64,000 bases of DNA from a virus. Location: IMG/VR virus record IMGVR_UViG_3300027908_000023, positions 34,537-98,536 of that record. One strand, written 5' to 3'. The notes below the pieces were generated by a model. The model was given only the letters and a program-made list of their open reading frames with translations. It made no database searches and had not been told where the DNA came from. A program made the translations under genes and the position numbers. Position 1 is the stretch's first letter; each line of letters starts with the position of its first letter. This document shows, in pieces, positions 1 through 64,000 of this stretch.

Positions 1-74
1 AGGGCTTCTGCTTCATCGGCATGGCCTCTGGTGAGGCGTTCGTCGGCACTGGCAAGGAGTAGGTCAAGGCTCAT
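1..74 (-). CDS. partial CDS at left window edge
   Basis: The ATG at 72-74 opens a frame that leaves the window after 24 codons (MSLDLLLASADERL...). Its start overlaps the TGA of the upstream gene as ATGA, the usual spacing of co-translated genes here. The remaining sequence is too short to assign a function. Confidence 0.5.
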   Translation of the reverse strand, partial: MSLDLLLASADERLTRGHADEAEA

Positions 75-529
75 GATCGGGGTTCCTGAGCGATCCTGGA
101 CGATTCCGACAGCGGATGAACCGTTTCCGGCTCGCCGTCCGGTCCCTCGCGCAGATGCTCCGTCTGACAGACCGGGCAGACCGGGTTGCTGATCTCCTGC
201 CCGCGATCCCAGAAGGACGGTATCCAGTCGGCCTCAATGGCGGCTTCCACGCCGGGCATCGTGGCATCGCAGAAGCAACACTCAATCAGGCCGTCCGGGA
301 TCGGTTGCGATGCGGCCGGTTCTGGCGCGAAATCTTCTGGTTCGTGATAGAGCCTCTTGACCATCGCTTCCGCCTCTTCCCGGCCGACTAGCGCGACCAG
401 ATTACTCCACGCCTGACGGCGCAGCTCAATCTGCGACAACGCAATCTCTCGTCCGCCCTGAAGATCGCGGATCAAACTCGCCAGCGTCAGCGGACTCGCG
501 CTGGCAAAGAAGGTTGCGAGGTTCGACAT
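71..529 (-). CDS. hypothetical Zn-binding phage protein
   Basis: Encodes 152 aa. I do not recognise the family. Two Cys pairs in the C-terminal half (CCFC near residue 85 and CPVC near 120) look like a zinc ribbon, and the N-terminal half is predicted helical. I chose the ATG at 529 because upstream codons lack a good ribosome site and fall in the leader that follows the promoter-like element at 577-602. The next gene overlaps its stop. Confidence 0.7.
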   Translation of the reverse strand: MSNLATFFASASPLTLASLIRDLQGGREIALSQIELRRQAWSNLVALVGREEAEAMVKRLYHEPEDFAPEPAASQPIPDGLIECCFCDATMPGVEAAIEADWIPSFWDRGQEISNPVCPVCQTEHLREGPDGEPETVHPLSESSRIAQEPRS

Positions 530-576
530 GGTCGGGATTCCTTTTGGCGAAGGTGTGGTTATCATCTCAATTGGTT

Positions 577-602
577 ATTCGCTGCCCGGTTCGTAAGATT
601 TA
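577..602 (-). promoter_or_regulatory. phage promoter-like element, copy 1
   Basis: Minus strand reads TAAAT, 15 nt, GCGAATAACC, about 48 nt upstream of the ATG at 529. The TAA of TAAAT is also the stop codon of the gene at 600-902. Confidence 0.65.
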
Positions 603-902
603 ATCCACCATTGAGATTTCGCCGACGGTTTCCCGATGGATAAACTCCGCGCACGATTCCGCGACATACTTCCCCAGATCGGTGGCGCCGTTGCGGTCGA
701 GCAAGCCCTTGACGGTCAGGGAATCGATGGTTCGGCAGGCGACCTTTGCTGTCGCGGTTCTCCAGGCACCCGGACCGCCAAGATGATAGAGCCGCATGGC
801 ATCAGCCTCTTTGCGCGTGAGGCGCAGCATGCCAGGCCAGCCGAACAGTTTGGTTTCAAGAACGGGAATCAGGATCACGACGGCGGACTTATTGGCTTTC
901 AT
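600..902 (-). CDS. hypothetical protein, 100 aa
   Basis: Start ATG at 902 is preceded by a GGAG-type site and by the promoter-like element at 945-970. The protein is small, mixed alpha/beta and rich in basic residues (MKANKSAVVILIPVLE...). I see no catalytic motif. The segment TARKEADAMRLYHLG-like in the middle could be a small wHTH, but this is only an impression. Confidence 0.65.
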   Translation of the reverse strand: MKANKSAVVILIPVLETKLFGWPGMLRLTRKEADAMRLYHLGGPGAWRTATAKVACRTIDSLTVKGLLDRNGATDLGKYVAESCAEFIHRETVGEISMVD

Positions 903-944
903 GGAGGAAACTCCGGGCGAAGGTTGTGGGTTGTCTATGGAGTA

Positions 945-970
945 ATTCGCTGGCCGATCCGGGAGATTTG
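945..970 (-). promoter_or_regulatory. phage promoter-like element, copy 2, with hairpin
   Basis: CAAAT, 15 nt, GCGAATTACTCC on the minus strand. The GCGAAT half lies in a perfect inverted repeat (946-958 with 971-983, 13 bp), so this copy can also form a hairpin. Confidence 0.65.
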
Positions 971-988
971 ATCGGCCAGCGAAAAATC

Positions 989-1270
989 TCAATAGCCGCC
1001 GACCGGCTCGACGCGATTGCGGCACGACCAGCCCTTGTAATCCTTGATTCTCGGGACGATGATTTCCCGACCGGCCGCATAGGGGTATTCCGGTTGGCCG
1101 GTCGGCACATTCTCGCTCAGCATGACACGGATCGATTTGCCGTTGATCTTCGCGACCGTGCCGATGCCATCATAGCCGGTTCCGCAATTCGTCCAGACAA
1201 CCCGAACCGGTTGGCCGATCACAAGAGTTGTCTCGAAGTCTACAACGGTTCGATATTGTTCGCCGGTCAT
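989..1270 (-). CDS. hypothetical protein, SH3-like character
   Basis: Encodes 93 aa from ATG 1270. The sequence is beta-rich (VIGQPVRVVWTNCGTG..., VAKINGKSIRVML), which resembles small SH3-barrel or Tudor-like phage proteins, but no family is recognised. It is a single-gene unit between two promoter-like elements. Confidence 0.65.
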   Translation of the reverse strand: MTGEQYRTVVDFETTLVIGQPVRVVWTNCGTGYDGIGTVAKINGKSIRVMLSENVPTGQPEYPYAAGREIIVPRIKDYKGWSCRNRVEPVGGY

Positions 1271-1305
1271 TGTTCTATTCCTCTGCTGTCGGGCGACAAG
1301 AGGTA

Positions 1306-1331
1306 ATTCGCTCGCGGCCGGTTGGCATTTA
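1306..1331 (-). promoter_or_regulatory. phage promoter-like element, copy 3, with hairpin
   Basis: TAAAT, 15 nt, GCGAATTACC. A 12-bp perfect inverted repeat (1306-1317 with 1334-1345) encloses the TAAAT box in its loop. Confidence 0.65.
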
Positions 1332-1356
1332 GACCGCGAGCGAATAATCTCCGTCA

Positions 1357-1749
1357 TCAATCCTCATCGGGAAGCATGATGGTAATAACCGGCTCGGCAT
1401 CGTCGCCAGGTCCACAAATCGACTTGAGCCGAACCAGCGGCGGCGTTCCGCGCCGATTCGTGTTCCGCACATGGAGACTGTACAGAACCGTATCGGTGCC
1501 GTCCTTGCTCCGCGCGATGGCGCACTTCAACATCCAAAGAATGTCCCACAAGCGCCCGGCCTCATCCTGGCACTGGACACCTTCGGGCACCGTCACGTAG
1601 CGGGCGTGAACCGCGCTGGTCAGCGCTATCGGGAACTTGAACCCGGCCTCGCGCGCCATCTCCGATACATCAACAAGCGTGCCATCCTCGATGGCCTGCG
1701 CTCTGGTGTAGCGGGAGATGATCTCCGCGCCGTCGAAAAGATTGCTCAT
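1357..1749 (-). CDS. DUF6573 family protein
   Basis: Encodes 130 aa. The N-terminus (LFDGAEIISRYTRAQAIEDG, then LVDVSEMAREAGF) and the AVHARYVTVPEG segment match my memory of the DUF6573 family, found widely on phages and plasmids. The function is unknown. It has an ATG at 1749 and the promoter-like element at 1792-1817 upstream. The family call is from recall and was not searched. Confidence 0.75.
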   Translation of the reverse strand: MSNLFDGAEIISRYTRAQAIEDGTLVDVSEMAREAGFKFPIALTSAVHARYVTVPEGVQCQDEAGRLWDILWMLKCAIARSKDGTDTVLYSLHVRNTNRRGTPPLVRLKSICGPGDDAEPVITIMLPDED

Positions 1750-1791
1750 GGGACTTTCTCCGATACAGGGTTGGTTGATCTCTATGGTGTT

Positions 1792-1817
1792 ATTCGCTCC
1801 CTGTCGCCGGACATTTA
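1792..1817 (-). promoter_or_regulatory. phage promoter-like element, copy 4
   Basis: TAAAT, 15 nt, GCGAATAACACCATAGAGA on the minus strand, 43 nt upstream of ATG 1749. Confidence 0.65.
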
Positions 1818-1829
1818 GACCAGCAACTA

Positions 1830-2138
1830 TTATTTTTCGTTGGCATTATGGCCGACGCATCCCGACACTTGCCGGAGGATTTCCGCCATGTATCGCCTCT
1901 CGTCGAAGTCGGCCAGAACATCGGGCCGCGTCCAGAAGCGTCCGCCGACCTGGACGAACATGGAGGCCACCTCCCGCCCATCGTCCAGAGAGCACAATAG
2001 TTCACCCAGCGCGAAGGCTTGGCCGTGCCAGCGTAAGGGCGGGACGGCTCCAAGCATGGCATGGTATCTGGATTCCGCGATCTCTTCCCACGGGTTAGCG
2101 GCCAGTTCTTCAACGGTGTGGGGATATTGAATCTTCAT
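1830..2138 (-). CDS. hypothetical protein, 102 aa
   Basis: Starts at ATG 2138 and begins MKIQYPHTVEELAANPW. Acidic and aromatic, with no cysteines apart from two scattered ones and no known motif. It is the last gene of the run 1830-2995. Confidence 0.65.
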   Translation of the reverse strand: MKIQYPHTVEELAANPWEEIAESRYHAMLGAVPPLRWHGQAFALGELLCSLDDGREVASMFVQVGGRFWTRPDVLADFDERRYMAEILRQVSGCVGHNANEK

Positions 2139-2160
2139 CGGTCTGACTCCTCAATGGTGA

Positions 2161-2487
2161 TTAGGATTTACCTTTGGCCTTCGCCACAATCGCCCGCGCC
2201 GCAGCGATAGCCGGCGCATCCCGAAGCAGGTCAAGCGCTCCAAGGCATACGCATTCCTCCAGAACGGCGAGCATCTCCGGTGCCAACGCCATCAAGCGAG
2301 CGTTCGCCTCTGCTTCGATGGAGGAGATTCGTCCCGCGTAGCTCACGTCTTCATGGTCGCAGTAGGCCGTTGCGATCAGCTTTGGGTTTTCTGCTTCCGG
2401 CATCTGATAGGCAAGCGCGATGTCATGGAGCGCTTCGGAGGTTGCTGATTCAACGGTCCACGGGCCGGGAGTATGACTATTGCTCAC
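2161..2487 (-). CDS. HTPGPW-type phage protein, copy A
   Basis: Encodes 108 aa with a GTG start at 2487 that overlaps the upstream TGA as GTGA. The N-terminal HTPGPW signature followed by an alpha/beta core (LIATAYCDHEDV, ANARLMALAPEMLAVLEE) defines a common small phage family of unknown function. It is a tandem paralogue of the next gene and shares the same order of motifs and the C-terminal AKAKG. Confidence 0.75.
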   Translation of the reverse strand: MSNSHTPGPWTVESATSEALHDIALAYQMPEAENPKLIATAYCDHEDVSYAGRISSIEAEANARLMALAPEMLAVLEECVCLGALDLLRDAPAIAAARAIVAKAKGKS

Positions 2488-2786
2488 GAATGTTCCCCCT
2501 TTGCTTTGGCGATAGCCTCTTTCATGGCGACGATTCGCTTGCGCATAATCGCAGAGCCGACATAGCCATCCGTCTCGACAACGGCGATGCACGCGGCCAG
2601 CAAGTCCGGCGCGGCAGCGATCAGGTCAGCATCGGCGCGGGCTTGATCGCAAGTGTCGGTTTCCAGGTTCTCCGTCAGCACCAGCGCGACTTGCGGTCCG
2701 CAACTTCCATCATCGTCCCGCATATAGATGCCGATGGACTTGGCATCCTCGTAAGGCATCCACGGTCCAGGAGTGTGATTGCCCAT
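2484..2786 (-). CDS. HTPGPW-type phage protein, copy B
   Basis: Encodes 100 aa starting MGNHTPGPWMPYED. It has the same architecture as the downstream paralogue at 2161-2487: HTPGPW, a beta-rich middle, DLIAAAPDLLAACIAV helix and a C-terminal AIAKAKG. The pair is a local duplication. A third, more diverged relative may lie at 56080-56511. Confidence 0.75.
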   Translation of the reverse strand: MGNHTPGPWMPYEDAKSIGIYMRDDDGSCGPQVALVLTENLETDTCDQARADADLIAAAPDLLAACIAVVETDGYVGSAIMRKRIVAMKEAIAKAKGEHS

Positions 2787-2788
2787 GG

Positions 2789-2995
2789 TTAGTTCTCCTC
2801 TCCGGCCAGCCTCTTGGCTTCCGGATACTGGTGTCCCAGGTTCATGTATTCAACAGCAGACAGCGGGCGATAGAGGGCAATGGACCGTAACGCGCTCATG
2901 CGCTGCTCGCGCCAGTAGGCGAACTCGGGAAGCCCGCTCGTCCGGGCGCACCAGTCATTGAGTTGCTCAAGGCGCGATTCCAGTTGCTCCGGCAT
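2789..2995 (-). CDS. hypothetical protein, 68 aa
   Basis: Helical protein from ATG 2995 (MPEQLESRLEQLNDW...). No recognisable domain. First gene of the unit that follows the promoter-like element at 3037-3062, and nearly abuts the paralogue pair downstream. Confidence 0.6.
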   Translation of the reverse strand: MPEQLESRLEQLNDWCARTSGLPEFAYWREQRMSALRSIALYRPLSAVEYMNLGHQYPEAKRLAGEEN

Positions 2996-3034
2996 GGCGT
3001 TGGCTCCTTTGGGGCGACGGGTTGCTCTGTAGTG

Positions 3035-3496
3035 TTATTCGTCGGCATCGTGCCGGCATTTAACCGCGTCCACCGATTCTCCGATCTGAGGCGGACAGGT
3101 CGGGCAATAATGCCTGTCGCCGATATGGACATAGGAGTATGGGTCGCGCGTCCATGAATTCGGCAGCGTCGCGCCGCAGCCGGCGCACAACTCCGCTCTC
3201 ATCATCGGGCCGATAGTCACGCCCGCAACCAGATATTGAGGATCGCCATAGCTTTCCTCATGCTTGCCCGTGAAGGCGTAGAGTTGTCCAGGCTGGCCGT
3301 TCGTGACATAGCGAATCGCCGACAGGCCGGTTACTTCTTCGACGAACGCCATTGCCATCTGAAGCGTTTCGCGGCGGACAAACAGCGGGTTGCGGCTGGT
3401 CTTGCTGCGATGGATGATGACGATGAAAGGGCAGTAGTTCGGATGGGTGTCTTGCTTCTGGAGGCGCTGAGCCTCATTGTCGATGTTGATGATCAT
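3035..3496 (-). CDS. hypothetical Zn-finger protein, 153 aa
   Basis: Starts at ATG 3496. The middle is alpha/beta (FVRRETLQMAMAFVEEVTG). Near the C-terminus CAGCG and CPTC form a likely zinc ribbon. Family unknown. Its coding end carries the promoter-like element of the next unit. Confidence 0.65.
   Translation of the reverse strand: MIINIDNEAQRLQKQDTHPNYCPFIVIIHRSKTSRNPLFVRRETLQMAMAFVEEVTGLSAIRYVTNGQPGQLYAFTGKHEESYGDPQYLVAGVTIGPMMRAELCAGCGATLPNSWTRDPYSYVHIGDRHYCPTCPPQIGESVDAVKCRHDADE
3037..3062 (-). promoter_or_regulatory. phage promoter-like element, copy 5
   Basis: TAAAT, 15 nt, ACGAATAACAC. It lies inside the last codons of the upstream gene, whose TAA stop is part of GAATAAC. Confidence 0.55.
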
Positions 3497-3536
3497 GGCT
3501 TTTTTCCGTATGGTTGTCGGTTGTCTCTGTATGGTT

Positions 3537-3562
3537 ATTCGCTCCCCATCCACGGATATTTA
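3537..3562 (-). promoter_or_regulatory. phage promoter-like element, copy 6
   Basis: TAAAT, 15 nt, GCGAATAACCATACAGAGA. The TAA is the stop codon of the gene at 3560-3778. Confidence 0.65.
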
Positions 3563-3778
3563 CCGGTGATACTTCAGAAGCGATCCGTCCGCCAGCGTGA
3601 TCTGCGTTCCACGGCGAATCATCTCCTGCCCGTCCGATCCGGCCAGCACATAATAGGTCGGCTCCCAGGTGGCGGACTTCTGCTGAACCTCCACGATCTC
3701 ATAGATTTCGCTGCTGATGACCAGGGCACCGGATCGCAGCTTTACCTTGTCGCCGACGCCATAGAGGCCAAGTGTCAT
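3560..3778 (-). CDS. small beta-barrel-like protein, 72 aa
   Basis: GVGDKVKLRSGALVISSEIYEI and later beta strands look like a small SH3-like or hypervirulence-type barrel. This is a fold impression only. ATG 3778 has a GGAG site about 8 nt upstream, and the promoter-like element at 3821-3846 lies before it. Confidence 0.65.
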   Translation of the reverse strand: MTLGLYGVGDKVKLRSGALVISSEIYEIVEVQQKSATWEPTYYVLAGSDGQEMIRRGTQITLADGSLLKYHR

Positions 3779-3820
3779 GGCTGAATCTCCTGATGATTGT
3801 TTCGTGTTCTCTACATGGTT

Positions 3821-3846
3821 ATTCGCTCGCCATCCATCCGCATTTA
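3821..3846 (-). promoter_or_regulatory. phage promoter-like element, copy 7
   Basis: TAAAT, 15 nt, GCGAATAACCATGTAGAGA, 43 nt upstream of ATG 3778. TAA doubles as the stop codon of the gene at 3844-4056. Confidence 0.65.
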
Positions 3847-4056
3847 ACCCGGTCGCAGTTTTTCCATTGAGCGCTTCCAATCCCTGAAGCAATCCTGCCA
3901 GCTATCCGCCTCATACCCGGGCGGTTGCCGGTCGATCCAGGCGACCCAGCGGGCTCGCGCTTCGGCGATCTCTGCATAGCTATCGGTGCCGAACAGCCGG
4001 GCTTCTGTGCTACCGGCAAGCGTGATGGCCTCGTTGATGAGGCGTAGTTTTGTCAT
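3844..4056 (-). CDS. hypothetical protein, 70 aa
   Basis: Helical protein rich in Trp and Arg (MTKLRLINEAITLAG...). Start ATG 4056 overlaps the upstream stop at 4053 as ATGA. No family recognised. Confidence 0.6.
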   Translation of the reverse strand: MTKLRLINEAITLAGSTEARLFGTDSYAEIAEARARWVAWIDRQPPGYEADSWQDCFRDWKRSMEKLRPG

Positions 4057-4361
4057 GGTTGTTCTCTGTTGTCGGCCAGAATCGAGCCGGCCGCAAGCGA
4101 TTGCTCTTCAGCCGCCATGTATTCAGCTTCATTCGCATCATAGGTCACGTACAGAGCGACACGCTTGAGGAAATCGCCATCTCCCCACATCCAGGCCGTC
4201 GTCTCTTCATCTGCCTCATCTTCGACGTGATTGCGGATCTTGCAGGCGCGTTGAAACGCCGCCAGATCGACCGCGTTCGCGTTATCGCCCAGATCAGAAA
4301 TATCCATCGTGCGGAACGTGGTTGGCATCGCGATTCTCCCGGTTATGGTTGTTCCCGTCAT
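4053..4361 (-). CDS. hypothetical acidic protein, 102 aa
   Basis: Two in-frame ATGs (4361 and 4328) both have purine-rich ribosome sites (GAAAGG and GGGAGAA), so either may be used. The product is acidic and alpha-rich. An IS607-like element is inserted directly upstream and separates this operon from the promoter-like element at 6116-6141. Confidence 0.6.
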   Translation of the reverse strand: MTGTTITGRIAMPTTFRTMDISDLGDNANAVDLAAFQRACKIRNHVEDEADEETTAWMWGDGDFLKRVALYVTYDANEAEYMAAEEQSLAAGSILADNREQP

Positions 4362-4414
4362 CCGATACCTTTCTCGCTACTCTTTGTTACCAAATCATAG
4401 CGGCATGCACCGCA

Positions 4415-5530
4415 CTATGCGGCGGGGGTATCTCCCAAAGCACGCAGGTAGATCCCGCGTGCGCCGTTGATGTCTCGATCCATCGAGACGCCATCCGAAC
4501 CGTTGATCACCCGCCGACCTCCAAGGTTAGCGATGATCTCTCCCGACCAGCTACAGGTCTTCGACGTGTAGGCTTCGTTGATGATCCGCACCGTCTTACC
4601 CTCCTGATCCGCCTTGGCTATCAACCGCATGCGGAACCGAGAATGGGCCAATCCCAACATGCTCCGCACCGACTTCTTGCGAAGCCGGCGCTTGGCACGA
4701 CAGGACATTTCCTTGGCCGAGAAGGCCGGTATACAGATCACGTCGAAGTTGTCGAGCAAGAACCGGATCGACTTCCAGTGAAGCTCGTCGATCAGGTTGT
4801 TGATCTTTCGGCGCAGCCGATTGATCCCCAGCGTGAGCCGGCGCTTGCCACGGCCGTCCGCCTTGGCGCGCCGACCCATCAGACGATCCAGGTGGAACAA
4901 CAACCGCACAATCCTTTGCTGCGACTGATCGCCGATCTTGCCGACAAGCGCGGGCGAATAGAAGGTCAGGAAGGTTCGGACGCCGGGGTCCAGCGCGACC
5001 ATGCGACCTTGGTTCTCGGTCGTTTTGTGCATGGTCACGCTGAACGATACCGACAGATACCATGCGCCATTGTCCCAGACGAGTCGGGAATCCCGATGCT
5101 GCTGGGGGACGGGTTCTGCGGCCCACAAATCCCCGGCGATTCGTGGATAGATGCCGATGGAACGATCTCCGGTCGGCTTGATCGCACTATGAGGAATAAA
5201 ACAACTCTGCGTCGGATTACGCCGGCTGCGAAAATGCATCTCGAAACTCGGGATAATACCCTGCTTTACTCTGAGTTTCTGCGCCGTGAAGGCCAGGCAG
5301 GCATCCTTGACCGCAATGGATTTTACCTGAAACGGTACGTCGCGAAACCATGCCGGCGTGCCGGACAGGATCATCTTCTTGACCTGCATCCAATGCGGCC
5401 GCGATCCATCAATACCATTGAGATACTCAATCGTCTGATTGTATGCCCAACGGCTACCGGCCATCCAGTGCCGGAACGTCTTGGCCTGCTCCGGCGTCGG
5501 CGAGAGTTTGATCCGCCGCGATTTCGTCAC
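4415..5530 (-). CDS. tnpB: IS607-type TnpB, probably degenerate nuclease
   Basis: About 371 aa from the GTG at 5530 (VTKSRRIKLSPTPEQAKTF), overlapping the end of tnpA in another frame. RNA-guided RuvC-type nuclease family. The first Asp is present (VALDPGVRTFLTF) and the third is present (VSMDRDINGARGIYLRAL). The second acidic site is doubtful: the segment reads IPAFSAKEM where relatives, as I recall them, have P-x-F-E-T. The zinc ribbon is reduced to one Cys (KTCSWSGEIIANLGG, then INGSDG). A Trp-Thr/Ser-Gly variant of this ribbon may be a real subfamily trait, so loss of the Glu is the stronger sign of inactivation. The frame stays open far upstream of 5530 but that part lies antiframe to tnpA and is not TnpB-like. 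Confidence 0.8.
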   Translation of the reverse strand: MTKSRRIKLSPTPEQAKTFRHWMAGSRWAYNQTIEYLNGIDGSRPHWMQVKKMILSGTPAWFRDVPFQVKSIAVKDACLAFTAQKLRVKQGIIPSFEMHFRSRRNPTQSCFIPHSAIKPTGDRSIGIYPRIAGDLWAAEPVPQQHRDSRLVWDNGAWYLSVSFSVTMHKTTENQGRMVALDPGVRTFLTFYSPALVGKIGDQSQQRIVRLLFHLDRLMGRRAKADGRGKRRLTLGINRLRRKINNLIDELHWKSIRFLLDNFDVICIPAFSAKEMSCRAKRRLRKKSVRSMLGLAHSRFRMRLIAKADQEGKTVRIINEAYTSKTCSWSGEIIANLGGRRVINGSDGVSMDRDINGARGIYLRALGDTPAA

Positions 5531-6062
5531 GGTACTTGCGGAGGCCGTGCATCCGGGCTCCAAAGACAGTGAGGATGGCAAGCAAGTCTCCGACAAGTTC
5601 ATCGTAGGGGCCGGCATGATCGCGCTTACCGAGAACCACGATCTCGCCTCCGGCACGGCGGATCTGGTGATCGATAAGCTCGAAGCCGAACCGAGCCAAT
5701 CGGTCGCGGTGGGCAACCACAACCCGCAACTTAGCGCCGCGTGCCGCGCGGTCCAGTAGGGCGAGCAATCCTTTTCGCTTGAAGTTGAGCCCGCTGCCGA
5801 TGTCGCTGACGATCTCTGCGTCATGATACTTGCTCTTGAGGTATTCCACCTGTCTGGCCAGGTCGTCCTTCTGCCTGTGACTACTCACCCGGGCATACAG
5901 AATCGTGATCGTCTCGCCACTCAGGAAACTCGATATGTCAAAATGCCTTGCTCCGTTCGGCATCCGGATGCACGGTATCGTACCGTTATCCGCATACTTG
6001 CGGAGCGTGTTGGGGTGAAGTCCGGTTGCCAGCACGGCCTTTCGTAGCGGAACGTAACTCAT
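5454..6062 (-). CDS. tnpA: IS607-family serine recombinase TnpA
   Basis: 202 aa. An N-terminal MerR-like helix-turn-helix (PLRKAVLATGLHPNTLRKYADNG) is followed by a small serine-resolvase catalytic domain with the nucleophile in ILYARVSSHRQ, then VVVAHRDRLARFGFELI. This order is diagnostic of IS607 transposases, which excise and insert through a circular intermediate without strong site preference. The length is normal and no frame break is visible. Its C-terminus overlaps tnpB by about 77 nt. Confidence 0.92.
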   Translation of the reverse strand: MSYVPLRKAVLATGLHPNTLRKYADNGTIPCIRMPNGARHFDISSFLSGETITILYARVSSHRQKDDLARQVEYLKSKYHDAEIVSDIGSGLNFKRKGLLALLDRAARGAKLRVVVAHRDRLARFGFELIDHQIRRAGGEIVVLGKRDHAGPYDELVGDLLAILTVFGARMHGLRKYRDEIAADQTLADAGAGQDVPALDGR

Positions 6063-6070
6063 GTCAGGTA

Positions 6071-6099
6071 ATGGTAGCGGAAAAGCTAACGGTTGTCAA
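6071..6099 (-). promoter_or_regulatory. sigma70-type promoter of the IS607 element
   Basis: Minus strand TTGACA (6094-6099), 17 bp, TACCAT (6071-6076), ending 9 nt upstream of the tnpA ATG at 6062. The -35 is perfect. Confidence 0.65.
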
Positions 6100-6115
6100 C
6101 CTCCGACACAGAGCT

Positions 6116-6141
6116 ATTCGCTGCCGGTCGGAGGATCTTTG
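6116..6141 (-). promoter_or_regulatory. phage promoter-like element, copy 8
   Basis: CAAAG, 15 nt, GCGAATAGC. Separated from its presumed original target gene (4053-4361) by the IS607 insertion. Confidence 0.55.
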
Positions 6142-6158
6142 CGCCGGTAGGATTTTTC

Positions 6159-6986
6159 TCATGCGGCCAGTGCGGTTTCCGCCGGCACTTCTGATGTTTC
6201 CGGTTCGCTGTCGGCCATGCGCCGCAACTCTTCCCCGAACTCGATCTCTCTCCGCCATTCGTCCCATCCGGTCAGATTCTCAACGGCCTTCTCGCCGCGC
6301 TGCCGTGCTGCCAGGGCATCGACACCAGCGCCAACCGGAGCCGCGTCATCGTTGGCGCGCCAGGCATAAGGCATCAGCGCTGCAACGGCGCGTTGCGTCC
6401 CGTTCGTGGCACGAACCACCATCGGCGCACCGTTGGCGTGAATCTCAATCGTCACTGCCGTGCCGTCGCCGGAGAAGTGCTTCAGAACCTCCAGCAGTTC
6501 GGCCAGCAGATCGGCGCTGACGTGCTGCGCGGCGACCGGTTCGCCTTTGGGCAGGACGTGATCCGTGTTCGGATAGCGCCCGTCCACGTTGCGCGGTTGT
6601 CGGACAAGGTTTGATTCCAGATCCGTGGTTGCCAGGGTTGAGACTGCTTCTCCCATGACGCAAGCCACGCTCTGGAGCGCCGGCTTGCCCTTCTTCGGGC
6701 ATTCCTTGAAGGCGCGCTCGAATTCCTTTCCGGGAATTAGTGCGGTTGTCTGCCCGTTCGGCGCGGCATCCAGAGCCGGGATGGAGGGATACTCGGCAGG
6801 GTTATCGACGTTGGGCCCGGATACCCTGATGAGCCTCTTGCCGTCCGTCGCTTCGACCACATAGCCGGCCGGTTGGGTTTCCGTGGCGGGTGTCTCGGAA
6901 ACCTTTACACCCGTCAAGGCGAAACGTGCCGATTCGCTGGCCGTGATCTTGACCAGGGAAGCGAGATTGCGAGGAAGAAGAAGCAT
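6159..6986 (-). CDS. DNA polymerase sliding clamp, beta-clamp-like
   Basis: 275 aa, shorter than the 366-aa bacterial DnaN. Recognised by strand-helix repeats typical of the clamp: YVVEATDGKRLIRVSG, AALIPGKEFERAF, DGRYPNTDHVLPKG (compare YPDYRRVLP in DnaN) and the C-terminal TIEIHANGAPMVVRATNG with a final LMPY. It would encircle DNA and tether the replicative polymerase. No polymerase gene is in the window. A long acidic tail follows the last strand. It is a monocistronic unit preceded by a promoter-like element at 7034-7059 and an ATG at 6986 with GAAAGGACC upstream. Confidence 0.75.
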   Translation of the reverse strand: MLLLPRNLASLVKITASESARFALTGVKVSETPATETQPAGYVVEATDGKRLIRVSGPNVDNPAEYPSIPALDAAPNGQTTALIPGKEFERAFKECPKKGKPALQSVACVMGEAVSTLATTDLESNLVRQPRNVDGRYPNTDHVLPKGEPVAAQHVSADLLAELLEVLKHFSGDGTAVTIEIHANGAPMVVRATNGTQRAVAALMPYAWRANDDAAPVGAGVDALAARQRGEKAVENLTGWDEWRREIEFGEELRRMADSEPETSEVPAETALAA

Positions 6987-7033
6987 GGTCGTGGTCCTTT
7001 CGAGCGATGGTTGTGAAAGCTGTCTGTATGGTT

Positions 7034-7059
7034 ATTCGTTGGCGGGCGATTGATATTTA
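7034..7059 (-). promoter_or_regulatory. phage promoter-like element, copy 9
   Basis: TAAAT, 15 nt, ACGAATAACCATACAGACA, 48 nt upstream of the clamp gene start. Preceded by the A-rich block GAGAAAAATC that is shared by several copies. Confidence 0.7.
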
Positions 7060-7088
7060 GATCACATGGGGATTTTTCTCCTGCCCGG

Positions 7089-7802
7089 TCAGGCTCCCAG
7101 CAATACCGCGCATTGATGCGCCATCTCGGCAGCGTGCGCCATGCCACGAAAGGTCTTGCCCAGAGCCAGGCGAACAATCTTCATCAGGCCGTGTTTATGC
7201 CCGGCAAGAGGCAGCGTTTTGGTCTTGCGGCCGAAGTCGTGCTGTTCCTCGATGACTTCAACATCACGGACGGGCACCTGGAATTCCACATGGACATAAT
7301 GACCCTCCGAGCCGCCAGTGACCGGCCAGGCCGCGATTCGCCAGTAGTCGTGCGGAACAATGGTGGTTTCCTTGTCGTAGGTATCCGGACCGCCGAAATA
7401 CTCATCGATGAACGAGTAGAATTCGCCGCCGCAATCGGCTCCCTGTTCTGGCGGAACATGGTGGGTCAGGTCGCGGTAACAGTCATCTTCCTTGACCTTG
7501 CGCGCACCGCACTTGTCGCATACCAGATAGTCCAGGGCATCGCGCAGGTCGGCGTGAACCTCCGAGAGCGTGCGCATCTTGACGCGCTTGAGATGGCCGG
7601 TCTTCTCTTTTGTCTCTGGGTCCAGGACATAGGCCCATACGTCCAGCGGAATGGACTCCGTGCCGATGGGGATAACCTTGCCGGATGCGTCAAGCATGGC
7701 ATGCCGGGCATAGGTGCGCGGCGCGGGTGGGACGATCTCGCCCATGATGCCGCGCCGGATCTCATCGGGCGTGAAGGCGTAACGGTCGATTGTGGCTGGC
7801 AT
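7089..7802 (-). CDS. hypothetical protein, 237 aa
   Basis: ATG at 7802 with AAAGGAAAGCC upstream. The protein has one Cys pair (CDKCGARK near residue 96) and CYRDL, HHV, CGG nearby that could bind zinc. The rest is mixed alpha/beta with a conserved-looking PETKEKTGHLKRVKMRT segment. I do not recognise the family. Confidence 0.7.
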   Translation of the reverse strand: MPATIDRYAFTPDEIRRGIMGEIVPPAPRTYARHAMLDASGKVIPIGTESIPLDVWAYVLDPETKEKTGHLKRVKMRTLSEVHADLRDALDYLVCDKCGARKVKEDDCYRDLTHHVPPEQGADCGGEFYSFIDEYFGGPDTYDKETTIVPHDYWRIAAWPVTGGSEGHYVHVEFQVPVRDVEVIEEQHDFGRKTKTLPLAGHKHGLMKIVRLALGKTFRGMAHAAEMAHQCAVLLGA

Positions 7803-7848
7803 GGAGGCTTTCCTTTCAGTGTGGTTGGCTCTGGTTGTCTGTATGGTT

Positions 7849-7874
7849 GTTCGCCGGCTGTCCCGCGACATTTA
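7849..7874 (-). promoter_or_regulatory. phage promoter-like element, copy 10
   Basis: TAAAT, 15 nt, GCGAACAACCATACAGACA. An 8-bp inverted repeat GTCCCGCG/CGCGGGAC flanks the TAAAT box. Confidence 0.65.
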
Positions 7875-7898
7875 GACGCGGGACGGGATTTTTCTAGA

Positions 7899-8330
7899 TC
7901 AATCACGCATGGAATCAATCCAGGCTTCATGCGCCTCTTCTTGATCCCGTTCGATCCTCTCCGCTTCCTCGCAAGCCGGGTGATAATGCTCCTGGCCGGC
8001 GCGAAGGCGCTTTTCGCAACGGAGACACTTGCCGGCATGCCTGGCGCGAACCCGCGCCATTGCCTCATCGGTGCAAACGTGCCCCGGCAACTTGTTGCCG
8101 TCCGGGTCGGTATTCCAGTCGCCGCACATCGGGCAGCGCATGCGGTCTTCGATCACCTTGTTGACGGCGCGAAAAAGGCAGAGTTGCACAAACCTTCCAC
8201 CGGCTTCGCTGGCTTCGCGAAGCGATCCGTATCCGGTATCGGAAGTGTAGATCACTTCGCGATTCAGCAACACGGAGAAGAGATAGTAGGGCGATTCATG
8301 ATCGCCGAAGGCGTCGATTGAAATGTCCAT
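7899..8330 (-). CDS. Zn-finger protein, 143 aa
   Basis: ATG at 8330, with an AAAGGAAAGCC ribosome site like the neighbouring gene. Two Cys clusters, CPMCGDW and CLRCEKR followed by HPACEEAE, suggest a zinc-binding fold, and a charged helical tail follows. Family unknown. It is preceded by a very short membrane peptide gene at 8347-8430. Confidence 0.7.
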   Translation of the reverse strand: MDISIDAFGDHESPYYLFSVLLNREVIYTSDTGYGSLREASEAGGRFVQLCLFRAVNKVIEDRMRCPMCGDWNTDPDGNKLPGHVCTDEAMARVRARHAGKCLRCEKRLRAGQEHYHPACEEAERIERDQEEAHEAWIDSMRD

Positions 8331-8346
8331 TGAGGCTTTCCTTTCA

Positions 8347-8430
8347 CTAGAGATTGATTCTGAACGCTCCGCGATGGTGCATGGCTTCCAGGGCAATCAG
8401 GATGGCGATTGAGACTAGTATGGTCAGCAT
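8347..8430 (-). CDS. 27-aa membrane peptide
   Basis: Very short ORF beginning MLTILVSIAILIALEAMHHR. It has a ribosome site (AAAGGA, 8 nt before ATG 8430), sits immediately after the promoter-like element at 8471-8496, and is followed at 17 nt by the next gene. Residues 1-16 form one hydrophobic helix. Function unknown; real coding status rests on context. Confidence 0.55.
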   Translation of the reverse strand: MLTILVSIAILIALEAMHHRGAFRINL

Positions 8431-8470
8431 GGCTGATTCCTTTCGCATGGTGTTTTGTCTGACCATTGTT

Positions 8471-8496
8471 ATTCGCTGACCATCCAGGATTATTGA
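8471..8496 (-). promoter_or_regulatory. phage promoter-like element, copy 11
   Basis: TCAAT, 15 nt, GCGAATAACAATGG. Upstream of the 27-aa membrane peptide. Confidence 0.6.
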
Positions 8497-8557
8497 GACG
8501 AGAGACGAAAAATCCCAGCGGCTTCCTTTCCGCCGGGATCGCGCTGGTATTCAAGTC

Positions 8558-9217
8558 TCAGTTCCCGGTTCGGCAAACCGCCTTCGTCTGAGCGAATTCT
8601 GCCTTGTTGTGGATCTCGCCGAATGCCGCAAGCCCGAGGCTCAATCTTGCTTCGTGACAGCCCGCGCCGACGAAACCAGTCGTCTCGCAGACTCCCTCTT
8701 TCGAGAGCGTCAATACTCCGCCATCTGGATGGTATACGGTAATCCCTTGCGGCGTGCGTTCCGCTTGCCAGCCCAGCAGTTCTGCCTGTCGGAGCGTGTG
8801 TTGAATCGTGTATTCTTCCTTGAGCAACGGCAGTTGCGACTGATCGCCCCAGTAACCACCATAGGCGTCGAAGGCCAGCTCACCATCGGGGCGCAAAACC
8901 AACGGGTGATACCAGTAATGCTTGCCCTCATGCTCATGGTAGCCGTTGGCCATCGGCAGGCGAAAGCCCCAGCCCGATTGAACCGTATCGCCCAGGCTAT
9001 GAGTATCCGCCCAACCGTACCAGATGCCGCCCATCGCCAGGACGGCCGCGCGAAGCGTTTCCGGGTCGCGATACTCCACCTTCACCGTGACGGTATGGCT
9101 GGTCACAACAGCCGGTCCAAGCGTATTCAGAATCGGACCGAACCGGCAGAAGAACCGGCCGCCCTGTGCCCTCTCGAAAGAGGGACAGGTTCGCGGGCAA
9201 GAGAAACTATGCAACAT
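8558..9217 (-). CDS. DUF1257 (Ycf35)-like protein
   Basis: 219 aa. After a 40-residue leader the sequence SHTVTVKVEYRDPETLRAAV and GWGFRLP resembles DUF1257/Ycf35, including the C-terminal TLSKEGVCETTGFVGAGC. Ycf35-like genes often accompany Ycf46-type AAA ATPases, and such an ATPase is two genes upstream, so the context agrees. ATG 9217 has GGAGAC 6 nt upstream and lies within the end of the preceding gene. The molecular role of the family is unknown. Confidence 0.55.
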   Translation of the reverse strand: MLHSFSCPRTCPSFERAQGGRFFCRFGPILNTLGPAVVTSHTVTVKVEYRDPETLRAAVLAMGGIWYGWADTHSLGDTVQSGWGFRLPMANGYHEHEGKHYWYHPLVLRPDGELAFDAYGGYWGDQSQLPLLKEEYTIQHTLRQAELLGWQAERTPQGITVYHPDGGVLTLSKEGVCETTGFVGAGCHEARLSLGLAAFGEIHNKAEFAQTKAVCRTGN

Positions 9218-10328
9218 GACTTGTCTCCGGGACGTTGTTGGTGTTGATGCTGGCCTCTTCCTCGAATGGAAGTTCCATCATCTGGAAAGTAGTTCGTCGC
9301 GGGGCGATGTATATTGCTTCCTCTTCGTGGATTTCTTCTGGATTGTTGCTTGTGGCCTCCATGCTGGCCGGAGTGCTCACGGCCGGTTCCTCGCTCGCCA
9401 GTTCCGCGCCGTCGTCGAAGCTGATTCTTCGCTTCGGTGCCGTCACGATGTTCTGGTCAATCTGCTGCGAGAGCGTCTCAATACCGGCCTTGATGTCCTG
9501 GCGGAGTTGCTCGTTGGTTCGCAGCGCCTGCGAAGTGACACCAGAAACCAGCCCTTCCGCTTGCTTCACCAGCGCATCCAGTTCGGGATTTGAACGCACC
9601 GAAAGACTCTGGAATCTCCCGAAGAATTCCCGGAAATTATCAATAGCGGTTGAAGAGAGAATCTTCCGCCCCTCCGGCCCATCGGTGAGCCTCTCCTGAA
9701 GATGGTTGACCAGCTTGGCGAATTCTTCCGCGAACATACTCTCTGCCATCTGTACGGCCTGATCGAAGCGTGCCGCGATGCGCTGGCGCTCCTGCTCGTA
9801 AAGAGCCGGATTGAGGTTCTTGAGGTAATCCGGTGGCTCGACGCTGGGGTATTCCCATTCGATGGCGAAAAGATTGCTCACGGTTTCCGGGTAATCCTTG
9901 GCATCAAAGAGCCGACCGAGACGGACGGCGGCTTGCTCTCTGACCGTGGCATAGTGGTCCGCGAAGTCGGCAACCGCGCCGGCCAGTTGAGAGCGAAACT
10001 CCGTCATCTGGGCATCGAATTCGGCGACTTGCTGCTGACGCAAGAGCCGGATGCCAGGTTCCGGGAAGGGCAGCGTAGAGTCTTTCCAGAAGGTCCGGAT
10101 TCTGGAGCGGAGCGTGGTCAAGACCTTGTATACCTTGTCCTTGGTATTGATGAGCTTCTTCGATGCGCTGATGGCATCATCACTGGCCCCGAAGGTATCG
10201 GCGGCTTCATGGGCATGGTCAGCAGAAAGGCGCTTCGTGGTCCCCATCCACGTAAAGCTGATCCTCACCGCTGCCGCGTTGACGCGAAGTTCCTGCGCGG
10301 CATTGTTGTTCGTGGTGTTCTCGGACAT
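9207..10328 (-). CDS. coiled-coil protein beside AAA ATPase (DUF3150-like?)
   Basis: 373 aa from ATG 10328. Almost wholly alpha-helical: residues 60-290 have long helices such as FDAQMTEFRSQLAGAVADF. The C-terminal 80 residues are acidic and low-complexity. The size, helical content and position next to an AAA ATPase recall DUF3150 phage proteins, which I suggest only weakly. It overlaps the next gene by 11 nt and is preceded by its own promoter-like element and a strong hairpin. Confidence 0.65.
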   Translation of the reverse strand: MSENTTNNNAAQELRVNAAAVRISFTWMGTTKRLSADHAHEAADTFGASDDAISASKKLINTKDKVYKVLTTLRSRIRTFWKDSTLPFPEPGIRLLRQQQVAEFDAQMTEFRSQLAGAVADFADHYATVREQAAVRLGRLFDAKDYPETVSNLFAIEWEYPSVEPPDYLKNLNPALYEQERQRIAARFDQAVQMAESMFAEEFAKLVNHLQERLTDGPEGRKILSSTAIDNFREFFGRFQSLSVRSNPELDALVKQAEGLVSGVTSQALRTNEQLRQDIKAGIETLSQQIDQNIVTAPKRRISFDDGAELASEEPAVSTPASMEATSNNPEEIHEEEAIYIAPRRTTFQMMELPFEEEASINTNNVPETSHVA

Positions 10329-10381
10329 GGTTGATTCCCCCTTGCATTGATGTTTTCGGTTTCTTGTCCCCACAAGAAGTA

Positions 10382-10407
10382 TTTCGCTGGCGAGTTAGCA
10401 ATATTGA
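10382..10407 (-). promoter_or_regulatory. phage promoter-like element, copy 12
   Basis: TCAAT, 15 nt, GCGAAATAC. The most diverged copy, immediately downstream of the hairpin at 10403-10442. Confidence 0.5.
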
Positions 10408-10442
10408 GGAAATCCAGAACAACTATTCTGGATTTCCTCAAT
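10403..10442 (-). terminator. 17-bp perfect hairpin after the AAA ATPase gene
   Basis: Arms 10403-10419 and 10426-10442 are perfectly complementary, with loop CAACTA. It lies 8 nt after the stop of the ATPase gene. There is no U-run, so it is not a classical intrinsic terminator; RNA end protection or insulation is equally possible. Confidence 0.5.
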
Positions 10443-10450
10443 GGTAACTT

Positions 10451-11956
10451 TCACGCATCACCGGCGATGCGCCGGCCCGACGGCCGATGAGATTCGGCGG
10501 GATCGTTGGCCCTTCTCAAACTGCTGGCCGCGTGCCGCATGGCGTCCAGTTGCGCGGTCTGCGTCCGGCTTGCCGGCGAGTAACCCTCGCAAACCTCCAT
10601 GATGCTATCGGAGGTCGGCTTGCGCTTGGTGCGCCGGGCAACGGACGGGCAAAGGTATTCGGCGATCTCGCGGGAAGACCAGCCTTCCGTCGCCTGCGCG
10701 GCCGCGAGAGCGGCTTCCTCGATATTGTCACAACCGAGCCTTGTGAAGTGGATGCGTGCCACGTCTCGACGCTCGGAAAGTCCGCCCAAATCGTAAAAGA
10801 ATCTGGCCTGAAACCGACTCTCAAGGGCCGCGTCCAGCTTGTCGAGCCTATTGAGAGTCGCGACCACAAGCGCCATACTCTTGCTTTCCTGAAGCCAGGT
10901 CAGCAACTCGGCGAACATGCCGGAAGAGGTTCCACCGTCAAGCCCTTCCCTGGCAATGGTGTCGATTTCATCAATCACCACGACCAGCGGGCATTCCATT
11001 GACAGCGAATCAATGGTCGAAAGCGCCCGTCTCAATGCCTGTTCGGAGGCGCCAACAATGCCGGCCTTGAGGCCAGAGATGGAGAGGCGCACCGTTTCCG
11101 TATTGAGTTGCTGGCCGATCCAGCGGGCGCCATAGCTCTTCCCCGTCCCCGGCAAACCAGCGCAGAGGATGCGCCGCACGGCCAATTGCGGATCACGTAC
11201 CCACGGCACAACCTCTTGCGTGACATAATCGCGGAACCCAGACAACCCACCCAGATCCGCAACAGAAGGCCAGAGTTCCAGCCCGGCAGAGCGCAGTAGC
11301 CTTGCTCGCTCACCACGCAAGTAAGCCGGGTCCCAGGTGCCCTTGCGCGCCGCCAGGCACTCAGCGGCTGCTTGCTCTGCGACATCGCTATCCAGTCCGC
11401 CCAGAGCGTCAAGGACCGCCTCCGCATCGCCGTTGAGCGTATGCAGACTGGCCGCAATGGCTCGCAACGATTCCCGGCCGATGGCGGGAAGTCTCAATAC
11501 CGGGATCGCGCCCCGCAGCGGGTTGGCCGGAGTCAGTTCCCACGAAGGTCCGACGAAGACCACCAGCGAGGCGGGATCGCTTGCCCCTGCGCCTTTGGGG
11601 CTGCGCAGGCCAGGCAGGGCATCGATCAGTTTCCGCCAATGGCCGGCCGAATTGATGAGCGTGTGGAAGTCATAGACCAGAAGCAACCTTCCCGGCGCTG
11701 CCTGTGCCCATGAGATACCACCAGCCAGGCCGGTAACGCCGTTCTCCGGTCTTCCCGTCCTGGCATCCTTGACGGCCTCGCTTGGCGCCGCCACGGTGCA
11801 GACCTGCGCGGCAGATGGTAGTTCGCTCAATATCTGGCGAAGGAGCCGGGACTCTTCTCGTGTCTCGACCAGCACGGCACCGGTGCCGGCACGGTAGTGG
11901 CTGAGAATGAGCGGAGTTGGCTTCTGGCTGGTCTTGTTCTGAGTCGTGGTCGTCAT
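10451..11956 (-). CDS. Ycf46-like AAA+ ATPase
   Basis: 501 aa. Residues 1-230 form an N-terminal regulatory domain (VLVETREESRLLRQIL, LLLVYDFHTLI) like that of the Ycf46 group. The AAA+ module follows: Walker A GLPGTGKS at 267-274, Walker B VVVIDEID at 325-332, sensor-1 ATLNR at 366-370 and an arginine finger in ESRFQARF. All catalytic elements are present. The partner proteins are probably the two genes downstream. The substrate is unknown. It is preceded by the promoter-like element at 12012-12037. Confidence 0.85.
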   Translation of the reverse strand: MTTTTQNKTSQKPTPLILSHYRAGTGAVLVETREESRLLRQILSELPSAAQVCTVAAPSEAVKDARTGRPENGVTGLAGGISWAQAAPGRLLLVYDFHTLINSAGHWRKLIDALPGLRSPKGAGASDPASLVVFVGPSWELTPANPLRGAIPVLRLPAIGRESLRAIAASLHTLNGDAEAVLDALGGLDSDVAEQAAAECLAARKGTWDPAYLRGERARLLRSAGLELWPSVADLGGLSGFRDYVTQEVVPWVRDPQLAVRRILCAGLPGTGKSYGARWIGQQLNTETVRLSISGLKAGIVGASEQALRRALSTIDSLSMECPLVVVIDEIDTIAREGLDGGTSSGMFAELLTWLQESKSMALVVATLNRLDKLDAALESRFQARFFYDLGGLSERRDVARIHFTRLGCDNIEEAALAAAQATEGWSSREIAEYLCPSVARRTKRKPTSDSIMEVCEGYSPASRTQTAQLDAMRHAASSLRRANDPAESHRPSGRRIAGDA

Positions 11957-12011
11957 GGCTTTCTCCCTGGATCTTGCCGTCTTGCGGCGTGGTTGATTGT
12001 TCTATAGATGT

Positions 12012-12037
12012 ATTCGCTGGCTGTCCGCCGACATTTA
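12012..12037 (-). promoter_or_regulatory. phage promoter-like element, copy 13
   Basis: TAAAT, 15 nt, GCGAATACATCTATAGA, 56 nt upstream of the AAA ATPase ATG. Confidence 0.65.
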
Positions 12038-12054
12038 AGCGATAGAGCGAAATA

Positions 12055-12459
12055 TCATATTTTGCCGGCGCGAACAAGGGCAGTTGTGGCGCTGATATGC
12101 TTGCAATGTCCGTGAGCCTCGAAGCCCTTGCAGTCGCAGCACGCCGGCCCCTCATCGACGATGGTTTCTCCTTCCGGGCTGGTCATCACCGTGCCACCCG
12201 GACCGCCGATGTTGGTGTGATAGACCTCGCCACCCTGGGCGAAGAACTTCGTCCAGCGCACGGCGAAGCCCCAATCGCTGGGGATGACGCAAAGCCAGTA
12301 GAGCGTAGACTTCTCGGAGCGCGGTCCGCGCTCCAGGATCTCGACCATGCACTCCTGGCCGCGCGAACGGCGCGTCAAGAGGCGGATCACGCGGGATTTC
12401 GGCTTGCGGCCGGACTTGGCCTTGACGGGATGGGTGTCGGAACCGTAGGTTACGGTCAT
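12055..12459 (-). CDS. SWIM-type Zn-finger protein
   Basis: 134 aa. The C-terminal ACCDCKGFEAHGHCKHISA fits the SWIM pattern CxC...CxH, which binds zinc and can contact DNA or protein. The N-terminus is basic (KAKSGRKPKSRVIRLL). Start ATG 12459 is 80 nt below the promoter-like element, with a stable leader hairpin at 12493-12525 between them. Confidence 0.75.
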   Translation of the reverse strand: MTVTYGSDTHPVKAKSGRKPKSRVIRLLTRRSRGQECMVEILERGPRSEKSTLYWLCVIPSDWGFAVRWTKFFAQGGEVYHTNIGGPGGTVMTSPEGETIVDEGPACCDCKGFEAHGHCKHISATTALVRAGKI

Positions 12460-12492
12460 GGTGAACGAGCCTCCAAGAAGGTTGGTTTACCG

Positions 12493-12525
12493 ATCCGGCC
12501 GGTGTTACGAGCACTGGCCGGATCA
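12493..12525 (-). promoter_or_regulatory. 5-prime leader hairpin of the SWIM gene
   Basis: GATCCGGCC (12493-12501) pairs with GGCCGGATC (12517-12525). It lies between the promoter-like element and the start codon, so it would be in the mRNA leader. A role in translation control or attenuation is an inference. Confidence 0.45.
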
Positions 12526-12544
12526 TTGTTTTCTCTACATGGTT

Positions 12545-12570
12545 ATTCGCTGGCCGGTAGCGATTATTTA
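12545..12570 (-). promoter_or_regulatory. phage promoter-like element, copy 14
   Basis: TAAAT, 15 nt, GCGAATAACCATGTAGAGA, a near-consensus copy. Confidence 0.7.
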
Positions 12571-12589
12571 ATCCAGCCAGTAGCTTTTC

Positions 12590-12742
12590 TCAGATTTCCT
12601 CATCGTTCGCCGGCCTGCCGAATACCCATCTCTCCACACACGTACAGACAATCAGCGTGCCGAACGGCAGCCAGGCCCACGGCGATACCGTGAGTGCCAG
12701 CGCGGCCAGGGCAGCCAGAGTACAGATACGAATGGTGGACGT
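12590..12742 (-). pseudogene. 5-prime truncated membrane protein gene
   Basis: An open frame ends at TGA 12590-12592 and encodes TLAALAALALTVSPWAWLP and a short charged tail, a clear transmembrane segment. No start codon precedes it before the TnpB element begins at about 12743, so the insertion seems to have removed the 5-prime end. The missing piece was not found on the other side of the element. Confidence 0.5.
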
Positions 12743-12744
12743 GA

Positions 12745-13914
12745 CTACTCCACCGCGTTAACGCGGCGGCTTCTTGGCGGACGCTTGGCCCGTTGGCCTA
12801 CGTTGACCGCCACTGGCGCAGTCCGCGCCAGTCCTCTTGCGAGGATGTTTCGAGCAGCATTGATGTCCCGATCAAGAGAGAGCCCGCAGTGATGACAGTG
12901 GTGCCATCTTACCGTGAGATCCTTGACCACCAGCGCGCCGCATTCGGAGCAGCGCTGCGTGGTTCCACGGGGATCAACCTCCACGAACCGCACTCCGGCT
13001 TTTTCAGCCTGGCAGCGCAGAACGCTCAGGAAGCCGGCCCAGCCGGCGTCACTGATCGACCGGGTGTACCTGCCGGTCGCCAACATCCCCTTGATGTCGA
13101 GCGCTTCGGCAGCGATAAACCCGGACGAGAGCACCAAACGACGGGCGACCTGAAGGTGATGCTCGCGCCTGAGATTCTTCACGCGAGCGTGAAGTTTCTG
13201 CAAGCGCTTCACGGCCTTGCGGCGGTTCTTGCCGCCCTTCTGTTTGCGGACCATCGAGCGACCGGCGCGGCGCAGTTCAGGCAGGGCGGTCTTGAGGTAA
13301 CGCGGGTTGGCTTCCGTGGTCCCCTCGCTGGTGGTCAGGAAGTGGGTCAGGCCAACGTCGATACCCACGGCAGGCAAACCGTTATCGACAATCACCACGT
13401 CGGGCAACTCACAGGAGAAGACCACGAACCACTTGCCCGCTTCGCGCTTAATGGTGACGGTCTTGATCGTGCCTTCAACGGGCCGATGCAGCTTGACGCG
13501 AATCGTGCCGACGTGCTGGACATAGAGTTTGTTGCCGGTCAACCTGGTGCCGTCGCGGTAGGCTGGGAACTCGAAACTGTCGAAGCGGTCGCGTCCCTTG
13601 AATCGCGGAAAGCCGGCCTTGCCCGTGCCCTGGCTGACACGACGGAAGAAGTTGGCGTAGGACTTGTCGAGACGGCGCATCGTGGCTTGCGCACTGGAGA
13701 AGTTCAGGCGGGCGAAAAAGGGATTGGTGGCCCTCTGTCCCTTGAACCATCCCGATTGATCAGCATACTTCACCGAAATCCCGGTGGATTCGTAGCCGAT
13801 GATTCGCTGCTCCAGACAGGCGTTGTACAGCCTGCGATGAGTTTCTAGGCAGGTAGCGAGTTCGCGCTCCTGGTTGGCGTTGGCGAACAGACGGTAGCGG
13901 AAGGCGCGGCGCAT
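12745..13914 (-). CDS. tnpB: TnpB RNA-guided nuclease (IS605 OrfB)
   Basis: 389 aa, normal length. RuvC residues are intact: D186 in VGIDVGLTHFL, E270 in IAAEALDIKGML and D350 in LDRDINAARNIL. The zinc ribbon is complete (C322/C325 and C340/C343). The N-terminal OrfB HTH and WED region (MRRAFRYRLFANANQERELA) is present. The gene should therefore encode an active omega-RNA-guided DNA nuclease. Start ATG 13914 is preceded by a TTGACT/TATGAT promoter at 13953-13980. Confidence 0.92.
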   Translation of the reverse strand: MRRAFRYRLFANANQERELATCLETHRRLYNACLEQRIIGYESTGISVKYADQSGWFKGQRATNPFFARLNFSSAQATMRRLDKSYANFFRRVSQGTGKAGFPRFKGRDRFDSFEFPAYRDGTRLTGNKLYVQHVGTIRVKLHRPVEGTIKTVTIKREAGKWFVVFSCELPDVVIVDNGLPAVGIDVGLTHFLTTSEGTTEANPRYLKTALPELRRAGRSMVRKQKGGKNRRKAVKRLQKLHARVKNLRREHHLQVARRLVLSSGFIAAEALDIKGMLATGRYTRSISDAGWAGFLSVLRCQAEKAGVRFVEVDPRGTTQRCSECGALVVKDLTVRWHHCHHCGLSLDRDINAARNILARGLARTAPVAVNVGQRAKRPPRSRRVNAVE

Positions 13915-13952
13915 CGATTCTCTCGCGTCAGTAAACGGGCGTCCATGATGTC

Positions 13953-13980
13953 ATCATATCCCTGGCAGACAGCGAGTCAA
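13953..13980 (-). promoter_or_regulatory. sigma70-type promoter of tnpB
   Basis: Minus strand TTGACT (13975-13980), 16 bp, TATGAT (13953-13958), 39 nt upstream of the tnpB ATG. Confidence 0.6.
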
Positions 13981-14012
13981 GAGTTGTTGGCGGATTTTAT
14001 TTGAAGCGATGT

Positions 14013-14056
14013 CCGGCAATGGGACCGTCGCGTGAACGCGACGGTCCCATTGCCGG
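14013..14056 (-). terminator. 20-bp perfect hairpin with TGAA loop
   Basis: Arms 14013-14032 and 14037-14056 are perfectly complementary, GC-rich, with a 4-nt loop. It lies 37 nt past the stop of the gene at 14093. There is no T-run on either side, so transcript end formation is only probable. Confidence 0.5.
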
Positions 14057-14092
14057 GAATTTATGGTGATTCCTCCCGCGCCGGTTGCCAGA

Positions 14093-14296
14093 TCACGCCC
14101 AGCAGATCCCCTGCGCCAGCATGTAGGCTTCGCGTGCTTTCTTGACAGCATCAATCTCAGCGTTGATCTTGCGAACCTCCGGCCAGTTGAGGCTCTTGCG
14201 CGCCCGGTAGAGGCGCTTGCCCAAAGCGAACAACTTGTCGCTCAGACGGTTGATCTCGGCTTCTTGTTCGGGCGTCCAGACGGCAGTGACGAGCAT
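14093..14296 (-). CDS. small coiled-coil protein, 67 aa
   Basis: All-helical, heptad-like (EAEINRLSDKLFALGKRLY). No known family. Single gene between the promoter-like element at 14335-14360 and the hairpin at 14013-14056. Confidence 0.6.
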   Translation of the reverse strand: MLVTAVWTPEQEAEINRLSDKLFALGKRLYRARKSLNWPEVRKINAEIDAVKKAREAYMLAQGICWA

Positions 14297-14334
14297 GGTT
14301 GTTTTCCTGATCTCAAAAGCGGCGACATGAGGTT

Positions 14335-14360
14335 ATTCGCCGCACCGCCATTTAGATTTA
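14335..14360 (-). promoter_or_regulatory. phage promoter-like element, copy 15
   Basis: TAAAT, 15 nt, GCGAATAACC, 38 nt upstream of ATG 14296. TAA is also the stop codon of the gene at 14358. Confidence 0.65.
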
Positions 14361-14600
14361 AGCGCCGGTACGGTTTTTCTTTCGCCGGCATGGATGCGGA
14401 TAGCTTCCCGGCTCGAAGACATCCACCTCCTGGATCGGCCGCAACAGCGCGGCCGAATCGCAATGACACGGTTGCCCGGCCAGATTATTACCGCCGAAAC
14501 TCTCCTGGCAACCGCAACGGTCGCAGAAAAACACCCGAGCCGAGAATTCAGCCCACTCTTCCGCGAAGGTCCTCGGGACAACAATGTGGTCGTCTTCCAT
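14358..14600 (-). CDS. Zn-ribbon protein, 80 aa
   Basis: CDRCGCQ and CHCD clusters after a short helix suggest a small zinc ribbon. ATG 14600 is directly upstream of a 15-nt gap to the next gene. Family unknown. Confidence 0.65.
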   Translation of the reverse strand: MEDDHIVVPRTFAEEWAEFSARVFFCDRCGCQESFGGNNLAGQPCHCDSAALLRPIQEVDVFEPGSYPHPCRRKKNRTGA

Positions 14601-14616
14601 GTTCGCTCTCCCTCTC

Positions 14617-15417
14617 TCAGATCAACCCGCCAGCCCGCATCGCCCGGCGGATCAACTCCGCCATCGTGGTATCGTTGTCGAGTGCCCGTCTCTTCAATGC
14701 TCGGTGTTCCGTCTCGCTGACCTTCAGCGCCATGGTGACCAGTTGCTCTTCCGTCGCCGGTTGCTCGCCATCCTCCACCAATCCGCCCAGCGCGGCCAGT
14801 ACGTCACTCTGTTTGATAAATGTGCGCCCCACCACCAACCCGCCGCGTTCGCGGTCCGGCCTCACGCGACCCTGCGCCGGTTGCTTCTTGTGATGACCAG
14901 TACCGTTTTTCATCGCCCGGGATTCCAGCCAAAGAATCTGCTCCTCTTTGGATCGCTTGTGGTCATTGGCAAAGACCTGGAGTCTTTGGCTGTTATCCAG
15001 CTTCGTCGGATCGTGCTGCCGGTCAGTCCACACATCGCCCTGGCGTACCACCAGCGTGACCGTCTCGCCGCGCGCAAGCGCCTGCTGATCGGTCAGCGGC
15101 AGACCAGCCACTTTCGAGATGAGCGGCGGATATTCGGCGAACCGCGCCACGACCGGAGGCCAGAGCCTGCCGCTGGCGATCTGCCGGAGGTAGGTGAGCA
15201 GCGGCAATCTCAATTCCGAGATGTCCTCGCCGCGCTCTTCCAGGGTTCGCACGATCAGCGCCAACCTCAAGAGACTTGCGGCCGTGATACTGAGACTATC
15301 GGCCAGTGCCTGGCGCAGCTCTTGCGTCGAGAGGGCGACAATGCGCTCTTCCTCCCCGCTAGGTAGCAATTCCTGCATCGGCAGGGCGCGCAAGACAAGG
15401 GTTCCGTTGGTGTTCAT
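14617..15417 (-). CDS. protein with C-terminal ribbon-helix-helix-like domain
   Basis: 266 aa. The C-terminal 45 residues (MALKVSETEHRALKRRALD, then TTMAELIRRAM) match the RHH/Arc pattern: a beta strand, then two helices. The N-terminal 200 residues are helical and unassigned. It may be a DNA-binding regulator. Its start overlaps the upstream stop (ATGA). Confidence 0.65.
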   Translation of the reverse strand: MNTNGTLVLRALPMQELLPSGEEERIVALSTQELRQALADSLSITAASLLRLALIVRTLEERGEDISELRLPLLTYLRQIASGRLWPPVVARFAEYPPLISKVAGLPLTDQQALARGETVTLVVRQGDVWTDRQHDPTKLDNSQRLQVFANDHKRSKEEQILWLESRAMKNGTGHHKKQPAQGRVRPDRERGGLVVGRTFIKQSDVLAALGGLVEDGEQPATEEQLVTMALKVSETEHRALKRRALDNDTTMAELIRRAMRAGGLI

Positions 15418-16097
15418 TGGGTTTGTTTCTCCTCAATGTTAGTTATCTCATCCAGTTGCTTCCCGAGCCGCGCCGCATAGACGATCTGCCGGCGCTTCTT
15501 ATTGATCTCGTTGCTGTTGCGCCGCACCGCTTCGTACTGGCAATGCGGCTTGTTGCATGTCTTGCGGAAGTTATGGCCGACAAAAGGCTCCTGGCAGATC
15601 GAGCAAACAATCTCCACCTTGCGCTCCGCAGCGCGTGCCCGGTTGCGCGCCAGGGATCTGCGCATCATCTCCTCGCGGTATTCATCGCTCTTGGCGTTCC
15701 AGCGCTCCAGCGCCAACCTCCGCCTCCGCTCCATGTCGCAATCCGTGCTACAGGTGCGCGAACCGTGGTAACCGTTCCAGCCGCGCCCGCAAATCTCACA
15801 GATGTTGAGGCGCTCTTCCCGGTACGCCTGCACCCATTCCTCGATGGCAGGCTTGCCCCAGCGCCGCCAGCGCTCATTGTGCATGTGGCAGAGTCCAGAG
15901 CGAGCCACGGCCTTCAGGCAACATACCAGACATTTCCTCTCCGGTACGCGATACGCTGGGATGCCGAGCCGCTGCCGGCGACGGTTCAGCGTCGTCTCAT
16001 TCATGCCGATGCGCCGGGCCAGCACGGCATCCGGCATGGTGCCCAGCAGCGGCAGGATCTCCGGCCAGCGGTCCTCTGGGGGCTTGGCTTCGCTCAT
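15414..16097 (-). CDS. HTH and multi-Zn-finger protein
   Basis: 227 aa. Residues 10-45 look like a HTH (PDAVLARRIGMNETTLNRRR). Four Cys clusters follow: CLVC, CEICG with CSTDC, CSICQ with C-x-x-H-C. This resembles phage relatives of HNH or GIY-YIG accessory Zn fingers, but no nuclease motif is seen. I call it DNA-binding with moderate confidence. Confidence 0.65.
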   Translation of the reverse strand: MSEAKPPEDRWPEILPLLGTMPDAVLARRIGMNETTLNRRRQRLGIPAYRVPERKCLVCCLKAVARSGLCHMHNERWRRWGKPAIEEWVQAYREERLNICEICGRGWNGYHGSRTCSTDCDMERRRRLALERWNAKSDEYREEMMRRSLARNRARAAERKVEIVCSICQEPFVGHNFRKTCNKPHCQYEAVRRNSNEINKKRRQIVYAARLGKQLDEITNIEEKQTQ

Positions 16098-16102
16098 TGC
16101 CG

Positions 16103-16702
16103 TTACTCCTTGACGACCAGCGGCTTCGCGGCCGGTTCCGGCCCGTTCCAGTTGCACGGTTGATTGCTGTTTCCCTCAGACAACGGCACGCCGCCGCAAT
16201 CGCTGTTGCACTGGTAGACTCCGGCATCCAGGTCATAGCCGAACGCCCAGCCACCACATTGAGGGCAGCGAAACTCACCGGTAGTGGTTTCTTCGGCGTC
16301 CAGGTCTTCCGCAAACGCCGGATCGGATGCCAGCACTTCGCTGACCTGCGCGGCGAAGCATCTACGTATGTCGGCCAGCAGGCGTCCCTGGCGCTCCCGG
16401 TAGTGCTCGCCGGTCGGCCAACCGCCGACGTGCCGGCAAGGATCATAGGCCGACAGGGCACCGGCCAGTTCCACCGCGCTGGCGAACCACTCGGCGTGGT
16501 TGTGCCCTGGCTCTCCCTGATATTGCGAGCGGTAGGTGATGCACAGAACCCAGAGATTGTTGTCGGTCGTATAGATCGACACATCATGCCAGCGCGACTG
16601 CTCCTTGCCGAGCAAGCGACGGCCCTCGGATTCGCTTACCAGTTCGCCCGTAAAGCGCAGCGGCGCTCTGCCGCTGCGCGAGAGAATGAATGACTCAGAC
16701 AT
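16103..16702 (-). CDS. hypothetical protein with C-terminal Zn fingers
   Basis: 199 aa from ATG 16702. Mixed alpha/beta N-terminal part and CPQCGG, CNSDCGG near residue 150-170 that should bind zinc. No family recognised. It sits in the operon 14358-17825. Confidence 0.6.
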   Translation of the reverse strand: MSESFILSRSGRAPLRFTGELVSESEGRRLLGKEQSRWHDVSIYTTDNNLWVLCITYRSQYQGEPGHNHAEWFASAVELAGALSAYDPCRHVGGWPTGEHYRERQGRLLADIRRCFAAQVSEVLASDPAFAEDLDAEETTTGEFRCPQCGGWAFGYDLDAGVYQCNSDCGGVPLSEGNSNQPCNWNGPEPAAKPLVVKE

Positions 16703-16724
16703 TGAGATTGCTCCTCTTGATGGA

Positions 16725-17825
16725 TCAGACAACAGAAATAGCCGCATCGACCACCGCGCCGCCGTGCTCTCTCCTGCCAGCATCGCACAGCGCATCAAGG
16801 ATAATTGCCATCTCAGTATTTGCCTTGAGGCCAACCGAGCCAGCCAGATCCTTCCGGCTCAGCACCTTCTCGCCCTTGGCCAGATCGCGATACTCGCCAT
16901 CAACCTCCACAACCATGACCTTATGCGTGCCGATGCCGGTTCCGCGCTCCTGCCGGACGGCGATCAGGTCCAGAACCTCGGAACCGTCCTCCAGATAACC
17001 GGCCGGTTCCGCGTCCAGCACAACCTCATCCCGGTAGGTGTCCAACGAGCGAGCGCTCACGGTATCCATCCAGTCGCGCCTTACGGTCATGGTGTGGACG
17101 CTCTCCTGTTTGCGGAACGTGCAGCGTGAGGAGTATTGCTCGCCCTTGCTCATGTGCGAAGTTGCGCCGGGCGCAACTTCCGTGCCGGGCGGAAGGACCA
17201 CCACGCGAACCGCATGCCCCTGCTTGGCCGTGCGATAATCGCAAGAGTCATAGGCAGCCCGGACACCGCTCCGCGCCGGCTTCTCCAGTTCGCGCTGACG
17301 GTCATAAGCTTTCCGGCGACGCGCTTCCTCGCGGGCAGCCAGACGGCGTTCTTCCGCGACCTCAACGGCCAGAACCGCGACGGCTTCTTGCACGACCGCT
17401 TTTCGCTCGTATTGAAGCAACTCCTGCGTGTAGGTCTTGTTCGCCCGCGCTGCCATCAATGCCAGCGTGTGGAAGCCAGGATCGGCCAACAACTCCGTTG
17501 CCGTCATGGGCCGGCGATCGCGGATGCGTGCGGCCAGCGCTTCGGCCGACAACTTGGCCGGGCAGCGGTCCGCGTTGCGGTCCGTGATCCGCCAGTATTC
17601 CTTCCTGATGGCCTGGCGAACCGCGCCGGGAGCATCAGAGGCAGGACTCATGCCGTGGAAAAAGTTGTGGTTGGTAAATTGCTCAATGCTCACCGACAAC
17701 TCGGTATAGCCGCGAACGCGCACCAGTGCGTCGGCCGGCATCGGCAACGGGAAGTCCGGGCAAAGGTCGGACAAGAGGTAGACGGTATCGGTGTAGGTGC
17801 TGGCGCTGACGGAAGAAGTGCTCAT
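16725..17825 (-). CDS. hypothetical protein, 366 aa, coiled-coil centre
   Basis: Start ATG 17825. A charged helix around residues 150-190 (EVAEERRLAAREEARRRKAY) separates two mixed domains. No catalytic motif seen. Preceded by promoter-like element 17912-17937 and first gene of the operon that runs to 14358. Confidence 0.65.
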   Translation of the reverse strand: MSTSSVSASTYTDTVYLLSDLCPDFPLPMPADALVRVRGYTELSVSIEQFTNHNFFHGMSPASDAPGAVRQAIRKEYWRITDRNADRCPAKLSAEALAARIRDRRPMTATELLADPGFHTLALMAARANKTYTQELLQYERKAVVQEAVAVLAVEVAEERRLAAREEARRRKAYDRQRELEKPARSGVRAAYDSCDYRTAKQGHAVRVVVLPPGTEVAPGATSHMSKGEQYSSRCTFRKQESVHTMTVRRDWMDTVSARSLDTYRDEVVLDAEPAGYLEDGSEVLDLIAVRQERGTGIGTHKVMVVEVDGEYRDLAKGEKVLSRKDLAGSVGLKANTEMAIILDALCDAGRREHGGAVVDAAISVV

Positions 17826-17911
17826 CTGAAGATCCCTTAGCCAAGTTCTGCGTTGGCTTCGCATTGCCAGACAAGGCGGCTGGCTCGCTTCGTTTGTCTT
17901 TCTATCAAGCT

Positions 17912-17937
17912 ATTCGCTGGTCGTCAAGGGAGATTTG
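17912..17937 (-). promoter_or_regulatory. phage promoter-like element, copy 16
   Basis: CAAAT, 15 nt, GCGAATAGC, with the A-rich block GAAAAATCTCC upstream. Confidence 0.6.
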
Positions 17938-17984
17938 AGCGGAAGAGGAGATTTTTCAGAAAAGCGCTGGTTCGTCTTTGCGAA

Positions 17985-18013
17985 CTTGAAGCGACGAAAT
18001 TCGTCGTTTCAAG
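17985..18013 (-). terminator. hairpin between portal unit and next promoter
   Basis: 13-bp stem with one mismatch (17985-17997 and 18001-18013), 3-nt loop, 19 nt after the stop at 18032. No U-run. Same position relative to a promoter-like element as the hairpin at 10403. Confidence 0.45.
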
Positions 18014-18031
18014 ACGTGGCCGGTTGGCCTA

Positions 18032-18400
18032 TCAATACTTCCGTTTCCAGATCGGGAAGTAATCCAGGCCGGCGCGGCGCAGATGTTGCCAGCACCATTT
18101 CCCTTTGCTGCCGGCACTTAGGAATGATTCGTACATGCCAACCGTCACGCCAACATACTGGTATTCGCTGCCAGCGCCAGTCTTCGCCCGGTTGAGGAAC
18201 CGTACTCGCAAGATCCCCGCCGTGCCCGGTACACCGCCGCCATAGAAGGCGAACGAATGCACGTTGCTGGATACAACCTTGATCCATGCTTCTGATGTCG
18301 CGAAATACTCGCCGGGCGTGTATTCAATAACCTGAAGCCGCGCCAGATCGATTTCCTTGGCACGGCCGAACAGGCGACGAAAGGTGTCGCGAATGGACAT
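18032..18400 (-). CDS. KTSC domain protein
   Basis: 122 aa. Residues 40-115 fit the KTSC pattern: SSNVHSFAFYG, then ILRVRFLN, YQYVGVTVGMYESFLSAG, then SKGKW. KTSC domains are short beta-rich modules often found next to lysyl-tRNA synthetase or in phages; role unknown. It ends the portal transcription unit. Confidence 0.75.
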   Translation of the reverse strand: MSIRDTFRRLFGRAKEIDLARLQVIEYTPGEYFATSEAWIKVVSSNVHSFAFYGGGVPGTAGILRVRFLNRAKTGAGSEYQYVGVTVGMYESFLSAGSKGKWCWQHLRRAGLDYFPIWKRKY

Positions 18401-18402
18401 GA

Positions 18403-18657
18403 TTAATCTTCGCTCGGCAGGGTCGCTTCGGCGCGCTGCCAGATCGCCAGCGCGACGGCGTTCTGTGGCCGGTTCAGGTCTTTGCGGTCCTGGCAATCAT
18501 AAAGCGCCATGCGCAATACAGACTCTTCGGTTTGTAGCACTGGAGTGTTTGCGTTGAAGTACGGAGCGTTAAGGATCAAGGTCGCCTGCGCCTGAAATGC
18601 TGGCGTCATCACCAGATCCGGGTCGGCCGGGAAATGGTTGCCGGTTGAATTATTCAT
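18403..18657 (-). CDS. hypothetical protein, 84 aa
   Basis: Starts ATG 18657, overlapping the portal stop (ATGA). Polar and helical. Its place directly after the portal would suit a small head or connector accessory protein, but no motif supports this. Confidence 0.6.
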   Translation of the reverse strand: MNNSTGNHFPADPDLVMTPAFQAQATLILNAPYFNANTPVLQTEESVLRMALYDCQDRKDLNRPQNAVALAIWQRAEATLPSED

Positions 18658-21047
18658 TGAGATTCCCCGTCGCGGCGCTCCATCGATCCGCCATCTGGGA
18701 ACCCAGGCTCACCGTGCGCCTGGCCGTTCGCCGGCTGAATCCCATCAGGCAGCGCCGGTTGCGTCACGGCAAAAGGCAGTGATGACGGCAGTTCTCCATT
18801 AAGGCGTTTCTCGATAATCTCCGGGATGCTGACCGGCTGCTCTGGTGCCTGCGCCGGTTGGCTGTCTGACTCTGGTGCCTTGGCCGGTTGCTCTTTTGTC
18901 TCCAGCGGCAAGCTATGCTTCACCTTGTCGCGATTCGAGAAGATCACCCGCCGGACCGCGAGACTCTCCCCCTCCAGCCCGGATGGTCCAACATATTTTT
19001 CCGCCGTGCCGGCGCGCAAATAGCCAAGCGTGATATGCGGCGCATAGCGATCCTGTGTCTGTACGTGCGGCAGATGATCCGCCAGGTAGGCATGGAGCGC
19101 ATGCAGATCGTCTCCGCCAACGTCCACCTTCACGACTTCACCATCACCAGTATCCGGGAAGATGGAGATACTTCCGAGCGTGAAGCTGATCGGACCAACG
19201 CCCAGAACCGTCTTGCGCACCACGTCAACGTCGTCATCGATCAAGCCATGAAGCACCGTCAGGTGATAGTCCGATCCCGCTTGTCGGCCCTTGTCGGCCA
19301 GTTCCTCATCGGGCAGCGCATCACTGAGGAGTTTGAGCTTGGAGGCTAACGGCTCACCGATGGGTAGCATTAGGCAGCCATAGCGTTTCTTGCGCTCCTC
19401 GGCCAGTTGCTTGGCTCTTTCGGGCAGTGTGAGTGTAACGCCCTGGCTCCAACTCCTGATGGGCTTGGCCTCTGGCGGCAACCACTTGAGCGGCATCGGT
19501 TGCGACGGCGAAGAGATCGGCGTGCCAGGACCACCACCACCCGGATGGCCACCCGGTTCTGGTGGCATGCCGGGCAGCGCCGCGCCGGGTCCGACCGGCG
19601 AACCAATCGCTGATGGAGCGCCAGGCCCAGCAGCAGCCATCGGCGCGCCCGGACCACCACCACCCGGTTGCGGCGGTTGCTCTTTCATGAGTTTCGAGTA
19701 GAGTTTCTTTTCCTCTTCACTCATGGGTTCGTTGTCGAACTCGACTCTCGCTTCATCATCAGTGAGCAAACCATATTTGAACTGCTGCTCCCTGTCAGCG
19801 CGCCGCTGTTCCGGCGAGCTATCCACCGGGTTGGGCCACCATACCCTGAGTCTTTCATCCCAGAGTGTTGCTACTTTGGTTGTCACAACCGCGCCGATGT
19901 ACTGGAGCTTTGGCTTGATACACTGTTCGTGGAACTGTGTCAGTGGCCCCCACATCGCTATCTGACTGCCGGCATCCTGAAGACCCGCTATCTGTTTTGG
20001 CACTCTGAAAGTGGCCAGAATGGAGTCTCTGAGTTGATCGAAACTGCCCGTGAAATCACACTCGCTGGGCATGATCTTGAGCGGCGTGAACTTGGACCCA
20101 GATGAGAGCAAGAGCGGTTTGCCGTGGTTAAATTCTCCCTGGAACCTGGCATAGAACTTCTCATAGTAGCGCTCCAGCACGTCATCCGATGGGTCCTGAT
20201 TGCCCTCCGGCATCTCGATCACGCCCAACGGTGCCAGGACGTTCTTCATGCTCCAGAATCGCGATTGGTCGATGCTCTCGCCAACATCGATCCACTCGCT
20301 GATAGCCCGTTGAGGGCTCCAACCGCCGATCTTGGAGAGCGGGCTCGGCAACTGGAAATAGACGATCTGTTCCCACGGGATAAAGAGCGTGCCGGCGCTG
20401 GTTGGGAAGGGCCGAACCACTACTTGCAGGATGTCGTTCTGCCCGGTCTGAATCCAACACCAATGAGAGGGCACGGTCCAGAGTTCTGAGATTTGCCCCG
20501 TGTGCGGATCGGGAATCATCCACCAGAACGCTTCTCCAGACAGGCAAAGGAACTGTATCGTCTGTGCCAGGATGTCTGAGAAGCCCGCCGTGTCCCAGGT
20601 GTTTGGGCGCTTGAAGAGCCGCATCAGCGGATGGTTCGGCGGGACGTGCGTTACCTTCTCGTGTGGCTTGATCGTGTTGTTGGTCTTGACGTAGCGCCTG
20701 ATGCGCATCGCCTTATGAATCTTCGATCCGTGATTCAGCGAATTGCCGTCGTGCTCGACCCAGGCAACCTCGGGCTCTCTTCCCCGGATGTCATCCATGA
20801 TGGCGTTGACCGCAACATAGGTCCAGTGCTTGAAGTGCTGCGGAAACTCAAGCCGCTCCCGCGACCACATGCCGGGCCAGCCCCAGCCACCCGTGGCACT
20901 GGCGAGGATGCGCGAGAAGAAGGATTCTCCAACGCTGGTTTTTGGCCGGTTGCTGGCGCGGCTGGTGATCTGGCGCTGGTGACGCCACTGGTTGGCAGCA
21001 CGGCCGGCGCGTTCGACGAGAGACAGCGTGGTATCGAGGAAGCCCAT
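18654..21047 (-). CDS. portal protein fused to 2H phosphoesterase domain
   Basis: 797 aa. Residues 1-455 are a HK97-type phage portal: SGEAFWWMIPDP, IPWEQIVYFQLP, LLLSSGSKFTPLKIMP and FRVPKQIAGLQDAGS. Portals form the dodecameric gate through which DNA enters the head. A Pro/Gly-rich linker (about 465-550) leads to a domain with two H-x-T motifs: H595-L-T597 and H671-I-T673 (YAPHITLGYL), about 75 residues apart. This is the signature of 2H phosphoesterases, which include 2-prime,5-prime RNA ligase/phosphodiesterases and the phage anti-CBASS nuclease Acb1. The fusion reads through without frame break. The target of the 2H domain (cyclic nucleotide, RNA end, or none) is unknown. Confidence 0.85.
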   Translation of the reverse strand: MGFLDTTLSLVERAGRAANQWRHQRQITSRASNRPKTSVGESFFSRILASATGGWGWPGMWSRERLEFPQHFKHWTYVAVNAIMDDIRGREPEVAWVEHDGNSLNHGSKIHKAMRIRRYVKTNNTIKPHEKVTHVPPNHPLMRLFKRPNTWDTAGFSDILAQTIQFLCLSGEAFWWMIPDPHTGQISELWTVPSHWCWIQTGQNDILQVVVRPFPTSAGTLFIPWEQIVYFQLPSPLSKIGGWSPQRAISEWIDVGESIDQSRFWSMKNVLAPLGVIEMPEGNQDPSDDVLERYYEKFYARFQGEFNHGKPLLLSSGSKFTPLKIMPSECDFTGSFDQLRDSILATFRVPKQIAGLQDAGSQIAMWGPLTQFHEQCIKPKLQYIGAVVTTKVATLWDERLRVWWPNPVDSSPEQRRADREQQFKYGLLTDDEARVEFDNEPMSEEEKKLYSKLMKEQPPQPGGGGPGAPMAAAGPGAPSAIGSPVGPGAALPGMPPEPGGHPGGGGPGTPISSPSQPMPLKWLPPEAKPIRSWSQGVTLTLPERAKQLAEERKKRYGCLMLPIGEPLASKLKLLSDALPDEELADKGRQAGSDYHLTVLHGLIDDDVDVVRKTVLGVGPISFTLGSISIFPDTGDGEVVKVDVGGDDLHALHAYLADHLPHVQTQDRYAPHITLGYLRAGTAEKYVGPSGLEGESLAVRRVIFSNRDKVKHSLPLETKEQPAKAPESDSQPAQAPEQPVSIPEIIEKRLNGELPSSLPFAVTQPALPDGIQPANGQAHGEPGFPDGGSMERRDGESQ

Positions 21048-21108
21048 GAGGGGAGATTATGCGAAAGAGTTTGACAAGGGAGCAACTTATAGCGCAGGCA
21101 GCAGCGGA

Positions 21109-21129
21109 ACCGATCTGTTTCGGATCGGT
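21109..21129. promoter_or_regulatory. inverted repeat in the divergent portal/plus-gene region
   Basis: ACCGATC and GATCGGT separated by 7 nt, between the portal start (21047) and the plus-strand gene (21178). A TATGAT at 21139-21144 on the plus strand could be its -10. Candidate operator or terminator. Confidence 0.35.
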
Positions 21130-21177
21130 GCCAACAGTTATGATAGCGCACCGACAACCTCATAGGAGATGACCGGC

Positions 21178-21507
21178 ATGAACGATGATAAATCCACCAA
21201 TCACGCCAGAGCCATTCGCCGATTTTCATTCCTCAAGAAGTTGAAATCGGCAAGAGAAGTGTGCAGTTTTTTCTACAGTCTCAACAACAGAATCGCTACA
21301 TGGAAGCCAGACGAATATCCTATTGGCAAGATTGATAAAATGCTCCACTATTTTGGCATGGCAGCCGAAGTCAGCCCGGTAGAACTGACTCGTCTCGATG
21401 GCTTCTATCGGCGAGTCAAGGCAAGTCTTAATGATCGCATGGGAAAAGAATGGACGGCGAGATTCCTAGCGAAACATCCATTCGGCAAGCCAGTTAAAAC
21501 CAGTTGA
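21178..21507 (+). CDS. plus-strand moron-like gene
   Basis: 109 aa from ATG 21178 with AGGAG 9 nt upstream. It is the only non-transposon gene on the plus strand. It is AT-richer than its neighbours, basic (RAIRRFSFLKKLKSAREVC) and helical. It lies between portal and terminase and overlaps the end of the large terminase gene tail-to-tail by 14 nt. Such insertions with their own promoter are typical of morons. I do not recognise the product. Confidence 0.65.
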   Translation: MNDDKSTNHARAIRRFSFLKKLKSAREVCSFFYSLNNRIATWKPDEYPIGKIDKMLHYFGMAAEVSPVELTRLDGFYRRVKASLNDRMGKEWTARFLAKHPFGKPVKTS

Positions 21508-23056
21508 AGACTTTCTTCCGCACCGGATAGAAGGCCAGACATAATGCATCCGCATAGTCTGGTGAACGGACGCCGCGCTTGCGCATGTCTGGTTTGCTCT
21601 CGACTTGAATCTTACCGTTGTTGAGACGCTTGTGCAGCGGCATGCTCAGTTGTGCGATCAACTGATGACAGTTCGGGATGCTGATACACTCATCATCGGG
21701 ATGGGCAACACCCTGAGTCACGCGCTCATGCGTCTTCTCGAAACGTCTCCGCAACGTCCACCACATTTCATCTCTCAATCGTGCGAATAGTTCCTTCGCC
21801 TTGCGATTGTTGGCCTCCGGCCAGATGCTTTCGCTCGGGCTTGAGCCGGCCTGCACGGCGACAACCTCGAAGGAGAGTTTTGTCTCCATGTTGTTCCACA
21901 CGCCCTTGACGCCGGAACCGACTCCACCCACGTCATAATAGACGACCGATACACCGTTCTTTTCGGCATGGTCGCGAGCCTTGTAGGAAGTCTGAGTTGT
22001 ATCCAGGTGATTCCAGGCGATGGGGTCTTTGACGACCGGTCCGGCACGCCAGATAAAGACACTCTCGTTATCGCCTTCATCGGCAACGTCCAGACCGGCT
22101 GACTTCTGTGCGCTCTCTTCCAGCGGCAGATTGATAGCGGAGCGAACCCATGCGGCCGGGATCGTGATGCCCTGTACGGATGCCGTATAGTCGATGTCGA
22201 TGTTGCTCGCTACCGTCACTTCATCATAGGTATCCCGCATGTGTTGATACCAGGCAGCATCCTTTCTCGGATCATCGGTCCATTTCAGAGTAAAAATACG
22301 CTCATGTGCAAAAGAGAATCGCTTGCGCGCGAACGAGTTACCTAGACCATTAGGGGTTGAGACATTGACTCTCAATAGGGCATTGCTAAGAAGCGAACTG
22401 TCCACCAGATCAGGATGCGGGATGAAGGCGGCTTCGTCGATAAAATAAACTCCGGTACGCCCGCCGCGCCCTATACCGTCACCACCTTCGCCGCGAATCG
22501 TGGCATCATTGGTCGGATTGATCAGTTTGCCTTCGGCGGAGTGTTTCTGAAAGCTGAACCGGCGCGGCCATAGCCAGAGCGGTAAGCCACGGATCAGCAT
22601 TCTGAGCTTCTCAAAAATGCTGTCCGGGTCGCCGATGGTATCGACCAGTTCCAGAATTCTACTGCCAAAGCCAACCGAGTATCCAGGTCGGAACAACCAG
22701 CCATGAATCGCATAGAGACAACACAGCCACGTAGCGCCCATCTCGCGGGATTTCTCAACGATGACTTCTTGATCGTGTCGCGTCTCCACTGCCTGGCGCT
22801 CGTGCATGGCCAGCCAACGGAGGAACTCCCGTTGCTTGGGAAACAGGTTGAACGGGATAACTTTCTCGACACCCTTGGGATCGTAGGTGTTGACCCAATG
22901 ATCCGCGAACCACTCGATGGAGGCTTCGCAATAGGCGCGCTCCAGAACGTAGCTGCCTTCCTTCTCCACCTTGTTCGCATAGGCCCAGCGCTCATCAACA
23001 TTGAATCCATGAGGCGCTGTCACAGGAGTTTTCTCGGTTGATCGCATGTCGCTCAT
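21494..23056 (-). CDS. terL: terminase large subunit
   Basis: 520 aa. ATPase: Walker A-like EKSREMGATW at 101-110 and Walker B VYFIDEAAF at 203-211, coupling motif NVSTPNG at 231-237. RNase H-like nuclease: D323 (GLDVADEGDNES), D375 (VVYYDVGGVG) and D500/D503 (SPDYADALCLAF). It powers packaging and cuts concatemers at the portal. Length and motif order are normal. ATG 23056 overlaps the terS stop by one base. Confidence 0.95.
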   Translation of the reverse strand: MSDMRSTEKTPVTAPHGFNVDERWAYANKVEKEGSYVLERAYCEASIEWFADHWVNTYDPKGVEKVIPFNLFPKQREFLRWLAMHERQAVETRHDQEVIVEKSREMGATWLCCLYAIHGWLFRPGYSVGFGSRILELVDTIGDPDSIFEKLRMLIRGLPLWLWPRRFSFQKHSAEGKLINPTNDATIRGEGGDGIGRGGRTGVYFIDEAAFIPHPDLVDSSLLSNALLRVNVSTPNGLGNSFARKRFSFAHERIFTLKWTDDPRKDAAWYQHMRDTYDEVTVASNIDIDYTASVQGITIPAAWVRSAINLPLEESAQKSAGLDVADEGDNESVFIWRAGPVVKDPIAWNHLDTTQTSYKARDHAEKNGVSVVYYDVGGVGSGVKGVWNNMETKLSFEVVAVQAGSSPSESIWPEANNRKAKELFARLRDEMWWTLRRRFEKTHERVTQGVAHPDDECISIPNCHQLIAQLSMPLHKRLNNGKIQVESKPDMRKRGVRSPDYADALCLAFYPVRKKVFNWF

Positions 23057-23691
23057 CAGTTGTTTCCAGTGCCAGCCGTGCCGCCGTCTACCTTCCAGTT
23101 CGCATTCCTCTCTCTCAATACCCGCATCTTCTCCTCCTGAGACAGCGCGCTGAACTGTTCCGCCGTCATGCCGTTGTGCTTGACGTTGATATCTCCACCC
23201 TCAGCGCCGGTGTGCTCGATCCTCATATTTTCCCTGAACTCGCCTGGCTTGTGCGCCTTGAGCAAGAACATCAACAGCGCATCGGAAAATCTCCTCTGCA
23301 TGATCGGGATGAACTTGGCACCACCAGCGCCTGGACGAACCTGATTGCCGTCCTGATCAACCCAGAAGCCAACAATCTGCCCCTTGTACAGAATCGGCTC
23401 CTCAACGCCTTCAAAGGCGCGCCGTCGCGCTTCCAGTTTCAACTTGTCGATGGAGTCTTCCAGCGCGTCCTTGCAGTCCTGCTCAAACGCTGGATCGAGC
23501 TTGCGGGCACGGTAATAGGTGCCGCGCTTGACACCAACCTTGGTCAGCGCCGCCCAGGTGTTGGCCGTCTTGCGCAACTCTTCCAGAAAGATCGGCTTCC
23601 AGTCCACGTCCTTGGGAAGCCTGACGCGCACATAGGTTTCGCCCGCGCAGTATTCGGCAATGTTGATGTCGTAGGGGTGTTTCTTGGACAT
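23056..23691 (-). CDS. terS: terminase small subunit
   Basis: 211 aa. An N-terminal HTH-like helical region (FLEELRKTANTWAALTKVGV, then KRGTYYRARKLDPAFEQD) and a central oligomerisation helix LKLEARRRAFEGVEEP are typical of phage small terminases, which recognise the packaging site. It is directly upstream of terL. Start ATG 23691 has GGAGTCC upstream. Confidence 0.85.
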   Translation of the reverse strand: MSKKHPYDINIAEYCAGETYVRVRLPKDVDWKPIFLEELRKTANTWAALTKVGVKRGTYYRARKLDPAFEQDCKDALEDSIDKLKLEARRRAFEGVEEPILYKGQIVGFWVDQDGNQVRPGAGGAKFIPIMQRRFSDALLMFLLKAHKPGEFRENMRIEHTGAEGGDINVKHNGMTAEQFSALSQEEKMRVLRERNANWKVDGGTAGTGNN

Positions 23692-23766
23692 GGCCTGGAC
23701 TCCTGGGAAACTATGTTTCCAGATTGTCGGCTATGATTTGCCTCTTCGCAAATCGCTTCACTTCCC

Positions 23767-24537
23767 CTACTCGCCAGCCTCTTGTCCTCGGCGCGCGGCC
23801 ATCTCCTTGAGGAGCTTGGCATGGATGCTGGCGACTTGCTTCTGGATCTGCTCCAGCGACCAGCCGTCATTGACGAGCCAGCGGCAGGCTGTGTTGATGT
23901 GGTTGTTGGCGCTTTCGAGCTTCTTGGCACGGTCTTCCTTGGCCTCGCGGTTCTCGCGGGCTTTCTCGCGGGCACGAGCCTTGGCCGCGTCCTCGCGCGA
24001 GATGGTCGCCATCAGGGTTGGGTCGAGCTGGTCCATGAGCTTTGAGGTTTCGCGCACCGATGCGGGATCTTCGGAGGCTTCACGCACGGAGTCAACCGCT
24101 TCGCTGACGGTTTCTGCCGTCATGGTCTGGCCTGGTGGCGTGGCCGCGTGAGCGATATCGAGAACCTCTTCGCGCTGGTCATCGTTCAGAGCGATCAGTT
24201 CGCGCATGAGCGTTTCCGGCAACGGCGAATAAGTGTCTCCTATAGGAGACACTTTTATCTCGCGGTCGAGCCTGGCGGCGTCGAGCAACCGGTAGATATG
24301 CCCGCGAGACGTGTCGAATTCCTCGATACAGCACTGGCGGAAACCTTTGTAGCCCAGCGCCTTCCAGCCCTGTGCCTCGTAGAAGCGCAACAACTCTGCC
24401 CGCGCGCTGTCGATCTGATCGCCGGCCTGTGCGATGTGGTGCTTGATCTGCTGAATGCTCTGCTGCGCCTGACTGGTCGTCATCTCGGCTGGGAGAACCA
24501 TCGACGCCACGGGTTGCTCTAGGATGCCAACGGACAT
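23767..24537 (-). CDS. putative DNA-binding protein upstream of terminase
   Basis: 256 aa. The first 110 residues include a HTH-like segment (YKGFRQCCIEEFDTSRGHIYR, LLDAARLDREI), then LPETLMRELIALNDDQREEV, a layout seen in KorB/ParB-like helical proteins. A charged coiled coil (AKARAREKARENREAKEDR) and an amphipathic tail follow. A perfect 24-bp palindrome lies within its coding sequence. Role unknown; packaging or partition are possible. Confidence 0.65.
   Translation of the reverse strand: MSVGILEQPVASMVLPAEMTTSQAQQSIQQIKHHIAQAGDQIDSARAELLRFYEAQGWKALGYKGFRQCCIEEFDTSRGHIYRLLDAARLDREIKVSPIGDTYSPLPETLMRELIALNDDQREEVLDIAHAATPPGQTMTAETVSEAVDSVREASEDPASVRETSKLMDQLDPTLMATISREDAAKARAREKARENREAKEDRAKKLESANNHINTACRWLVNDGWSLEQIQKQVASIHAKLLKEMAARRGQEAGE
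24231..24254. repeat. perfect 24-bp palindrome inside a coding sequence
   Basis: AAGTGTCTCC-TATA-GGAGACACTT is fully self-complementary and encodes part of a PIGDTYSP segment. Could be an operator or binding site for the encoded DNA-binding protein. Confidence 0.5.
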
Positions 24538-25217
24538 GGAATTTGCTCTTTTGGTTGTTGGAGTGATACAGGGAACGGTTTGATTTGTGGAACCTGACCG
24601 CTTTTCTCAAGGATTGGTTCCATGCGTTTGCGGAACGCTTGAAGTTTTGCGCGCTTCCGGATCGGCATTTGTTCAACGAGGTCAACGAGCCACTGATGAA
24701 CCGATAGGGTCTTCTTCATCCGACTAGCGCGCTCTTGTTCTTCCGTCATCGGTTCGCCACACTCCTTGCGATATTCAGCGCGCACCACCAATTTATTGTT
24801 GCGCAAAATCCAGTCCTTGGGATGCCAGAGACAACACTGCCTTGATTCGCGCTCGATCAAGGCTATGGCACGATCACTCTGGCTCAATGCCGTCAACGGG
24901 ATATGATCCTCGGGTGGGTCCAGGTACAGTTCCGGCGCTGCTTTGCCGGCAACGACGGTCCACACTTGCAGATAGTCTTTCAGGTCCTGTTGTGACCACT
25001 CCTCCACGTTTTTGAAACGCTTGAGCCGTTTGCCGCGCAGCTTCCATTGCTCCAACTTGATGAGGAATTTCTTTTGCCGGCGCCTCTCCTCTTTAGTCTC
25101 TTGCTTCTGCCGGCGTTCGATCTGCGCTGGCGTCGGTTCTGGCCTGGGACGCGGTGGCGCTGGTGCGCGTCGTGACGGCGGTTGAGGCAGTAACGTGACA
25201 GCCGATGTTTCGGACAT
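24519..25217 (-). CDS. hypothetical basic protein, 232 aa
   Basis: Begins with a Pro/Arg-rich disordered segment and a strongly basic helix (ERRQKQETKEERRRQKKFL). No known domain in the remaining part. It overlaps the downstream gene by 19 nt. Possibly nucleic-acid binding by charge. Confidence 0.6.
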   Translation of the reverse strand: MSETSAVTLLPQPPSRRAPAPPRPRPEPTPAQIERRQKQETKEERRRQKKFLIKLEQWKLRGKRLKRFKNVEEWSQQDLKDYLQVWTVVAGKAAPELYLDPPEDHIPLTALSQSDRAIALIERESRQCCLWHPKDWILRNNKLVVRAEYRKECGEPMTEEQERASRMKKTLSVHQWLVDLVEQMPIRKRAKLQAFRKRMEPILEKSGQVPQIKPFPVSLQQPKEQIPCPLAS

Positions 25218-25223
25218 TGATGC

Positions 25224-25526
25224 TCAGGAAGCGAGTGCCTCCAACCTCCGTTCATGCTCATCGTCTTCGCCGTCCAGCGCTACCGTGGCGCACTCTTGAT
25301 GCTGCCTGGCCCAACCGGCAAACAGGCATCGACCATCCGCGAGCCATCTCCTTGATTGCCTGGTATGGCCGACCATGCCCTCTAGCGTCACACTTGCCAG
25401 GTGATAACCGAGCGGTGTGGTCGAGAGGATGAGCCAGACGAACGGCAGGTCGCCGAAGTGCGCCACGGCCAGCCGGCGCAGGGCTGGTTGAGCGTTGTTG
25501 AAGTCGGTGGCAGTGAGATCGTGCAT
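25224..25526 (-). CDS. hypothetical protein, 100 aa
   Basis: ATG 25526; a TTG nine bases upstream is an alternative. Contains a hydrophobic stretch (FVWLILSTTPLGYHLASV) that may be buried rather than membrane-spanning. It is the first gene of the terminase operon; about 160 nt without genes lie upstream (25527-25685), AT-richer than average, with no clear promoter. Confidence 0.55.
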   Translation of the reverse strand: MHDLTATDFNNAQPALRRLAVAHFGDLPFVWLILSTTPLGYHLASVTLEGMVGHTRQSRRWLADGRCLFAGWARQHQECATVALDGEDDEHERRLEALAS

Positions 25527-25685
25527 GGCGGACAATCACAGTGAAACTAATTTGCGTTTTACGCGCCATCGGCGCAATAGCTTGTTCTGATTGTCTGGGA
25601 AGAAGTGGGGCGATAAAAGATAAAATGTGATCAAAACGTGGTAGTGATATGTCGGAAAGGTTGGATTGTAGCGGATGGGCAAAGT

Positions 25686-25964
25686 TTAACGCTGGTCTGC
25701 GTTGAAATCAGGCCACAGCGATTCGAGCCGGCCTTCATTCTCGCGCTGCTTGAGTTCCTCCAGCATGCGCTGTTCCTGTTCCTTCATGGCGCGAATGATC
25801 TCATCAGGCACCAGGGTCGTGATGTCGATCATCTGATGAAGGACTTCACGCATCTCGCGATTGCGAGTCTGCACGGCTGTAAAGTATTCCGGTCTGGTGG
25901 CTTCAAGGACAAGCAAGCGCTCCCGGCGGCGCCGCCAGGCGGTGTTGATTTCGTCTCTGGTCAT
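25686..25964 (-). CDS. hypothetical coiled-coil protein, 92 aa
   Basis: Strong ribosome site AAGGAGATGATACC before ATG 25964. Helical and charged throughout (RRRRERLLVLEATRP..., EQEQRMLEELKQREN). No family recognised. Confidence 0.65.
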   Translation of the reverse strand: MTRDEINTAWRRRRERLLVLEATRPEYFTAVQTRNREMREVLHQMIDITTLVPDEIIRAMKEQEQRMLEELKQRENEGRLESLWPDFNADQR

Positions 25965-25980
25965 GGTATCATCTCCTTGA

Positions 25981-26274
25981 TCAACCGGGCAGCACACCAT
26001 GATACTCGTCCCGCCACTTCTTGCTGAGCTTCTCGCGAATCAGATACAGGTCATCGAAAATCCCTCGCAATCGCTCCAGGTATTCGCGCTGGCTCGGCTC
26101 GCCATAACCCGTCTTGATCAGCAGTTCAAGCAACGGGTCATGGCCGCCTTCAAGGCGAACAAGAAACTGCGCGAAGGTTTCATCGGCTCTCGGCCTGGGA
26201 TGCGCCGGCGCTTCCTGATAGGCATCGTACACGACTCGCGGCTTGGCCTTGCGGCCACGTCCGGTCTTCGGCAT
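25981..26274 (-). CDS. hypothetical protein, 97 aa
   Basis: N-terminus is basic (MPKTGRGRKAKPRV), then a helical region (FAQFLVRLEGGHDPLLELL). ATG 26274 has CAGGAGAAACAGCC upstream. Unknown function. Confidence 0.6.
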   Translation of the reverse strand: MPKTGRGRKAKPRVVYDAYQEAPAHPRPRADETFAQFLVRLEGGHDPLLELLIKTGYGEPSQREYLERLRGIFDDLYLIREKLSKKWRDEYHGVLPG

Positions 26275-26308
26275 GGCTGTTTCTCCTGAATGACGATTAC
26301 TATATGGT

Positions 26309-26539
26309 TCAACATTCAGACTCACGATGCATCGCGGCATCGAGCAACGCTTTCCCGTGGCGCTTGTGGCAGCCGTCGATGTACCGGTGGATCATCCCGC
26401 GAAGCGTGTTGACCTCAACCTCCGTCAGTTCGCCAATCGCGTCCGCCGCGCTATCGTGGCTTGGCCGCAATTTACTGTAGTGACCGGCGGCGAAACTGAT
26501 GTAGACATTGACACGTCCAGTCTGAGTATGAGATTTCAT
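26309..26539 (-). CDS. hypothetical protein, 76 aa
   Basis: Begins MKSHTQTGRVNVYISFAAGH; helical C-terminal half with HRYIDGCHKRHGKALLDAA. No known domain. Follows the Rad52-like gene by 38 nt and may be co-transcribed with it. Confidence 0.55.
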   Translation of the reverse strand: MKSHTQTGRVNVYISFAAGHYSKLRPSHDSAADAIGELTEVEVNTLRGMIHRYIDGCHKRHGKALLDAAMHRESEC

Positions 26540-26577
26540 CGAGACTACTCCCGGGCGAAACAGGGGCGACTTCTTGG

Positions 26578-27423
26578 TTACACTCCTACTAGCTCCATCT
26601 CTTCTACCACGACCGGCAGCTTCCCCACTTGCAAGGTCACGACTTCGTAATCCGCCAGCGTCAACTGCTCCAGCGACTTCACATGATGGAGATCGCATAC
26701 CCGGCTGATGCTGATTTTCCGCGTCTGGCACAACCGCTTGATAAAGTGTACCTGATCGTCCGTGATAATGCTTGCCGGATCGGGCTTCGCTTCCACGGCA
26801 TGACCGTTGCCATTGTGGCCGTTCGTGCCGTTGGCATGGTGCCCGTTGCCGGTTCCGGAAAGCCTCGGTGTCTGGCTAAACTGCCGCTTCCTCGGATCGT
26901 AGTCGTACCAGTCTGCCTTGATCCGGTAGAGATAGCGGCCGATGCCGAACTTCACGGCCGCGCGTTTGTGGGCATCGGAGAACGCTGCCTTGCGGCGGTC
27001 CCCCTCATCGTCCTGCTGGGAAGGGCTACCGACATCCTGCTTCTCGATCCATTCTCCACCGATGCGCACCCGCAATCGGCAGATCACGCTGCCCATGATG
27101 ACCTCTTCTCCAAGGATCATCTCGTCGCAATCGTTGCCGTCCTTGTCCTTGACTGTCCTGCCAGTCTTCTGCATGGCCGGCACGCGAGCATCGGGAAGAA
27201 CCTCATATGAGGTTTCCCAGCCGCCAATGCCGAGAACTTCGTCAAGGCGATCCTCAACGGTGCGGACATCTACATAGGCAAAAGCGAGAGCGCGATTGCC
27301 AACGGTCTTGCCGGGAAGAAACTTCACGTCCTCAATGTCGAACGGTGCGGCCAGCGCGGCAGCGATGGCCTGGACATCAATGGTGGTCTGCGTTGCAGTA
27401 GTCCCGGTGGTTGCTGTCGTCAT
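26578..27423 (-). CDS. Rad52-like single-strand annealing protein
   Basis: 281 aa. Residues 22-170 match the Rad52/Rad22 family: PFDIEDVKFLPGK, FAYVDVRTVEDRLDEVLG, WETSYEV, and SDAHKRAAVKFGIGRYLYRI. These proteins anneal complementary single strands in phage recombination and double-strand break repair. A Gly/Asn/His linker (HHANGTNGHNGNGH) leads to a C-terminal helical domain of about 75 residues. It is a separate unit from the exonuclease/annealase pair at 61-63 kb. Promoter-like element at 27469-27494. Confidence 0.85.
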   Translation of the reverse strand: MTTATTGTTATQTTIDVQAIAAALAAPFDIEDVKFLPGKTVGNRALAFAYVDVRTVEDRLDEVLGIGGWETSYEVLPDARVPAMQKTGRTVKDKDGNDCDEMILGEEVIMGSVICRLRVRIGGEWIEKQDVGSPSQQDDEGDRRKAAFSDAHKRAAVKFGIGRYLYRIKADWYDYDPRKRQFSQTPRLSGTGNGHHANGTNGHNGNGHAVEAKPDPASIITDDQVHFIKRLCQTRKISISRVCDLHHVKSLEQLTLADYEVVTLQVGKLPVVVEEMELVGV

Positions 27424-27468
27424 GGCGTTTATCCCCTGGAAGGCGATGCTTCATCTCTTCACAGGGTT

Positions 27469-27494
27469 ATTCGCCGTTAGCCGACCGGGATTTA
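27469..27494 (-). promoter_or_regulatory. phage promoter-like element, copy 17
   Basis: TAAAT, 15 nt, GCGAATAACC, 46 nt upstream of the Rad52-like start. TAA is also the stop of the gene at 27492. Confidence 0.65.
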
Positions 27495-27701
27495 ATCCGC
27501 CAGGAAGTTTTTGTCGATTTTCAAGATCCTCTGGTGCATCCGCTCGATGACCTCGAAGAACAGAACATCATCGTAGGCCAGCGCATGCCCGCGAGCCTTC
27601 CGCTCATGGTTGGCTGCTTCCATCGCCATTGCCTCAATCCTGGCAGCGACGATGGCTTCCTCGATGGCCAGTTCCTTCATACGCTGATCATGGTCGCTCA
27701 T
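27492..27701 (-). CDS. small helical protein, 69 aa
   Basis: Acidic N-terminal helix (KELAIEEAIVAARIEAMAME) followed by a basic helix. The same ALAYDD/ERMHQRI layout recurs loosely in the next gene (GHGYERAFGTD, VVERARQQI). Unknown function. Confidence 0.6.
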   Translation of the reverse strand: MSDHDQRMKELAIEEAIVAARIEAMAMEAANHERKARGHALAYDDVLFFEVIERMHQRILKIDKNFLAD

Positions 27702-27728
27702 CGTCTTTCTCCGCCTTCATGGTTACCT

Positions 27729-27929
27729 CTACCAGCGCCACGTCCTTGAGGTAAAACCATACCTTCCCGTCTCCGGGCGCGCCGTTATCTGCTGCCGTGC
27801 CCGTTCAACGACCTCAGAGAATGTATCCGTGCCAAAGGCTCGCTCATAGCCGTGGCCGACAAGTTCCTGATTCACGGCAGCCAGCGCAGACATCTCAATG
27901 CAGGCCAACAATATGAGCGAATGCATCAT
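27729..27929 (-). CDS. hypothetical protein, 66 aa
   Basis: Residues 1-20 are hydrophobic (MMHSLILLACIEMSALAAV) and could be a signal or membrane segment. ATG 27929 overlaps the upstream stop (ATGA). No family recognised. Confidence 0.55.
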   Translation of the reverse strand: MMHSLILLACIEMSALAAVNQELVGHGYERAFGTDTFSEVVERARQQITARPETGRYGFTSRTWRW

Positions 27930-28123
27930 CTCAGCAACTCATCTATGCTCATCTGCTCCAGCACAGCGATTCTCCGTTGCCGGATGAGATCAGCCGCAAA
28001 GGCCAACAGAACAGCGCCGGGAACCTCGAACGACTCATCGCAGCGCAGGTCGGAAATCTCGACCGTGCCCGAATAGTCGCCGTTGGATGTGAAGGTAAAG
28101 TCACCGTAGGTCCTGGTGTGCAT
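27926..28123 (-). CDS. hypothetical protein, 65 aa
   Basis: N-terminal beta strands (YGDFTFTSNGDYSGTVEIS) and C-terminal helix (IRQRRIAVLEQMSIDELL). Starts 3 nt after the upstream stop. Unknown. Confidence 0.6.
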   Translation of the reverse strand: MHTRTYGDFTFTSNGDYSGTVEISDLRCDESFEVPGAVLLAFAADLIRQRRIAVLEQMSIDELLR

Positions 28124-28125
28124 TG

Positions 28126-28587
28126 TTACTTCGCCCCCTTCATTGGCTTGAGGCCATCGCGTTCTTTCCACGGTCCGAAACAACCCTGGCAGGCTGGGTA
28201 TTTTTCTTGGCCGACCAATCCCTTATCCCGGCATGCCTGGCAATGCCCGGCGATCACCTTCTGATCTTGGCAATGGACATGGCCAGTCCAGATCACCGGC
28301 GCAGCGCCGCAATGAATGCAGGTAGCCGTCTGGAGGAATAACGGCCCGGCCGGCTCTCTGGCTTCCTCCAAGGCGTTGACACGCTTCTGTAAATCCTGCG
28401 CTGCGCTTTGGAGTTGTTGAACTTCTACGATGCTTGGCTTGGGCTCCAGTGTAAACAACAGATCAGCATGCCGCTTCTCGATCCTGGACATGTGATCCCG
28501 GAGATACCTCGCATCATTAGCCAGCGCGCCGATGAGAACAAACACGGTCAGGAACACGAACGAGACTACCAGATTACGCATAGACAT
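28126..28587 (-). CDS. membrane-anchored coiled-coil Zn-finger protein
   Basis: 153 aa. One N-terminal membrane helix (LVVSFVFLTVFVLIGALA), a coiled coil at 55-85 (VEVQQLQSAAQDLQKRVNAL), then three Cys clusters (CIHCG, CQACRDKG, CQGCFG). The order resembles membrane-anchored zinc-ribbon proteins with the ribbon in the cytoplasm. Function unknown. Confidence 0.65.
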   Translation of the reverse strand: MSMRNLVVSFVFLTVFVLIGALANDARYLRDHMSRIEKRHADLLFTLEPKPSIVEVQQLQSAAQDLQKRVNALEEAREPAGPLFLQTATCIHCGAAPVIWTGHVHCQDQKVIAGHCQACRDKGLVGQEKYPACQGCFGPWKERDGLKPMKGAK

Positions 28588-28596
28588 CCCTCCTGA

Positions 28597-29253
28597 TTAC
28601 AGCATCACCGATACCTTGTTTTTGCCACGACCTATCTCTAAGTAGAGACAAGACTCCCTTCCGACCAGCTTCGGTTTCTTGCCGCTCTGAAGCGTCTCCT
28701 TGACGGCCTGCAAGGTTTCCGGGTCGCGCCATCTCAGCGCCCGCGCAATCGCGCCGGGGATCTGCTCGCGAATTGGCGCTTCCACGAGGTCAGCGATCTC
28801 GGCAGCCAAGGCGTTCTTGAGTTTCTTCACTCCCTCATCGGGAGCGTTCTTGATCTGACACTCTCCCCAGGCTTCATAGCCCATCCATATCAGCATCGGC
28901 ACGCGCTTGTCGGCCTTCATCTTCTCCAGCAACAGAGAGTAGAACTCCCTGATCTGCCGGATCGGCGCGGCCAACAAGGGGCCAAGCAACTCATCGGCCT
29001 TGGCATCGGCCGCATCGTAACTGTCCTTGTCGTGGGCAAGAACCATTCCGACAATGGCCTCGATCCAGGCATCGGCAAGAGCCGGAACATTCATGGAGAT
29101 TCTCCTTTTCGTGGAAGCGTGGCCGTCCAGTGCATAGCGTAACAGCGTGCCAAGAAATTTCGCCCGCGCGACCGGGCTGTTGCGCTTCATCGACACGGCA
29201 AATTTGCCGGCCTCCAGAGAGGCCATGACGGCGGTGCGGATGCCAATTGGCAT
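28597..29253 (-). CDS. hypothetical protein, 218 aa, internal start
   Basis: The frame is open from ATG 29253, two bases after the upstream stop. A second ATG at 29094 has a strong ribosome site (AAAAGGAGAATCTCC), so a shorter 165-aa form is likely. The C-terminal part is helical with a basic end (KPKLVGRESCLYLEIGRG). No family recognised. Confidence 0.65.
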   Translation of the reverse strand: MPIGIRTAVMASLEAGKFAVSMKRNSPVARAKFLGTLLRYALDGHASTKRRISMNVPALADAWIEAIVGMVLAHDKDSYDAADAKADELLGPLLAAPIRQIREFYSLLLEKMKADKRVPMLIWMGYEAWGECQIKNAPDEGVKKLKNALAAEIADLVEAPIREQIPGAIARALRWRDPETLQAVKETLQSGKKPKLVGRESCLYLEIGRGKNKVSVML

Positions 29254-29255
29254 GG

Positions 29256-29714
29256 TTACTTCTTCTTTCTCTTCTTGACCTTCTCAAGTGGCAACTGCCA
29301 TTTTCCGGCCAGGATCAGGTTGACGATGGCTTGCAGGGCTTCACGCTCTGATGGAAAATAAGTGTTGATGCCGTCGTTGCTGTCCGCTGCATAGCGCCCG
29401 TTGACTCGCGGAAACAGCATGTCGCGCGGCATCAACTCCGGCCGGTAATGGCGCATGGCAATCCGCGCATCGAAGAACCATGTCCAGCCTGCCGATCTCT
29501 TGGCTGGCCAGCGCTTCATGTTGGCCAGCCATCGCCACGCCTTGCCGACAACTTTACAGGTCAGTAGCCCGGCGGGCTTTGCGTTGCAGAGTAACCGATT
29601 GCGTTGCGCCTTCGGGAATTGCGTTGCAAGTGGCAATTGTGTGTCAAAGCCGCTTTTCCTTGCTCCAGAGAAAACGCAATCAGCGCTCAATCGGTGTCTC
29701 AATTGCGTTTTCAT
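29256..29714 (-). CDS. hypothetical basic protein, 152 aa
   Basis: Start ATG 29714 with GGAAGAGAG upstream, overlapping the previous gene by 35 nt. Very basic, ending in KVKKRKKK. Contains CNAKPAGLLTCKVVGKAWRW, a region rich in Trp. Unknown; nucleic-acid binding by charge is possible. Confidence 0.55.
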   Translation of the reverse strand: MKTQLRHRLSADCVFSGARKSGFDTQLPLATQFPKAQRNRLLCNAKPAGLLTCKVVGKAWRWLANMKRWPAKRSAGWTWFFDARIAMRHYRPELMPRDMLFPRVNGRYAADSNDGINTYFPSEREALQAIVNLILAGKWQLPLEKVKKRKKK

Positions 29715-29997
29715 CTCTCTTCCGATGCGGCTCCTTCTTTGGCCGTGACATCCGCTCTGCCACGTAGCGCTCAAAGTCGGCATGATCCATCTGCCGTCTC
29801 ACGCTGGCAATCGGCCCGTCCGGGTCGATCGGGATGATCTCGTCAGCAATCTTTCTCATGTCTCGAACCGCTTGCCGGGGCGTCTTGTTGCGGATGATCG
29901 CTTTCCACGACATCGCACCCATGTGTTCTTCATGCAAGCGCACCGCATCTGCCGCGCCTGGATAGCGCTCCCGGCATTCTGAAAGGCTCATCGGCAT
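29680..29997 (-). CDS. hypothetical HTH-like protein, 105 aa
   Basis: Helical; the first 30 residues (PMSLSECRERYPGAADAVR) and MSWKAIIRNKTPRQAVRDM suggest a small helical DNA-binding fold without a clear signature. Starts within the upstream stop (TGATG). Confidence 0.55.
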   Translation of the reverse strand: MPMSLSECRERYPGAADAVRLHEEHMGAMSWKAIIRNKTPRQAVRDMRKIADEIIPIDPDGPIASVRRQMDHADFERYVAERMSRPKKEPHRKRDENAIETPIER

Positions 29998-30236
29998 CAA
30001 GAAACCTCCTGTCTGTGTTCGCGCCGGCCAACGCGCGAGACGATCTCGTTGGCGATCAACTGTCCCGATGCGGCCCAAAGGTGAACCAGGATAAAACGCC
30101 TGCCGTGGTAACGCTGGGTGCGAAACCGCGCGGCACCGACATCGTTCATGCCGGCGAGGTCTTCAGGAATGGTGGTGATACTCTGGCCGAACGAGAACCG
30201 TTCGGCCAGGATACGAATGAGAGACGGGGCTTTCAT
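29997..30236 (-). CDS. hypothetical protein, 79 aa
   Basis: Starts MKAPSLIRILAERFSFGQS and ends in a basic tail. Contains RRFILVHLWAASGQLIANEI, probably beta-alpha. No family recognised. Confidence 0.55.
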   Translation of the reverse strand: MKAPSLIRILAERFSFGQSITTIPEDLAGMNDVGAARFRTQRYHGRRFILVHLWAASGQLIANEIVSRVGRREHRQEVS

Positions 30237-30264
30237 GGTGGACTCCTCCCGGCGGTTATCTCCA

Positions 30265-30819
30265 TTAACTGAGCGCTTCCATCAGCACGCGCATCTTCTC
30301 CGCGCCGATCTGCGAGATCATCGCCTTGACGGTCTTGAGATCGTCCAGCCGGAACATGCCTGGATCGCCAGCGACATTGGCCGGCAGCGCTGCCGATGAC
30401 GATGGAGCGACGACGCACGGTGCCGACGTGAGCGGCTCGACAATCGCCGATGTCGCAACCACTTCGTTGCGGATTGTCGGGATGAGATTTACCGGCTCCG
30501 GCGCGGCGGGAACCGTGGCGATCAGACCAGAGAGCGGCGCATCGGTCACGTCCACGCTCTTGCGCGGCCGGCCGCGCGGCTTGGGCGCTGCATCACCGGA
30601 CTCTTCCGCGCCGCCATTCTTTGGCTTGGGATGGAGCGTCTGGCCCTTGTAGGTGCTGGCCATCGCGGGCGTGATCTCGACATCATAGGTAGCCTTGACG
30701 TATTCCACGATCGCGGCCGGCTTGGCGTCGCGACCCAGCGCATCGAGCGCCCGGCGGACAGAATCGACCTTGCTGATAGTGGCTTTCCCGTTGGCTTCGA
30801 CTTCTGCTACTGCGGACAT
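30265..30819 (-). CDS. putative regulator with AT-hook
   Basis: 184 aa. An N-terminal HTH-like domain (VRRALDALGRDAKPAAIVEY, VKATYDVEITPAMASTYK) is followed by a canonical AT-hook (PKPRGRPRK near residue 80) and a C-terminal helical domain. It has its own TTGACA promoter with a palindromic site, unlike the surrounding genes. A DNA-binding regulator or architectural protein is likely. Confidence 0.65.
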   Translation of the reverse strand: MSAVAEVEANGKATISKVDSVRRALDALGRDAKPAAIVEYVKATYDVEITPAMASTYKGQTLHPKPKNGGAEESGDAAPKPRGRPRKSVDVTDAPLSGLIATVPAAPEPVNLIPTIRNEVVATSAIVEPLTSAPCVVAPSSSAALPANVAGDPGMFRLDDLKTVKAMISQIGAEKMRVLMEALS

Positions 30820-30850
30820 TATCACTCCCGAATTCTTGATGGTTGTTCAT

Positions 30851-30903
30851 CATGGCAATTGCCATGCATTAGTTTATCCTAGCGGCGCGAGGATGGTTGT
30901 CAA
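30851..30903 (-). promoter_or_regulatory. sigma70-type promoter and palindromic operator
   Basis: Minus strand TTGACA (30898-30903), 16 bp, TAGGAT (30876-30881). A perfect 16-bp palindrome CATGGCAATTGCCATG (30851-30866) lies just downstream, 32 nt before the AT-hook gene. Autoregulation is an inference. Confidence 0.55.
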
Positions 30904-30934
30904 GGAAATTGTCGCGGAAAACCCAGATTGTTTC

Positions 30935-31156
30935 TCAGTGTTGCTCGCGCCACAGGATCATTACCGCGCCGTCAATAGCAGCCTGCAACGACCAATACCT
31001 GTCATAGATTTCCTCTCCGTCATAGAGATACCATCTTGCAGGGCATCCTGGCGTTGGATGCGCCACCGTGAATCGCTTGTCCCGCGAGCGCTGCTCGGTT
31101 GTCCGGCCAATATGATCGTGTTCAATGTCCCACATGATCGACGGCATCACGCTCAT
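30935..31156 (-). CDS. hypothetical protein, 73 aa
   Basis: ATG 31156 overlaps the upstream TGA (ATGA). Ends with the motif YDRYWSLQAAIDGAVMILW, aromatic-rich. Last gene of the operon 30935-38159 group that continues upstream. Unknown function. Confidence 0.6.
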   Translation of the reverse strand: MSVMPSIMWDIEHDHIGRTTEQRSRDKRFTVAHPTPGCPARWYLYDGEEIYDRYWSLQAAIDGAVMILWREQH

Positions 31157-31716
31157 TTCTCCCCGGCAATCTGGTTGACGATTCGTAACAACTCGCGCAC
31201 GATGACCAGACGTTGCTGCTCGCTCTGCTGTCGCCAACCATGCTCCAGCGGTGTCATGCGAAACGCCTTCTCGAACGACTCATCAATCTTCAGCATCTCG
31301 ACAATTGAGGTATCATCGCTCTGCCGGTATTCCGATTGCGGAGCCACAAACCCGAGCCGCTTGGAGATTTCCAGCATGACGCGATGATAGCGGTTCTGGA
31401 TCGACTCGCGACCCAACCTGAACTGCTCTGAGTCGTTGGCGAACTTCTCGAATAACGCATGGAGGTAATCGCGATCTTCGAGGAGACTCTTGACGTATTC
31501 TACCTCCATCATGCCGTTGGCACGCGACCTGGCCAAGAGACGAATCCCAACGAGGGCACCTTCGGTCAGCGGCGATCCAGGCAAATTAGCGGTGATCATG
31601 GATCGCAGGTGAGCGGCGATCTTGTGCTTGACCGTTTCAACCTCCATCGGCTCAGTCATCGGCAAGGCGCGAACCACGACGGCGAGGATTTCAGCGGCGT
31701 GTTCTTCGATGGTCAT
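31153..31716 (-). CDS. hypothetical helical protein, 187 aa
   Basis: All-alpha (MTIEEHAAEILAVVVRAL..., YVKSLLEDRDYLHALFEKF). No catalytic or binding motif visible. Overlaps both neighbours by ATGA. Confidence 0.65.
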   Translation of the reverse strand: MTIEEHAAEILAVVVRALPMTEPMEVETVKHKIAAHLRSMITANLPGSPLTEGALVGIRLLARSRANGMMEVEYVKSLLEDRDYLHALFEKFANDSEQFRLGRESIQNRYHRVMLEISKRLGFVAPQSEYRQSDDTSIVEMLKIDESFEKAFRMTPLEHGWRQQSEQQRLVIVRELLRIVNQIAGEK

Positions 31717-31964
31717 CCATCATCCTCCAGTAGCATGACCTTGCGTCCGGAGTTGCCGAGTTCGATGGCCTTGGCTTTGGCCGATGCGGCGTCCGGCTCA
31801 ACATAGACCGGAATGCCGACAAGTGGAACGATGCCGCCCTGATCCACTTCCGGAATCAGTCGGCGGATGATCTGCCATTGCGCATTAGTGCAGACCATGA
31901 CATCGTGAGAGCGCAAGGCAAGAACTGAGCGACAGACAGTGAGAATGTCTTCCAGTGTCATCAT
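31713..31964 (-). CDS. hypothetical protein, 83 aa
   Basis: Alpha/beta pattern with a C-terminal acidic end (GNSGRKVMLLEDDG). ATG 31964 with GGAAGAGGCC upstream; a second ATG follows at once. Unknown function. Confidence 0.6.
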   Translation of the reverse strand: MMTLEDILTVCRSVLALRSHDVMVCTNAQWQIIRRLIPEVDQGGIVPLVGIPVYVEPDAASAKAKAIELGNSGRKVMLLEDDG

Positions 31965-32545
31965 GGCCTCTTCCTCCACGTCGCCGTCAGTTCCCCATCC
32001 TCATCCGCGCCGTGCCCGTCGATGCGCCATAGTTGTTTTTCGCGCCATCTTCCCCTGACCTCCACACCCCACGCCGTCATGTCAACGTCGTCGCCATCCT
32101 CAAGAGTGCATTCCGCGACGATGAGTGTTCCCAGCACCAATGACCAGTTGCCGAACCATTGTTCTCCCTCATACCAGCAACTCCACCGCGAGTCATCGTG
32201 GAACTCACACGTACAGGGAACGCCATCCCACACCAGATCCCATCTGCCGACAATCGCCTTGTCGGTCACGGCTGGCCTTGATCGCGGAAACGGGATCGGC
32301 GCACCGAACGCACCGCCGAGATTGAGCAGGAACGCCAGGCAAACGATCAGCGCGATGATCGCTGCCGTGAGCATCACGATGCAACCGCTATCAGGCGACG
32401 GCACGGTTGGAGTTTCATGGGGCGCTGCGAACAGCTTCGGATCGCACCTTCGGCAGATCCACAACAGGGAACATTGGCGCTGGCTGATGTCCTGCAAGAA
32501 GCAGGTGACACCACAACGCGAGCAGCGGTGAGTTTGCGCGATCAT
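31961..32545 (-). CDS. Zn-finger, single-TM protein with beta-rich tail
   Basis: 194 aa. N-terminal zinc ribbon (CSRCG, CRRCD), then a membrane helix (LTAAIIALIVCLAFLLNLGG), then a C-terminal beta-rich domain with several Trp residues (GRWDLVWDGVP, WFGNWSLVLGTLIV) that looks like an extracytoplasmic lipocalin-like barrel. Such topology could give a cell-surface or envelope protein. Name and role unknown. Confidence 0.6.
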   Translation of the reverse strand: MIAQTHRCSRCGVTCFLQDISQRQCSLLWICRRCDPKLFAAPHETPTVPSPDSGCIVMLTAAIIALIVCLAFLLNLGGAFGAPIPFPRSRPAVTDKAIVGRWDLVWDGVPCTCEFHDDSRWSCWYEGEQWFGNWSLVLGTLIVAECTLEDGDDVDMTAWGVEVRGRWREKQLWRIDGHGADEDGELTATWRKRP

Positions 32546-32727
32546 GCAATCACCACTTTCTTTTCCGGCGCGGCTGGCTTAATGGTTGCGCCGGCTGGCA
32601 AGCGCTTGAGTTTCAGGTCATGCTTGATCATCGCTCTTGCCTCGCCACGGGTGTGAGCCTCCGCGCTGTAGCGTTTGGTGCGCTTGGCCGTGGCATCGTA
32701 GAAATAGAAGTCGAACTTCTTGATCAT
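32542..32727 (-). CDS. hypothetical basic protein, 61 aa
   Basis: Small beta-alpha-beta protein (FDFYFYDATAKRTKRYSAEA, ARAMIKHDLKLKRLPAG). Overlaps both neighbours by ATGA. Unknown function. Confidence 0.65.
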   Translation of the reverse strand: MIKKFDFYFYDATAKRTKRYSAEAHTRGEARAMIKHDLKLKRLPAGATIKPAAPEKKVVIA

Positions 32728-32924
32728 GTCTGTTCCTCCAACCCATCGAAAAGGTCCACCTTGCGCCGTTGTTCCGGCGTGGTTGTTTCCTGGCGTTGCC
32801 GCTTGGCGTAGGCTTCCTTGGCGATCCCGAGGCAGACCTTGCAGAGCAAGTTACCTCCATAGAGCGTCAGCGCTTCGGAGTCGCGATGGCAACCTTCTCC
32901 GGCACACTTCTGTTTGTCAGGCAT
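32724..32924 (-). CDS. Zn-finger protein, 66 aa
   Basis: CAGEGCH and CKVCLG form a likely zinc-binding site; a basic, Gln/Arg-rich tail follows. ATG 32924 with GGGAGAAACCACC upstream. Unknown function. Confidence 0.6.
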   Translation of the reverse strand: MPDKQKCAGEGCHRDSEALTLYGGNLLCKVCLGIAKEAYAKRQRQETTTPEQRRKVDLFDGLEEQT

Positions 32925-32991
32925 GGTGGTTTCTCCCGTGAGCGTCTTCATCATTTTCGGCAGAAGTGTTGGCGGAAATCAAGAGCAATCG

Positions 32992-33261
32992 TCAATTGCC
33001 ATTGCCAGAATCCTCCACCGGAACCGTCAGGACGCGAATCTTCAACCATTCGCGAACGCGCTCGCGATCTCCCCAGCAGTTCCGAGGAAGGTTGCTCCAG
33101 ATCCACTTGACGATGTTCGGCAGTGCCACGATGTTATTATCGTCCGCACGGCCAACAGCGTCGAACAGATCGTTACTCAGCACGGCAGCGAGAAAGCTGC
33201 CGGTCGGAACATGGTTAGCGGCGTAGCGCTCCAGGGATGCTTGGATGTCGCGTGGGATCAT
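32992..33261 (-). CDS. hypothetical protein, 89 aa
   Basis: Helical (MIPRDIQASLERYAANHVP, IVKWIWSNLPRNCWGDR). Overlaps its upstream neighbour by ATGA. No family recognised. Confidence 0.6.
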   Translation of the reverse strand: MIPRDIQASLERYAANHVPTGSFLAAVLSNDLFDAVGRADDNNIVALPNIVKWIWSNLPRNCWGDRERVREWLKIRVLTVPVEDSGNGN

Positions 33262-33809
33262 GTTGATTGCTTCTCCTTGAGTTTCGTGTGCCTCTCAGCC
33301 AAGTAATCCGCCAGTTCCCAGAGTCGGCGTTGGAAGTATTGTCTTGGCGTTTCTGGCTTCTGGGTTTTCTTTTTCCTCCTGTCGAAGAAGATTACCTTTT
33401 CCCGCCGGATGAATCCTGTGTCCGTGTCCAGGACATTTCGGTAAACCTCTTTCTCCTGTCTTGGCAAGCGCTGCCAGATTGCCACCAGCTTCCAATCTCG
33501 CCATTGTGCCCCATCATTGGCACCTTCAGTCAGCACGTATAGCCGCAGCGTCCTCATCCCGGTCGTTGGCTTCAACCACACTCGTTGCCCATCCGGCAAG
33601 ACGATCCCATCCGTGTTATAGTTCACCAAATTCCCGGAATATCCAAAGCCAAGATCAAGCGCCTGAGCGAGCCAACCACGCATCCGCCACTTGGCGGATT
33701 CCAGTTCCTCGCCGCGATCTTCGTACCAGTCGGCGCGCACCAGCCAGGCAAGCGGATCGTCGCTCGGCTCGAAGGGATCAACGATCTTGTGGCCAGGGGT
33801 CTTTGGCAT
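33258..33809 (-). CDS. hypothetical protein with LVRADWYEDRG motif
   Basis: 183 aa from ATG 33809. The segment LAWLVRADWYEDRGEELESA resembles the repeat-companion (TIGR02996) motif of many large-genome bacteria, although the fit is partial. The C-terminal half is basic. Overlaps the upstream gene by 32 nt. Confidence 0.55.
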   Translation of the reverse strand: MPKTPGHKIVDPFEPSDDPLAWLVRADWYEDRGEELESAKWRMRGWLAQALDLGFGYSGNLVNYNTDGIVLPDGQRVWLKPTTGMRTLRLYVLTEGANDGAQWRDWKLVAIWQRLPRQEKEVYRNVLDTDTGFIRREKVIFFDRRKKKTQKPETPRQYFQRRLWELADYLAERHTKLKEKQST

Positions 33810-34008
33810 CGCGGTATTCCTTGCACTCGCATCCATCCACGTCGCACGGTTCAGGATTAAAGCCATAGTGTTTGCGGCATGGATGCCCACAGACACAAAG
33901 GATCTCGCACTCGCCTGGCTCTCCCCAATGTCGGCAGAACGGCCCACTGTCCCATTCTTCGCGCTCCGGGTCGGCGCCAAGGTCAACTTCATCGTCGTCA
34001 ACAGACAT
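33778..34008 (-). CDS. Cys-rich Zn-binding protein, 76 aa
   Basis: Eight Cys and two His in CVCGHPCRKHYG and CDVDGCECKEY, with an acidic N-terminus. A compact zinc-binding fold is likely. Preceded by GGAGTAACGATT and ATG 34008. Confidence 0.6.
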   Translation of the reverse strand: MSVDDDEVDLGADPEREEWDSGPFCRHWGEPGECEILCVCGHPCRKHYGFNPEPCDVDGCECKEYRDAKDPWPQDR

Positions 34009-34024
34009 AATCGTTACTCCCCTC

Positions 34025-34432
34025 TCATCGTAGATACTCCGGCAGCGCCGCGTAGGCGGCCTCATATTTCGCCTGGCATTCCTCGCACTTCTTGAGTGGT
34101 TGGTGACAGCGCCACTGCGAGCACCACAAACAGGTATAATGCGCCTCTCCAGGCTGGCGCTCCACAGGCATCACCCAACGGTTAGCGATCGCGACCGTCA
34201 TCTTGCTGCCAGCCTCTTCCGCCATCTCGCCGCGCTGCTCAGTCTCTGCCGGCGTTCCACCGGCGACTTTTTCAACCGGTGTCAATAATCCAAGCACTCG
34301 CAGAACGGATCGCACCGACAGCAGCGACACGCCAAGTTCCCGGGCGATTTGCTTTTCGCCCATGCCATCGTGATGCAGACATTGGATGGCTTCGCGCCGG
34401 TCGTGGATCATCTGCCAGAACTGTTTGCTCAT
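34025..34432 (-). CDS. HTH and Zn-ribbon DNA-binding protein
   Basis: 135 aa. A homeodomain-like HTH at 20-45 (GMGEKQIARELGVSLLSVRS) is followed by a linker and a C-terminal ribbon (CLWCSQWRCHQ, CEECQAKY). A sequence-specific DNA-binding protein is likely. Overlaps the upstream gene by ATGA. Confidence 0.7.
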   Translation of the reverse strand: MSKQFWQMIHDRREAIQCLHHDGMGEKQIARELGVSLLSVRSVLRVLGLLTPVEKVAGGTPAETEQRGEMAEEAGSKMTVAIANRWVMPVERQPGEAHYTCLWCSQWRCHQPLKKCEECQAKYEAAYAALPEYLR

Positions 34433-35223
34433 GCTGCCTCCATGCCAGACCTTGCCTTGTCCAGCACATCACGGATTTTCTTGACCTTGATCCTGGCAAA
34501 TTCGGCCATCGCCTCGCGGCCATCTTCGGCCGTGACGCCCATCTCCTTCATCAGGATGATGGGAGCCTGTTCGAGCTTCTGAGAAATCTCGAAAAGCTCT
34601 TCCTGCAACCCGGCTCGCTCTTTCCTCTCTGCCCGGTCCTCGATGATGTCCTGGCGCGTGATCGTGTAGCGCTTCTTGATCTTGCGGTTGCCGATTTCGT
34701 AGCCGTCCTTGTTAAGTTGGCGATCCTTGTACGAACAGGCGACAAGCGAACAACCGTCGTCGTTGAACGATGTCACTTCCACCTTCTCGCCATGCCAGGT
34801 GAACTTGGCTCCGACGTGGAGGCGCTCCTTGGATTGTTTGCCACGATCACCGTGGGTGTGCCTGCCGCCGTAGTAACTGACAACCTCAACCTCGTCGGCG
34901 ATGAACGGCTCTCTGGGTTTGTATTCTTCGTATGCCTTGATGGCCGAAGTGTTGGCCTGACGGATCGCGTAAGCATACACCCACTCATCTGAGGAAGACA
35001 TCCAGTAACCGCCGCGAAACTCGCGGCAGACGGCGCGGAGGTCATCCGGCGTGAAGGGGAAGCCGGAACCGATGGCCAGTTGTAGCGCGTTGTGCATGGC
35101 ATGGTTTAAGCGCTCCCAGCTATGCCCGGTGCCCGTGTTGGCCTGGCGAAAGACCAGAGCAAGCATGGCATGGACGGGTGACTCGGGCGGTTCAACGGGT
35201 TTTTTCGTCATCTCTTTCTCCAT
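34429..35223 (-). CDS. hypothetical protein, 264 aa
   Basis: N-terminal helical domain (LERLNHAMHNALQLAIG-like) with DDLRAVCREFRGG, a beta-rich middle (VGAKFTWHGEKVEVTSFND) and a helical C-terminus. No known family. The alternative TTG/ATG starts at 35223-35226 hardly change the length. Overlaps the interrupted gene upstream. Confidence 0.6.
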   Translation of the reverse strand: MEKEMTKKPVEPPESPVHAMLALVFRQANTGTGHSWERLNHAMHNALQLAIGSGFPFTPDDLRAVCREFRGGYWMSSSDEWVYAYAIRQANTSAIKAYEEYKPREPFIADEVEVVSYYGGRHTHGDRGKQSKERLHVGAKFTWHGEKVEVTSFNDDGCSLVACSYKDRQLNKDGYEIGNRKIKKRYTITRQDIIEDRAERKERAGLQEELFEISQKLEQAPIILMKEMGVTAEDGREAMAEFARIKVKKIRDVLDKARSGMEAA

Positions 35224-35525
35224 CAAAAACTAATGTATTCCTTCTCTGGATCACCACCCGGCCGACGCCGACCGGTGTGGGGATCTCGCATCCAACCTTG
35301 CGGCTCGCCATCACCGGACCAGTCGTTCAAGGCAGCGACCGCTGCCTCAATGGTGTCGTATCAGTATTCGGTTTCTGAATAACCTACCCCACGGCCAACG
35401 CTAAGCCGCGCCCGTCCATAGGTCAGGCCATAGACGATGGCAATTTTACCATCAGGAAAGAGCCGTACTGCCAGATAGCCGAACCACTCGGGATGTGCCA
35501 TAACGTCTTCAAGTGTCGGTTTCAT
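35223..35525 (-). pseudogene. conserved small phage gene with in-frame TGA
   Basis: ATG 35525 opens 54 codons (LEDVMAHPEWFGYLAVRLF..., ending YSETEY), then TGA at 35361-35363, then 45 more codons in the same frame (YDTIEAAVAALNDWSGDGEP..., ending EYISF) to a real stop. The two halves read as one protein, and the second half has no start codon of its own near the TGA. A nonsense mutation or readthrough explains this. Recoding of the whole genome is excluded, since TGA ends many other genes. Confidence 0.65.
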
Positions 35526-35817
35526 GGTTGGCGTCATCTATAGGTTTGATCTTTCCACACTCCATCATGCTCAACTCGCTCGGAAGCATACCTCTCCGCG
35601 CTGCCTCAGCGCGCAGTGTGCGGTTAGCCTTGAGGCGTCGCGCCCGCATCCTCCGTCCCGCCTCGATCCAGGGGAACATCTCATCTGGCACTCGTCCCGA
35701 ACCTTCGCAGCGCGAACAATGCAGCGGGACGTTGACGGCACCCTTGCCATCGGCATAGCGAACGTGGTTCGCTACAGAGATACCGGAGCCACGGCAATCA
35801 GGACACGGTACGGGCAT
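35509..35817 (-). CDS. Zn-finger and HTH protein, 102 aa
   Basis: A DnaJ-like zinc finger (CPDCRGSG...CSRCEGSG) is followed by a XRE-like helix pair (LKANRTLRAEAARRGMLPSE, LSMMECGKIKP). This layout fits a small DNA-binding regulator. ATG 35817 overlaps the upstream gene by 20 nt, and its end overlaps the interrupted gene by 17 nt. Confidence 0.65.
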   Translation of the reverse strand: MPVPCPDCRGSGISVANHVRYADGKGAVNVPLHCSRCEGSGRVPDEMFPWIEAGRRMRARRLKANRTLRAEAARRGMLPSELSMMECGKIKPIDDANHETDT

Positions 35818-35995
35818 TCTTCTTCTCCGCTCTTGCTTTGCTGCACTTCTCGCAATAATCATTGACGCTTCCATGTGTGTGCGTCCAGCCTTGTTTCTTC
35901 ATAGCACGGCGCATGAGCAAAATGGCATCGCGCTCGTTGCGGCGTATATCACCGAGAACGCCGCACTGGTTGCAAAGAATAGAAACCCTGATCAT
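35798..35995 (-). CDS. Zn-ribbon protein, 65 aa
   Basis: CNQCG and CEKCSK flank an Arg-rich helix (RRNERDAILLMRRAMKKQG). Typical small phage zinc protein. ATG 35995 overlaps the upstream stop (ATGA). Confidence 0.65.
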   Translation of the reverse strand: MIRVSILCNQCGVLGDIRRNERDAILLMRRAMKKQGWTHTHGSVNDYCEKCSKARAEKKNARTVS

Positions 35996-36165
35996 CGTCT
36001 TCTCTCCATTGCCGGCGAAATCTTGTCTTCCCAGGTTTCATCGCCGTTACTCCAGCCAACGCGATACTTGCCGTCCTTGATCTCAAGGATAATGCCGACA
36101 AGGCTCTCCCCGTCCTCGATGATGGTGTAGCTGTCATCGACCTGCCAGTCACGCTCTTGGCTCAT
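35992..36165 (-). CDS. 57-aa protein
   Basis: ORF from ATG 36165 (MSQERDWQVDDSYTIIEDG...). Beta-rich middle (YRVGWSNGDETWEDKI). It overlaps both neighbours with ATGA, so all bases 35992-36317 are used, and the frame has the same codon style as its neighbours. Too short for a length-filtered annotation. Function unknown. Confidence 0.65.
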   Translation of the reverse strand: MSQERDWQVDDSYTIIEDGESLVGIILEIKDGKYRVGWSNGDETWEDKISPAMERRR

Positions 36166-36317
36166 CTTGATTTCTCCACAGGACGAATGGTCACATTCTC
36201 GCCATCACCACCGGTGACACGCCACATCTTCATCATCTCGATCAACCCGGCCGCTTGATGGACTTCACCGGGTTCCGCGTAAGGTCCGGGCAAGAGGATG
36301 ACTTCGTTGCTCGTCAT
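36162..36317 (-). CDS. 51-aa protein
   Basis: ORF from ATG 36317 (MTSNEVILLPGPYAEPGEV...) to TGA 36162, overlapping the next gene by ATGA. The middle is helical (HQAAGLIEMMKMWRVTGGDG). Function unknown. Confidence 0.6.
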   Translation of the reverse strand: MTSNEVILLPGPYAEPGEVHQAAGLIEMMKMWRVTGGDGENVTIRPVEKSR

Positions 36318-36329
36318 GGCTCATGCTCA

Positions 36330-36542
36330 TTACCAGTCAATAACTTGCCCGGTCTGTTCATCGACGTTCCACGCACGCCGACTTCCCTTGCGATAGCGAT
36401 GGACGATCTCATAGAAGTTGTTCTCGGGCCTGTCAGGATCGGGAATGTAGTTCACCGTCCACTTGCCGCGTCCTATTCGCGGATGCAGCCTCCGAACGGC
36501 AGCCAGAGCTTCCTCTGGGGTTCGTATCGCCACGGTTGTCAT
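36330..36542 (-). CDS. hypothetical protein, 70 aa
   Basis: Starts MTTVAIRTPEEALAAVRRLH and ends RAWNVDEQTGQVIDW, a helix followed by strands. ATG overlap with the upstream gene. Unknown. Confidence 0.6.
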   Translation of the reverse strand: MTTVAIRTPEEALAAVRRLHPRIGRGKWTVNYIPDPDRPENNFYEIVHRYRKGSRRAWNVDEQTGQVIDW

Positions 36543-36778
36543 CGGCCGAACCTCATCTTGAGCGAATCACGAAACGAAGGATCGTCAGTCCGCACACGGC
36601 AATCAACGGCCAGGCACCTGATCGCCTTCCGCGCCTTGGCATGGACTCGGTGCATGTACGAGCCACCTTGCCCATGCGCCCCTGATCCGGTCGCGGCGGC
36701 GGCCAAGATGATCGCGTCAATCATCTTGAAGAAGCAGTCGGTTACATCGCCTGTCGTAAACTCATCAATGTTGGCCAT
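36539..36778 (-). CDS. hypothetical protein, 79 aa
   Basis: N-terminal helix (DVTDCFFKMIDAIILAAAA), Gly-rich turn, basic helix. Start ATG 36778, 43 nt below the promoter-like element at 36821-36846. Unknown. Confidence 0.55.
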   Translation of the reverse strand: MANIDEFTTGDVTDCFFKMIDAIILAAAATGSGAHGQGGSYMHRVHAKARKAIRCLAVDCRVRTDDPSFRDSLKMRFGR

Positions 36779-36818
36779 CTTTTCGTCTCCTCTTTCTTTT
36801 GGCAACCTTCTCATGGTC

Positions 36819-37145
36819 TTATTCGCGAACCTGCATGGCAGATTTCATCTCGCTCGCCATTTTTTCGACGGGCATCAGTTTCAGGCAGCCACCCATGCAG
36901 CATATCTCACATGCGGCCAGCACGCCCCAGGCCGCGAGCCGGTTGGTGATGCGCCGATTGCCGTTGTCTTGGTTGGTGCGCCCTGGAAAAATCTCCGTGA
37001 TCGGCACCCAACGGCCGTCACCATTTGGGCTGGTGGTATTACTGACACCGGAATCGCCAGCGTTCTTGCCCAGGTAGCGACTGAGGAAGTCGAGGACTTC
37101 CACCTGCCGTGATGACAGGCGATGATTGTTGATCGTGGTGGACAT
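36819..37145 (-). CDS. helix-turn-helix-like protein, 108 aa
   Basis: Winged-helix character: SSRQVEVLDFLSRYLGK, TEIFPGRTNQDNGNRRITNR and LAAWGVLAACEICCMGGCLK. A DNA-binding wHTH with extra cysteines is likely. ATG 37145, 10 nt after the preceding stop. Confidence 0.6.
   Translation of the reverse strand: MSTTINNHRLSSRQVEVLDFLSRYLGKNAGDSGVSNTTSPNGDGRWVPITEIFPGRTNQDNGNRRITNRLAAWGVLAACEICCMGGCLKLMPVEKMASEMKSAMQVRE
36821..36846 (-). promoter_or_regulatory. phage promoter-like element, copy 18
   Basis: GAAAT, 15 nt, GCGAATAAGACCATGAGA. It sits in the last codons of the gene at 36819-37145, whose TAA stop is within GAATAA. Confidence 0.5.
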
Positions 37146-37155
37146 GGATGACCTC

Positions 37156-37371
37156 CTAACTGATGGCCGCACTGAGTTGTTCGATCACGATACGGAACGC
37201 TCTGGCCTCGCCTTCATGATAAGCGCCAAGCACTTTGCTGAGTCCTTGCACGGCATTATACTCTGCTGATCTCTGGCTGATCTCCAGCCTCTCCAGCAGG
37301 GCACGAACACGATCCAGACGCAGAGAATCGCGGGCGGCTTCGTCGGTTATGGTCGGTGTGATGGCATTCAT
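37156..37371 (-). CDS. hypothetical coiled-coil protein, 71 aa
   Basis: All-helical (LRLDRVRALLERLEISQRSA). Overlaps the upstream gene by ATGA. Unknown. Confidence 0.6.
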   Translation of the reverse strand: MNAITPTITDEAARDSLRLDRVRALLERLEISQRSAEYNAVQGLSKVLGAYHEGEARAFRIVIEQLSAAIS

Positions 37372-37598
37372 GTTTTCTCCCTCTTACCGTGGATCATCTC
37401 ACCGATGACACCATAGAGTTTCTCGCTGACTTCCCTTACCAGCCGCGCGCGAATGATGAAGTCTTCACCGCTGCTCTCGACCGGCTCAACGGCGATCACG
37501 CCCTTGATCATCCGGATGGCGTTGAGCATTGACTCCGCATCGTCCTCGCGGATGTCCTGCGTGAAGGCGACCGTGCAGCCTTTGAAACGTGTGGTCAT
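37368..37598 (-). CDS. hypothetical protein, 76 aa
   Basis: Beta-alpha-beta pattern (GCTVAFTQDIREDDAESMLN, MIKGVIAVEPVES). May be a ferredoxin-like fold. Unknown function. Confidence 0.6.
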   Translation of the reverse strand: MTTRFKGCTVAFTQDIREDDAESMLNAIRMIKGVIAVEPVESSGEDFIIRARLVREVSEKLYGVIGEMIHGKREKT

Positions 37599-37608
37599 TC
37601 GGTTCCCC

Positions 37609-37824
37609 CTAGTCGTATTCTGGATCAAGCTGCTTGCCGCAGTTACAACATTTGTAATCATCGCAGTCGTAGGACGGATGCTCGTCGTCGTAGCAGAAGC
37701 AGTTGCCGCGCCCATCAGGCCCATCGCCTCTATCTCCGAAGACGCGCTTGGCGAGATCCTCTGGAGGCATGCAGGTCTTGCAGAAATCGTAAGGGTCGCT
37801 TCGGCTGTCGCGGATTCTTGGCAT
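37609..37824 (-). CDS. Cys-rich Zn-binding protein, 71 aa
   Basis: CKTC, CFCYDDE, CDDYKCCNCGKQ: at least eight Cys, likely two zinc sites. Acidic. Preceded by the promoter-like element 37866-37891. Confidence 0.6.
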   Translation of the reverse strand: MPRIRDSRSDPYDFCKTCMPPEDLAKRVFGDRGDGPDGRGNCFCYDDEHPSYDCDDYKCCNCGKQLDPEYD

Positions 37825-37865
37825 TGGTGATTCTCCCAAAGTCTTGTTTGGCATAACAACAAGAT

Positions 37866-37891
37866 ATTCGCTCGCCATCAGTCGCCATTTC
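37866..37891 (-). promoter_or_regulatory. phage promoter-like element, copy 19
   Basis: GAAAT, 15 nt, GCGAATATC, 42 nt upstream of ATG 37824. The A-rich GAGAAAATAATG block precedes it. Confidence 0.55.
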
Positions 37892-37892
37892 A

Positions 37893-38159
37893 TTATTTTC
37901 TCGCTTTCGCCTTCGTCGTGATTGGCACCACGCGACAGGTGCCGCGCTCCACGTCGAATTCCAGCGCCACCGCATCGTCGCCACCCCGGCCGCGTTCGAC
38001 GAAACCGTGGACAAACCTGACGAACTTCGCCTCCAGGCGCGTGAAGCGCGTTGCTCGATCCTCTTCATCCAGGCTGATACCGTCGAGCCTTTCGGCAATA
38101 GACTCCCTGATGCCACGGCGGATGGAATCCTTACCGTCCAGTCGAAGTGTGAATCTCAT
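37893..38159 (-). CDS. hypothetical protein, 88 aa
   Basis: MRFTLRLDGKDSIRRGIRES and later EFDVERGTCRVVPITTKAK: strand, helix, strand. Unknown family. 15 nt after the excisionase-like gene. Confidence 0.6.
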   Translation of the reverse strand: MRFTLRLDGKDSIRRGIRESIAERLDGISLDEEDRATRFTRLEAKFVRFVHGFVERGRGGDDAVALEFDVERGTCRVVPITTKAKARK

Positions 38160-38174
38160 CGCATTAACCTCCTG

Positions 38175-38402
38175 TCACTCCAGATACCCCGCTGCCCGCA
38201 ACGCCTCTTCCACGGTTGATACGTCAGTTTCCATGACGACCCGCCAGGAGCCGACCCGTCGCGCTGCCGGCAACAAGCCGCGCTCGTAGAGCCTACGGAT
38301 CTTCCACACCGGCACACCCAGACGCCGGCCCAGATCGCCCAACGTCAGATAGGAGCCAGCGCCGGCCGGTTGGGGCTTGCTTGTGGAAGATCGGCGGGAC
38401 AT
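38175..38402 (-). CDS. MerR/excisionase-like HTH regulator
   Basis: 75 aa. Winged-helix motif SYLTLGDLGRRLGVPVWKIR followed by RRLYERGLLPAARRVGSWRV, the pattern of excisionase or MerR-type DNA-binding domains. Effector domain is absent. It has a perfect TTGACA promoter and a palindromic operator that would overlap its leader, so autoregulation is likely. It begins the large operon that runs downstream. Confidence 0.75.
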   Translation of the reverse strand: MSRRSSTSKPQPAGAGSYLTLGDLGRRLGVPVWKIRRLYERGLLPAARRVGSWRVVMETDVSTVEEALRAAGYLE

Positions 38403-38412
38403 GGATCGCTCC

Positions 38413-38463
38413 GTTAGTTTGCTTACTAACTGCCATGATAGGAAGGAGTCCGGATCGTGTCAA
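38413..38463 (-). promoter_or_regulatory. sigma70-type promoter and operator of the HTH gene
   Basis: Minus strand TTGACA (38458-38463), 17 bp, TATCAT (38435-38440). Inverted repeat GTTAGT (38413-38418) and ACTAAC (38425-38430) lies just after the -10. Confidence 0.65.
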
Positions 38464-38492
38464 GAGGGAATTCTGGAATTGTTCTGAGAGGA

Positions 38493-38909
38493 TCAGCCCC
38501 GGCAGTCGGCCAGCAGCTTCCTAGCTTCCTCGATGATAGGCACGATGGAAGAGGTTCTGTCCCAGGCCGCGACGAGATCCTTGAGAAGCGCTATGGCAAG
38601 GTATTCGGTGGTATGCTTGCGCAAAGGCAGAAGGCTATCCGGCAAACTTAGGTCATTGTCCACCATCACCTGGATGGCCTCTACCAGATCGTTGTGGAGG
38701 CGGTTGTTCTCAGACCCCAAATAGCGCACTCTGGTGTTGAGGCTGGTGATTTGCTTGGCCTGCGCTCTGATCTTCTCGTCGCGCTGAGCGACGATCTCCG
38801 GCGCGTGAGCGCGGAGGAATTCTTCTCTACCCTCTTGAGGACCGTAGGAGCAGCCGGGAAGATGGACGCGGTTGCCGGCTTCATGACATTCTGGGCATTT
38901 GCGGCTCAT
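38493..38909 (-). CDS. hypothetical Zn-finger coiled-coil protein
   Basis: 138 aa. N-terminal ribbon (CPECHEAG, LPGCSYG), then a coiled coil (KIRAQAKQITSLNTRVRYLG). Overlaps the upstream gene (ATGA). Unknown. Confidence 0.6.
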   Translation of the reverse strand: MSRKCPECHEAGNRVHLPGCSYGPQEGREEFLRAHAPEIVAQRDEKIRAQAKQITSLNTRVRYLGSENNRLHNDLVEAIQVMVDNDLSLPDSLLPLRKHTTEYLAIALLKDLVAAWDRTSSIVPIIEEARKLLADCRG

Positions 38910-39604
38910 GGGAGTTTTCCTTGCGTCTCAAGAAGTGCCAGCGCTCTTCGCAGCGCCAGGATGGCAGGATTCTTGGCGAGCGACTGTTCAACCCAGTGCG
39001 GCCGAAAATCTACTGTTGGCGGTCGTGGCGCTGTAGATTCCGAATCCAGATCATCCCAGGCTTCCGCAAGAGCGCCACGCTCAACATATGGCAGAGCCAG
39101 GTTGCAGACATCGCGGAGCGAGCATTCCAGTTCCTCAATTCGCCTTTGAGGGGAAATGTATTCGCGTCCCTGTTGACGTGCCTCAATGAATCGCTGGCAG
39201 TTCTCAATCGTCACCGCTGTATCGCTTGCCGGCCTGGTGTCGCCTTCAGGAAGCGCTGAATAAAGAATGCCGTCGTCCAAATGACATCGATCATCGCCGC
39301 GCTGATCGCGATGCCAACGGATGAGCCTCTCCAGTTCAATGAGTCGGCGGATCGCTGCCGGCCAGCCAATTTTCCATGCCGGAGAACGTACCGTCATCGT
39401 CGGCTCAAACTGCTCGCAATAGCGCAGGTCAGCCTGCCAGTCGCGCGGCACTTTTTCTCCTTCGCCAAGATAGCCTGTCCCCAAGCAAGAATCACATTTT
39501 CCGGCAGGCGCATCGTATTGTTCCGTGTTCAGGTTATACATGCCCGCCTCTTGCTGGCCGGTGCCACCGCAGCGTTCGCACTGGAAACGAATTAACCGTG
39601 TCAT
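38906..39604 (-). CDS. Zn-finger protein, 232 aa
   Basis: Start ATG 39604. The first 45 residues hold a DnaJ-like zinc finger (CERCGGTG...CDSCLGTG). The rest is helical with several Trp/His residues, unassigned. The TnpB element at 39605-40870 is inserted directly in front of its start, so its original promoter may be displaced. Confidence 0.65.
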   Translation of the reverse strand: MTRLIRFQCERCGGTGQQEAGMYNLNTEQYDAPAGKCDSCLGTGYLGEGEKVPRDWQADLRYCEQFEPTMTVRSPAWKIGWPAAIRRLIELERLIRWHRDQRGDDRCHLDDGILYSALPEGDTRPASDTAVTIENCQRFIEARQQGREYISPQRRIEELECSLRDVCNLALPYVERGALAEAWDDLDSESTAPRPPTVDFRPHWVEQSLAKNPAILALRRALALLETQGKLP

Positions 39605-39681
39605 CAATAGCTTCCAAGAAACCCCTCGCCTTCAGGCATGGGGAGAACCAAAACTTTTCCACATTTTCCTACCACCAACCC

Positions 39682-39710
39682 TTGACTCAGGAGCCAATCA
39701 CTCCTATGAT
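39682..39710 (+). promoter_or_regulatory. sigma70-type promoter of tnpB
   Basis: TTGACT (39682-39687), 17 bp, TATGAT (39705-39710), 7 nt before the tnpB ATG at 39717, giving an extremely short leader. Confidence 0.65.
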
Positions 39711-39716
39711 ACCTAC

Positions 39717-40817
39717 ATGAAGCTCACGATTCAACTGCAACTGCTGCCAACCAGCGAACAAGCCACCATCCTGCTTGACACGATGGCGCGTGTGAATCAA
39801 GCTGCCACGTTCGCTGCGCAGCAAGGCTTTGACAACGGCGTTTTCAGCCAACCGAGCATTCACAAGCTCGCCTACCGTGCCATCCGCGATCAGTTCGGCC
39901 TGTCCGCTCAACTGGCCGTGCGTGCCATCGGCAAGGCGGTGGAGACATTCCAGCGCGACAAGACGATATGCCCCATGTTCCGCCCCGATGGAGCCATTAC
40001 CTACGATGAACGCAACATGGGCTTCAAGGGCGTGGACAAGGTTAGTCTGAGTACCTTGGCAGGCCGGCAGATCATCGGCATGGTCTATGGTGAGTATCAG
40101 CGTGAGAGATTCGACCGCATCAAGGGACAGTGCGATCTCGTCTACCGTGACAATAAGTTCTTCCTCATAGCCAACGTTGATCTTCCGGAAGCGCCGCCCC
40201 TGGAGATCAAGGCGTTTCTGGGCGTTGACCTTGGCCTCATCAATCTTGCCACGACGAGCCAGGGCGAGATGTTCAGCGGCGAGACGGTGAACCGCACACG
40301 CCGGCGTTGTGCGACGGCCAGAAAACAATACCAGCGGAAAGGAACGCGGAATGCCAAGCGACGATTGAAGAAGATCGGCAAACGCCAGTCGAGGTTTCAG
40401 ACCTGGCGCAACCACAATATCGCCAAGCAGATTGTCCAGACGGCAAAGGCACTTGGATTCGGCATCGCGATGGAGGATCTGACCGACATTCGCGAGCGGA
40501 TCGAAGACACGGTTGGCCGTAGAACAAGACGGAGATTCGGCAACTGGAGTTTCCGGCAGTTGAGAGACTTCGTGTCCTACAAGGCACGCCTCGCCGGTGT
40601 GCCGGTCTGTCTGGTTGACCCGCGCAATACCTCTCGCATTTGTAGCAAGTGCGGCTATTGCGACAAGGCCAACCGCAAGACTCAGGATCGGTTTCTCTGC
40701 CTGCACTGCGGATTCTCCCTGAATGCCGACCTGAACGCCGCTGTCAACATCTCGTTGATAGCTTGGGATGCCTTTGTAAACCATCCCGAAAAGCAGCAGT
40801 CTTGCGTCTTCTCTTAA
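39717..40817 (+). CDS. tnpB: TnpB RNA-guided nuclease (IS605 OrfB)
   Basis: 366 aa. RuvC residues D171 (FLGVDLGLINLATT), E253 (IAMEDLTDIRERI) and D338 (NADLNAAVNISL) are present. Zinc ribbon C309/C312 and C328/C331. The sequence is diverged from the other TnpB copies in this window and is not a recent duplicate. Probably active; the omega-RNA would come from the 3-prime region up to about 40870. Confidence 0.92.
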   Translation: MKLTIQLQLLPTSEQATILLDTMARVNQAATFAAQQGFDNGVFSQPSIHKLAYRAIRDQFGLSAQLAVRAIGKAVETFQRDKTICPMFRPDGAITYDERNMGFKGVDKVSLSTLAGRQIIGMVYGEYQRERFDRIKGQCDLVYRDNKFFLIANVDLPEAPPLEIKAFLGVDLGLINLATTSQGEMFSGETVNRTRRRCATARKQYQRKGTRNAKRRLKKIGKRQSRFQTWRNHNIAKQIVQTAKALGFGIAMEDLTDIRERIEDTVGRRTRRRFGNWSFRQLRDFVSYKARLAGVPVCLVDPRNTSRICSKCGYCDKANRKTQDRFLCLHCGFSLNADLNAAVNISLIAWDAFVNHPEKQQSCVFS

Positions 40818-40925
40818 CGGAGACTAGCTGCAAAGCCTCATGCCTTTAGGCGCGGGGTAAGTTTACCGTGCATCCTCCAAAGACTTGAGGATAGCACACT
40901 GCCAACAGTGAACGCAATATCACTG

Positions 40926-41351
40926 TTAAACTTCATGGCGATTCGAGCCGCCGCACTCAGCGGTTCCACCCACCTTGCCGCAGCAGACGTTGCCGGAGGC
41001 GTCCACGTCGCCACCGACGTTCAGGCAGTTCACGCTCATTACGGCGGAGACATTGCCCATGACATCGCCGCACTGAACCGAACCACCAGCGTCCAGGTCG
41101 CGGCCGATACTGCCCGTCACCTGGCAGGAGCCACCGCACTCGACGTTGCCGGCAACATCGCCATGAACCTCGACATTGCCATGTTCGACATCCAGTTTGC
41201 CGACCTGGCCTTCGACGACGATCTTGACTATGCCGGAGAGTTTGTCTCCCTCATGCCAAGGCTGGCCGTTGACATAGATTGTATTTCCTTTGATCGACAC
41301 GCTGGAACCATCCGGAACCGTGATGGATCGCCCACTGATGTTGATGTTCAT
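40926..41351 (-). CDS. short beta-solenoid protein
   Basis: 141 aa of repeating Gly/Val/Asp strands: VEHGNVEVHGDVAGNVECGG, SCQVTGSIGRDLDAGG, SVQCGDVMGNVSAVMS, VNCLNVGGDVDASGNVCCG. Regular 12-14 residue periods indicate a parallel beta-helix or bactofilin-like solenoid with Cys on successive turns. The N-terminus has a small SH3-like start (ITVPDGSSVSIKGNTIYVNG). Seen in several phages; function unknown. Confidence 0.65.
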   Translation of the reverse strand: MNINISGRSITVPDGSSVSIKGNTIYVNGQPWHEGDKLSGIVKIVVEGQVGKLDVEHGNVEVHGDVAGNVECGGSCQVTGSIGRDLDAGGSVQCGDVMGNVSAVMSVNCLNVGGDVDASGNVCCGKVGGTAECGGSNRHEV

Positions 41352-41353
41352 GA

Positions 41354-41773
41354 TTAACAACCTTTCCTGATCCAGAAACATTCCGGCATCTGAAAAACCG
41401 CACTGATCCAGTCCGGACAACGGCCGCGCGCGAATAGCACGACACCAGCGACGTAGTGCGGCCGTTGGCTCATGTCAACGCCGTCACGCTGATAAGCCGC
41501 AACGCGAGCCCTCTCCATCGAACCGCCGCTCGTCAACACGTCATCGACGATGAGATGCGGCCCATAGCCACGAAGATGCTGCATGCAAGCCTCCGCCAGC
41601 TTCGACCCGCCGCGCGGCACGCCTTCCACGCCGCAGAATGGTCCGACGAGAATCCGGATCATCTCAGCCAGTGTCGTGATGTCCTGATCCGTGAGAGCAT
41701 CGCATTCCAACTTCCACGAGGAATGTGCGCCACTGTTGAGTGCGAAGTCACCGGACTGGAAAATATTTGTCAT
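41354..41773 (-). CDS. phosphoribosyltransferase-like protein
   Basis: 139 aa. PRPP-binding motif HLIVDDVLTSGGS (residues about 76-88) and the preceding GVPRGGSKLAEA loop are the type I phosphoribosyltransferase signature. The C-terminus reads VVLFARGRCPDWISAVFQM. It could salvage a base or nucleotide precursor. The substrate-binding hood is not assignable. Next to DUF1643, Thg1-like and TIM-barrel genes. Confidence 0.7.
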   Translation of the reverse strand: MTNIFQSGDFALNSGAHSSWKLECDALTDQDITTLAEMIRILVGPFCGVEGVPRGGSKLAEACMQHLRGYGPHLIVDDVLTSGGSMERARVAAYQRDGVDMSQRPHYVAGVVLFARGRCPDWISAVFQMPECFWIRKGC

Positions 41774-41775
41774 GG

Positions 41776-42276
41776 TTATCCTCTCGCGATCCCATACGGC
41801 ACCGGCTTCTCTGTGACCTTGAGGAACAGCGGATGTCTCGGCTGTCCACTCTTCGTGACGCCCAGGCATTCAGGCTTGATACCGTTCTCATGGATAAGTT
41901 TCAACACCCACTTGTTCTGATCCAGCAACGTCCCACCAGCGCCCCACGCGACCATGACGCGCCGACCCGTGACCGCTTCCACGATATGCTGATCGTTGTC
42001 CGGACCTTCGGGGTCGTCGCACTTGAGGAGTTCTTTTGGATCAGTCGCGCGCCAGGCGAACAGGTTCACGACTACCAGTCCACCGTTGCCCCAGCGCCGG
42101 GAGAAGTTTACAACCCTTGTTACGGTAGGATCGTCAACCTCGTGGTCTGCCGTGCTGGGATTGAGCATTATCCAGCACACTTGCGGACCAACTGACCATT
42201 TGCGACTAAGGCGATAGCGATACTTGCCGCAAGGAGAGAGGATAGCCGAGTAGTGGGTGAACAGATCGCTCGTCAT
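41776..42276 (-). CDS. DUF1643 family protein
   Basis: 166 aa. CWIMLNPSTADHEVDDPTVTR, FSRRWGNGGLVVVNLFAWRA and AWGAGG are hallmarks of DUF1643. Common in phages and mobile elements; the reaction is unknown. Co-transcribed with the phosphoribosyltransferase-like gene (2-nt gap) and overlapping the Thg1-like gene. Confidence 0.85.
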   Translation of the reverse strand: MTSDLFTHYSAILSPCGKYRYRLSRKWSVGPQVCWIMLNPSTADHEVDDPTVTRVVNFSRRWGNGGLVVVNLFAWRATDPKELLKCDDPEGPDNDQHIVEAVTGRRVMVAWGAGGTLLDQNKWVLKLIHENGIKPECLGVTKSGQPRHPLFLKVTEKPVPYGIARG

Positions 42277-43088
42277 GATGCGCTCGCCTCCCGTGGTTCT
42301 TCGCCATCAAAGATCACCCCGATGCGGTTCACCACCTTGCCGAAGGGCGGCATGGCGATCTGTCGGTATTCGGTTCGCTTGACAACCAGTCCCGGATTCT
42401 TTCTCGCCTCGTGCAGCGGCGGCAAGACGCTCAACTCGTCCACCGTGAAGGCTCGCTCAACAATCCGGCGCTGGACGAAGGTGCCGCGCTTGAAGAACGC
42501 CGGATAGTTGTTAAAGTTGACACCTAACTGGAAGAGCATTTCCTGCATCTCGGAACCGTTCTTGTTCTCCAGCTGCTTGTGCGAAAAGTAGTGCCGCGCC
42601 GCCATGCTGATGGCGTTCTTCGTGGCATCCTGTTCGCGCCAGAGAAAAGCGTTCGCGCACTCCATCTGGTTAGGGAGATTGAACACCCTGGCATCGAAGG
42701 TCGGCATCTTGGCGCGGTAATTGTCCGGCAACCTTTCCGCACACAGGCGATAGAAATACACGCTTGCCATCGCTGCCAACTGACTGACCATCTTCTGAAT
42801 CCGGCCGGCGAAGAAAATCTCTTCTTTCACGTCGCGTGCCAGCCAGGCCAGGCTGATCTCGTCGGACTGCGTGTAGCCGATGACGGCGTTGGTTTCTTGA
42901 ACCAGCCAGGTCGTGGTATCGACCATCATTCCCGACAGGCGTTCATCGTAGGGCCGTGCCATGCCCTTCGTGAAGGAGCTGAAGCAACGGCCGTCGATCC
43001 GGACATAGACGGGCAACAGCGGGATGAAAGTTCTTCCCGCCTCGATGCGCTCATAGAGCTTCATGCGGTCGCCGAGATCATCGCTCAT
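42273..43088 (-). CDS. tRNA-His guanylyltransferase-like (Thg1-like) protein
   Basis: 271 aa. The N-terminal PVYVRIDGRCFSSFTKG (first carboxylate loop) and YTQSDEISLAW (second metal-binding Asp/Glu pair) match the Thg1 superfamily, which adds nucleotides in the 3-prime to 5-prime direction at tRNA 5-prime ends. The start DLGDRMKLYERIE is also typical. No tRNA gene is in the window, so substrates may be host tRNA or repair of cleaved tRNA. The catalytic residues appear intact. Confidence 0.8.
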   Translation of the reverse strand: MSDDLGDRMKLYERIEAGRTFIPLLPVYVRIDGRCFSSFTKGMARPYDERLSGMMVDTTTWLVQETNAVIGYTQSDEISLAWLARDVKEEIFFAGRIQKMVSQLAAMASVYFYRLCAERLPDNYRAKMPTFDARVFNLPNQMECANAFLWREQDATKNAISMAARHYFSHKQLENKNGSEMQEMLFQLGVNFNNYPAFFKRGTFVQRRIVERAFTVDELSVLPPLHEARKNPGLVVKRTEYRQIAMPPFGKVVNRIGVIFDGEEPREASAS

Positions 43089-43795
43089 TAGCTATCTCCT
43101 TTATCCCCCACATACTTCCCGGCGATCTCCAGACACCGTTCCACCTTCCCAAGATCCAGCCTGTCTTCTTCGTCCCGAACTCCCGACTCCATGTCAACCC
43201 AGATTTCGCGCTCACCGACCACCTGCTCCAGTCTCTTGAGTCGCTCTTCCAGGTTGTCCGGCGATAACCCACCCGCATAGCCACACAAGAGATCCTCTGG
43301 CGGCGCGGGGTCTTCCCTGGCTGCCACGCCTTGACCACCCGAGGCATCGAAAAGCACACTGGCCTTGCCACCCTCCAGAATCTTCCGTGCCAGCACCAGC
43401 CCGGGTTGTCGATAGCTGCCGATCTGAATGATGTATTCAGGTCCTGGTGCCAGACAAGCCGCGACGGCTTTCATGTCCGCGATCTTGTTCATCGAACGCG
43501 ACACGTTGAGCTGCACCCTCTGATAGCGCGCCAACCGGATAGCGAGCGGCCACTCTCCCGAGCAGATGTCCATGACGTACCGGCCGCAAAGATGCGCGGA
43601 GATGTTCAGGAGATGCGCGTCCATCGCGTAGAACTTCTCGCGCCATGTCAGTGATGGATAACGCGCCTTGCCGGAGCGTGAATCAGAGAAGAGGATTCCC
43701 CACTCCACATAGGGATAGCGTTCCGAGAGGGCGAACAGGTCCTCATGTTTCACCTGATCATCGGCACCGCTGAACGTGACGTGACGAAGTTTCAT
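43088..43795 (-). CDS. TIM-barrel protein, TrpF-like
   Basis: 235 aa. N-terminal KLRHVTFSGADDQVKHEDLF, WGILFSDS and ASVLFDASGGQGV, IWVDMESGVRD fit the phosphoribosylanthranilate isomerase-type barrel (phosphate loop near GGQG). This family call is from pattern recall. Phage homologues exist and their role is unknown. It is next to a Thg1-like gene with TGATG overlap. Confidence 0.55.
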   Translation of the reverse strand: MKLRHVTFSGADDQVKHEDLFALSERYPYVEWGILFSDSRSGKARYPSLTWREKFYAMDAHLLNISAHLCGRYVMDICSGEWPLAIRLARYQRVQLNVSRSMNKIADMKAVAACLAPGPEYIIQIGSYRQPGLVLARKILEGGKASVLFDASGGQGVAAREDPAPPEDLLCGYAGGLSPDNLEERLKRLEQVVGEREIWVDMESGVRDEEDRLDLGKVERCLEIAGKYVGDKGDS

Positions 43796-44427
43796 CGGTC
43801 GTCCTCCGGTTCGGATACGTGCCCCATCAGCGACTCCAGCGAAATTGCCTTGTTGGTTGCCTGATACATGGCTGGCGTGTTAGCTTCCAGCCAATCGTTG
43901 ACGGTTTTCTCGATCTCGCGGAGGTCGGCCCTGAAGTCGTGGCTGCTCGTATCCTCATGGATGTCGTCGCAGAGGAAGTCCATGACCTCGAATTGACGAA
44001 TCTGCACCTTTTCGCAGATACAAAGGCGCAGGTCTACCAACTTCAGGATCGGCTCGCCGGCATTAACATCCATCATGTATTCATGAAGGTCTTCCTCTGA
44101 CCAGAACATCTGGTCGCTGTCCCACGCACATACCGGAAATTCGCCGTCCCATTCAGCGCATTGGACGCTCTGCCAACGCTCCTCGCTCTGGCGATCCTGA
44201 CACGCCTGGCAAAAGCGATAGGGCTTGCCGACCCGTCCGGCGCAGCCATCTGTTTCACAGGGCAGATCAGTCGCGCAACACCAGCGTGCCATCCTTTCAG
44301 CGCTTTGGTCGCGTGATGGATCGCCGAAGAAACAACCACACTTCTTACAGGCCCATCCCGTAACGCTGACCACATGAGCGTTGTCCTCGAAGCGTATCAT
44401 GGTGGCATCGGGTTTCTTCATGGTCAT
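43792..44427 (-). CDS. Zn-finger protein, 211 aa
   Basis: CKKCGCFFGD, CCATDLPCETDGCAGR and CQACQDR give three Cys clusters in the N-terminal half. The rest is acidic helical. Overlaps both neighbours by ATGA. Role unknown. Confidence 0.65.
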   Translation of the reverse strand: MTMKKPDATMIRFEDNAHVVSVTGWACKKCGCFFGDPSRDQSAERMARWCCATDLPCETDGCAGRVGKPYRFCQACQDRQSEERWQSVQCAEWDGEFPVCAWDSDQMFWSEEDLHEYMMDVNAGEPILKLVDLRLCICEKVQIRQFEVMDFLCDDIHEDTSSHDFRADLREIEKTVNDWLEANTPAMYQATNKAISLESLMGHVSEPEDDR

Positions 44428-44918
44428 TTCCTCACGAGAATATCGATTAACCTCTCAGCATCGCTGCCTGTCATACCGTTCATGCCGAACGTCTGCACCA
44501 GTTGAATTCCGAACTGACCGTATCCCAGGAAGTCCGGCTCTTCATCTGAGAGATCATCGACCGCCGCATAATGTTTGACTTCAAGATGCTTGTCGAGCCA
44601 ACGCCGCGCCAGAGCGCCACGATGATATGGCGGCCGCGACTCTGGATCAAAGTCTAAAATGCCGATGATCGGACTGTAATCGTCGCGGAGCCAAAGCAAG
44701 CCATGAGTGCGCAACAAGTATTGGAAGCCACCCAGCCTCATGCTTTCGCCCAAGACCATGTAACGCCATGCCGAACTGATAACGAGACGGCAATCGGTCT
44801 GGCGAATCACATGGTTCAGATGGTCAATGCAATGAGCGTCGATGCCGCAGATGCCGGAATCGGCATGCTTGGCATGGTTGTTCAACACACCGTCCACGTC
44901 GAGAAATAGCGCTTTCAT
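44424..44918 (-). CDS. HAD-like phosphatase, HAD_SAK-type
   Basis: 164 aa. Motif I FLDVDGVLNNH (nucleophile Asp, residue about 6), motif II VISSAWRY, and the C-terminal VDDLSDEEPDFLGYG acidic motif fit the HAD family with a swivelling domain. It could dephosphorylate a nucleotide or a nucleic-acid end. ATG 44918. Confidence 0.75.
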   Translation of the reverse strand: MKALFLDVDGVLNNHAKHADSGICGIDAHCIDHLNHVIRQTDCRLVISSAWRYMVLGESMRLGGFQYLLRTHGLLWLRDDYSPIIGILDFDPESRPPYHRGALARRWLDKHLEVKHYAAVDDLSDEEPDFLGYGQFGIQLVQTFGMNGMTGSDAERLIDILVRK

Positions 44919-45130
44919 TCGACCGTCTCCCACTCTTCAAGAAACTCCGTGTCGTGCTGAAGTCTCAGCGTGTGCGGCATCTCCTCATAGCTGCCATGCT
45001 CGACAAATATATGATGTCCACCGATGTTCCGACACTCGATCCAGTGGTGTGGATTCATTTTCGACCACACGACCGGCCGAACGCGATGACCACCACCCTT
45101 ACATAGATTCAACGCTTCGATGATGTCCAT
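44915..45130 (-). CDS. hypothetical protein, 71 aa
   Basis: Contains VRPVVWSKMNPHHWIEC and an acidic C-terminus. Strand-rich. Unknown. TGATG overlap with the upstream gene. Confidence 0.6.
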   Translation of the reverse strand: MDIIEALNLCKGGGHRVRPVVWSKMNPHHWIECRNIGGHHIFVEHGSYEEMPHTLRLQHDTEFLEEWETVE

Positions 45131-45372
45131 TATTTCTCCTCCGGCCCATACAGCATCGTCATTCCATCCATCGGATACTCCGGATCAACGCCGCGCCGCG
45201 CTAGGCCGAGCTTCTTGATCGCTGCATCGCAGCCAAGTTGACAGGGCGAGAAATCGTAGTTGCCAGTCATCTCCCAGACCTTATTGGCAAACTTTTGTTT
45301 GTCGATTGGCCCATCCTTGGCCAATAAGGTAAAAATGGTGTTGAACAGTTGGGCGCTAGTTCGGTCAGCCAT
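45130..45372 (-). CDS. hypothetical protein, 80 aa
   Basis: Helical N-terminus (MADRTSAQLFNTIFTLLAKD) and a C-terminal tail PMDGMTMLYGPEEK. Unknown; possibly a winged-helix by pattern. Confidence 0.55.
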   Translation of the reverse strand: MADRTSAQLFNTIFTLLAKDGPIDKQKFANKVWEMTGNYDFSPCQLGCDAAIKKLGLARRGVDPEYPMDGMTMLYGPEEK

Positions 45373-45382
45373 TCGTTTTCTC

Positions 45383-45754
45383 CTATAGCAGAGATTCTCC
45401 GCGCTTCAGTTTCTCGATCCATTCAAGAACCTGACGCAATGCATCCCTGCCTTCGTTAGCATCACGCCACTTCGTAAAGTCAAGTTCGCCGTAGATGCAG
45501 CGCTCCAACTCAAGTAGAAGGCTGATGCCGAGTCGCTTTTCCTCGATGGCCTGGCGAGCGTAGACAGCGGCATCCAGAATCTCCTGGTACAGGTCAATCA
45601 GGGCATCCCGGCCGTTGTTGACCTGAAGTGGCGTGCCATACTTGTCAATGCCGTGCTGGCGTCGATCCTCCATGTCCTTCAAGACCAGCAACCAAACATC
45701 ACCGGTCATCTTCTTCGGGTCCGGCTGGTCGCTGATCAGACTGTTCGTCGCCAT
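45383..45754 (-). CDS. MazG-like nucleotide pyrophosphohydrolase candidate
   Basis: 123 aa. The helix segment GIDKYGTPLQVNNGRDALID and LYQEILDAAVYARQAIEEKR is typical of phage MazG-like or dATP/dGTP pyrophosphohydrolase-type proteins. The full E-x-x-E-x(n)-E-x-x-D motif is only partly visible, so activity is uncertain. It overlaps the upstream Zn-finger gene by 56 nt. Confidence 0.55.
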   Translation of the reverse strand: MATNSLISDQPDPKKMTGDVWLLVLKDMEDRRQHGIDKYGTPLQVNNGRDALIDLYQEILDAAVYARQAIEEKRLGISLLLELERCIYGELDFTKWRDANEGRDALRQVLEWIEKLKRGESLL

Positions 45755-46049
45755 TGCCTTGCTCCTTCCTCTTGGGTTCATCGGTTACGAGAATCAACCT
45801 GGCGATCTCCACATCCCGCTGCGTCACCAGATCCTTGATCATCGGCGCGAACCGCTCACAGATTTCGCGAACCGCCGGCCGCTCGTCACACTTTTTACAG
45901 ACATCGGGAGCCACCATGCAGCCAGGGATGATACCGCGACAGGTCAAGCAGTATTCCTTGCCGCAAGCAATGCACACCAGCAAGTAGCGCTCCAGGCGAT
46001 GACAGACATCGCAGTAGGTTTCCTCGTGGGCGGGGATGGTCTTTCTCAT
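45699..46049 (-). CDS. Zn-finger protein, 116 aa
   Basis: CDVCHRLERYLLVCIACGKE, CLTCRG and CKKCDERP: B-box/RING-like spacing of eight Cys. A charged disordered C-terminus follows. Overlaps the next gene by 56 nt, an unusual length here, so the true stop of function may be earlier. Confidence 0.6.
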   Translation of the reverse strand: MRKTIPAHEETYCDVCHRLERYLLVCIACGKEYCLTCRGIIPGCMVAPDVCKKCDERPAVREICERFAPMIKDLVTQRDVEIARLILVTDEPKRKEQGNGDEQSDQRPAGPEEDDR

Positions 46050-46315
46050 GGCAGCTTCTCCGCAACCTTACAGCCTTCCCGTGTCAACGAGTACATCTTT
46101 CGCGCCCAATCGACCTTACAAACAACGTGCCCGTCCACCCAGCCCTTGGCTTCCAACGACCGCAACACCGCCGAGCCAGCCAGGCAGAGATTGCTCGACT
46201 GGCCACCACTCTTGTTCAACAGGCCGGCGCTCAACAAGTGCTGGCCGGCGTCGTTGGTGGAGACGGCCGGGCGCTTGAGGAGCAAGCGGATGATCGATTC
46301 TTGGCGTGGTGTCAT
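46046..46315 (-). CDS. winged-helix protein, 89 aa
   Basis: MTPRQESIIRLLLKRPAVST and LRSLEAKGWVDGHVV, then RKMYSLTREGCKVAE are a classic winged-helix pattern. A transcriptional regulator is likely. Overlaps the HNH gene by ATGA. Confidence 0.65.
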   Translation of the reverse strand: MTPRQESIIRLLLKRPAVSTNDAGQHLLSAGLLNKSGGQSSNLCLAGSAVLRSLEAKGWVDGHVVCKVDWARKMYSLTREGCKVAEKLP

Positions 46316-46722
46316 GATTGCTCCAGTTGTTTCGCCTTCGCCGCATCCAGATAAGCGGCGGCACGATCAAGCAGTTCCGGATTGTCATTGAACTTGCCGA
46401 TGCCAATATTGCAGTTTCCGCAAAGAATGCCGCGAACCTTGCCGGTTTTGTGACAATGATCCACATGGGAATGTTTGGTTCTCTTATCGCCAAGTTGCTT
46501 CTTGCGACAGATAGCGCACAACCCGCCCTGCGCGGCGACCATTCGGCGGTAATCCTCAAGCGTCATGCCATAGGCACGAAGGTCCCTGTTCTGGCGACTC
46601 TCGGGATGCCGCCTGCTGCTGCGTTTGACTCCTTCAATGATTTTCTTTCGGTATTCGGGATCGTTCTTGTATTTCTCGCGACGATTGGCGTTCCACGCCG
46701 CCGTCCATTCAGGAGTTCTCAT
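46312..46722 (-). CDS. HNH endonuclease VII-type homing endonuclease
   Basis: 136 aa. YGMTLEDYRRMVAAQGGLCA, CRKKQ, HVDHCHKTGKVRGILCGNCN and NIGIGKFNDNPELL are the recombination endonuclease VII signature (CxxC, HxDHCH, CxxCN). Such genes are mobile and often invade other phage genes. A close paralogue follows upstream. Confidence 0.9.
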   Translation of the reverse strand: MRTPEWTAAWNANRREKYKNDPEYRKKIIEGVKRSSRRHPESRQNRDLRAYGMTLEDYRRMVAAQGGLCAICRKKQLGDKRTKHSHVDHCHKTGKVRGILCGNCNIGIGKFNDNPELLDRAAAYLDAAKAKQLEQS

Positions 46723-46743
46723 TGCGCAATCCTCAGAAGGATG

Positions 46744-47250
46744 TCATCCAGCCTGTTGACTCGCTTCTTCTTGAAAGAGGCGAAGGTATGCAACCGCCAT
46801 CTTGATCACTTCCGAATCATCCTTGAAATTGCCGATGCCTTGATTGCAGTTCGTACAAAGCAGCCCTCGCACCAGATTTGTCTCATGGCAATGGTCAACG
46901 GCAAGCCTCTTCTTGGTATTATCGGCACCACCTTCTCGCCCGCAAATGGCACACTTGCCGTCCTGCTCAGCAACCATCCGGTCATAATCCTCAAGGGTCA
47001 TGCCGTATTTTCTTAACACCTGGCGCAATCGAGTTCGTGGATGCCTTCTGGCAGAATCGCGAGCCTGATCCTTGACAGTTTTTCCGAGCCCGACCGCCTC
47101 GAACAAGCCAGCGCGACCCTTGCGGATGGCCCATTCCGTCAGGAATGCCTGGAAGGGCTTGAACTTTTCGCAGAGCGCCAGCGGCGCGAAGCCATCCATG
47201 CCACCAATCTGGCTCTTGCGCTGGAGGAATTCGGCGTAGGTTGTGCTCAC
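46744..47250 (-). CDS. helicase N-terminus fused to HNH endonuclease
   Basis: 168 aa, GTG start at 47250 overlapping the RHH gene stop (GTGA). Residues 1-58 (YAEFLQRKSQIGGMDGF, FQAFLTEWAIRKGRAGLFEA, VGLGKT) are the start of a phage SNF2/DEAD-type helicase up to the Walker A lysine. Residue 59 onward is endonuclease VII (YGMTLEDYDRMVAEQDGKCA, CGREGG, VDHCHETNLVRGLLCTNCN). The helicase continues nowhere downstream. This is either a deletion joining the two, or capture of the helicase 5-prime end. Confidence 0.8.
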   Translation of the reverse strand: MSTTYAEFLQRKSQIGGMDGFAPLALCEKFKPFQAFLTEWAIRKGRAGLFEAVGLGKTVKDQARDSARRHPRTRLRQVLRKYGMTLEDYDRMVAEQDGKCAICGREGGADNTKKRLAVDHCHETNLVRGLLCTNCNQGIGNFKDDSEVIKMAVAYLRLFQEEASQQAG

Positions 47251-47381
47251 TTCTTCGCCTCCTTGCGCGCAGCATCAATAGCGCGGCGAATCAACTCCGC
47301 AATACTCAATCCGGTCTTCTTGGATTGCTCCTGAAGCCAGATGATCTGCTGCTCAGTCAAGTGGTAGTTGACTCTCTTCAT
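47247..47381 (-). CDS. 44-aa ribbon-helix-helix repressor
   Basis: ORF MKRVNYHLTEQQIIWLQEQS... ending in AELIRRAIDAARKEAKK fits CopG/Arc RHH proteins: a strand, two helices. An imperfect tail is usual. Its promoter has a palindrome that the RHH dimer could bind, and the -10 is so close to the ATG that the transcript would be leaderless. It heads the operon that begins with the helicase-HNH fusion. Confidence 0.75.
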   Translation of the reverse strand: MKRVNYHLTEQQIIWLQEQSKKTGLSIAELIRRAIDAARKEAKK

Positions 47382-47417
47382 GTCTGTAGTCTATACAGAC
47401 CGGTGGTCGGCCGTCAA
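47382..47417 (-). promoter_or_regulatory. sigma70-type promoter with palindromic operator
   Basis: Minus strand TTGACG (47412-47417), 16 bp, TATAGA (47390-47395). The palindrome GTCTGTA (47382-47388) with TACAGAC (47394-47400) overlaps the -10 and abuts the ATG. Predicted transcription start is at or within 2 nt of the ATG. Confidence 0.6.
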
Positions 47418-47436
47418 GCCAAGAATCCGAAAATTC

Positions 47437-48240
47437 TCACCCATTCTGCCAGACGCACTCAATCTTGCGTTTCTTGACCTCTGCCCCGGAGGCATTATTG
47501 GGCAGATCAAACTCCGTCAGTTTCCACCCATGCCTCTCATGGAGAACATCGTAGATCGCGTGGTGATACATGCTGACCAGCGCCTTGCCTTTGATGGTCA
47601 GCAGCAGATCGATCAACTCTTGATGCTCTTCATCGGTCATCTCATGTTCATACTCACCCGTTGAGGCGCGGGTATCGTGGATGTATGGCGCGTCGATGTA
47701 GAACAGCGTATTCTCCCCATCCTGTTGCCGGATCACGTCCAGAGCTGGCCGGTTGAGGATCACCACGCGCTTGAGCCGGGCATGCACGGCCGGAAGTCCT
47801 TCGATGCAGGTCAGCCAGGCGCTGGCCTGTTCGTTCATCCCTCGCCTTGTGCGGTTGCGTGACAGCGTGGCGAAGTCCTTCATCCGACCGGCAAGCGATT
47901 GACGGCAGTGGATGAAGAAGGCCACGGCATGGCTCACGTCGATCTCATCAAGGAGTAGACTCCGGTTCGACTTCTTCCACTCCCATTCGGAGAAGGGCAC
48001 GGCGTCGATCCGGCGCTTGAAGAGATCGAATGCCTTGTCGTCCTGGAGGACACGCCAAAAGTTGGTCAGGCCGACGTGGATGTCCCCGACAACTTCTGAG
48101 TAGCCTTCCGGCTCAGAAGCCAGGGTGAAACTTAACCCGCCGGCGTAGGGCTCGACCCTATGGATATGCGGAATCTTACTGGCGATCTCCCACAAGCGAG
48201 AGGCCAGGTATGCCTTGCCGCCGAAACCACCTAATGCCAC
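47437..48240 (-). CDS. adenine-N6 DNA methyltransferase (Dam/D12 class), N-terminus disrupted
   Basis: 267 aa from a weak GTG (48240). FGGKAYLASRLWEI is motif X, VEPYAGGLS motif I and FYIDAPYIHDTR motif IV. The canonical motif IV in this class is DPPY; here the second residue is Ala. The likely true N-terminus (LPLKWH then GGK) is split: a 22-codon leader ends in LPLKWH plus a stop, and the downstream frame restarts 3 nt later in another frame. A 13-bp inverted repeat lies at the break. Either the gene is a frameshift mutant or expression uses reinitiation/frameshifting. Confidence 0.75.
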   Translation of the reverse strand: MALGGFGGKAYLASRLWEIASKIPHIHRVEPYAGGLSFTLASEPEGYSEVVGDIHVGLTNFWRVLQDDKAFDLFKRRIDAVPFSEWEWKKSNRSLLLDEIDVSHAVAFFIHCRQSLAGRMKDFATLSRNRTRRGMNEQASAWLTCIEGLPAVHARLKRVVILNRPALDVIRQQDGENTLFYIDAPYIHDTRASTGEYEHEMTDEEHQELIDLLLTIKGKALVSMYHHAIYDVLHERHGWKLTEFDLPNNASGAEVKKRKIECVWQNG

Positions 48241-48277
48241 TTCAGCGGAAGTGTAAGATCCCGCGAAGTGGCATTAG
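48231..48277. repeat. 13-bp inverted repeat at methyltransferase start
   Basis: CTAATGCCACTTC (48231-48243) and GAAGTGGCATTAG (48265-48277), perfect, 21 nt apart, spanning the frame break. Confidence 0.6.
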
Positions 48278-48299
48278 CTCCTTTCTCTTTATCAGACAT
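48231..48299 (-). CDS. 22-codon leader ending in methyltransferase motif
   Basis: MSDKEKGANATSRDLTLPLK plus WH and a TAG stop. RBS GGAG-like upstream in the preceding gene. The last residues match the usual N-terminus of phage Dam proteins (PLKWHGGK), so it is the detached 5-prime end of the methyltransferase gene. Confidence 0.55.
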   Translation of the reverse strand: MSDKEKGANATSRDLTLPLKWH

Positions 48300-48528
48300 G
48301 CTTGACTTCTCCTATTGAGTTCATCGCCCGCTCAATTTTCTCCACCACCGCTGCCGGCAGTGCATTCCTCCTGCGCTCTGGATCGCTGATCGCCTCGTAG
48401 ACACTCAGGATGTTGGTAGCACAGGAAGGACACCAGCACTGCCATGCGTACACCGAACTGTAGCTACACTCTGACCGTTCCACCAGAGCACGGATGAGCG
48501 GATCGTCCTCGGAGCGATAATCGCTCAT
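48292..48528 (-). CDS. hypothetical protein, 78 aa
   Basis: Contains CSYSSVYAWQCWCPSCATN, a Cys/Trp-rich segment, and a helical C-terminus. Overlaps the leader ORF by 8 nt and the upstream gene by ATGA. Unknown. Confidence 0.6.
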   Translation of the reverse strand: MSDYRSEDDPLIRALVERSECSYSSVYAWQCWCPSCATNILSVYEAISDPERRRNALPAAVVEKIERAMNSIGEVKHV

Positions 48529-48905
48529 GAGACGCCCCCCGTTTCCTCAACCTCAACCACGGTCAACAGCGCCGCCAGGCACATATGTTCTGGCTCCATG
48601 TCCAGACTGGTGATGATCCCCTTCCGCTTGGGTTGTCCTGGCAATATACCGGCAATGCAACTCTGGAGTTTCCTGTTATAGCTATCTCGCAACTCGCTGT
48701 CCAGAGCGAACAGTTTGTGAACCTCCCAGGCATGCGGGACGTGGTTCACCGGGTCGTAGGTGCCGGCGTTGAACATGGGGAAGTTATCTTCGTTGAGCCA
48801 GAAGCCGTCCTCAAGGTGCCAGTTCATGACCATCTCGGCGATGAGCGTGGCACGGTCGGCAGCGCTCATGTGTTGCCAGGCGGCGATCAGTTCTTCGCGG
48901 GTCAT
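48525..48905 (-). CDS. phage ABA-sandwich-like protein
   Basis: 126 aa. The layout with MVMNWHLEDGFWLNEDN and AGTYDPVNHVPHAWEVHK resembles the phage ABA-sandwich family of small alpha/beta proteins. No catalytic role known. Confidence 0.5.
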   Translation of the reverse strand: MTREELIAAWQHMSAADRATLIAEMVMNWHLEDGFWLNEDNFPMFNAGTYDPVNHVPHAWEVHKLFALDSELRDSYNRKLQSCIAGILPGQPKRKGIITSLDMEPEHMCLAALLTVVEVEETGGVS

Positions 48906-49087
48906 CGTCGGCCCTCCTTGGCCTCCAGGATTTCGACTCGCTTCTTGAGTTCATCGCACTGCTCTTTGGTGTGCTGGTAGTCTCTGGCGAATTTGTCAAG
49001 GCCGGCTGCGAACGCCACAAAAAACATAATGAAAGTAAAAAACACAGCAACGCAGCCTGCATCCTTTTTGTCATCTTCGTATGACAT
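48902..49087 (-). CDS. small membrane-anchored coiled-coil protein
   Basis: 61 aa. Hydrophobic segment (CVAVFFTFIMFFVAFAAG) near residues 11-28, then a charged coiled coil (DELKKRVEILEAKEGRR). Typical size and topology for a spanin- or holin-like accessory, but no specific motif. Confidence 0.65.
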   Translation of the reverse strand: MSYEDDKKDAGCVAVFFTFIMFFVAFAAGLDKFARDYQHTKEQCDELKKRVEILEAKEGRR

Positions 49088-49097
49088 CGTTGGCTCC

Positions 49098-49370
49098 TCA
49101 TGCTGCCTTAGCTTCCACGCTCTCCACCAGCGACCCCGCCAGTTCGGCCAACTCTGCGTAGTTGTAGCCTGACTGGATGCTGCACGTCAGAGCCTTCAGC
49201 GGCACACCACAGTAGATCAGCAGCGCGCCACGCTGACGGGCATTGGACGGCATGGTGAACATTCTCCTGGCAACCTCTTCCACGGAAGAAGACGTTTGCC
49301 AGGTACGAATGAAGTTCCGCACGTTGTCGAGATCGTGCTGAGTACAACAAACCTTGGTGCTTCTTGGCAT
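49098..49370 (-). CDS. hypothetical protein, 90 aa
   Basis: Helical: LDNVRNFIRTWQTSSSVEEV, then ALLIYCGVPLKALTCSIQSG. The VARRMFTMPSNARQRGALLI part recalls small HTH proteins. Unknown function. Confidence 0.6.
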   Translation of the reverse strand: MPRSTKVCCTQHDLDNVRNFIRTWQTSSSVEEVARRMFTMPSNARQRGALLIYCGVPLKALTCSIQSGYNYAELAELAGSLVESVEAKAA

Positions 49371-49481
49371 AGCTAGGATTCCTTTCCGTTTGTGACCATC
49401 GCCGCCAAAGCTTCGCGCGGCGTATTGTGGTAAGATCCATCACCGTCCTTGAGCGTCCAGCACGGGAAGCCAGGCTCGCGA

Positions 49482-50864
49482 TCAACGTGAACGATGCCGA
49501 ACTGCCGGAGCGCTATACGCTCCATGCGCTCCGCTTGCAAGTGCAACTCGCGTGAGGTTGCCTCCAGACGAGCCACCTGATCCATCATGGGGTAGTGTCC
49601 TAACAATGCGTTGCCGGGTAGTGTCCTTACATCGCGTTGGCGACTTCGGACTTCCTGTTTCATCGGATCGGCTTACCTCCCCGGACGTATGCCCGGTTCG
49701 ACAGAGGCCGATTCCTCCACAGTTCGCGCCGACCACTCTCAGCGCGCGAGCGTGAATCACCATACCGGAGGCTCTATCTCTCTCACAGCAGAGCCCACAG
49801 GGACAATTATGGAGACGCTCATTGAGACTCTTGTACTTTCTTGCACCACAAGCCGGGCAGTCCTGGCTTGTGTATCTCGCGTTCACTCCGATCGCATGAC
49901 GGCCAGCGTTTGCAGCTTTGCTCGTCAGCAGCCGGAGGAACGATCCCCAGGCGGCATCGTGGATGGACTTGGCGAGAGGCGATCTGCACATGCCGCGAAT
50001 GTTGAGATTCTCGAAGCCGATCAGATTGTACTGATTCACCAAACGACGCGCGGTCTGATGGGCGAAATCTCTACGCTGAGCCTGAATGCGCTCGTAATGC
50101 CTGGCAAGACGCCTGACCGCCTTGCGGCGGTTCCGAGAGCCTTTCTGCTTGCGGGATACCTGTTTGTGCAGGTGTTTGAGCTTCCGCTCAGACTTGCGAT
50201 AGAACCTGGGATTCTCAATCTTGTCGCCGTTTGCCAGGACGGCGAAGGTCGTCAGGCCAACATCAAGGCCAGTGCTGGTCTGGAGAGACTCAACAGGGAT
50301 TTTCTCCGGGATCTGGATGCCAGTATCGATGACGACCTGAGCATACCAGCCGGAGGCACGATGGATAACGCGAAGCAACAACTGCTTGGCAATCGGTCCG
50401 GTGTCGAACATGCCGCGAGCCGTGACTTCGCCAAGAACCGGAATACGGATCGCGCCATCATGGATGTAGTTGCCGTGATGAAGATACTCCATCGACCGAT
50501 AGCGATGATGGGCGCGGAACCTCGGATAACCCGGTTTCTCGCCAGCCTTGAGGCGACGGAAGAAGGCATCCATGCCTCGATCCAGACGGCGCAGCGAGTC
50601 GCGCAGGAAGACGACCGGAACCGGAGTCAGCATCGGAATATGGGCACGCCAATCCTTCAGAATTTCGCACTGCCGAACAAAGCCGATGGATTCCTTCCTG
50701 CGCTTGTAGGCTTTTGTCCTCATCTCCAGCATCTGATTGTAGGTCCAGCAACACGCGCCAAGCCAGGATTCAAGAGTATCTTCCTCTGTCTTGGACAGAT
50801 AGAGCTTAAATTCCAGTGTCTTCTGGATCGTCCGGAGACCAGAGGCTTTCTTCTTTCTGTACAT
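49482..50864 (-). CDS. tnpB: TnpB RNA-guided nuclease in TIR-bounded element
   Basis: 460 aa because the frame runs past the element end into the split gene; the TnpB part is about 1-380. RuvC: D201 (STGLDVGLTTFAVL), E285 (LIGFENLNIRGM), D363 (CERDRASGMVI, with Ser where Asn is usual). Zinc ribbon CPACG (C336/C339) and CPCGLCC. The N-terminal OrfB region MYRKKKASGLRTIQKTLEFK is normal. Promoter TTGACA-17-TAAACT at 50872-50900. Confidence 0.88.
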   Translation of the reverse strand: MYRKKKASGLRTIQKTLEFKLYLSKTEEDTLESWLGACCWTYNQMLEMRTKAYKRRKESIGFVRQCEILKDWRAHIPMLTPVPVVFLRDSLRRLDRGMDAFFRRLKAGEKPGYPRFRAHHRYRSMEYLHHGNYIHDGAIRIPVLGEVTARGMFDTGPIAKQLLLRVIHRASGWYAQVVIDTGIQIPEKIPVESLQTSTGLDVGLTTFAVLANGDKIENPRFYRKSERKLKHLHKQVSRKQKGSRNRRKAVRRLARHYERIQAQRRDFAHQTARRLVNQYNLIGFENLNIRGMCRSPLAKSIHDAAWGSFLRLLTSKAANAGRHAIGVNARYTSQDCPACGARKYKSLNERLHNCPCGLCCERDRASGMVIHARALRVVGANCGGIGLCRTGHTSGEVSRSDETGSPKSPTRCKDTTRQRIVRTLPHDGSGGSSGGNLTRVALASGAHGAYSAPAVRHRSR

Positions 50865-50943
50865 GGACGGAAGTTTACCAGATGGGCGGAATGGTGTCAA
50901 GGGCGGTTGGGAGAAAAAATCAACGCGATGTTAGGACACTACC
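49591..50943 (-). mobile_element. TIR-bounded TnpB element with 8-bp target duplication
   Basis: Ends carry inverted repeats GGTAGTGTCCTAAC... and ...GTTAGGACACTACC. The flanks have CATCATGG at 49583-49590 and at 50944-50951, an exact 8-bp target duplication. The inner left end repeats the terminus a second time (49616-49639). Classic IS605 elements have neither inverted repeats nor duplications, so this cargo rides in a transposon moved by a DDE-type transposase in trans. Confidence 0.85.
50872..50900 (-). promoter_or_regulatory. sigma70-type promoter of tnpB
   Basis: Minus strand TTGACA (50895-50900), 17 bp, TAAACT (50872-50877), 7 nt before ATG 50864. Confidence 0.7.
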
Positions 50944-51014
50944 CATCATGGCATCGAACAGGTTCAAAACACCGAGAGGCGTCAAGAGGATTTTCCCTTC
51001 CGTCTTCATTGCCA

Positions 51015-51557
51015 TCAATGCCCCTCCTTCTTGGCAATCCGCTGTATCCACAGCAACAACACTTCCAGATAGTTCAAGAAGCACAGATCCACCAGCAGCG
51101 ACACTTCGCAGAAGCCGTCTTCCAGTTGATCGGTGAAGCGCTCTCGTGCTCGCTCCTCCAACCTGTCAATCCTCTTGAGCATGCCGGTCTGATGCACCAG
51201 ATGACCTGGCAGCGGGTCATCGGGGTACAGATCACCCAACGTGAGCCAGATATTGCTGATCCGCCGAACCAGTTTGAGCGACAGTTTCGAGAGTCGAACG
51301 ACCGGCACTGCTCCGGGTGGTGGTGGCTCATCCTTATCAAGAGAGATTTCGTGCTCGACACAGTGGATGATCTGAGCTTCTGAGGACGACTCATCAGCAT
51401 CGGGCGGACGCTGGAGCAGCAATCCTTCCAACCTCTCTGCGATGGCGAGCGTCTTGCCTTCACGCACCAGCGCGGCCGAGGCACCGACCGCGCGAGCGAT
51501 GCGGTTCAGCGTCGCGCGATAGTCCTTCAGGAGCGTGGCGTCATCGGGTGGTGGCAA
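51015..51557 (-). CDS. hypothetical protein, 180 aa
   Basis: TTG start at 51557 with GGAGG 8 nt upstream, inside the stop region of the preceding gene. Helical throughout; C-terminal LVDLCFLNYLEVLLLWIQRI is hydrophobic but probably buried. Overlaps the split gene at 51015. Unknown. Confidence 0.6.
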   Translation of the reverse strand: MPPPDDATLLKDYRATLNRIARAVGASAALVREGKTLAIAERLEGLLLQRPPDADESSSEAQIIHCVEHEISLDKDEPPPPGAVPVVRLSKLSLKLVRRISNIWLTLGDLYPDDPLPGHLVHQTGMLKRIDRLEERARERFTDQLEDGFCEVSLLVDLCFLNYLEVLLLWIQRIAKKEGH

Positions 51558-51559
51558 AA

Positions 51560-51916
51560 CTAATCCTCCAGAGTATGCTTAACTTTCTTCTCTGTGACCA
51601 CGCCATCGTTAACCGAATAGCCTGAGAATGAGTCACCACGTTCCCAGGTTAGAAGAATCTCGGCTGAGCCCGTGGTATGACGGAGAATCTCTTCGAGGTT
51701 TTCCGTATCGCGTGAGTTGCAGCCACACCACCAGAGATGCTTGATGACCGATACGGTTCCAGATTCATCTGCTTCGCAATCGGCAAAGTCTTCCAGGAGG
51801 TTACACTCGGCAAGTTTATTCTCCTTCCGCATCTTGCGGTAGAGTCGGCCGGCAATGGCTCGGTCGATGGAGAGTTTGCCATTGAGGTATCCACAACTGC
51901 TGACATTGTAACCCAT
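51560..51916 (-). CDS. hypothetical protein, 118 aa
   Basis: Strand-rich N-terminus (YNVSSCGYLNGKLSI) and WWCGCNSRDTENLEEILRHT. Two Cys pairs in the middle. Unknown. ATG 51916. Confidence 0.6.
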   Translation of the reverse strand: MGYNVSSCGYLNGKLSIDRAIAGRLYRKMRKENKLAECNLLEDFADCEADESGTVSVIKHLWWCGCNSRDTENLEEILRHTTGSAEILLTWERGDSFSGYSVNDGVVTEKKVKHTLED

Positions 51917-51932
51917 CGTCAATCCTCCTCAT

Positions 51933-52313
51933 TTACAGCGCCCCTGCCTCGCGCAACTGATCGATCATATCACCAACACTCCTGACCTCAAGACAAATAC
52001 CGCCAACCGCACGAACATTGGTCTGAAACGCCAACTGATCAGGATTCAACTTGCCACGACCAGTCTTGCATTCGCAACCGAAGAACACGCCTTCGTGAAT
52101 GCGCGTGACTGGTGATCCAGCCAATCCCTTGCGCCTGACGCGCTGGATAATACCCAGGATGTCCGGCGTGCCAGGCGGACTGAACTGGACATAGCTTCCC
52201 TTGGCGTTGCGAAGACCTCCACTGTTCTGCCGCCAACAGGCGATACCCAATTTGTGGAGTGCCTTGAGGCAATCACCCACAAGTGTTTTCTTGGTGGATT
52301 CGCGCATGGCCAT
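51933..52313 (-). CDS. VRR-NUC type nuclease
   Basis: 126 aa. CWRQNSGGLRNAKGSYVQF, then GTPDILGI and FGCECKTGRGKLNPDQLAFQ contain the PD-(D/E)XK residues (D in GTPDI, E-x-K in CECKTG) of phage VRR-NUC proteins, which cleave branched or single-stranded DNA. Length is normal. Overlaps the downstream gene. Confidence 0.85.
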   Translation of the reverse strand: MAMRESTKKTLVGDCLKALHKLGIACWRQNSGGLRNAKGSYVQFSPPGTPDILGIIQRVRRKGLAGSPVTRIHEGVFFGCECKTGRGKLNPDQLAFQTNVRAVGGICLEVRSVGDMIDQLREAGAL

Positions 52314-52513
52314 CAGGCTGCCCTCTTGATCTCATCGGGAATATCTACTTGGCTTGTGACTGTTTGTTTGCCATGCCAGGCGATGATGCGATGATAGATC
52401 CACTCGCACAGTCCGAACAACATGCCAGCCACGATGAGGCCAGCGAAGCCAAGAACAACATGCAAGGCGATACCCTCCATGAGAAAGTCAAGACATTGCT
52501 TCAGAGGCATCAT
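52313..52513 (-). CDS. small membrane protein, 66 aa
   Basis: One hydrophobic helix (LHVVLGFAGLIVAGMLFGLC) follow a short N-terminal segment, with a charged C-terminus. No family recognised. Confidence 0.6.
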   Translation of the reverse strand: MMPLKQCLDFLMEGIALHVVLGFAGLIVAGMLFGLCEWIYHRIIAWHGKQTVTSQVDIPDEIKRAA

Positions 52514-52980
52514 GCCGCTTTCCTTTCAGAAACTCCACGCTTGCTCACCCGATCCCACATAACAATGCTCCCCGCTGTCGAAACATTGAGGCACACCTTC
52601 GTCGGTGCGATCTGCACGCGAAGATGACATTGATCAAGGATGCTACCGCTCAGCCCGTGATCCTCCGCGCCCAAAAGATAGACGCAACGATCCGGGTGGA
52701 TAAACGTCTTCAGATCAAAGCTGTCTTCCGTCAACTCCACGCCGGCAATCGGACAGGAATAAGGCAGATGCGAAATCAGATCATCCATGTCGGCAAAGTG
52801 CAGCATCGGCACATGACACCAGGCTTTCGTTGTATCGCTCGCCTGCCGTTTGAATCTGGCACCGACCGTGAAGACGAAATCAGCACCGAACGAGTAGGCC
52901 GACCGCCACATGGTCCCTTGATTGCAGTCGTGCTTGCCATGCCAGATGCCGATACCGAAATAGCCGCGCTTGACCATCAT
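52510..52980 (-). CDS. SpoU/TrmH-like RNA 2-prime-O-methyltransferase
   Basis: 156 aa. The C-terminal YLLGAEDHGLSGSILDQCH and VCLNVSTAGSIVMWDRV correspond to motifs 2 and 3 of the SPOUT fold (SAM-binding knot). It resembles TrmL-type proteins that methylate tRNA wobble positions. The N-terminal part is shortened relative to full TrmH. Expression unit 51.5-53.3 kb. Confidence 0.8.
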   Translation of the reverse strand: MMVKRGYFGIGIWHGKHDCNQGTMWRSAYSFGADFVFTVGARFKRQASDTTKAWCHVPMLHFADMDDLISHLPYSCPIAGVELTEDSFDLKTFIHPDRCVYLLGAEDHGLSGSILDQCHLRVQIAPTKVCLNVSTAGSIVMWDRVSKRGVSERKAA

Positions 52981-53261
52981 GCCGCCCTCCGCTCTTGCTT
53001 GTCCGGGTTGGCCTTGCCGAGCATCTTGTCCCGGAGCGTCTCATAGTGACCGAACGAGTTGCGCAGCGCCATAACCTCGGGTTTCAAGAGCGCCGCCGCG
53101 TCTTGCCAGCCGTCATCGTGGCCTTTCTGGTAGCCGATCTCGTAGCCTTTCTCCACCGAGATCCGGCAAACCTCGCGGCAGATCAAAGCGAATCCCAGAA
53201 GGATCAGCGATCCTCCAACAATTCCGACCGTCCACATGAGCCATTCCATTGTCTCGATCAT
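52977..53261 (-). CDS. membrane-anchored protein, 94 aa
   Basis: Residues 7-29 (WLMWTVGIVGGSLILLGFAL) form one membrane helix; the rest is charged and helical (GYEIGYQKGHDDGWQDAAAL). ATG 53261 just after an AT-rich repeat. Topology with cytoplasmic tail likely. Unknown. Confidence 0.6.
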   Translation of the reverse strand: MIETMEWLMWTVGIVGGSLILLGFALICREVCRISVEKGYEIGYQKGHDDGWQDAAALLKPEVMALRNSFGHYETLRDKMLGKANPDKQERRAA

Positions 53262-53278
53262 CCGTGACTTCCTGCTTT

Positions 53279-53372
53279 CATTTAGTATTTTGCAGTTTGC
53301 ATTCAGTATTTTGCATTCATAGAGCCACACGCGAAATACTGCAAAATAGAAAATGCAAAGTGCAAAAGGCAG
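53279..53372. repeat. AT-rich imperfect inverted repeat, copy 1
   Basis: Left arm 53279-53317 is nearly identical to the left arm of the element at 60340. The right arm is degenerate. The unit has repeated TTTTGCA heptamers and is far more AT-rich than its surroundings. Confidence 0.6.
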
Positions 53373-53375
53373 AAT

Positions 53376-53753
53376 TCAGTTTTCCTCGCCGGTTTCAAGC
53401 CACTTGAGCATACCGCCAAGTGCCTTCGGCAACTCGCTGGCACTCATGCCACCCTCTGCCGTCGTGCCATTGCTATGAACCATGTCCCAGCGCATCCCGT
53501 GCGGCCCCAGCACTTCGACGATGAGTTCGCGGCCGTCGCGTTCCCAACCCATAATAATTGTCTTCTTGTTGGTCAATGCCAATACTTCTGGATCACCGGC
53601 GTTACTCTCCTCGATGACATCCGTGAGATCGAGCATCGCGGCGCGAACCGGCTCGGGACATTTCTTGGCCAGCGGCGAATCCCACTCGTCGCGGAACTCC
53701 GCCAGGCAATGAATGATCAGTGCGGCATCGCGCAAGGTTTCTTTGGTCAGCAT
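53376..53753 (-). CDS. hypothetical protein, 125 aa
   Basis: Helical N-terminus (KETLRDAALIIHCLAEFRDE) and a beta-rich C-terminal half (KKTIIMGWERDGRELIVEVL). No family recognised. Precedes the HD hydrolase gene by 3 nt. Confidence 0.65.
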   Translation of the reverse strand: MLTKETLRDAALIIHCLAEFRDEWDSPLAKKCPEPVRAAMLDLTDVIEESNAGDPEVLALTNKKTIIMGWERDGRELIVEVLGPHGMRWDMVHSNGTTAEGGMSASELPKALGGMLKWLETGEEN

Positions 53754-53755
53754 GC

Positions 53756-54352
53756 TTATTCTTTTCCTCCAAGCTCCACGAACCTCTGGAGAAACTCGCG
53801 CCTGGCGCGCTCAGGCGTCCACGCTTCCAGTTTTATCGGGAACACTTCGGGCAGTTCCCAGAGTTTCCAGTTATCAACCAGCGTGTCGTAGAGCCAGCGC
53901 GCTTCCGTGGCAAGCATCACGTTGTCGGCATGATGCACGCTTTCTGGCATCGGCCAAGTGAGGCCAAAGCGTTCGATGATGACCTGAGTAATCTTGTCCT
54001 CAAGCCAGGTATAGGGCTTGACCTCGCCCTGATAATCAATGAGCAGATGCCGTTTGACCGGTCGCGGCATGTCGATCCCGACAATTCCTTCAGCCGTATC
54101 GTGAAGTAATCCCCAGAGACAGATAGAGATTTCCTGCTTGCTGCTCTGGAGAACCTCTGAGACATGGACACTGTGCTGCGCCACGCTCAGGTTGCTTTCG
54201 CCGCCGAAACGATGGATGTTTGAGAGAGAATGAGCGATGTCGGTGATGGAGACATCCTCTGGCCGGTAATCGAGACACCACACCTGCCGCCCTGAAACGC
54301 ACTGCCGCCAGTCACCGACACGCGGCCGCTCTTTGTCGTCGCTCGCTGACAT
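53756..54352 (-). CDS. HD-domain phosphohydrolase (YfbR-like)
   Basis: 198 aa. His/Asp metal ligands in SVAQHSVHVSEVL, GLLHDTAEGIVG and SVHHADNVMLATEARWL follow the H...HD...D pattern of 5-prime-deoxynucleotidases such as YfbR. It could supply or clear dNMPs. Start ATG 54352. Confidence 0.8.
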   Translation of the reverse strand: MSASDDKERPRVGDWRQCVSGRQVWCLDYRPEDVSITDIAHSLSNIHRFGGESNLSVAQHSVHVSEVLQSSKQEISICLWGLLHDTAEGIVGIDMPRPVKRHLLIDYQGEVKPYTWLEDKITQVIIERFGLTWPMPESVHHADNVMLATEARWLYDTLVDNWKLWELPEVFPIKLEAWTPERARREFLQRFVELGGKE

Positions 54353-54396
54353 GCTTTGTCTCCGTTGCAACACAATCTCTTTCCTCTACTGCCGAA

Positions 54397-55020
54397 TCAA
54401 GGCAACTTCCATACCTGATTGGCCATCACGCCCAGCCGCCACAACGGCCAAGCATCGATGAAGCGCAAACAATCTGAAAACGCATCTTTACTCCCCTCCA
54501 TTGGAACCACCCAGCGATGCGTGAAGGTCATTTGCTTTTGTCTGGCATAGTTCTGCCAGTCGCGCAACAACCTCACGCCGTTCCAACCGGCACGAAGGAT
54601 GATCTCTCCCGCACCGTAGAGCGTGTTCATCTGCTCTGGCTTGCCGTCCGGCATGAGCGAGATGAAGTCGCAATACCTCTCGCGAAACTCGGCCTCGCCC
54701 TGTCCGGTCGTGGACATGCCGATGCGGACGTTGAGTTTGCGCAGTTCTTCCAGTAAAGGCTCCAGGTCGTGCTCGCACGGCTCCGCACCGCCAAGCCAGA
54801 CCCACGGGCAGGATTTGGTATCGTACAGAAGCCGACTGACCCGTTCGGCGACCTGCTCACCGGAGAACTTGTCTGCCGGGCGCGATAGCGGACAAACATT
54901 CTCGTCCATGTCAGGACCAGATGCGCCGGCGAACGTCACCTTGATGATCGGCGTGCCGAGCAGGTGTCCGCAATCGCGGAAGGATCTGGCGACGTTGGCG
55001 ACGGGATAGAGGACGGACAT
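54397..55020 (-). CDS. QueE-like radical-SAM-fold protein without CX3CX2C
   Basis: 207 aa. IIKVTFAGASGPDMDENVCP, VWLGGAEPCEHDLEPLLEEL and IGMSTTGQGE, VVPMEGSKDAFSDCLRFI correspond to the beta strands and GGEP-type motif of QueE/7-carboxy-7-deazaguanine synthases. The canonical CX3CX2C iron-sulfur motif is missing; only one Cys remains at its place. The protein is either catalytically dead or uses another chemistry. ATG 55020 has GGAGGGG 7 nt upstream. Confidence 0.55.
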   Translation of the reverse strand: MSVLYPVANVARSFRDCGHLLGTPIIKVTFAGASGPDMDENVCPLSRPADKFSGEQVAERVSRLLYDTKSCPWVWLGGAEPCEHDLEPLLEELRKLNVRIGMSTTGQGEAEFRERYCDFISLMPDGKPEQMNTLYGAGEIILRAGWNGVRLLRDWQNYARQKQMTFTHRWVVPMEGSKDAFSDCLRFIDAWPLWRLGVMANQVWKLP

Positions 55021-55022
55021 GA

Positions 55023-55538
55023 TCACCCCTCCGGGAACAGTTCCAGTTGAACCATCCGCTTGTGCAGGTCGATGTAGTGTTGCGACTCCAGCGCGTTGAG
55101 GCCATGACGCTGAGCGATCTCAGTGAAGCCTCCTACGGTCATATCGTGCAATCTCATCCTCAGCTTCGGCCGATTGGCGTTGTCGTACTTGATCGCACCG
55201 GTCTTCTTGTCACGAACCACGTTCAGATGGGTGAGTTCGTGCTCCAGGAGTGCCAGGCGCTCAGGCTCGGAGTCATGTTCTTCCCACCAATCGCTGTCAA
55301 CGTGAAGCGAGCAATCCTTGGCACCCTTGACACGCTGCTCGTAAGGCGTGATCTTGATGATGGCGGCGCATGGATAGCCGTGAAGTTGCAGGGCGGATTT
55401 CTTGCTCTTTCCTGATGCTTCGGCCATCATGGTTTTGATCGTGACATCGGCCTCGATCAGTTCTTTGAAGGAGTGATGCTGCTTGGCTTGTTCCAGAAGT
55501 TCAAGGACAGCTTCTGGTGGTGGGAAGAGAACGGGCAT
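55023..55538 (-). CDS. phage putative metallopeptidase
   Basis: 171 aa. LLEHELTHLNVV (H-E-x-x-H) with a following Asp/His-containing helix (ALESQHYIDLH) fits the phage metallopeptidase family of unknown substrate. N-terminal part is helical. ATG 55538. Confidence 0.75.
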   Translation of the reverse strand: MPVLFPPPEAVLELLEQAKQHHSFKELIEADVTIKTMMAEASGKSKKSALQLHGYPCAAIIKITPYEQRVKGAKDCSLHVDSDWWEEHDSEPERLALLEHELTHLNVVRDKKTGAIKYDNANRPKLRMRLHDMTVGGFTEIAQRHGLNALESQHYIDLHKRMVQLELFPEG

Positions 55539-55556
55539 GGGACTTTACCTCTTGGG

Positions 55557-55889
55557 TTATTGTTGTTTGACCACCGCCACCCACACCACGGCCTGCCGGC
55601 CACTTCGCGTCTTTCGCGTTCGTCCCGAATCCTTGATGAATCCCTGATCCAGACACTCAATCCGCCGTGGCCGTTGCGTGGACGGGTTCATACTCAATTT
55701 CGTCTGAATTTCTTCGTCCGTCAAGCCCACTTCTCCCGATTCCCGGATCGCTGTCAAGACTTTGAGTTGGAGTCTGCCGGTCAGCGGCTCTATGCTGGTT
55801 GCGGCCTCTTTTGAGGTTGGCGAATGCTGCTGCGCTGGTGGCGTCAGCGGTTCAATCTCTTTGAGGAACAGGTCGCGCTGTGCTGCCAT
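55557..55889 (-). CDS. winged-helix protein, 110 aa
   Basis: LQLKVLTAIRESGEVGLTDE, then EEIQTKLSMNPSTQRPRR is a typical wHTH, followed by a wing (VVWVAVVKQQ). Similar to small phage wHTH proteins. N-terminal 40 residues disordered. Confidence 0.65.
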   Translation of the reverse strand: MAAQRDLFLKEIEPLTPPAQQHSPTSKEAATSIEPLTGRLQLKVLTAIRESGEVGLTDEEIQTKLSMNPSTQRPRRIECLDQGFIKDSGRTRKTRSGRQAVVWVAVVKQQ

Positions 55890-55909
55890 GACAGATGCGC
55901 CTCCGGTGC

Positions 55910-56083
55910 CTAGAGGTATTTATCTAACATGCTAATAGCAATCCACATGACGAGAACAAGACCTCCCAGCGCCAGGACGGCGCAGAAGCCGAACCACCAG
56001 GCGAACCGCCGTGTGCGCTGATCGATGCGACGTTGCATCTCATCGAAGGAATCGAATTCTTCGTTGTGCTTGAAGAGAGTCAT
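55910..56083 (-). CDS. 57-aa membrane protein
   Basis: ORF from ATG 56083. Charged N-terminus (FDSFDEMQRRIDQRTRRF), then one hydrophobic helix (AVLALGGLVLVMWIAISML). Ends ATGA-overlapped with the upstream gene. Function unknown. Confidence 0.65.
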   Translation of the reverse strand: MTLFKHNEEFDSFDEMQRRIDQRTRRFAWWFGFCAVLALGGLVLVMWIAISMLDKYL

Positions 56084-56511
56084 GATTGCTCTTTCTCCTC
56101 ATGATCAGCGAGCCATTGATCCGCCACCACCAGCGCCTCATAGGGGCATTTGAACTCGCCGCGATGCTCTGTATGCATGTCGAATTCCAGCGGCATGTCG
56201 TAACCATTGATGGTTCGTACCCGCCAATACAGGCCAATCTTATGCCTGGACATCGGCACCACGTAGAGGCCGCGACGTATCATCACATCATGGGCGTTCC
56301 GTGCCAGGGCGATGAAGTGGGCGTTGGTGCCGATGGGTTCGGGACCTTCGGGTTTGCCGCAATCGTTGAGGCCATAATGGCTCGACATGCAGGTGGTAGA
56401 AACCGGCACGCCGTTGGCATCGCGGACCAAGCCCCAATCGTCATGCTCTAACGGACGAACACGCCACGGTGCCGGCGAGAGTTTGTTGAGATGTTGCAAT
56501 CTTCCTCCCAT
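56080..56511 (-). CDS. HTPGPW-like protein whose 5-prime end lies in a CRISPR repeat
   Basis: 143 aa counted from the ATG at 56511, which is inside the CRISPR repeat copy 56493-56529. LSPAPWRVRPLEHDDWG and GTNAHFIALARNAHDVM recall the HTPGPW family of 2161-2786. The first about 10 residues are repeat-encoded, so the true start may be elsewhere or the repeat may have replaced it. Confidence 0.55.
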   Translation of the reverse strand: MGGRLQHLNKLSPAPWRVRPLEHDDWGLVRDANGVPVSTTCMSSHYGLNDCGKPEGPEPIGTNAHFIALARNAHDVMIRRGLYVVPMSRHKIGLYWRVRTINGYDMPLEFDMHTEHRGEFKCPYEALVVADQWLADHEEKEQS

Positions 56512-57025
56512 TGCACTGGCTGTTGTTACCACGGATCAGGTACAGGTCTATCCGCTGACCATCGGGGGTTGCAATCTTCCTGCCATTGCACTGGCTGTTG
56601 TTACTATCCAGAATCGGCAAATCGCGCCAACCTTCCAACTCTTCGCCTGGATGAATACGGATACTCAATCCTCTGGCCACCAAATCAAAGCGGCGATCAG
56701 ATTCCTCTCGGCAAGGCCGTCGTGGTCCTGGATAAACTTCGGCGCTGCGAACTGTTTCCCAGAAGCCATGAACCTTGGCGAATTTGTCCTTGCCGTCCAG
56801 CAGAATACGCTCTACTTCGATCTGTCGTAACTCCTTCAACAACGACAAGAGTTCTTCAGCATCATAGTCCGCTTCAAACCAGGATGCCAGCAGGCGAACC
56901 GCCGGGAAACCATAACCATCAACAACCTGGAGGTTAAACCCGTGTGGCTTCGGATCGTGAAAGATCAGCAGATTGAGCGCCAGCAACTCTTGCTGAATGG
57001 CGCTGACGAGTTCCGCTTCGCTCAT
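56441..57025 (-). CDS. hypothetical protein running through CRISPR mini-array
   Basis: 194 aa from ATG 57025 (MSEAELVSAIQQEL...). The acidic core has LLSLLKELRQIEVERILLDG. From residue about 145 the frame continues through two CRISPR repeats, each encoding NNSQCNGRKIAT; the repeat period (75 nt) keeps frame. The natural C-terminus was probably shorter, near ILDS. Overlaps the next gene by 71 nt. Confidence 0.6.
   Translation of the reverse strand: MSEAELVSAIQQELLALNLLIFHDPKPHGFNLQVVDGYGFPAVRLLASWFEADYDAEELLSLLKELRQIEVERILLDGKDKFAKVHGFWETVRSAEVYPGPRRPCREESDRRFDLVARGLSIRIHPGEELEGWRDLPILDSNNSQCNGRKIATPDGQRIDLYLIRGNNSQCNGRKIATSQQTLAGTVACSSVRA
56493..56604 (-). CRISPR. two-repeat mini-array of repeat family 3
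   Basis: Repeats 56493-56529 and 56568-56604 (37 nt each) flank one 38-nt spacer. Repeat family 3 (stem GCCA/TGGC). The first copy has a C where the stem needs a G, so it is less well paired. No cas gene nearby. It lies between and partly within two genes. Confidence 0.8.
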
Positions 57026-57035
57026 GGCTGGCTCC

Positions 57036-58400
57036 TCAGAATCCGCGCACCTGATTTTCAGCGAAGAGCGTCCGGCCACGGTCGTAATCCAGGGTGATGT
57101 CCCCCACGGGGCCGTTGCGGTTCTTCTCGACCTGGACAACCAGTTCACGCGGGTTGTTGTCGGCATCAGGCTGATGGAGCATCAACACCACGTCGGCATC
57201 CTGCTCCAATTCTCCAGATCCTCTCAGATCAGAAAGTTTCGGCCGGCTGTCGGCGCGGGATTCGACCTCGCGATTGAGCTGCGCCAGCGCTAGTATTGGG
57301 ATATTTAGTTCCCGCGCCAAGAACTTCAACCTCCTTGAGATCGCGGCCAATTGCTCGTGCCTCGGATCGCGGCGATTGTCTGGCTCAATCAGTTGGAGAT
57401 AATCAATGACTACCAGGCCAAGCGGGATTTCCTCCTTGCGCGTCTTGGCGCGGAGAGCGAGCCTTCGCGCGTTGCTGGCGATCCTCAAGACATTCTGACC
57501 TGGGCTGTCGTCGATCCAGAACGGCAGCGCCGACAGCGCATCACCAGCCTGCCCGATCAGACTACTCTCTTCAGGAGTTATCCGGCAATGCTTGAAGGCG
57601 CGCTGTTCGACACCGGAACCGGCACAGAGCAACCGTTCGGCTAAATCCAGACGCGACTGCTCCAGACTGGCAAAGAACACGCCAAGAACCTCGCCGGCAC
57701 GCCGTGCCAGCGCGAGCGATAGCGCGGTTTTGCCCACAGACGGACGGGCGGCAAGCAGAATCAATTCCCCGGGCTGCCAGCCGGCCGTCATGGCATCAAG
57801 GCTGTCGAACCCCGACGAGATGCCGGATACCTCGCTGTGACTCTTGGCTCTCTGATCGAGCCGGTCATAGACCTCGTGGATGATTTCCGACATCTTGTAC
57901 AGGTTACCAGAAACGCCCATCGTCGCGATGGCGAAGATGCGTTTCTCAGCACTTTGCAAAATCTCCTCTGCCGAACCGGCCGCACGCTCGGCTTCTTCGG
58001 ATATGATCTGCGCCGCGATGGAGAGTTCGCGAAGGATCGAGGCGTCGCGAACTCGTTCCGCATGGTAGACCGCGTTGGCACCGGTCGGAACCTCGTCCCA
58101 CAAGCGAGCCAAGAAGGTATGCCCCTCCATCGACTTTTCGCCCGGCCGATCCGCCAAGCCACCCAACTGCGACAACTCGTTGCGGCGATGGAGCAGGTCC
58201 GCCACGCTCACCAGATCGATCGGTTTGGCCTTGTCGTAGAGTTCCAGTTGTGCCTGATAGACCAGTCCGTGCGCATGGTCGCGAAAGTTCTTCGCGGCAA
58301 GCAGTGGCGCTATTTCCGCCAAGACGGTTGGCCAGCGGAAGATACCACCGATGACGGCGCGCTCACTGTCGTTCAAAACTCGCAACTTCTCTTCGCTCAT
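57036..58400 (-). CDS. dnaB: replicative DNA helicase, DnaB-type
   Basis: 454 aa. N-terminal helical domain (SERAVIGGIFRWP) then RecA-like ATPase with Walker A ARPSVGKTA (218-226), Walker B LVVIDYLQLI (329-338), and the C-terminal KLSDLRGSGELEQDADVVLM Arg-finger region. Unwinds the phage replication fork as a hexamer. Normal length, ATG 58400 overlaps its partner by one base. Confidence 0.95.
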   Translation of the reverse strand: MSEEKLRVLNDSERAVIGGIFRWPTVLAEIAPLLAAKNFRDHAHGLVYQAQLELYDKAKPIDLVSVADLLHRRNELSQLGGLADRPGEKSMEGHTFLARLWDEVPTGANAVYHAERVRDASILRELSIAAQIISEEAERAAGSAEEILQSAEKRIFAIATMGVSGNLYKMSEIIHEVYDRLDQRAKSHSEVSGISSGFDSLDAMTAGWQPGELILLAARPSVGKTALSLALARRAGEVLGVFFASLEQSRLDLAERLLCAGSGVEQRAFKHCRITPEESSLIGQAGDALSALPFWIDDSPGQNVLRIASNARRLALRAKTRKEEIPLGLVVIDYLQLIEPDNRRDPRHEQLAAISRRLKFLARELNIPILALAQLNREVESRADSRPKLSDLRGSGELEQDADVVLMLHQPDADNNPRELVVQVEKNRNGPVGDITLDYDRGRTLFAENQVRGF

Positions 58401-59464
58401 TAGACGGCCCCATTGCCTTGAGTTGACGCATCACTCGTCTGAACTGCTGATCGCTCACCTGAAGCGATTCCTGACGGGTTTCCGACCGCGTGGCGCGCGG
58501 CGTTGATCTCTGCCATCGACGGCCCATCGCGCAGATGCGGTTTCGAGAACAGCGGGTCGGGCGTTTGCGGCTTCTTTTCTGGTTCTCGGTTGATTGCCGA
58601 TTGGATCTGGTTTTCCGGCAGGTACATTTGCCAGTTGCCGGTTTCCTCGAAGAACGCCTTGGCCGATTGTCGGGCTTTTTTGAGGATTTCGTTCTTGCGG
58701 CAATGGGCCGCGTAGGCGTCGGCACAGGCTTTCAATTGCTCAGGCGTTTTGCCGGCATCGAGCAAGGTCAAAATCTCCGGGACGGCGAACGACTGGTGGA
58801 TCGTCTGAACGGTTCGCTGGTAGTGCTCGAAGACCTTCTTGGCACCTGGGAACAAATCCGGCCGGTCAGCGGCCAGGACGAGCCGGCGCGGAAGATTTTG
58901 CGCAGATTGCACGGCCGGCGCAGCAAATCCATTCTTCGCCTCTTCGCTGATCTTCTCCGAAGGAACAACCAAACTATCCCCCTCTGGGGGTTTGGGGGTT
59001 GTATTTAATACTGTTCTGTCCTGTACTGTAGGCGCAACATTCGTGACAGGCTCGCGCAACGATGGCGCAACATCGGTTGCGCTGGCGCGCAACACTTCTG
59101 CTTGACTTTTCTGGTTAGCTCGACTTTTCTGCATACGTTTCGCGGCCGACAGGCGCTTTTTAGCGGAATTCCCCATCCAACGCTCAAAGTTTACGAATTC
59201 GATACAGCCGTTGGTTTGCCTCATCCAACCCACCTGACACATGGCTGGCACGAAGCGGTTCATCGGTGCCGAACAGACGTGTGACAACTGCGCAACAGAA
59301 ACGTAGCGCAAGAAGCCATCCGCCGACTGGCCATCCGCCCAGCTCCACAGTTGCAAGAGCGCGAACACGGTTTCAGCGATCGACAGACCGCACGCTTCCG
59401 CGAGGTAGAGCGTCTCCTCTTTGTGGGGTAGATCCTTGCAGTAAGGAATCCAGTCACCGGCCAT
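58400..59464 (-). CDS. putative replication initiator or helicase loader (DnaD-like)
   Basis: 354 aa. N-terminal winged-helix (GDWIPYCKDLPHKEETLYLA, FVNFERWMGNSAKKRLSAAK) is typical of phage replisome organiser proteins. A long charged linker and a C-terminal helical region (AVPEILTLLDAGKTPEQLKA) follow, comparable to DnaD/DnaT-type proteins. It abuts dnaB. Start ATG 59464. Confidence 0.65.
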   Translation of the reverse strand: MAGDWIPYCKDLPHKEETLYLAEACGLSIAETVFALLQLWSWADGQSADGFLRYVSVAQLSHVCSAPMNRFVPAMCQVGWMRQTNGCIEFVNFERWMGNSAKKRLSAAKRMQKSRANQKSQAEVLRASATDVAPSLREPVTNVAPTVQDRTVLNTTPKPPEGDSLVVPSEKISEEAKNGFAAPAVQSAQNLPRRLVLAADRPDLFPGAKKVFEHYQRTVQTIHQSFAVPEILTLLDAGKTPEQLKACADAYAAHCRKNEILKKARQSAKAFFEETGNWQMYLPENQIQSAINREPEKKPQTPDPLFSKPHLRDGPSMAEINAARHAVGNPSGIASGERSAVQTSDASTQGNGAV

Positions 59465-59816
59465 GAGCGCTACCCTCCTGCCAGGCACGATCAGGAGCGG
59501 TATAGCGGTTGTGAAGGAAGCGGTCAAGAGATCGCGTCCAGCCGGGAATCCGCACGCCGGAATCGTCCTCGACCAGCCAGCCGCGCTCTACCAATGCCAC
59601 GAAGAAGGCCATGTCTGTGTTGTCGATGACCTGATGAAGCTGATGGATCTTGGCCAGGCCGAGCATCCCATCCATCCCGTACTGTTCGACGTAGAGCCAT
59701 AGATCAAGAAGCGAAAGCAGCACTTCCGAGACGTTCCGGTTCAACTCCTGAGCCAACAAGAAGACCTCGGAGCGCTTCGCCAGGCTTCGATGATACGGAA
59801 CCGCCTTTGCTGCCAT
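59454..59816 (-). CDS. winged-helix protein, 120 aa
   Basis: VPYHRSLAKRSEVFLLAQEL then VSEVLLSLLDLWLYVEQYG and ALVERGWLVEDDSG: the same N-terminal wHTH layout as its downstream neighbour, suggesting a paralogous replication protein. ATG 59816. Confidence 0.6.
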   Translation of the reverse strand: MAAKAVPYHRSLAKRSEVFLLAQELNRNVSEVLLSLLDLWLYVEQYGMDGMLGLAKIHQLHQVIDNTDMAFFVALVERGWLVEDDSGVRIPGWTRSLDRFLHNRYTAPDRAWQEGSAHGR

Positions 59817-59855
59817 CGCGTCTCCTCCAGGTGCCAACTTCGCCAGCCTTCTGCC

Positions 59856-60176
59856 TCATCCGCACAGCGCCGCCCCCGGACAGGCCATCACTTCTTCCTC
59901 GAACAACTCCACCCTCTCCCTGGCAATCGTGCCCGTACTGGACTCGATGACCGAACAGCCGTAGCAAAACGCGACCCCACCGGCAAATCCACTGGCGATC
60001 TGTTCCACCACCACGTAGCGCGTTCCTGAAGCGCCCAGGTGATTCTTCGCCCGGTGAACCAGCACGGCACCGATCGCGTGCTTGAAACCGAGCCAATCAA
60101 GCGAGCGCTGACGTTCCGCGCTGGCAGTTGATTCCTTGACGCGGTTGCCGTTGCTATTAGTTTTTACCACGGGCAT
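59856..60176 (-). CDS. hypothetical protein, 106 aa
   Basis: LDWLGFKHAIGAVLVHRAKN, then AFCYGCSVIESS. Contains a small alpha/beta core. Unknown; ATG 60176. Confidence 0.6.
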   Translation of the reverse strand: MPVVKTNSNGNRVKESTASAERQRSLDWLGFKHAIGAVLVHRAKNHLGASGTRYVVVEQIASGFAGGVAFCYGCSVIESSTGTIARERVELFEEEVMACPGAALCG

Positions 60177-60339
60177 GGTTTCGTCTCCTTGTGTTTGGGC
60201 CGGCTTCATATAGTTCGACCTCTGGAGATAGTCAAGGCTATTATTTTAGCGGAATCTGGATGCGGCTCAAGAGATGGCGGCGCGATTATCAGGAATGGAG
60301 AAAATGCGTGAAAGTGTAATCGCTAAAACAGTGGAATTT

Positions 60340-60437
60340 CATTTAGTATTTTGCAGTTTGCATTTTAGATTTTGCATTGTTCAGCACATGGCTTGATGAA
60401 TGCAAAATCTAAAATGCAAACTGCAAAATACTGAATG
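60340..60437. repeat. 39-bp AT-rich inverted repeat, copy 2, candidate origin
   Basis: Arms 60340-60378 and 60399-60437 match with one mismatch, loop 20 nt. Left arm shares nearly its whole length with 53279-53317. Repeats TTTTGCA and TTTGCA. Next to the replication genes, so an origin is a reasonable guess; a non-autonomous mobile hairpin is the alternative. The rest of 60177-60804 shows no supported gene. Confidence 0.65.
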
Positions 60438-60522
60438 AAAGAAATCGCCTCCGCGCCGTCGATCGACAACGAGCCGATCCGCCGTTCGCAACGTGCGTCG
60501 CAAGGGGAGCGGAGATTGACAT

Positions 60523-60559
60523 GTTGCAACCTTCATCCCGTTACACCGGGCATTGTTAC
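60523..60559 (-). CRISPR. solitary CRISPR repeat, family 1
   Basis: Exact 37-nt family-1 repeat (stem CCCG/CGGG) without any neighbouring repeat. Identical to repeats at 63827, 63902 and 63975. Confidence 0.75.
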
Positions 60560-60804
60560 GAATTTCATGTCAACTCGACGACGCAGAGGCAATGTGAAAA
60601 TCCTTCGCGGTGTCCTGGAACCACAAGTTCCTTCCCCCAACCCACCTACTTGCCAAGGAAAAACCCACATGGTGCCATCGGAACGGAACGCACCACCATA
60701 TGAGCCGGACACCGCGAAGAAACCAATCCGGCAGGGATCGCAACAGCGACCCAGAACGCATAAAAGCAAGCCAGGATGCACTGCCGTGATTGATGAAGTG
60801 TATG

Positions 60805-61038
60805 TTATTCCACACCATCAAAACACTTGCCAGAGTGAGCCTTTTTCTTGATCCAGTACAGCGCACTGATCGACCATCTCTCGATGATGGCACGGTTAAC
60901 TTTGCCCCAATCCACCTTGTCGCGCTCGCTGGAGCGTAGCGCCAGGCAGTAGGTCTTGGCGATGTCGAGTCGCACGGAAGACGGCTCAGCGATCTCGTCA
61001 AGGAGTGTTCTTTCGCACGTCATCAATTCCCAGGGCAT
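60805..61038 (-). CDS. hypothetical basic protein, 77 aa
   Basis: Helical with RLDIAKTYCLALRSSERDKV and YWIKKKAHSGKCFDGVE. Starts ATG 61038, 2 nt from the annealase stop. Unknown. Confidence 0.6.
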   Translation of the reverse strand: MPWELMTCERTLLDEIAEPSSVRLDIAKTYCLALRSSERDKVDWGKVNRAIIERWSISALYWIKKKAHSGKCFDGVE

Positions 61039-61040
61039 GG

Positions 61041-62204
61041 CTACTGTTCTCCCTGCATGGCCGCGCGTTCCGCGTCGTCATCGCCCGATACCGCCGGCAT
61101 GGCTTCCAGTTCCTTGAGGAGTTTCTGCCCGTCGGTTTCCGTCATGGCGTTGACGAGTGCCGGGATCTTCAGTCGCCCTGCGAGGTTCTCCAGGTCATCG
61201 GGGAAGATTTGTTTCTCGGTAATCAGCGTGTTGATCTTCTCGCGTGTCTCGGCCGTGATGGCAACCGTCACGGTTCCGCTAACTGCCGCGCTCTGTTGTG
61301 CCTTGAGATGATCCAGCACCTGAGCGCTCCGCGATCCAACTGCTGGCAAGGCCGGTTGTCCAGCATTGCCAGCACCGGCCGCGCCAGCGCCGCTCGTCAA
61401 CCCGCGTTCGTCCACATCGCCGCCCGGCAATGCGGCCAGGGTGAGTTTCGATCCGGTTGCCTTGCGATAGGCTGCCTGGTAGGCATCGCCAATCGCCTTG
61501 CCGATCAGCTGAGACGACTTGGCAGCACCGTGACACTCGACCGTGAAGGCTTGCCCCGGTTTGTCGTCGGTGCCGATCAGTTGATCGTTCTTTCCGTCCA
61601 TGAGCCAGGAGAGTTTCACTCTCACGCTCCACTGGCCGTCGCGATTCACGGGCTGGCCAGGCGCGATGGTGATGTCCGAGATGCCGGGAAGTTCCTCGAA
61701 CTTTCTCCGCCAGCCGTTCTGGGTCACGAAGCACTGGCCGGCGATGATGTTGAACTCGTTGCCGATGAGATAGAGTCCCTGGATCAGCGCTGTCACGACG
61801 CAGTTGCGGACTTCTGGAACCGTGTAGGAATTCGGGTTGCTCTTGCTCGGACGATCGCAGCGGAAACCGTTCTGATCATTCATGAGCGGCATGACGTGCC
61901 TGGTCATCAGGTCCTCGGAGAGTTGCTCTCTGAGTGCCCGGATGCCCTCTGCCATGAGCAGCGCGCGTTCCGTATGACCACTTGCCCGGTCGATGGCCTG
62001 CGCATAACTGATCGCCGTGGTATCGATCTTGCGAGCGTAGGAGAGCAGTTTGTCGTCGAGCCTGGCGACGGGGAACGTCGGCGCTGAGCCATGTTGCGAT
62101 TCCACGACCGCCGCGCCGGTCGTGGTTGCACTTGCTGGAGAGGTTGCTGTCTCGCCGAGCGTTCGTTGCTCCTGGCCTCTTCGGGATGTATCTATTTTAG
62201 CCAT
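61041..62204 (-). CDS. RecT/Erf-like single-strand annealing protein
   Basis: 387 aa. The N-terminal half is low-complexity (Ala/Thr/Gly), then PEVRNCVVTALIQGLYLIGN, EFNIIAGQCFVTQNGWRRKF and GQAFTVECHGAAKSSQLIGK, similar to phage annealases of the RecT group. The C-terminus carries helical tails. It is directly upstream of a YqaJ exonuclease, the usual partner. ATG 62204. Confidence 0.7.
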   Translation of the reverse strand: MAKIDTSRRGQEQRTLGETATSPASATTTGAAVVESQHGSAPTFPVARLDDKLLSYARKIDTTAISYAQAIDRASGHTERALLMAEGIRALREQLSEDLMTRHVMPLMNDQNGFRCDRPSKSNPNSYTVPEVRNCVVTALIQGLYLIGNEFNIIAGQCFVTQNGWRRKFEELPGISDITIAPGQPVNRDGQWSVRVKLSWLMDGKNDQLIGTDDKPGQAFTVECHGAAKSSQLIGKAIGDAYQAAYRKATGSKLTLAALPGGDVDERGLTSGAGAAGAGNAGQPALPAVGSRSAQVLDHLKAQQSAAVSGTVTVAITAETREKINTLITEKQIFPDDLENLAGRLKIPALVNAMTETDGQKLLKELEAMPAVSGDDDAERAAMQGEQ

Positions 62205-62206
62205 AG

Positions 62207-63088
62207 CTATTGCTCCTCAGAAAGATTCCTTGCCGGCACATGAAGCCTCATCTGCCCGGCCTTGGTTACCTTGCGCGTGATGACTCTGCCGTCACTGAGT
62301 TTACCAGCGCCGGCACAACCCAGCGCCTCGATGATTCGACACTTGTAAGATTCCCTGGTGCGTTCCATCTCGCTGAGTTGTTCGCCGAGTCCCACATAGG
62401 CATCGGCAACTTCTTCCATCTCTGTATCGAGTTCTATACTCTTTGTTTCGTCTGGATGAAAGAGCAAGTTAAGTATTTTCGCCGTGTTGGGATGTTGATA
62501 ATCGAACGCTGGCGGCTCCTGCCGGCAAACCCTATCCCATAACTCTGAGGCAGCGGTCAAGAGCAGTTGCTGTATCTCTTGATTGCGCTCCACGGTATAG
62601 ATTCTAAAATCGCTGCCGCCAACCAACACCGCGACATCGACGCTCTCTATCTCCAACTCCACAGCCGAAAGCATCTGCCATTGTGTCTGGCAAAAGTAGT
62701 ATTCAGGAACCTGATCGGTTCCGGGCGTACCCCAACCTTTGCGCTCGTCAGTGCGCTTAATCTCGACAAACTTTCTCTCGTTCCTGATTCCACGGTCGGG
62801 TGTGGAGATGACCCAACGGTGTTCAGGGTGTCTTAGAATTGGCGGATCAAACTGGAACAACTCGTGGCCGGTTTCCAGAGCGTAGACCTGTGCGATGACA
62901 TCTTCCAGGAGCCGGCCCCACTCCATTGAGGGATTGTCGTAGTCCAGCGACTTTCCCAGCTTGTCGGCATATACGTCAAGTGGTCCACCCCAACTTGGAG
63001 GAGCCAGGCCGACCACCTTGGCGATCTCGGAAGCGCCGATGCCGCTACGGCGTTCGGCTAGCCAGATCGTGCGCTGTTCAGGTGTCAT
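62207..63088 (-). CDS. YqaJ-type phage exonuclease
   Basis: 293 aa. RRSGIGASEIAKVVGL, YNPSMEWGRLLEDVIAQVYA and WVISTPDRGIRNERKFVEIK with TDQVPEYYFCQTQWQML are the PD-(D/E)XK motifs of YqaJ/lambda-exo-like nucleases. It resects duplex ends for the annealase downstream. C-terminal helical arm. ATG 63088. Confidence 0.88.
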   Translation of the reverse strand: MTPEQRTIWLAERRSGIGASEIAKVVGLAPPSWGGPLDVYADKLGKSLDYDNPSMEWGRLLEDVIAQVYALETGHELFQFDPPILRHPEHRWVISTPDRGIRNERKFVEIKRTDERKGWGTPGTDQVPEYYFCQTQWQMLSAVELEIESVDVAVLVGGSDFRIYTVERNQEIQQLLLTAASELWDRVCRQEPPAFDYQHPNTAKILNLLFHPDETKSIELDTEMEEVADAYVGLGEQLSEMERTRESYKCRIIEALGCAGAGKLSDGRVITRKVTKAGQMRLHVPARNLSEEQ

Positions 63089-63447
63089 CTGGTTCCTACT
63101 CCATGCAGTTCCTTGAGAAGATCATCTATCACCAGTGCCAGTTCTGCTGCCGCATCCTCTAATCTTGTTGTGTCCCACCATGCAGCGAAAATGCGAAGTT
63201 CTCTTGAAGTATTATGCCAGAGCCAGCAGCGATACTCCAGACGAAACGCCTCGGGTTTTCCCTTGCCGTGATAGATCAGGAATGCGAAGGGATCAAGTGC
63301 GCCGATCGTTCCTGAGTTGTTTTCGATCAACCATTTTCCCTGGCAGAGCGCCATCTTGTGCGTGCCATGAAGCAGATCAAGCAGAGATCGCAGGGTCGGC
63401 ACTGAGACATCCGCTGCCAGCTTCGCGAAGGCTTTGGGGCCGGTCAT
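63085..63447 (-). CDS. hypothetical protein, 120 aa
   Basis: KMALCQGKWLIENNSGTIGA, FAFLIYHGKGKPEAFRLEYR and an acidic helical C-terminus. Alpha/beta, unknown. Overlaps the exonuclease by ATGA. Confidence 0.65.
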   Translation of the reverse strand: MTGPKAFAKLAADVSVPTLRSLLDLLHGTHKMALCQGKWLIENNSGTIGALDPFAFLIYHGKGKPEAFRLEYRCWLWHNTSRELRIFAAWWDTTRLEDAAAELALVIDDLLKELHGVGTR

Positions 63448-63524
63448 GCGGCAGTCCTCTCGTTCTGTTTCAGTTCGCGCCGGGCGAAGAGGCCACCCAG
63501 CGTATCGGCGTGGCGTTTTATCAT
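63444..63524 (-). CDS. 26-aa leader peptide candidate
   Basis: MIKRHADTLGGLFARRELKQ plus six residues, ending in TGA that overlaps the next ATG. It starts 7 nt from the CRISPR array. Very basic. Weak evidence beyond context. Confidence 0.35.
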   Translation of the reverse strand: MIKRHADTLGGLFARRELKQNERTAA

Positions 63525-63530
63525 AGGTTT

Positions 63531-64000
63531 GGCGCAACCTTCAGGCCGTTGCACCGGCCATTGTTACGCATCGGGGGCCATTTTGCCATACTTCTCAATC
63601 CTGCAGTTGCAACCTTCAAGCCGTTGCACCGGCCATTGTTACTGCAACGGCTTGAAGGTTGCAACAACTGAGCAGAGTTGCAATCTTCCTGCCATTGCAC
63701 TGGCTGTTGTTACGAGGCGTCGGTTCGACTCTGATACCTCACCCGACCGCTGCGTTGCAACCTTCAAGCCGTTGCACCGGCCATTGTTGCCGTGAATCGC
63801 CCGCTGACCGGATTGACCAGATGACAGTTGCAACCTTCATCCCGTTACACCGGGCATTGTTACGCCGCTGATAACGCTTGGACGACCGTGGCGCAGATCA
63901 GGTTGCAACCTTCATCCCGTTACACCGGGCATTGTTACTTTGTACCGTTTTGCCCGTCCGGTGCGCGTCTCAATGTTGCAACCTTCATCCCGTTACACCG
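63531..64000 (-). CRISPR. CRISPR array with three interleaved repeat families, open at right edge
   Basis: 37-nt repeats at 63531 (degenerate end), 63606, 63677, 63754, 63827, 63902 and 63975 (cut by the window). Spacers are 34 to 40 nt. Families: 2 (63531, 63606, 63754), 3 (63677) and 1 (63827, 63902, 63975). The central stem has compensatory base changes between families. No cas gene in the window. On the minus strand each repeat ends GATGAAGGTTGCAAC-like, which from memory resembles type V-F (Cas12f/Cas14) repeats; that needs a search. Confidence 0.9.
63606..63665 (-). ncRNA. repeat plus 23-nt anti-repeat (tracr-like or hairpin)
   Basis: The first 23 nt of the repeat at 63606-63628 are perfectly complementary to 63643-63665, which lies where a spacer should be (34 nt long). 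Together they would fold into a 23-bp hairpin with a 14-nt loop, or base-pair with crRNA of family 2. Confidence 0.6.

Follow-up and report, generated by a model that had tools for sequence, protein, structure and literature searches.

This locus raises the question of why one spacer position of a phage-borne CRISPR array should hold an antisense copy of the array's own repeat: does it specify an RNA of its own, or does it betray the way in which a spacer was formed? The sequence is real and unusual, and we consider that it is best read as a repeat-derived spacer and not as a demonstrated new RNA gene; that the anti-repeat belongs to the spacer is the best explanation of the data below.

The window, i.e. 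the whole stretch of 64,000 nucleotides that was analysed, covers bases 34537-98536 of a virus record of 98,536 bases. This contig is a fragment of a tailed-phage genome with recognisable genes for a terminase, a portal protein, a DnaB helicase and a RecE-like exonuclease. At the extreme contig end, near the RecE-like gene, is the array, which comprises seven repeats of 37 nt, the seventh being cut by the contig end; its leader side is missing. From low to high coordinate the spacers measure 38, 34, 40, 36, 38 and 36 nt. Near-identical repeats of constant length (37 nt) thus alternate with unique spacers of similar length (34-40 nt), as in virus-borne CRISPR arrays. Read with rising coordinate, the seven repeats belong to three variants as follows: C (degenerate), C, A, C (with one change), B, B and B. 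Variant A differs from B at nine positions and from C at seven, and B from C at four. This mosaic shows that the array has undergone rearrangement or conversion. The features are the following, in window coordinates unless the contig is named:

Contig 7773-7809: solitary repeat A, identical to array A
39525-40817, plus strand: Cas12f/V-U3-like ORF with the RuvC D/E/D residues present, candidate effector
56493-56604, minus strand: two-repeat mini-array of variant A with a single 38-nt spacer
60523-60559, minus strand: solitary repeat B, identical to array B
63531-63567, minus strand: terminal degenerate repeat C, differing from C in three places, of which two lie in its crRNA-sense 3' end; marks the array's trailer end
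63606-63642, minus strand: repeat variant C, paired with the anti-repeat through the 23 nt at its crRNA-sense 3' end, over a 14-nt loop
63643-63665, minus strand: perfect anti-repeat of 23 nt, reverse complement of the first 23 nt of repeat C (plus strand)
63643-63676, minus strand: spacer of 34 nt that reads, in crRNA sense, TCTGCTCAGTT (11 unique nt, seed side) then GTTGCAACCTTCAAGCCGTTGCA (anti-repeat)
63677-63713, minus strand: repeat variant A, in crRNA sense just before the anti-repeat spacer
63754-63790, minus strand: repeat variant C with one change, second perfect 23-nt partner of the anti-repeat
63827-63863, minus strand: repeat variant B
63902-63938, minus strand: repeat variant B
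63975-64000, minus strand: repeat variant B, truncated by the contig end

The first-pass annotation had reported a perfect reverse complement of 23 bases of the repeat in a spacer position, and this is confirmed: bases 63643-63665 (TGCAACGGCTTGAAGGTTGCAAC) are the exact reverse complement of 63606-63628, over a loop of 14 nt, and also of 63754-63776. With up to three mismatches the 23-mer occurs eight times in the window (seven repeats on the plus strand, the anti-repeat on the minus strand) and never in 100 shuffles. Chance can be excluded, since 20,000 random 34-nt pieces of the contig matched the reversed repeat over 10 nt at most and the other spacers of the array over 3-7 nt, as against 23 nt here. 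The edges of the copy are exact: it starts at the repeat-spacer junction and stops with the complement of the repeat's initial base. The other 11 nt of this spacer (AACTGAGCAGA) are unrelated to the repeat, and they do not continue the complementarity into the neighbouring spacer (27 of 34 positions match, the 23 of the copy and 4 of the 11 beyond it). Pairing with the other repeats of the family, also suggested, holds in part: the anti-repeat is exact to variant C alone, hence to two of the six complete array repeats, the second at 63754-63776, and shows three mismatches to B and four to A.

The crRNA strand is likely the minus strand. The repeats fold with -6.8, -12.3 and -13.8 kcal/mol on the minus strand against -5.1, -5.1 and -5.9 kcal/mol on the plus strand; in their 4-bp stem two pairs change on both sides (modest evidence, from ten complete aligned repeats with just six distinct sequences); and the decayed repeat with its damaged 3' end occupies the low-coordinate end of the array, which places the trailer end there, as expected. 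In crRNA sense the order is thus repeat A, TCTGCTCAGTT, GTTGCAACCTTCAAGCCGTTGCA, repeat C: the anti-repeat would form the distal (3') two-thirds of the spacer, behind a unique 11-nt seed at the 5' end. The statement that the spacer starts with the anti-repeat is therefore correct for the window strand, where the copy begins at the first spacer base, and reversed for the likely crRNA strand, where the spacer ends with it.

The hairpin of 23 bp announced from the sequence is borne out as a prediction, and a very stable one: the minus-strand transcript of 63606-63676 folds at -42.0 kcal/mol, compared with a mean of -19.6 for shuffled sequences (z -6.8), and the 3' arm of the stem that repeat C forms on its own is drawn into the predicted structure. 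The probability of this own stem is 0 in a 260-nt transcript, about 1 for the repeat alone and 0.67 on average when the anti-repeat is scrambled; two other C repeats mispair too in the 260-nt fold, so that the predicted cis effect is not clean and the stem-probability figure needs care. If transcribed, the anti-repeat should fold onto the neighbouring repeat C and mask it, and these models make a silencing effect of the repeat-derived spacer on its neighbour probable. A search for sigma-70 promoters and terminators near the array returned no match.

How, then, did the spacer arise? We tentatively favour a reading absent from the first-pass annotation: a spacer of ordinary length, captured at the spacer-repeat junction of a different C-type array, the masking of the adjacent repeat in cis being incidental. 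A rival phage or the host would have carried the source array, from which a protospacer spanning such a junction would have been taken and inserted in inverse orientation by the adaptation enzymes of the host. The resulting crRNA would carry a unique seed, which matches no spacer-repeat junction seen here; it could therefore address the other array, or its pre-crRNA, while sparing the present repeats. In the array transcript the anti-repeat would pair with the next repeat (C, 63606-63642) and, as the folding predicts, destroy its hairpin, and processing of the old trailer-end unit should be blocked. That both edges of the copy fall on structural boundaries (the repeat-spacer junction on one side, the repeat's initial base on the other) is predicted by a protospacer derived from an array but not by a random inversion; the spacer's length of 34 nt, close to the 36-40 nt of others, and the 11-nt remainder without continued complementarity (4 of 11) also argue for capture.

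Several observations speak against it. The source array was not found: outside the contig, no array with similar repeats appeared in IMG/VR, the GTDB species genomes, phages or plasmids (three degenerate repeat patterns were searched over the IMG/VR viral contigs and two over the GTDB genome contigs), and the spacers of the array had no match in phages or plasmids. A pattern of the repeat ends with variable spacing gave five matches, all in one protein-coding gene, and was discarded as not CRISPR. The identity of the copy with the adjoining repeat variant is likewise predicted by a local event. Moreover, variant A, and no duplicate of C, stands on the leader side, so that the present layout is unlike a simple acquisition at the leader end. 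Finally, no match to Cas1, Cas2 or Cas6 was detected in the contig; the lack of the first two counts against capture, and any acquisition would have relied on host enzymes, as has been proposed for virus-borne mini-arrays (PMC6858448).

A close rival, possible if somewhat less probable to us, is a local inverted duplication, in which template switching or inverted recombination between repeats replaced the greater part of an ordinary spacer by a reversed repeat C. The repeat end GTTGCAAC, a self-complementary palindrome, possibly helped; the event would be a pure accident and the cis hairpin its side effect. The inversion accident already listed by the first-pass annotation is thus retained, on the strength of the exact identity of the copy with the adjacent variant C, and not with A or B, and of the mosaic array as a trace of earlier rearrangement or conversion. 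The coincidence of both edges with the repeat boundaries tells against it, and so does the lack of microhomology in the present sequence at either switch point. The spacer's crRNA-sense start, TCTGCTCAGTTGTTGCAA, matches 18 of 18 nt in one phage gene (two IMG/VR contigs), which could be the original target of the overwritten spacer; however, this hit, obtained with a 20-nt pattern of the seed and the repeat start, extends to only 26 of 34 nt overall, about 0.2 such matches are expected by chance for that pattern in that collection (our own estimate), and the other spacers have no match to the searched part of that phage. We judged it to be at chance level. An assembly or library artefact might also be invoked, as the array lies at the contig end and within repeats, where assemblies fail; but array sequence is normal on both flanks and the junctions have no common sequence overlap through which an assembler could join them, which makes this explanation very improbable.

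The anti-repeat might instead function as an RNA. That it was selected as an antisense RNA or a cis silencer, the spacer being kept for binding in trans the repeats of C-type crRNAs of the host or of rivals (a sponge) or for shutting off in cis the old trailer unit, seems unlikely to us. It offers 23 perfect pairs to the crRNA repeat end, and a duplex scan of the whole contig ranks it as the top non-repeat partner of the repeat (-51.8 kcal/mol; the next site reaches -41.4). Types II-A and VI are known to use hairpins that conceal a repeat as a means of control, the hiding of the first repeat by leader RNA having been shown experimentally in type VI systems (PMC13187072), and phage repeat-spacer RNAs have been speculated to silence host CRISPR systems (PMC7162821). 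On the other hand the cis partner, 14 nt away, should outcompete targets in trans; the reading rests on a single example; and the extraneous crRNA of repeat-guide systems arises from the last repeat (PMC13187072), whereas the spacer considered here masks the last but one. The sequestering of crRNA repeats suggested at the outset is thus possible, complementarity being what speaks for it. Still less probable, in our opinion, is the stronger proposal that a phage CRISPR spacer slot makes an RNA antisense to repeats (the repeat end plus the 11-nt seed of one specific crRNA) which neutralises host or rival crRNAs as the antisense counterpart of a Racr, or that it makes a natural in-array single guide.

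The last idea deserves its own examination. In a Cas12f single guide the order is anti-repeat, loop, repeat, spacer. The anti-repeat, the 14-nt loop and the repeat follow the same order here, and would supply the duplex of an in-array tracrRNA, or natural single-guide RNA, for a Cas12f-like effector. The contig does encode a candidate: the ORF at 39525-40817 (+) matches Cas12f/V-U3 profiles with values down to 7.7e-45, its best PDB match is a Cas12f (3.3e-26) and the RuvC D/E/D residues of a type V-F effector are intact, which made the idea worth testing. Its product is a possible effector. The duplex scan, which could miss a weak, bulged tracrRNA elsewhere, found no other prominent anti-repeat in the contig. 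We nevertheless regard this as the least probable of all the explanations. Upstream of the anti-repeat lie 11 nt of spacer and repeat A where a structured scaffold would be expected; the fit to the main variant B (three mismatches) and to A (four) is poor, while the active repeats of an array are those that a tracrRNA pairs with; the perfect partner sits 14 nt away in cis; and the effector-like gene is about 23 kb off, on the other strand. Nor does this gene adjoin an array or a clear anti-repeat: duplex scores in the flanks of the four TnpB/Cas12f-like genes of the contig reach just -32 to -36 kcal/mol. Rfam gave no match within the window. The in-array tracrRNA entertained in the first-pass annotation is accordingly unsupported.

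The four genes, all divergent, are at 4415-5824 (-), 12745-13914 (-), 39525-40817 (+) and 49482-50900 (-), the third being the closest to Cas12f. In the first the RuvC glutamate is absent and the zinc ribbon degenerate, so that its product may be nuclease-dead; relatives in Vibrio phages, where they are annotated as transposases, share 35% identity with it. For the Cas12f-like gene, the DnaB gene and the array-side gene of 387 aa, no relative was confirmed in IMG/VR.

The locus resembles several known systems without coinciding with any. Like the virus-borne (mini-)arrays described previously (PMC6858448; for huge phages, PMC7162821) it is a compact phage array without adaptation genes, accompanied elsewhere in the genome by a mini-array and stand-alone repeats; it differs by one repeat-derived spacer antisense to the repeat, by three repeat variants in a single array, and in that no host with matching repeats was found among the GTDB genome contigs searched. 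RNAs that mimic repeats are documented as anti-CRISPRs, the Racrs (PMC10651486), and the likeness to their solitary repeat units lies in the array-identical repeats at window 60523 and contig 7773. Racrs are sense, repeat-like RNAs that stand alone in intergenic regions, often after a promoter, whereas the anti-repeat is antisense and within an array. With the leader-repeat hairpins that block extraneous crRNA (PMC13187072) it shares an upstream RNA pairing with a repeat and the predicted loss of a processing hairpin; here, by contrast, a spacer near the trailer end is involved instead of a leader, with a perfect 23-bp match and in a single case. With the tracrRNA anti-repeats of types II and V-F it shares complementarity to the spacer-proximal repeat end, and differs by the lack of a scaffold, the wrong repeat variant, the pairing in cis and the location inside the array. 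An antisense repeat inside a spacer was not reported in the part of the literature reached by a word search, and antisense matches of the repeat sequence in paper texts were to unrelated primers only.

The meaning depends on the origin. A spacer derived from a foreign array would mean that phages can direct their arrays against the memory of rivals, and the position of the seed would show how they avoid harming themselves. An antisense function would make the sequence a novel class of RNA anti-CRISPR, whereas an accident would be a documented instance of the way in which arrays can silence their own old units.

A few observations concern the repeats away from the array. The solitary repeats at window 60523 (B) and contig 7773 (A) resemble solitary repeat units and are thus Racr candidates. 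The solitary B copy is bordered by an imperfect inverted repeat around TTGACAT/ATGTCAA, and some 80 nt from it, at window 60337-60440, stands an inverted repeat of 47 nt with 94% complementarity, a loop of 10 nt and many TTTTGCA-like motifs. The two-repeat mini-array sits within an ORF, 56441-57166 (-), whose translation would give the repeated peptide NNSQCNGRKIAT. Finally, a short tandem run of GCCTAC hexamers is present at contig 26596-26639.
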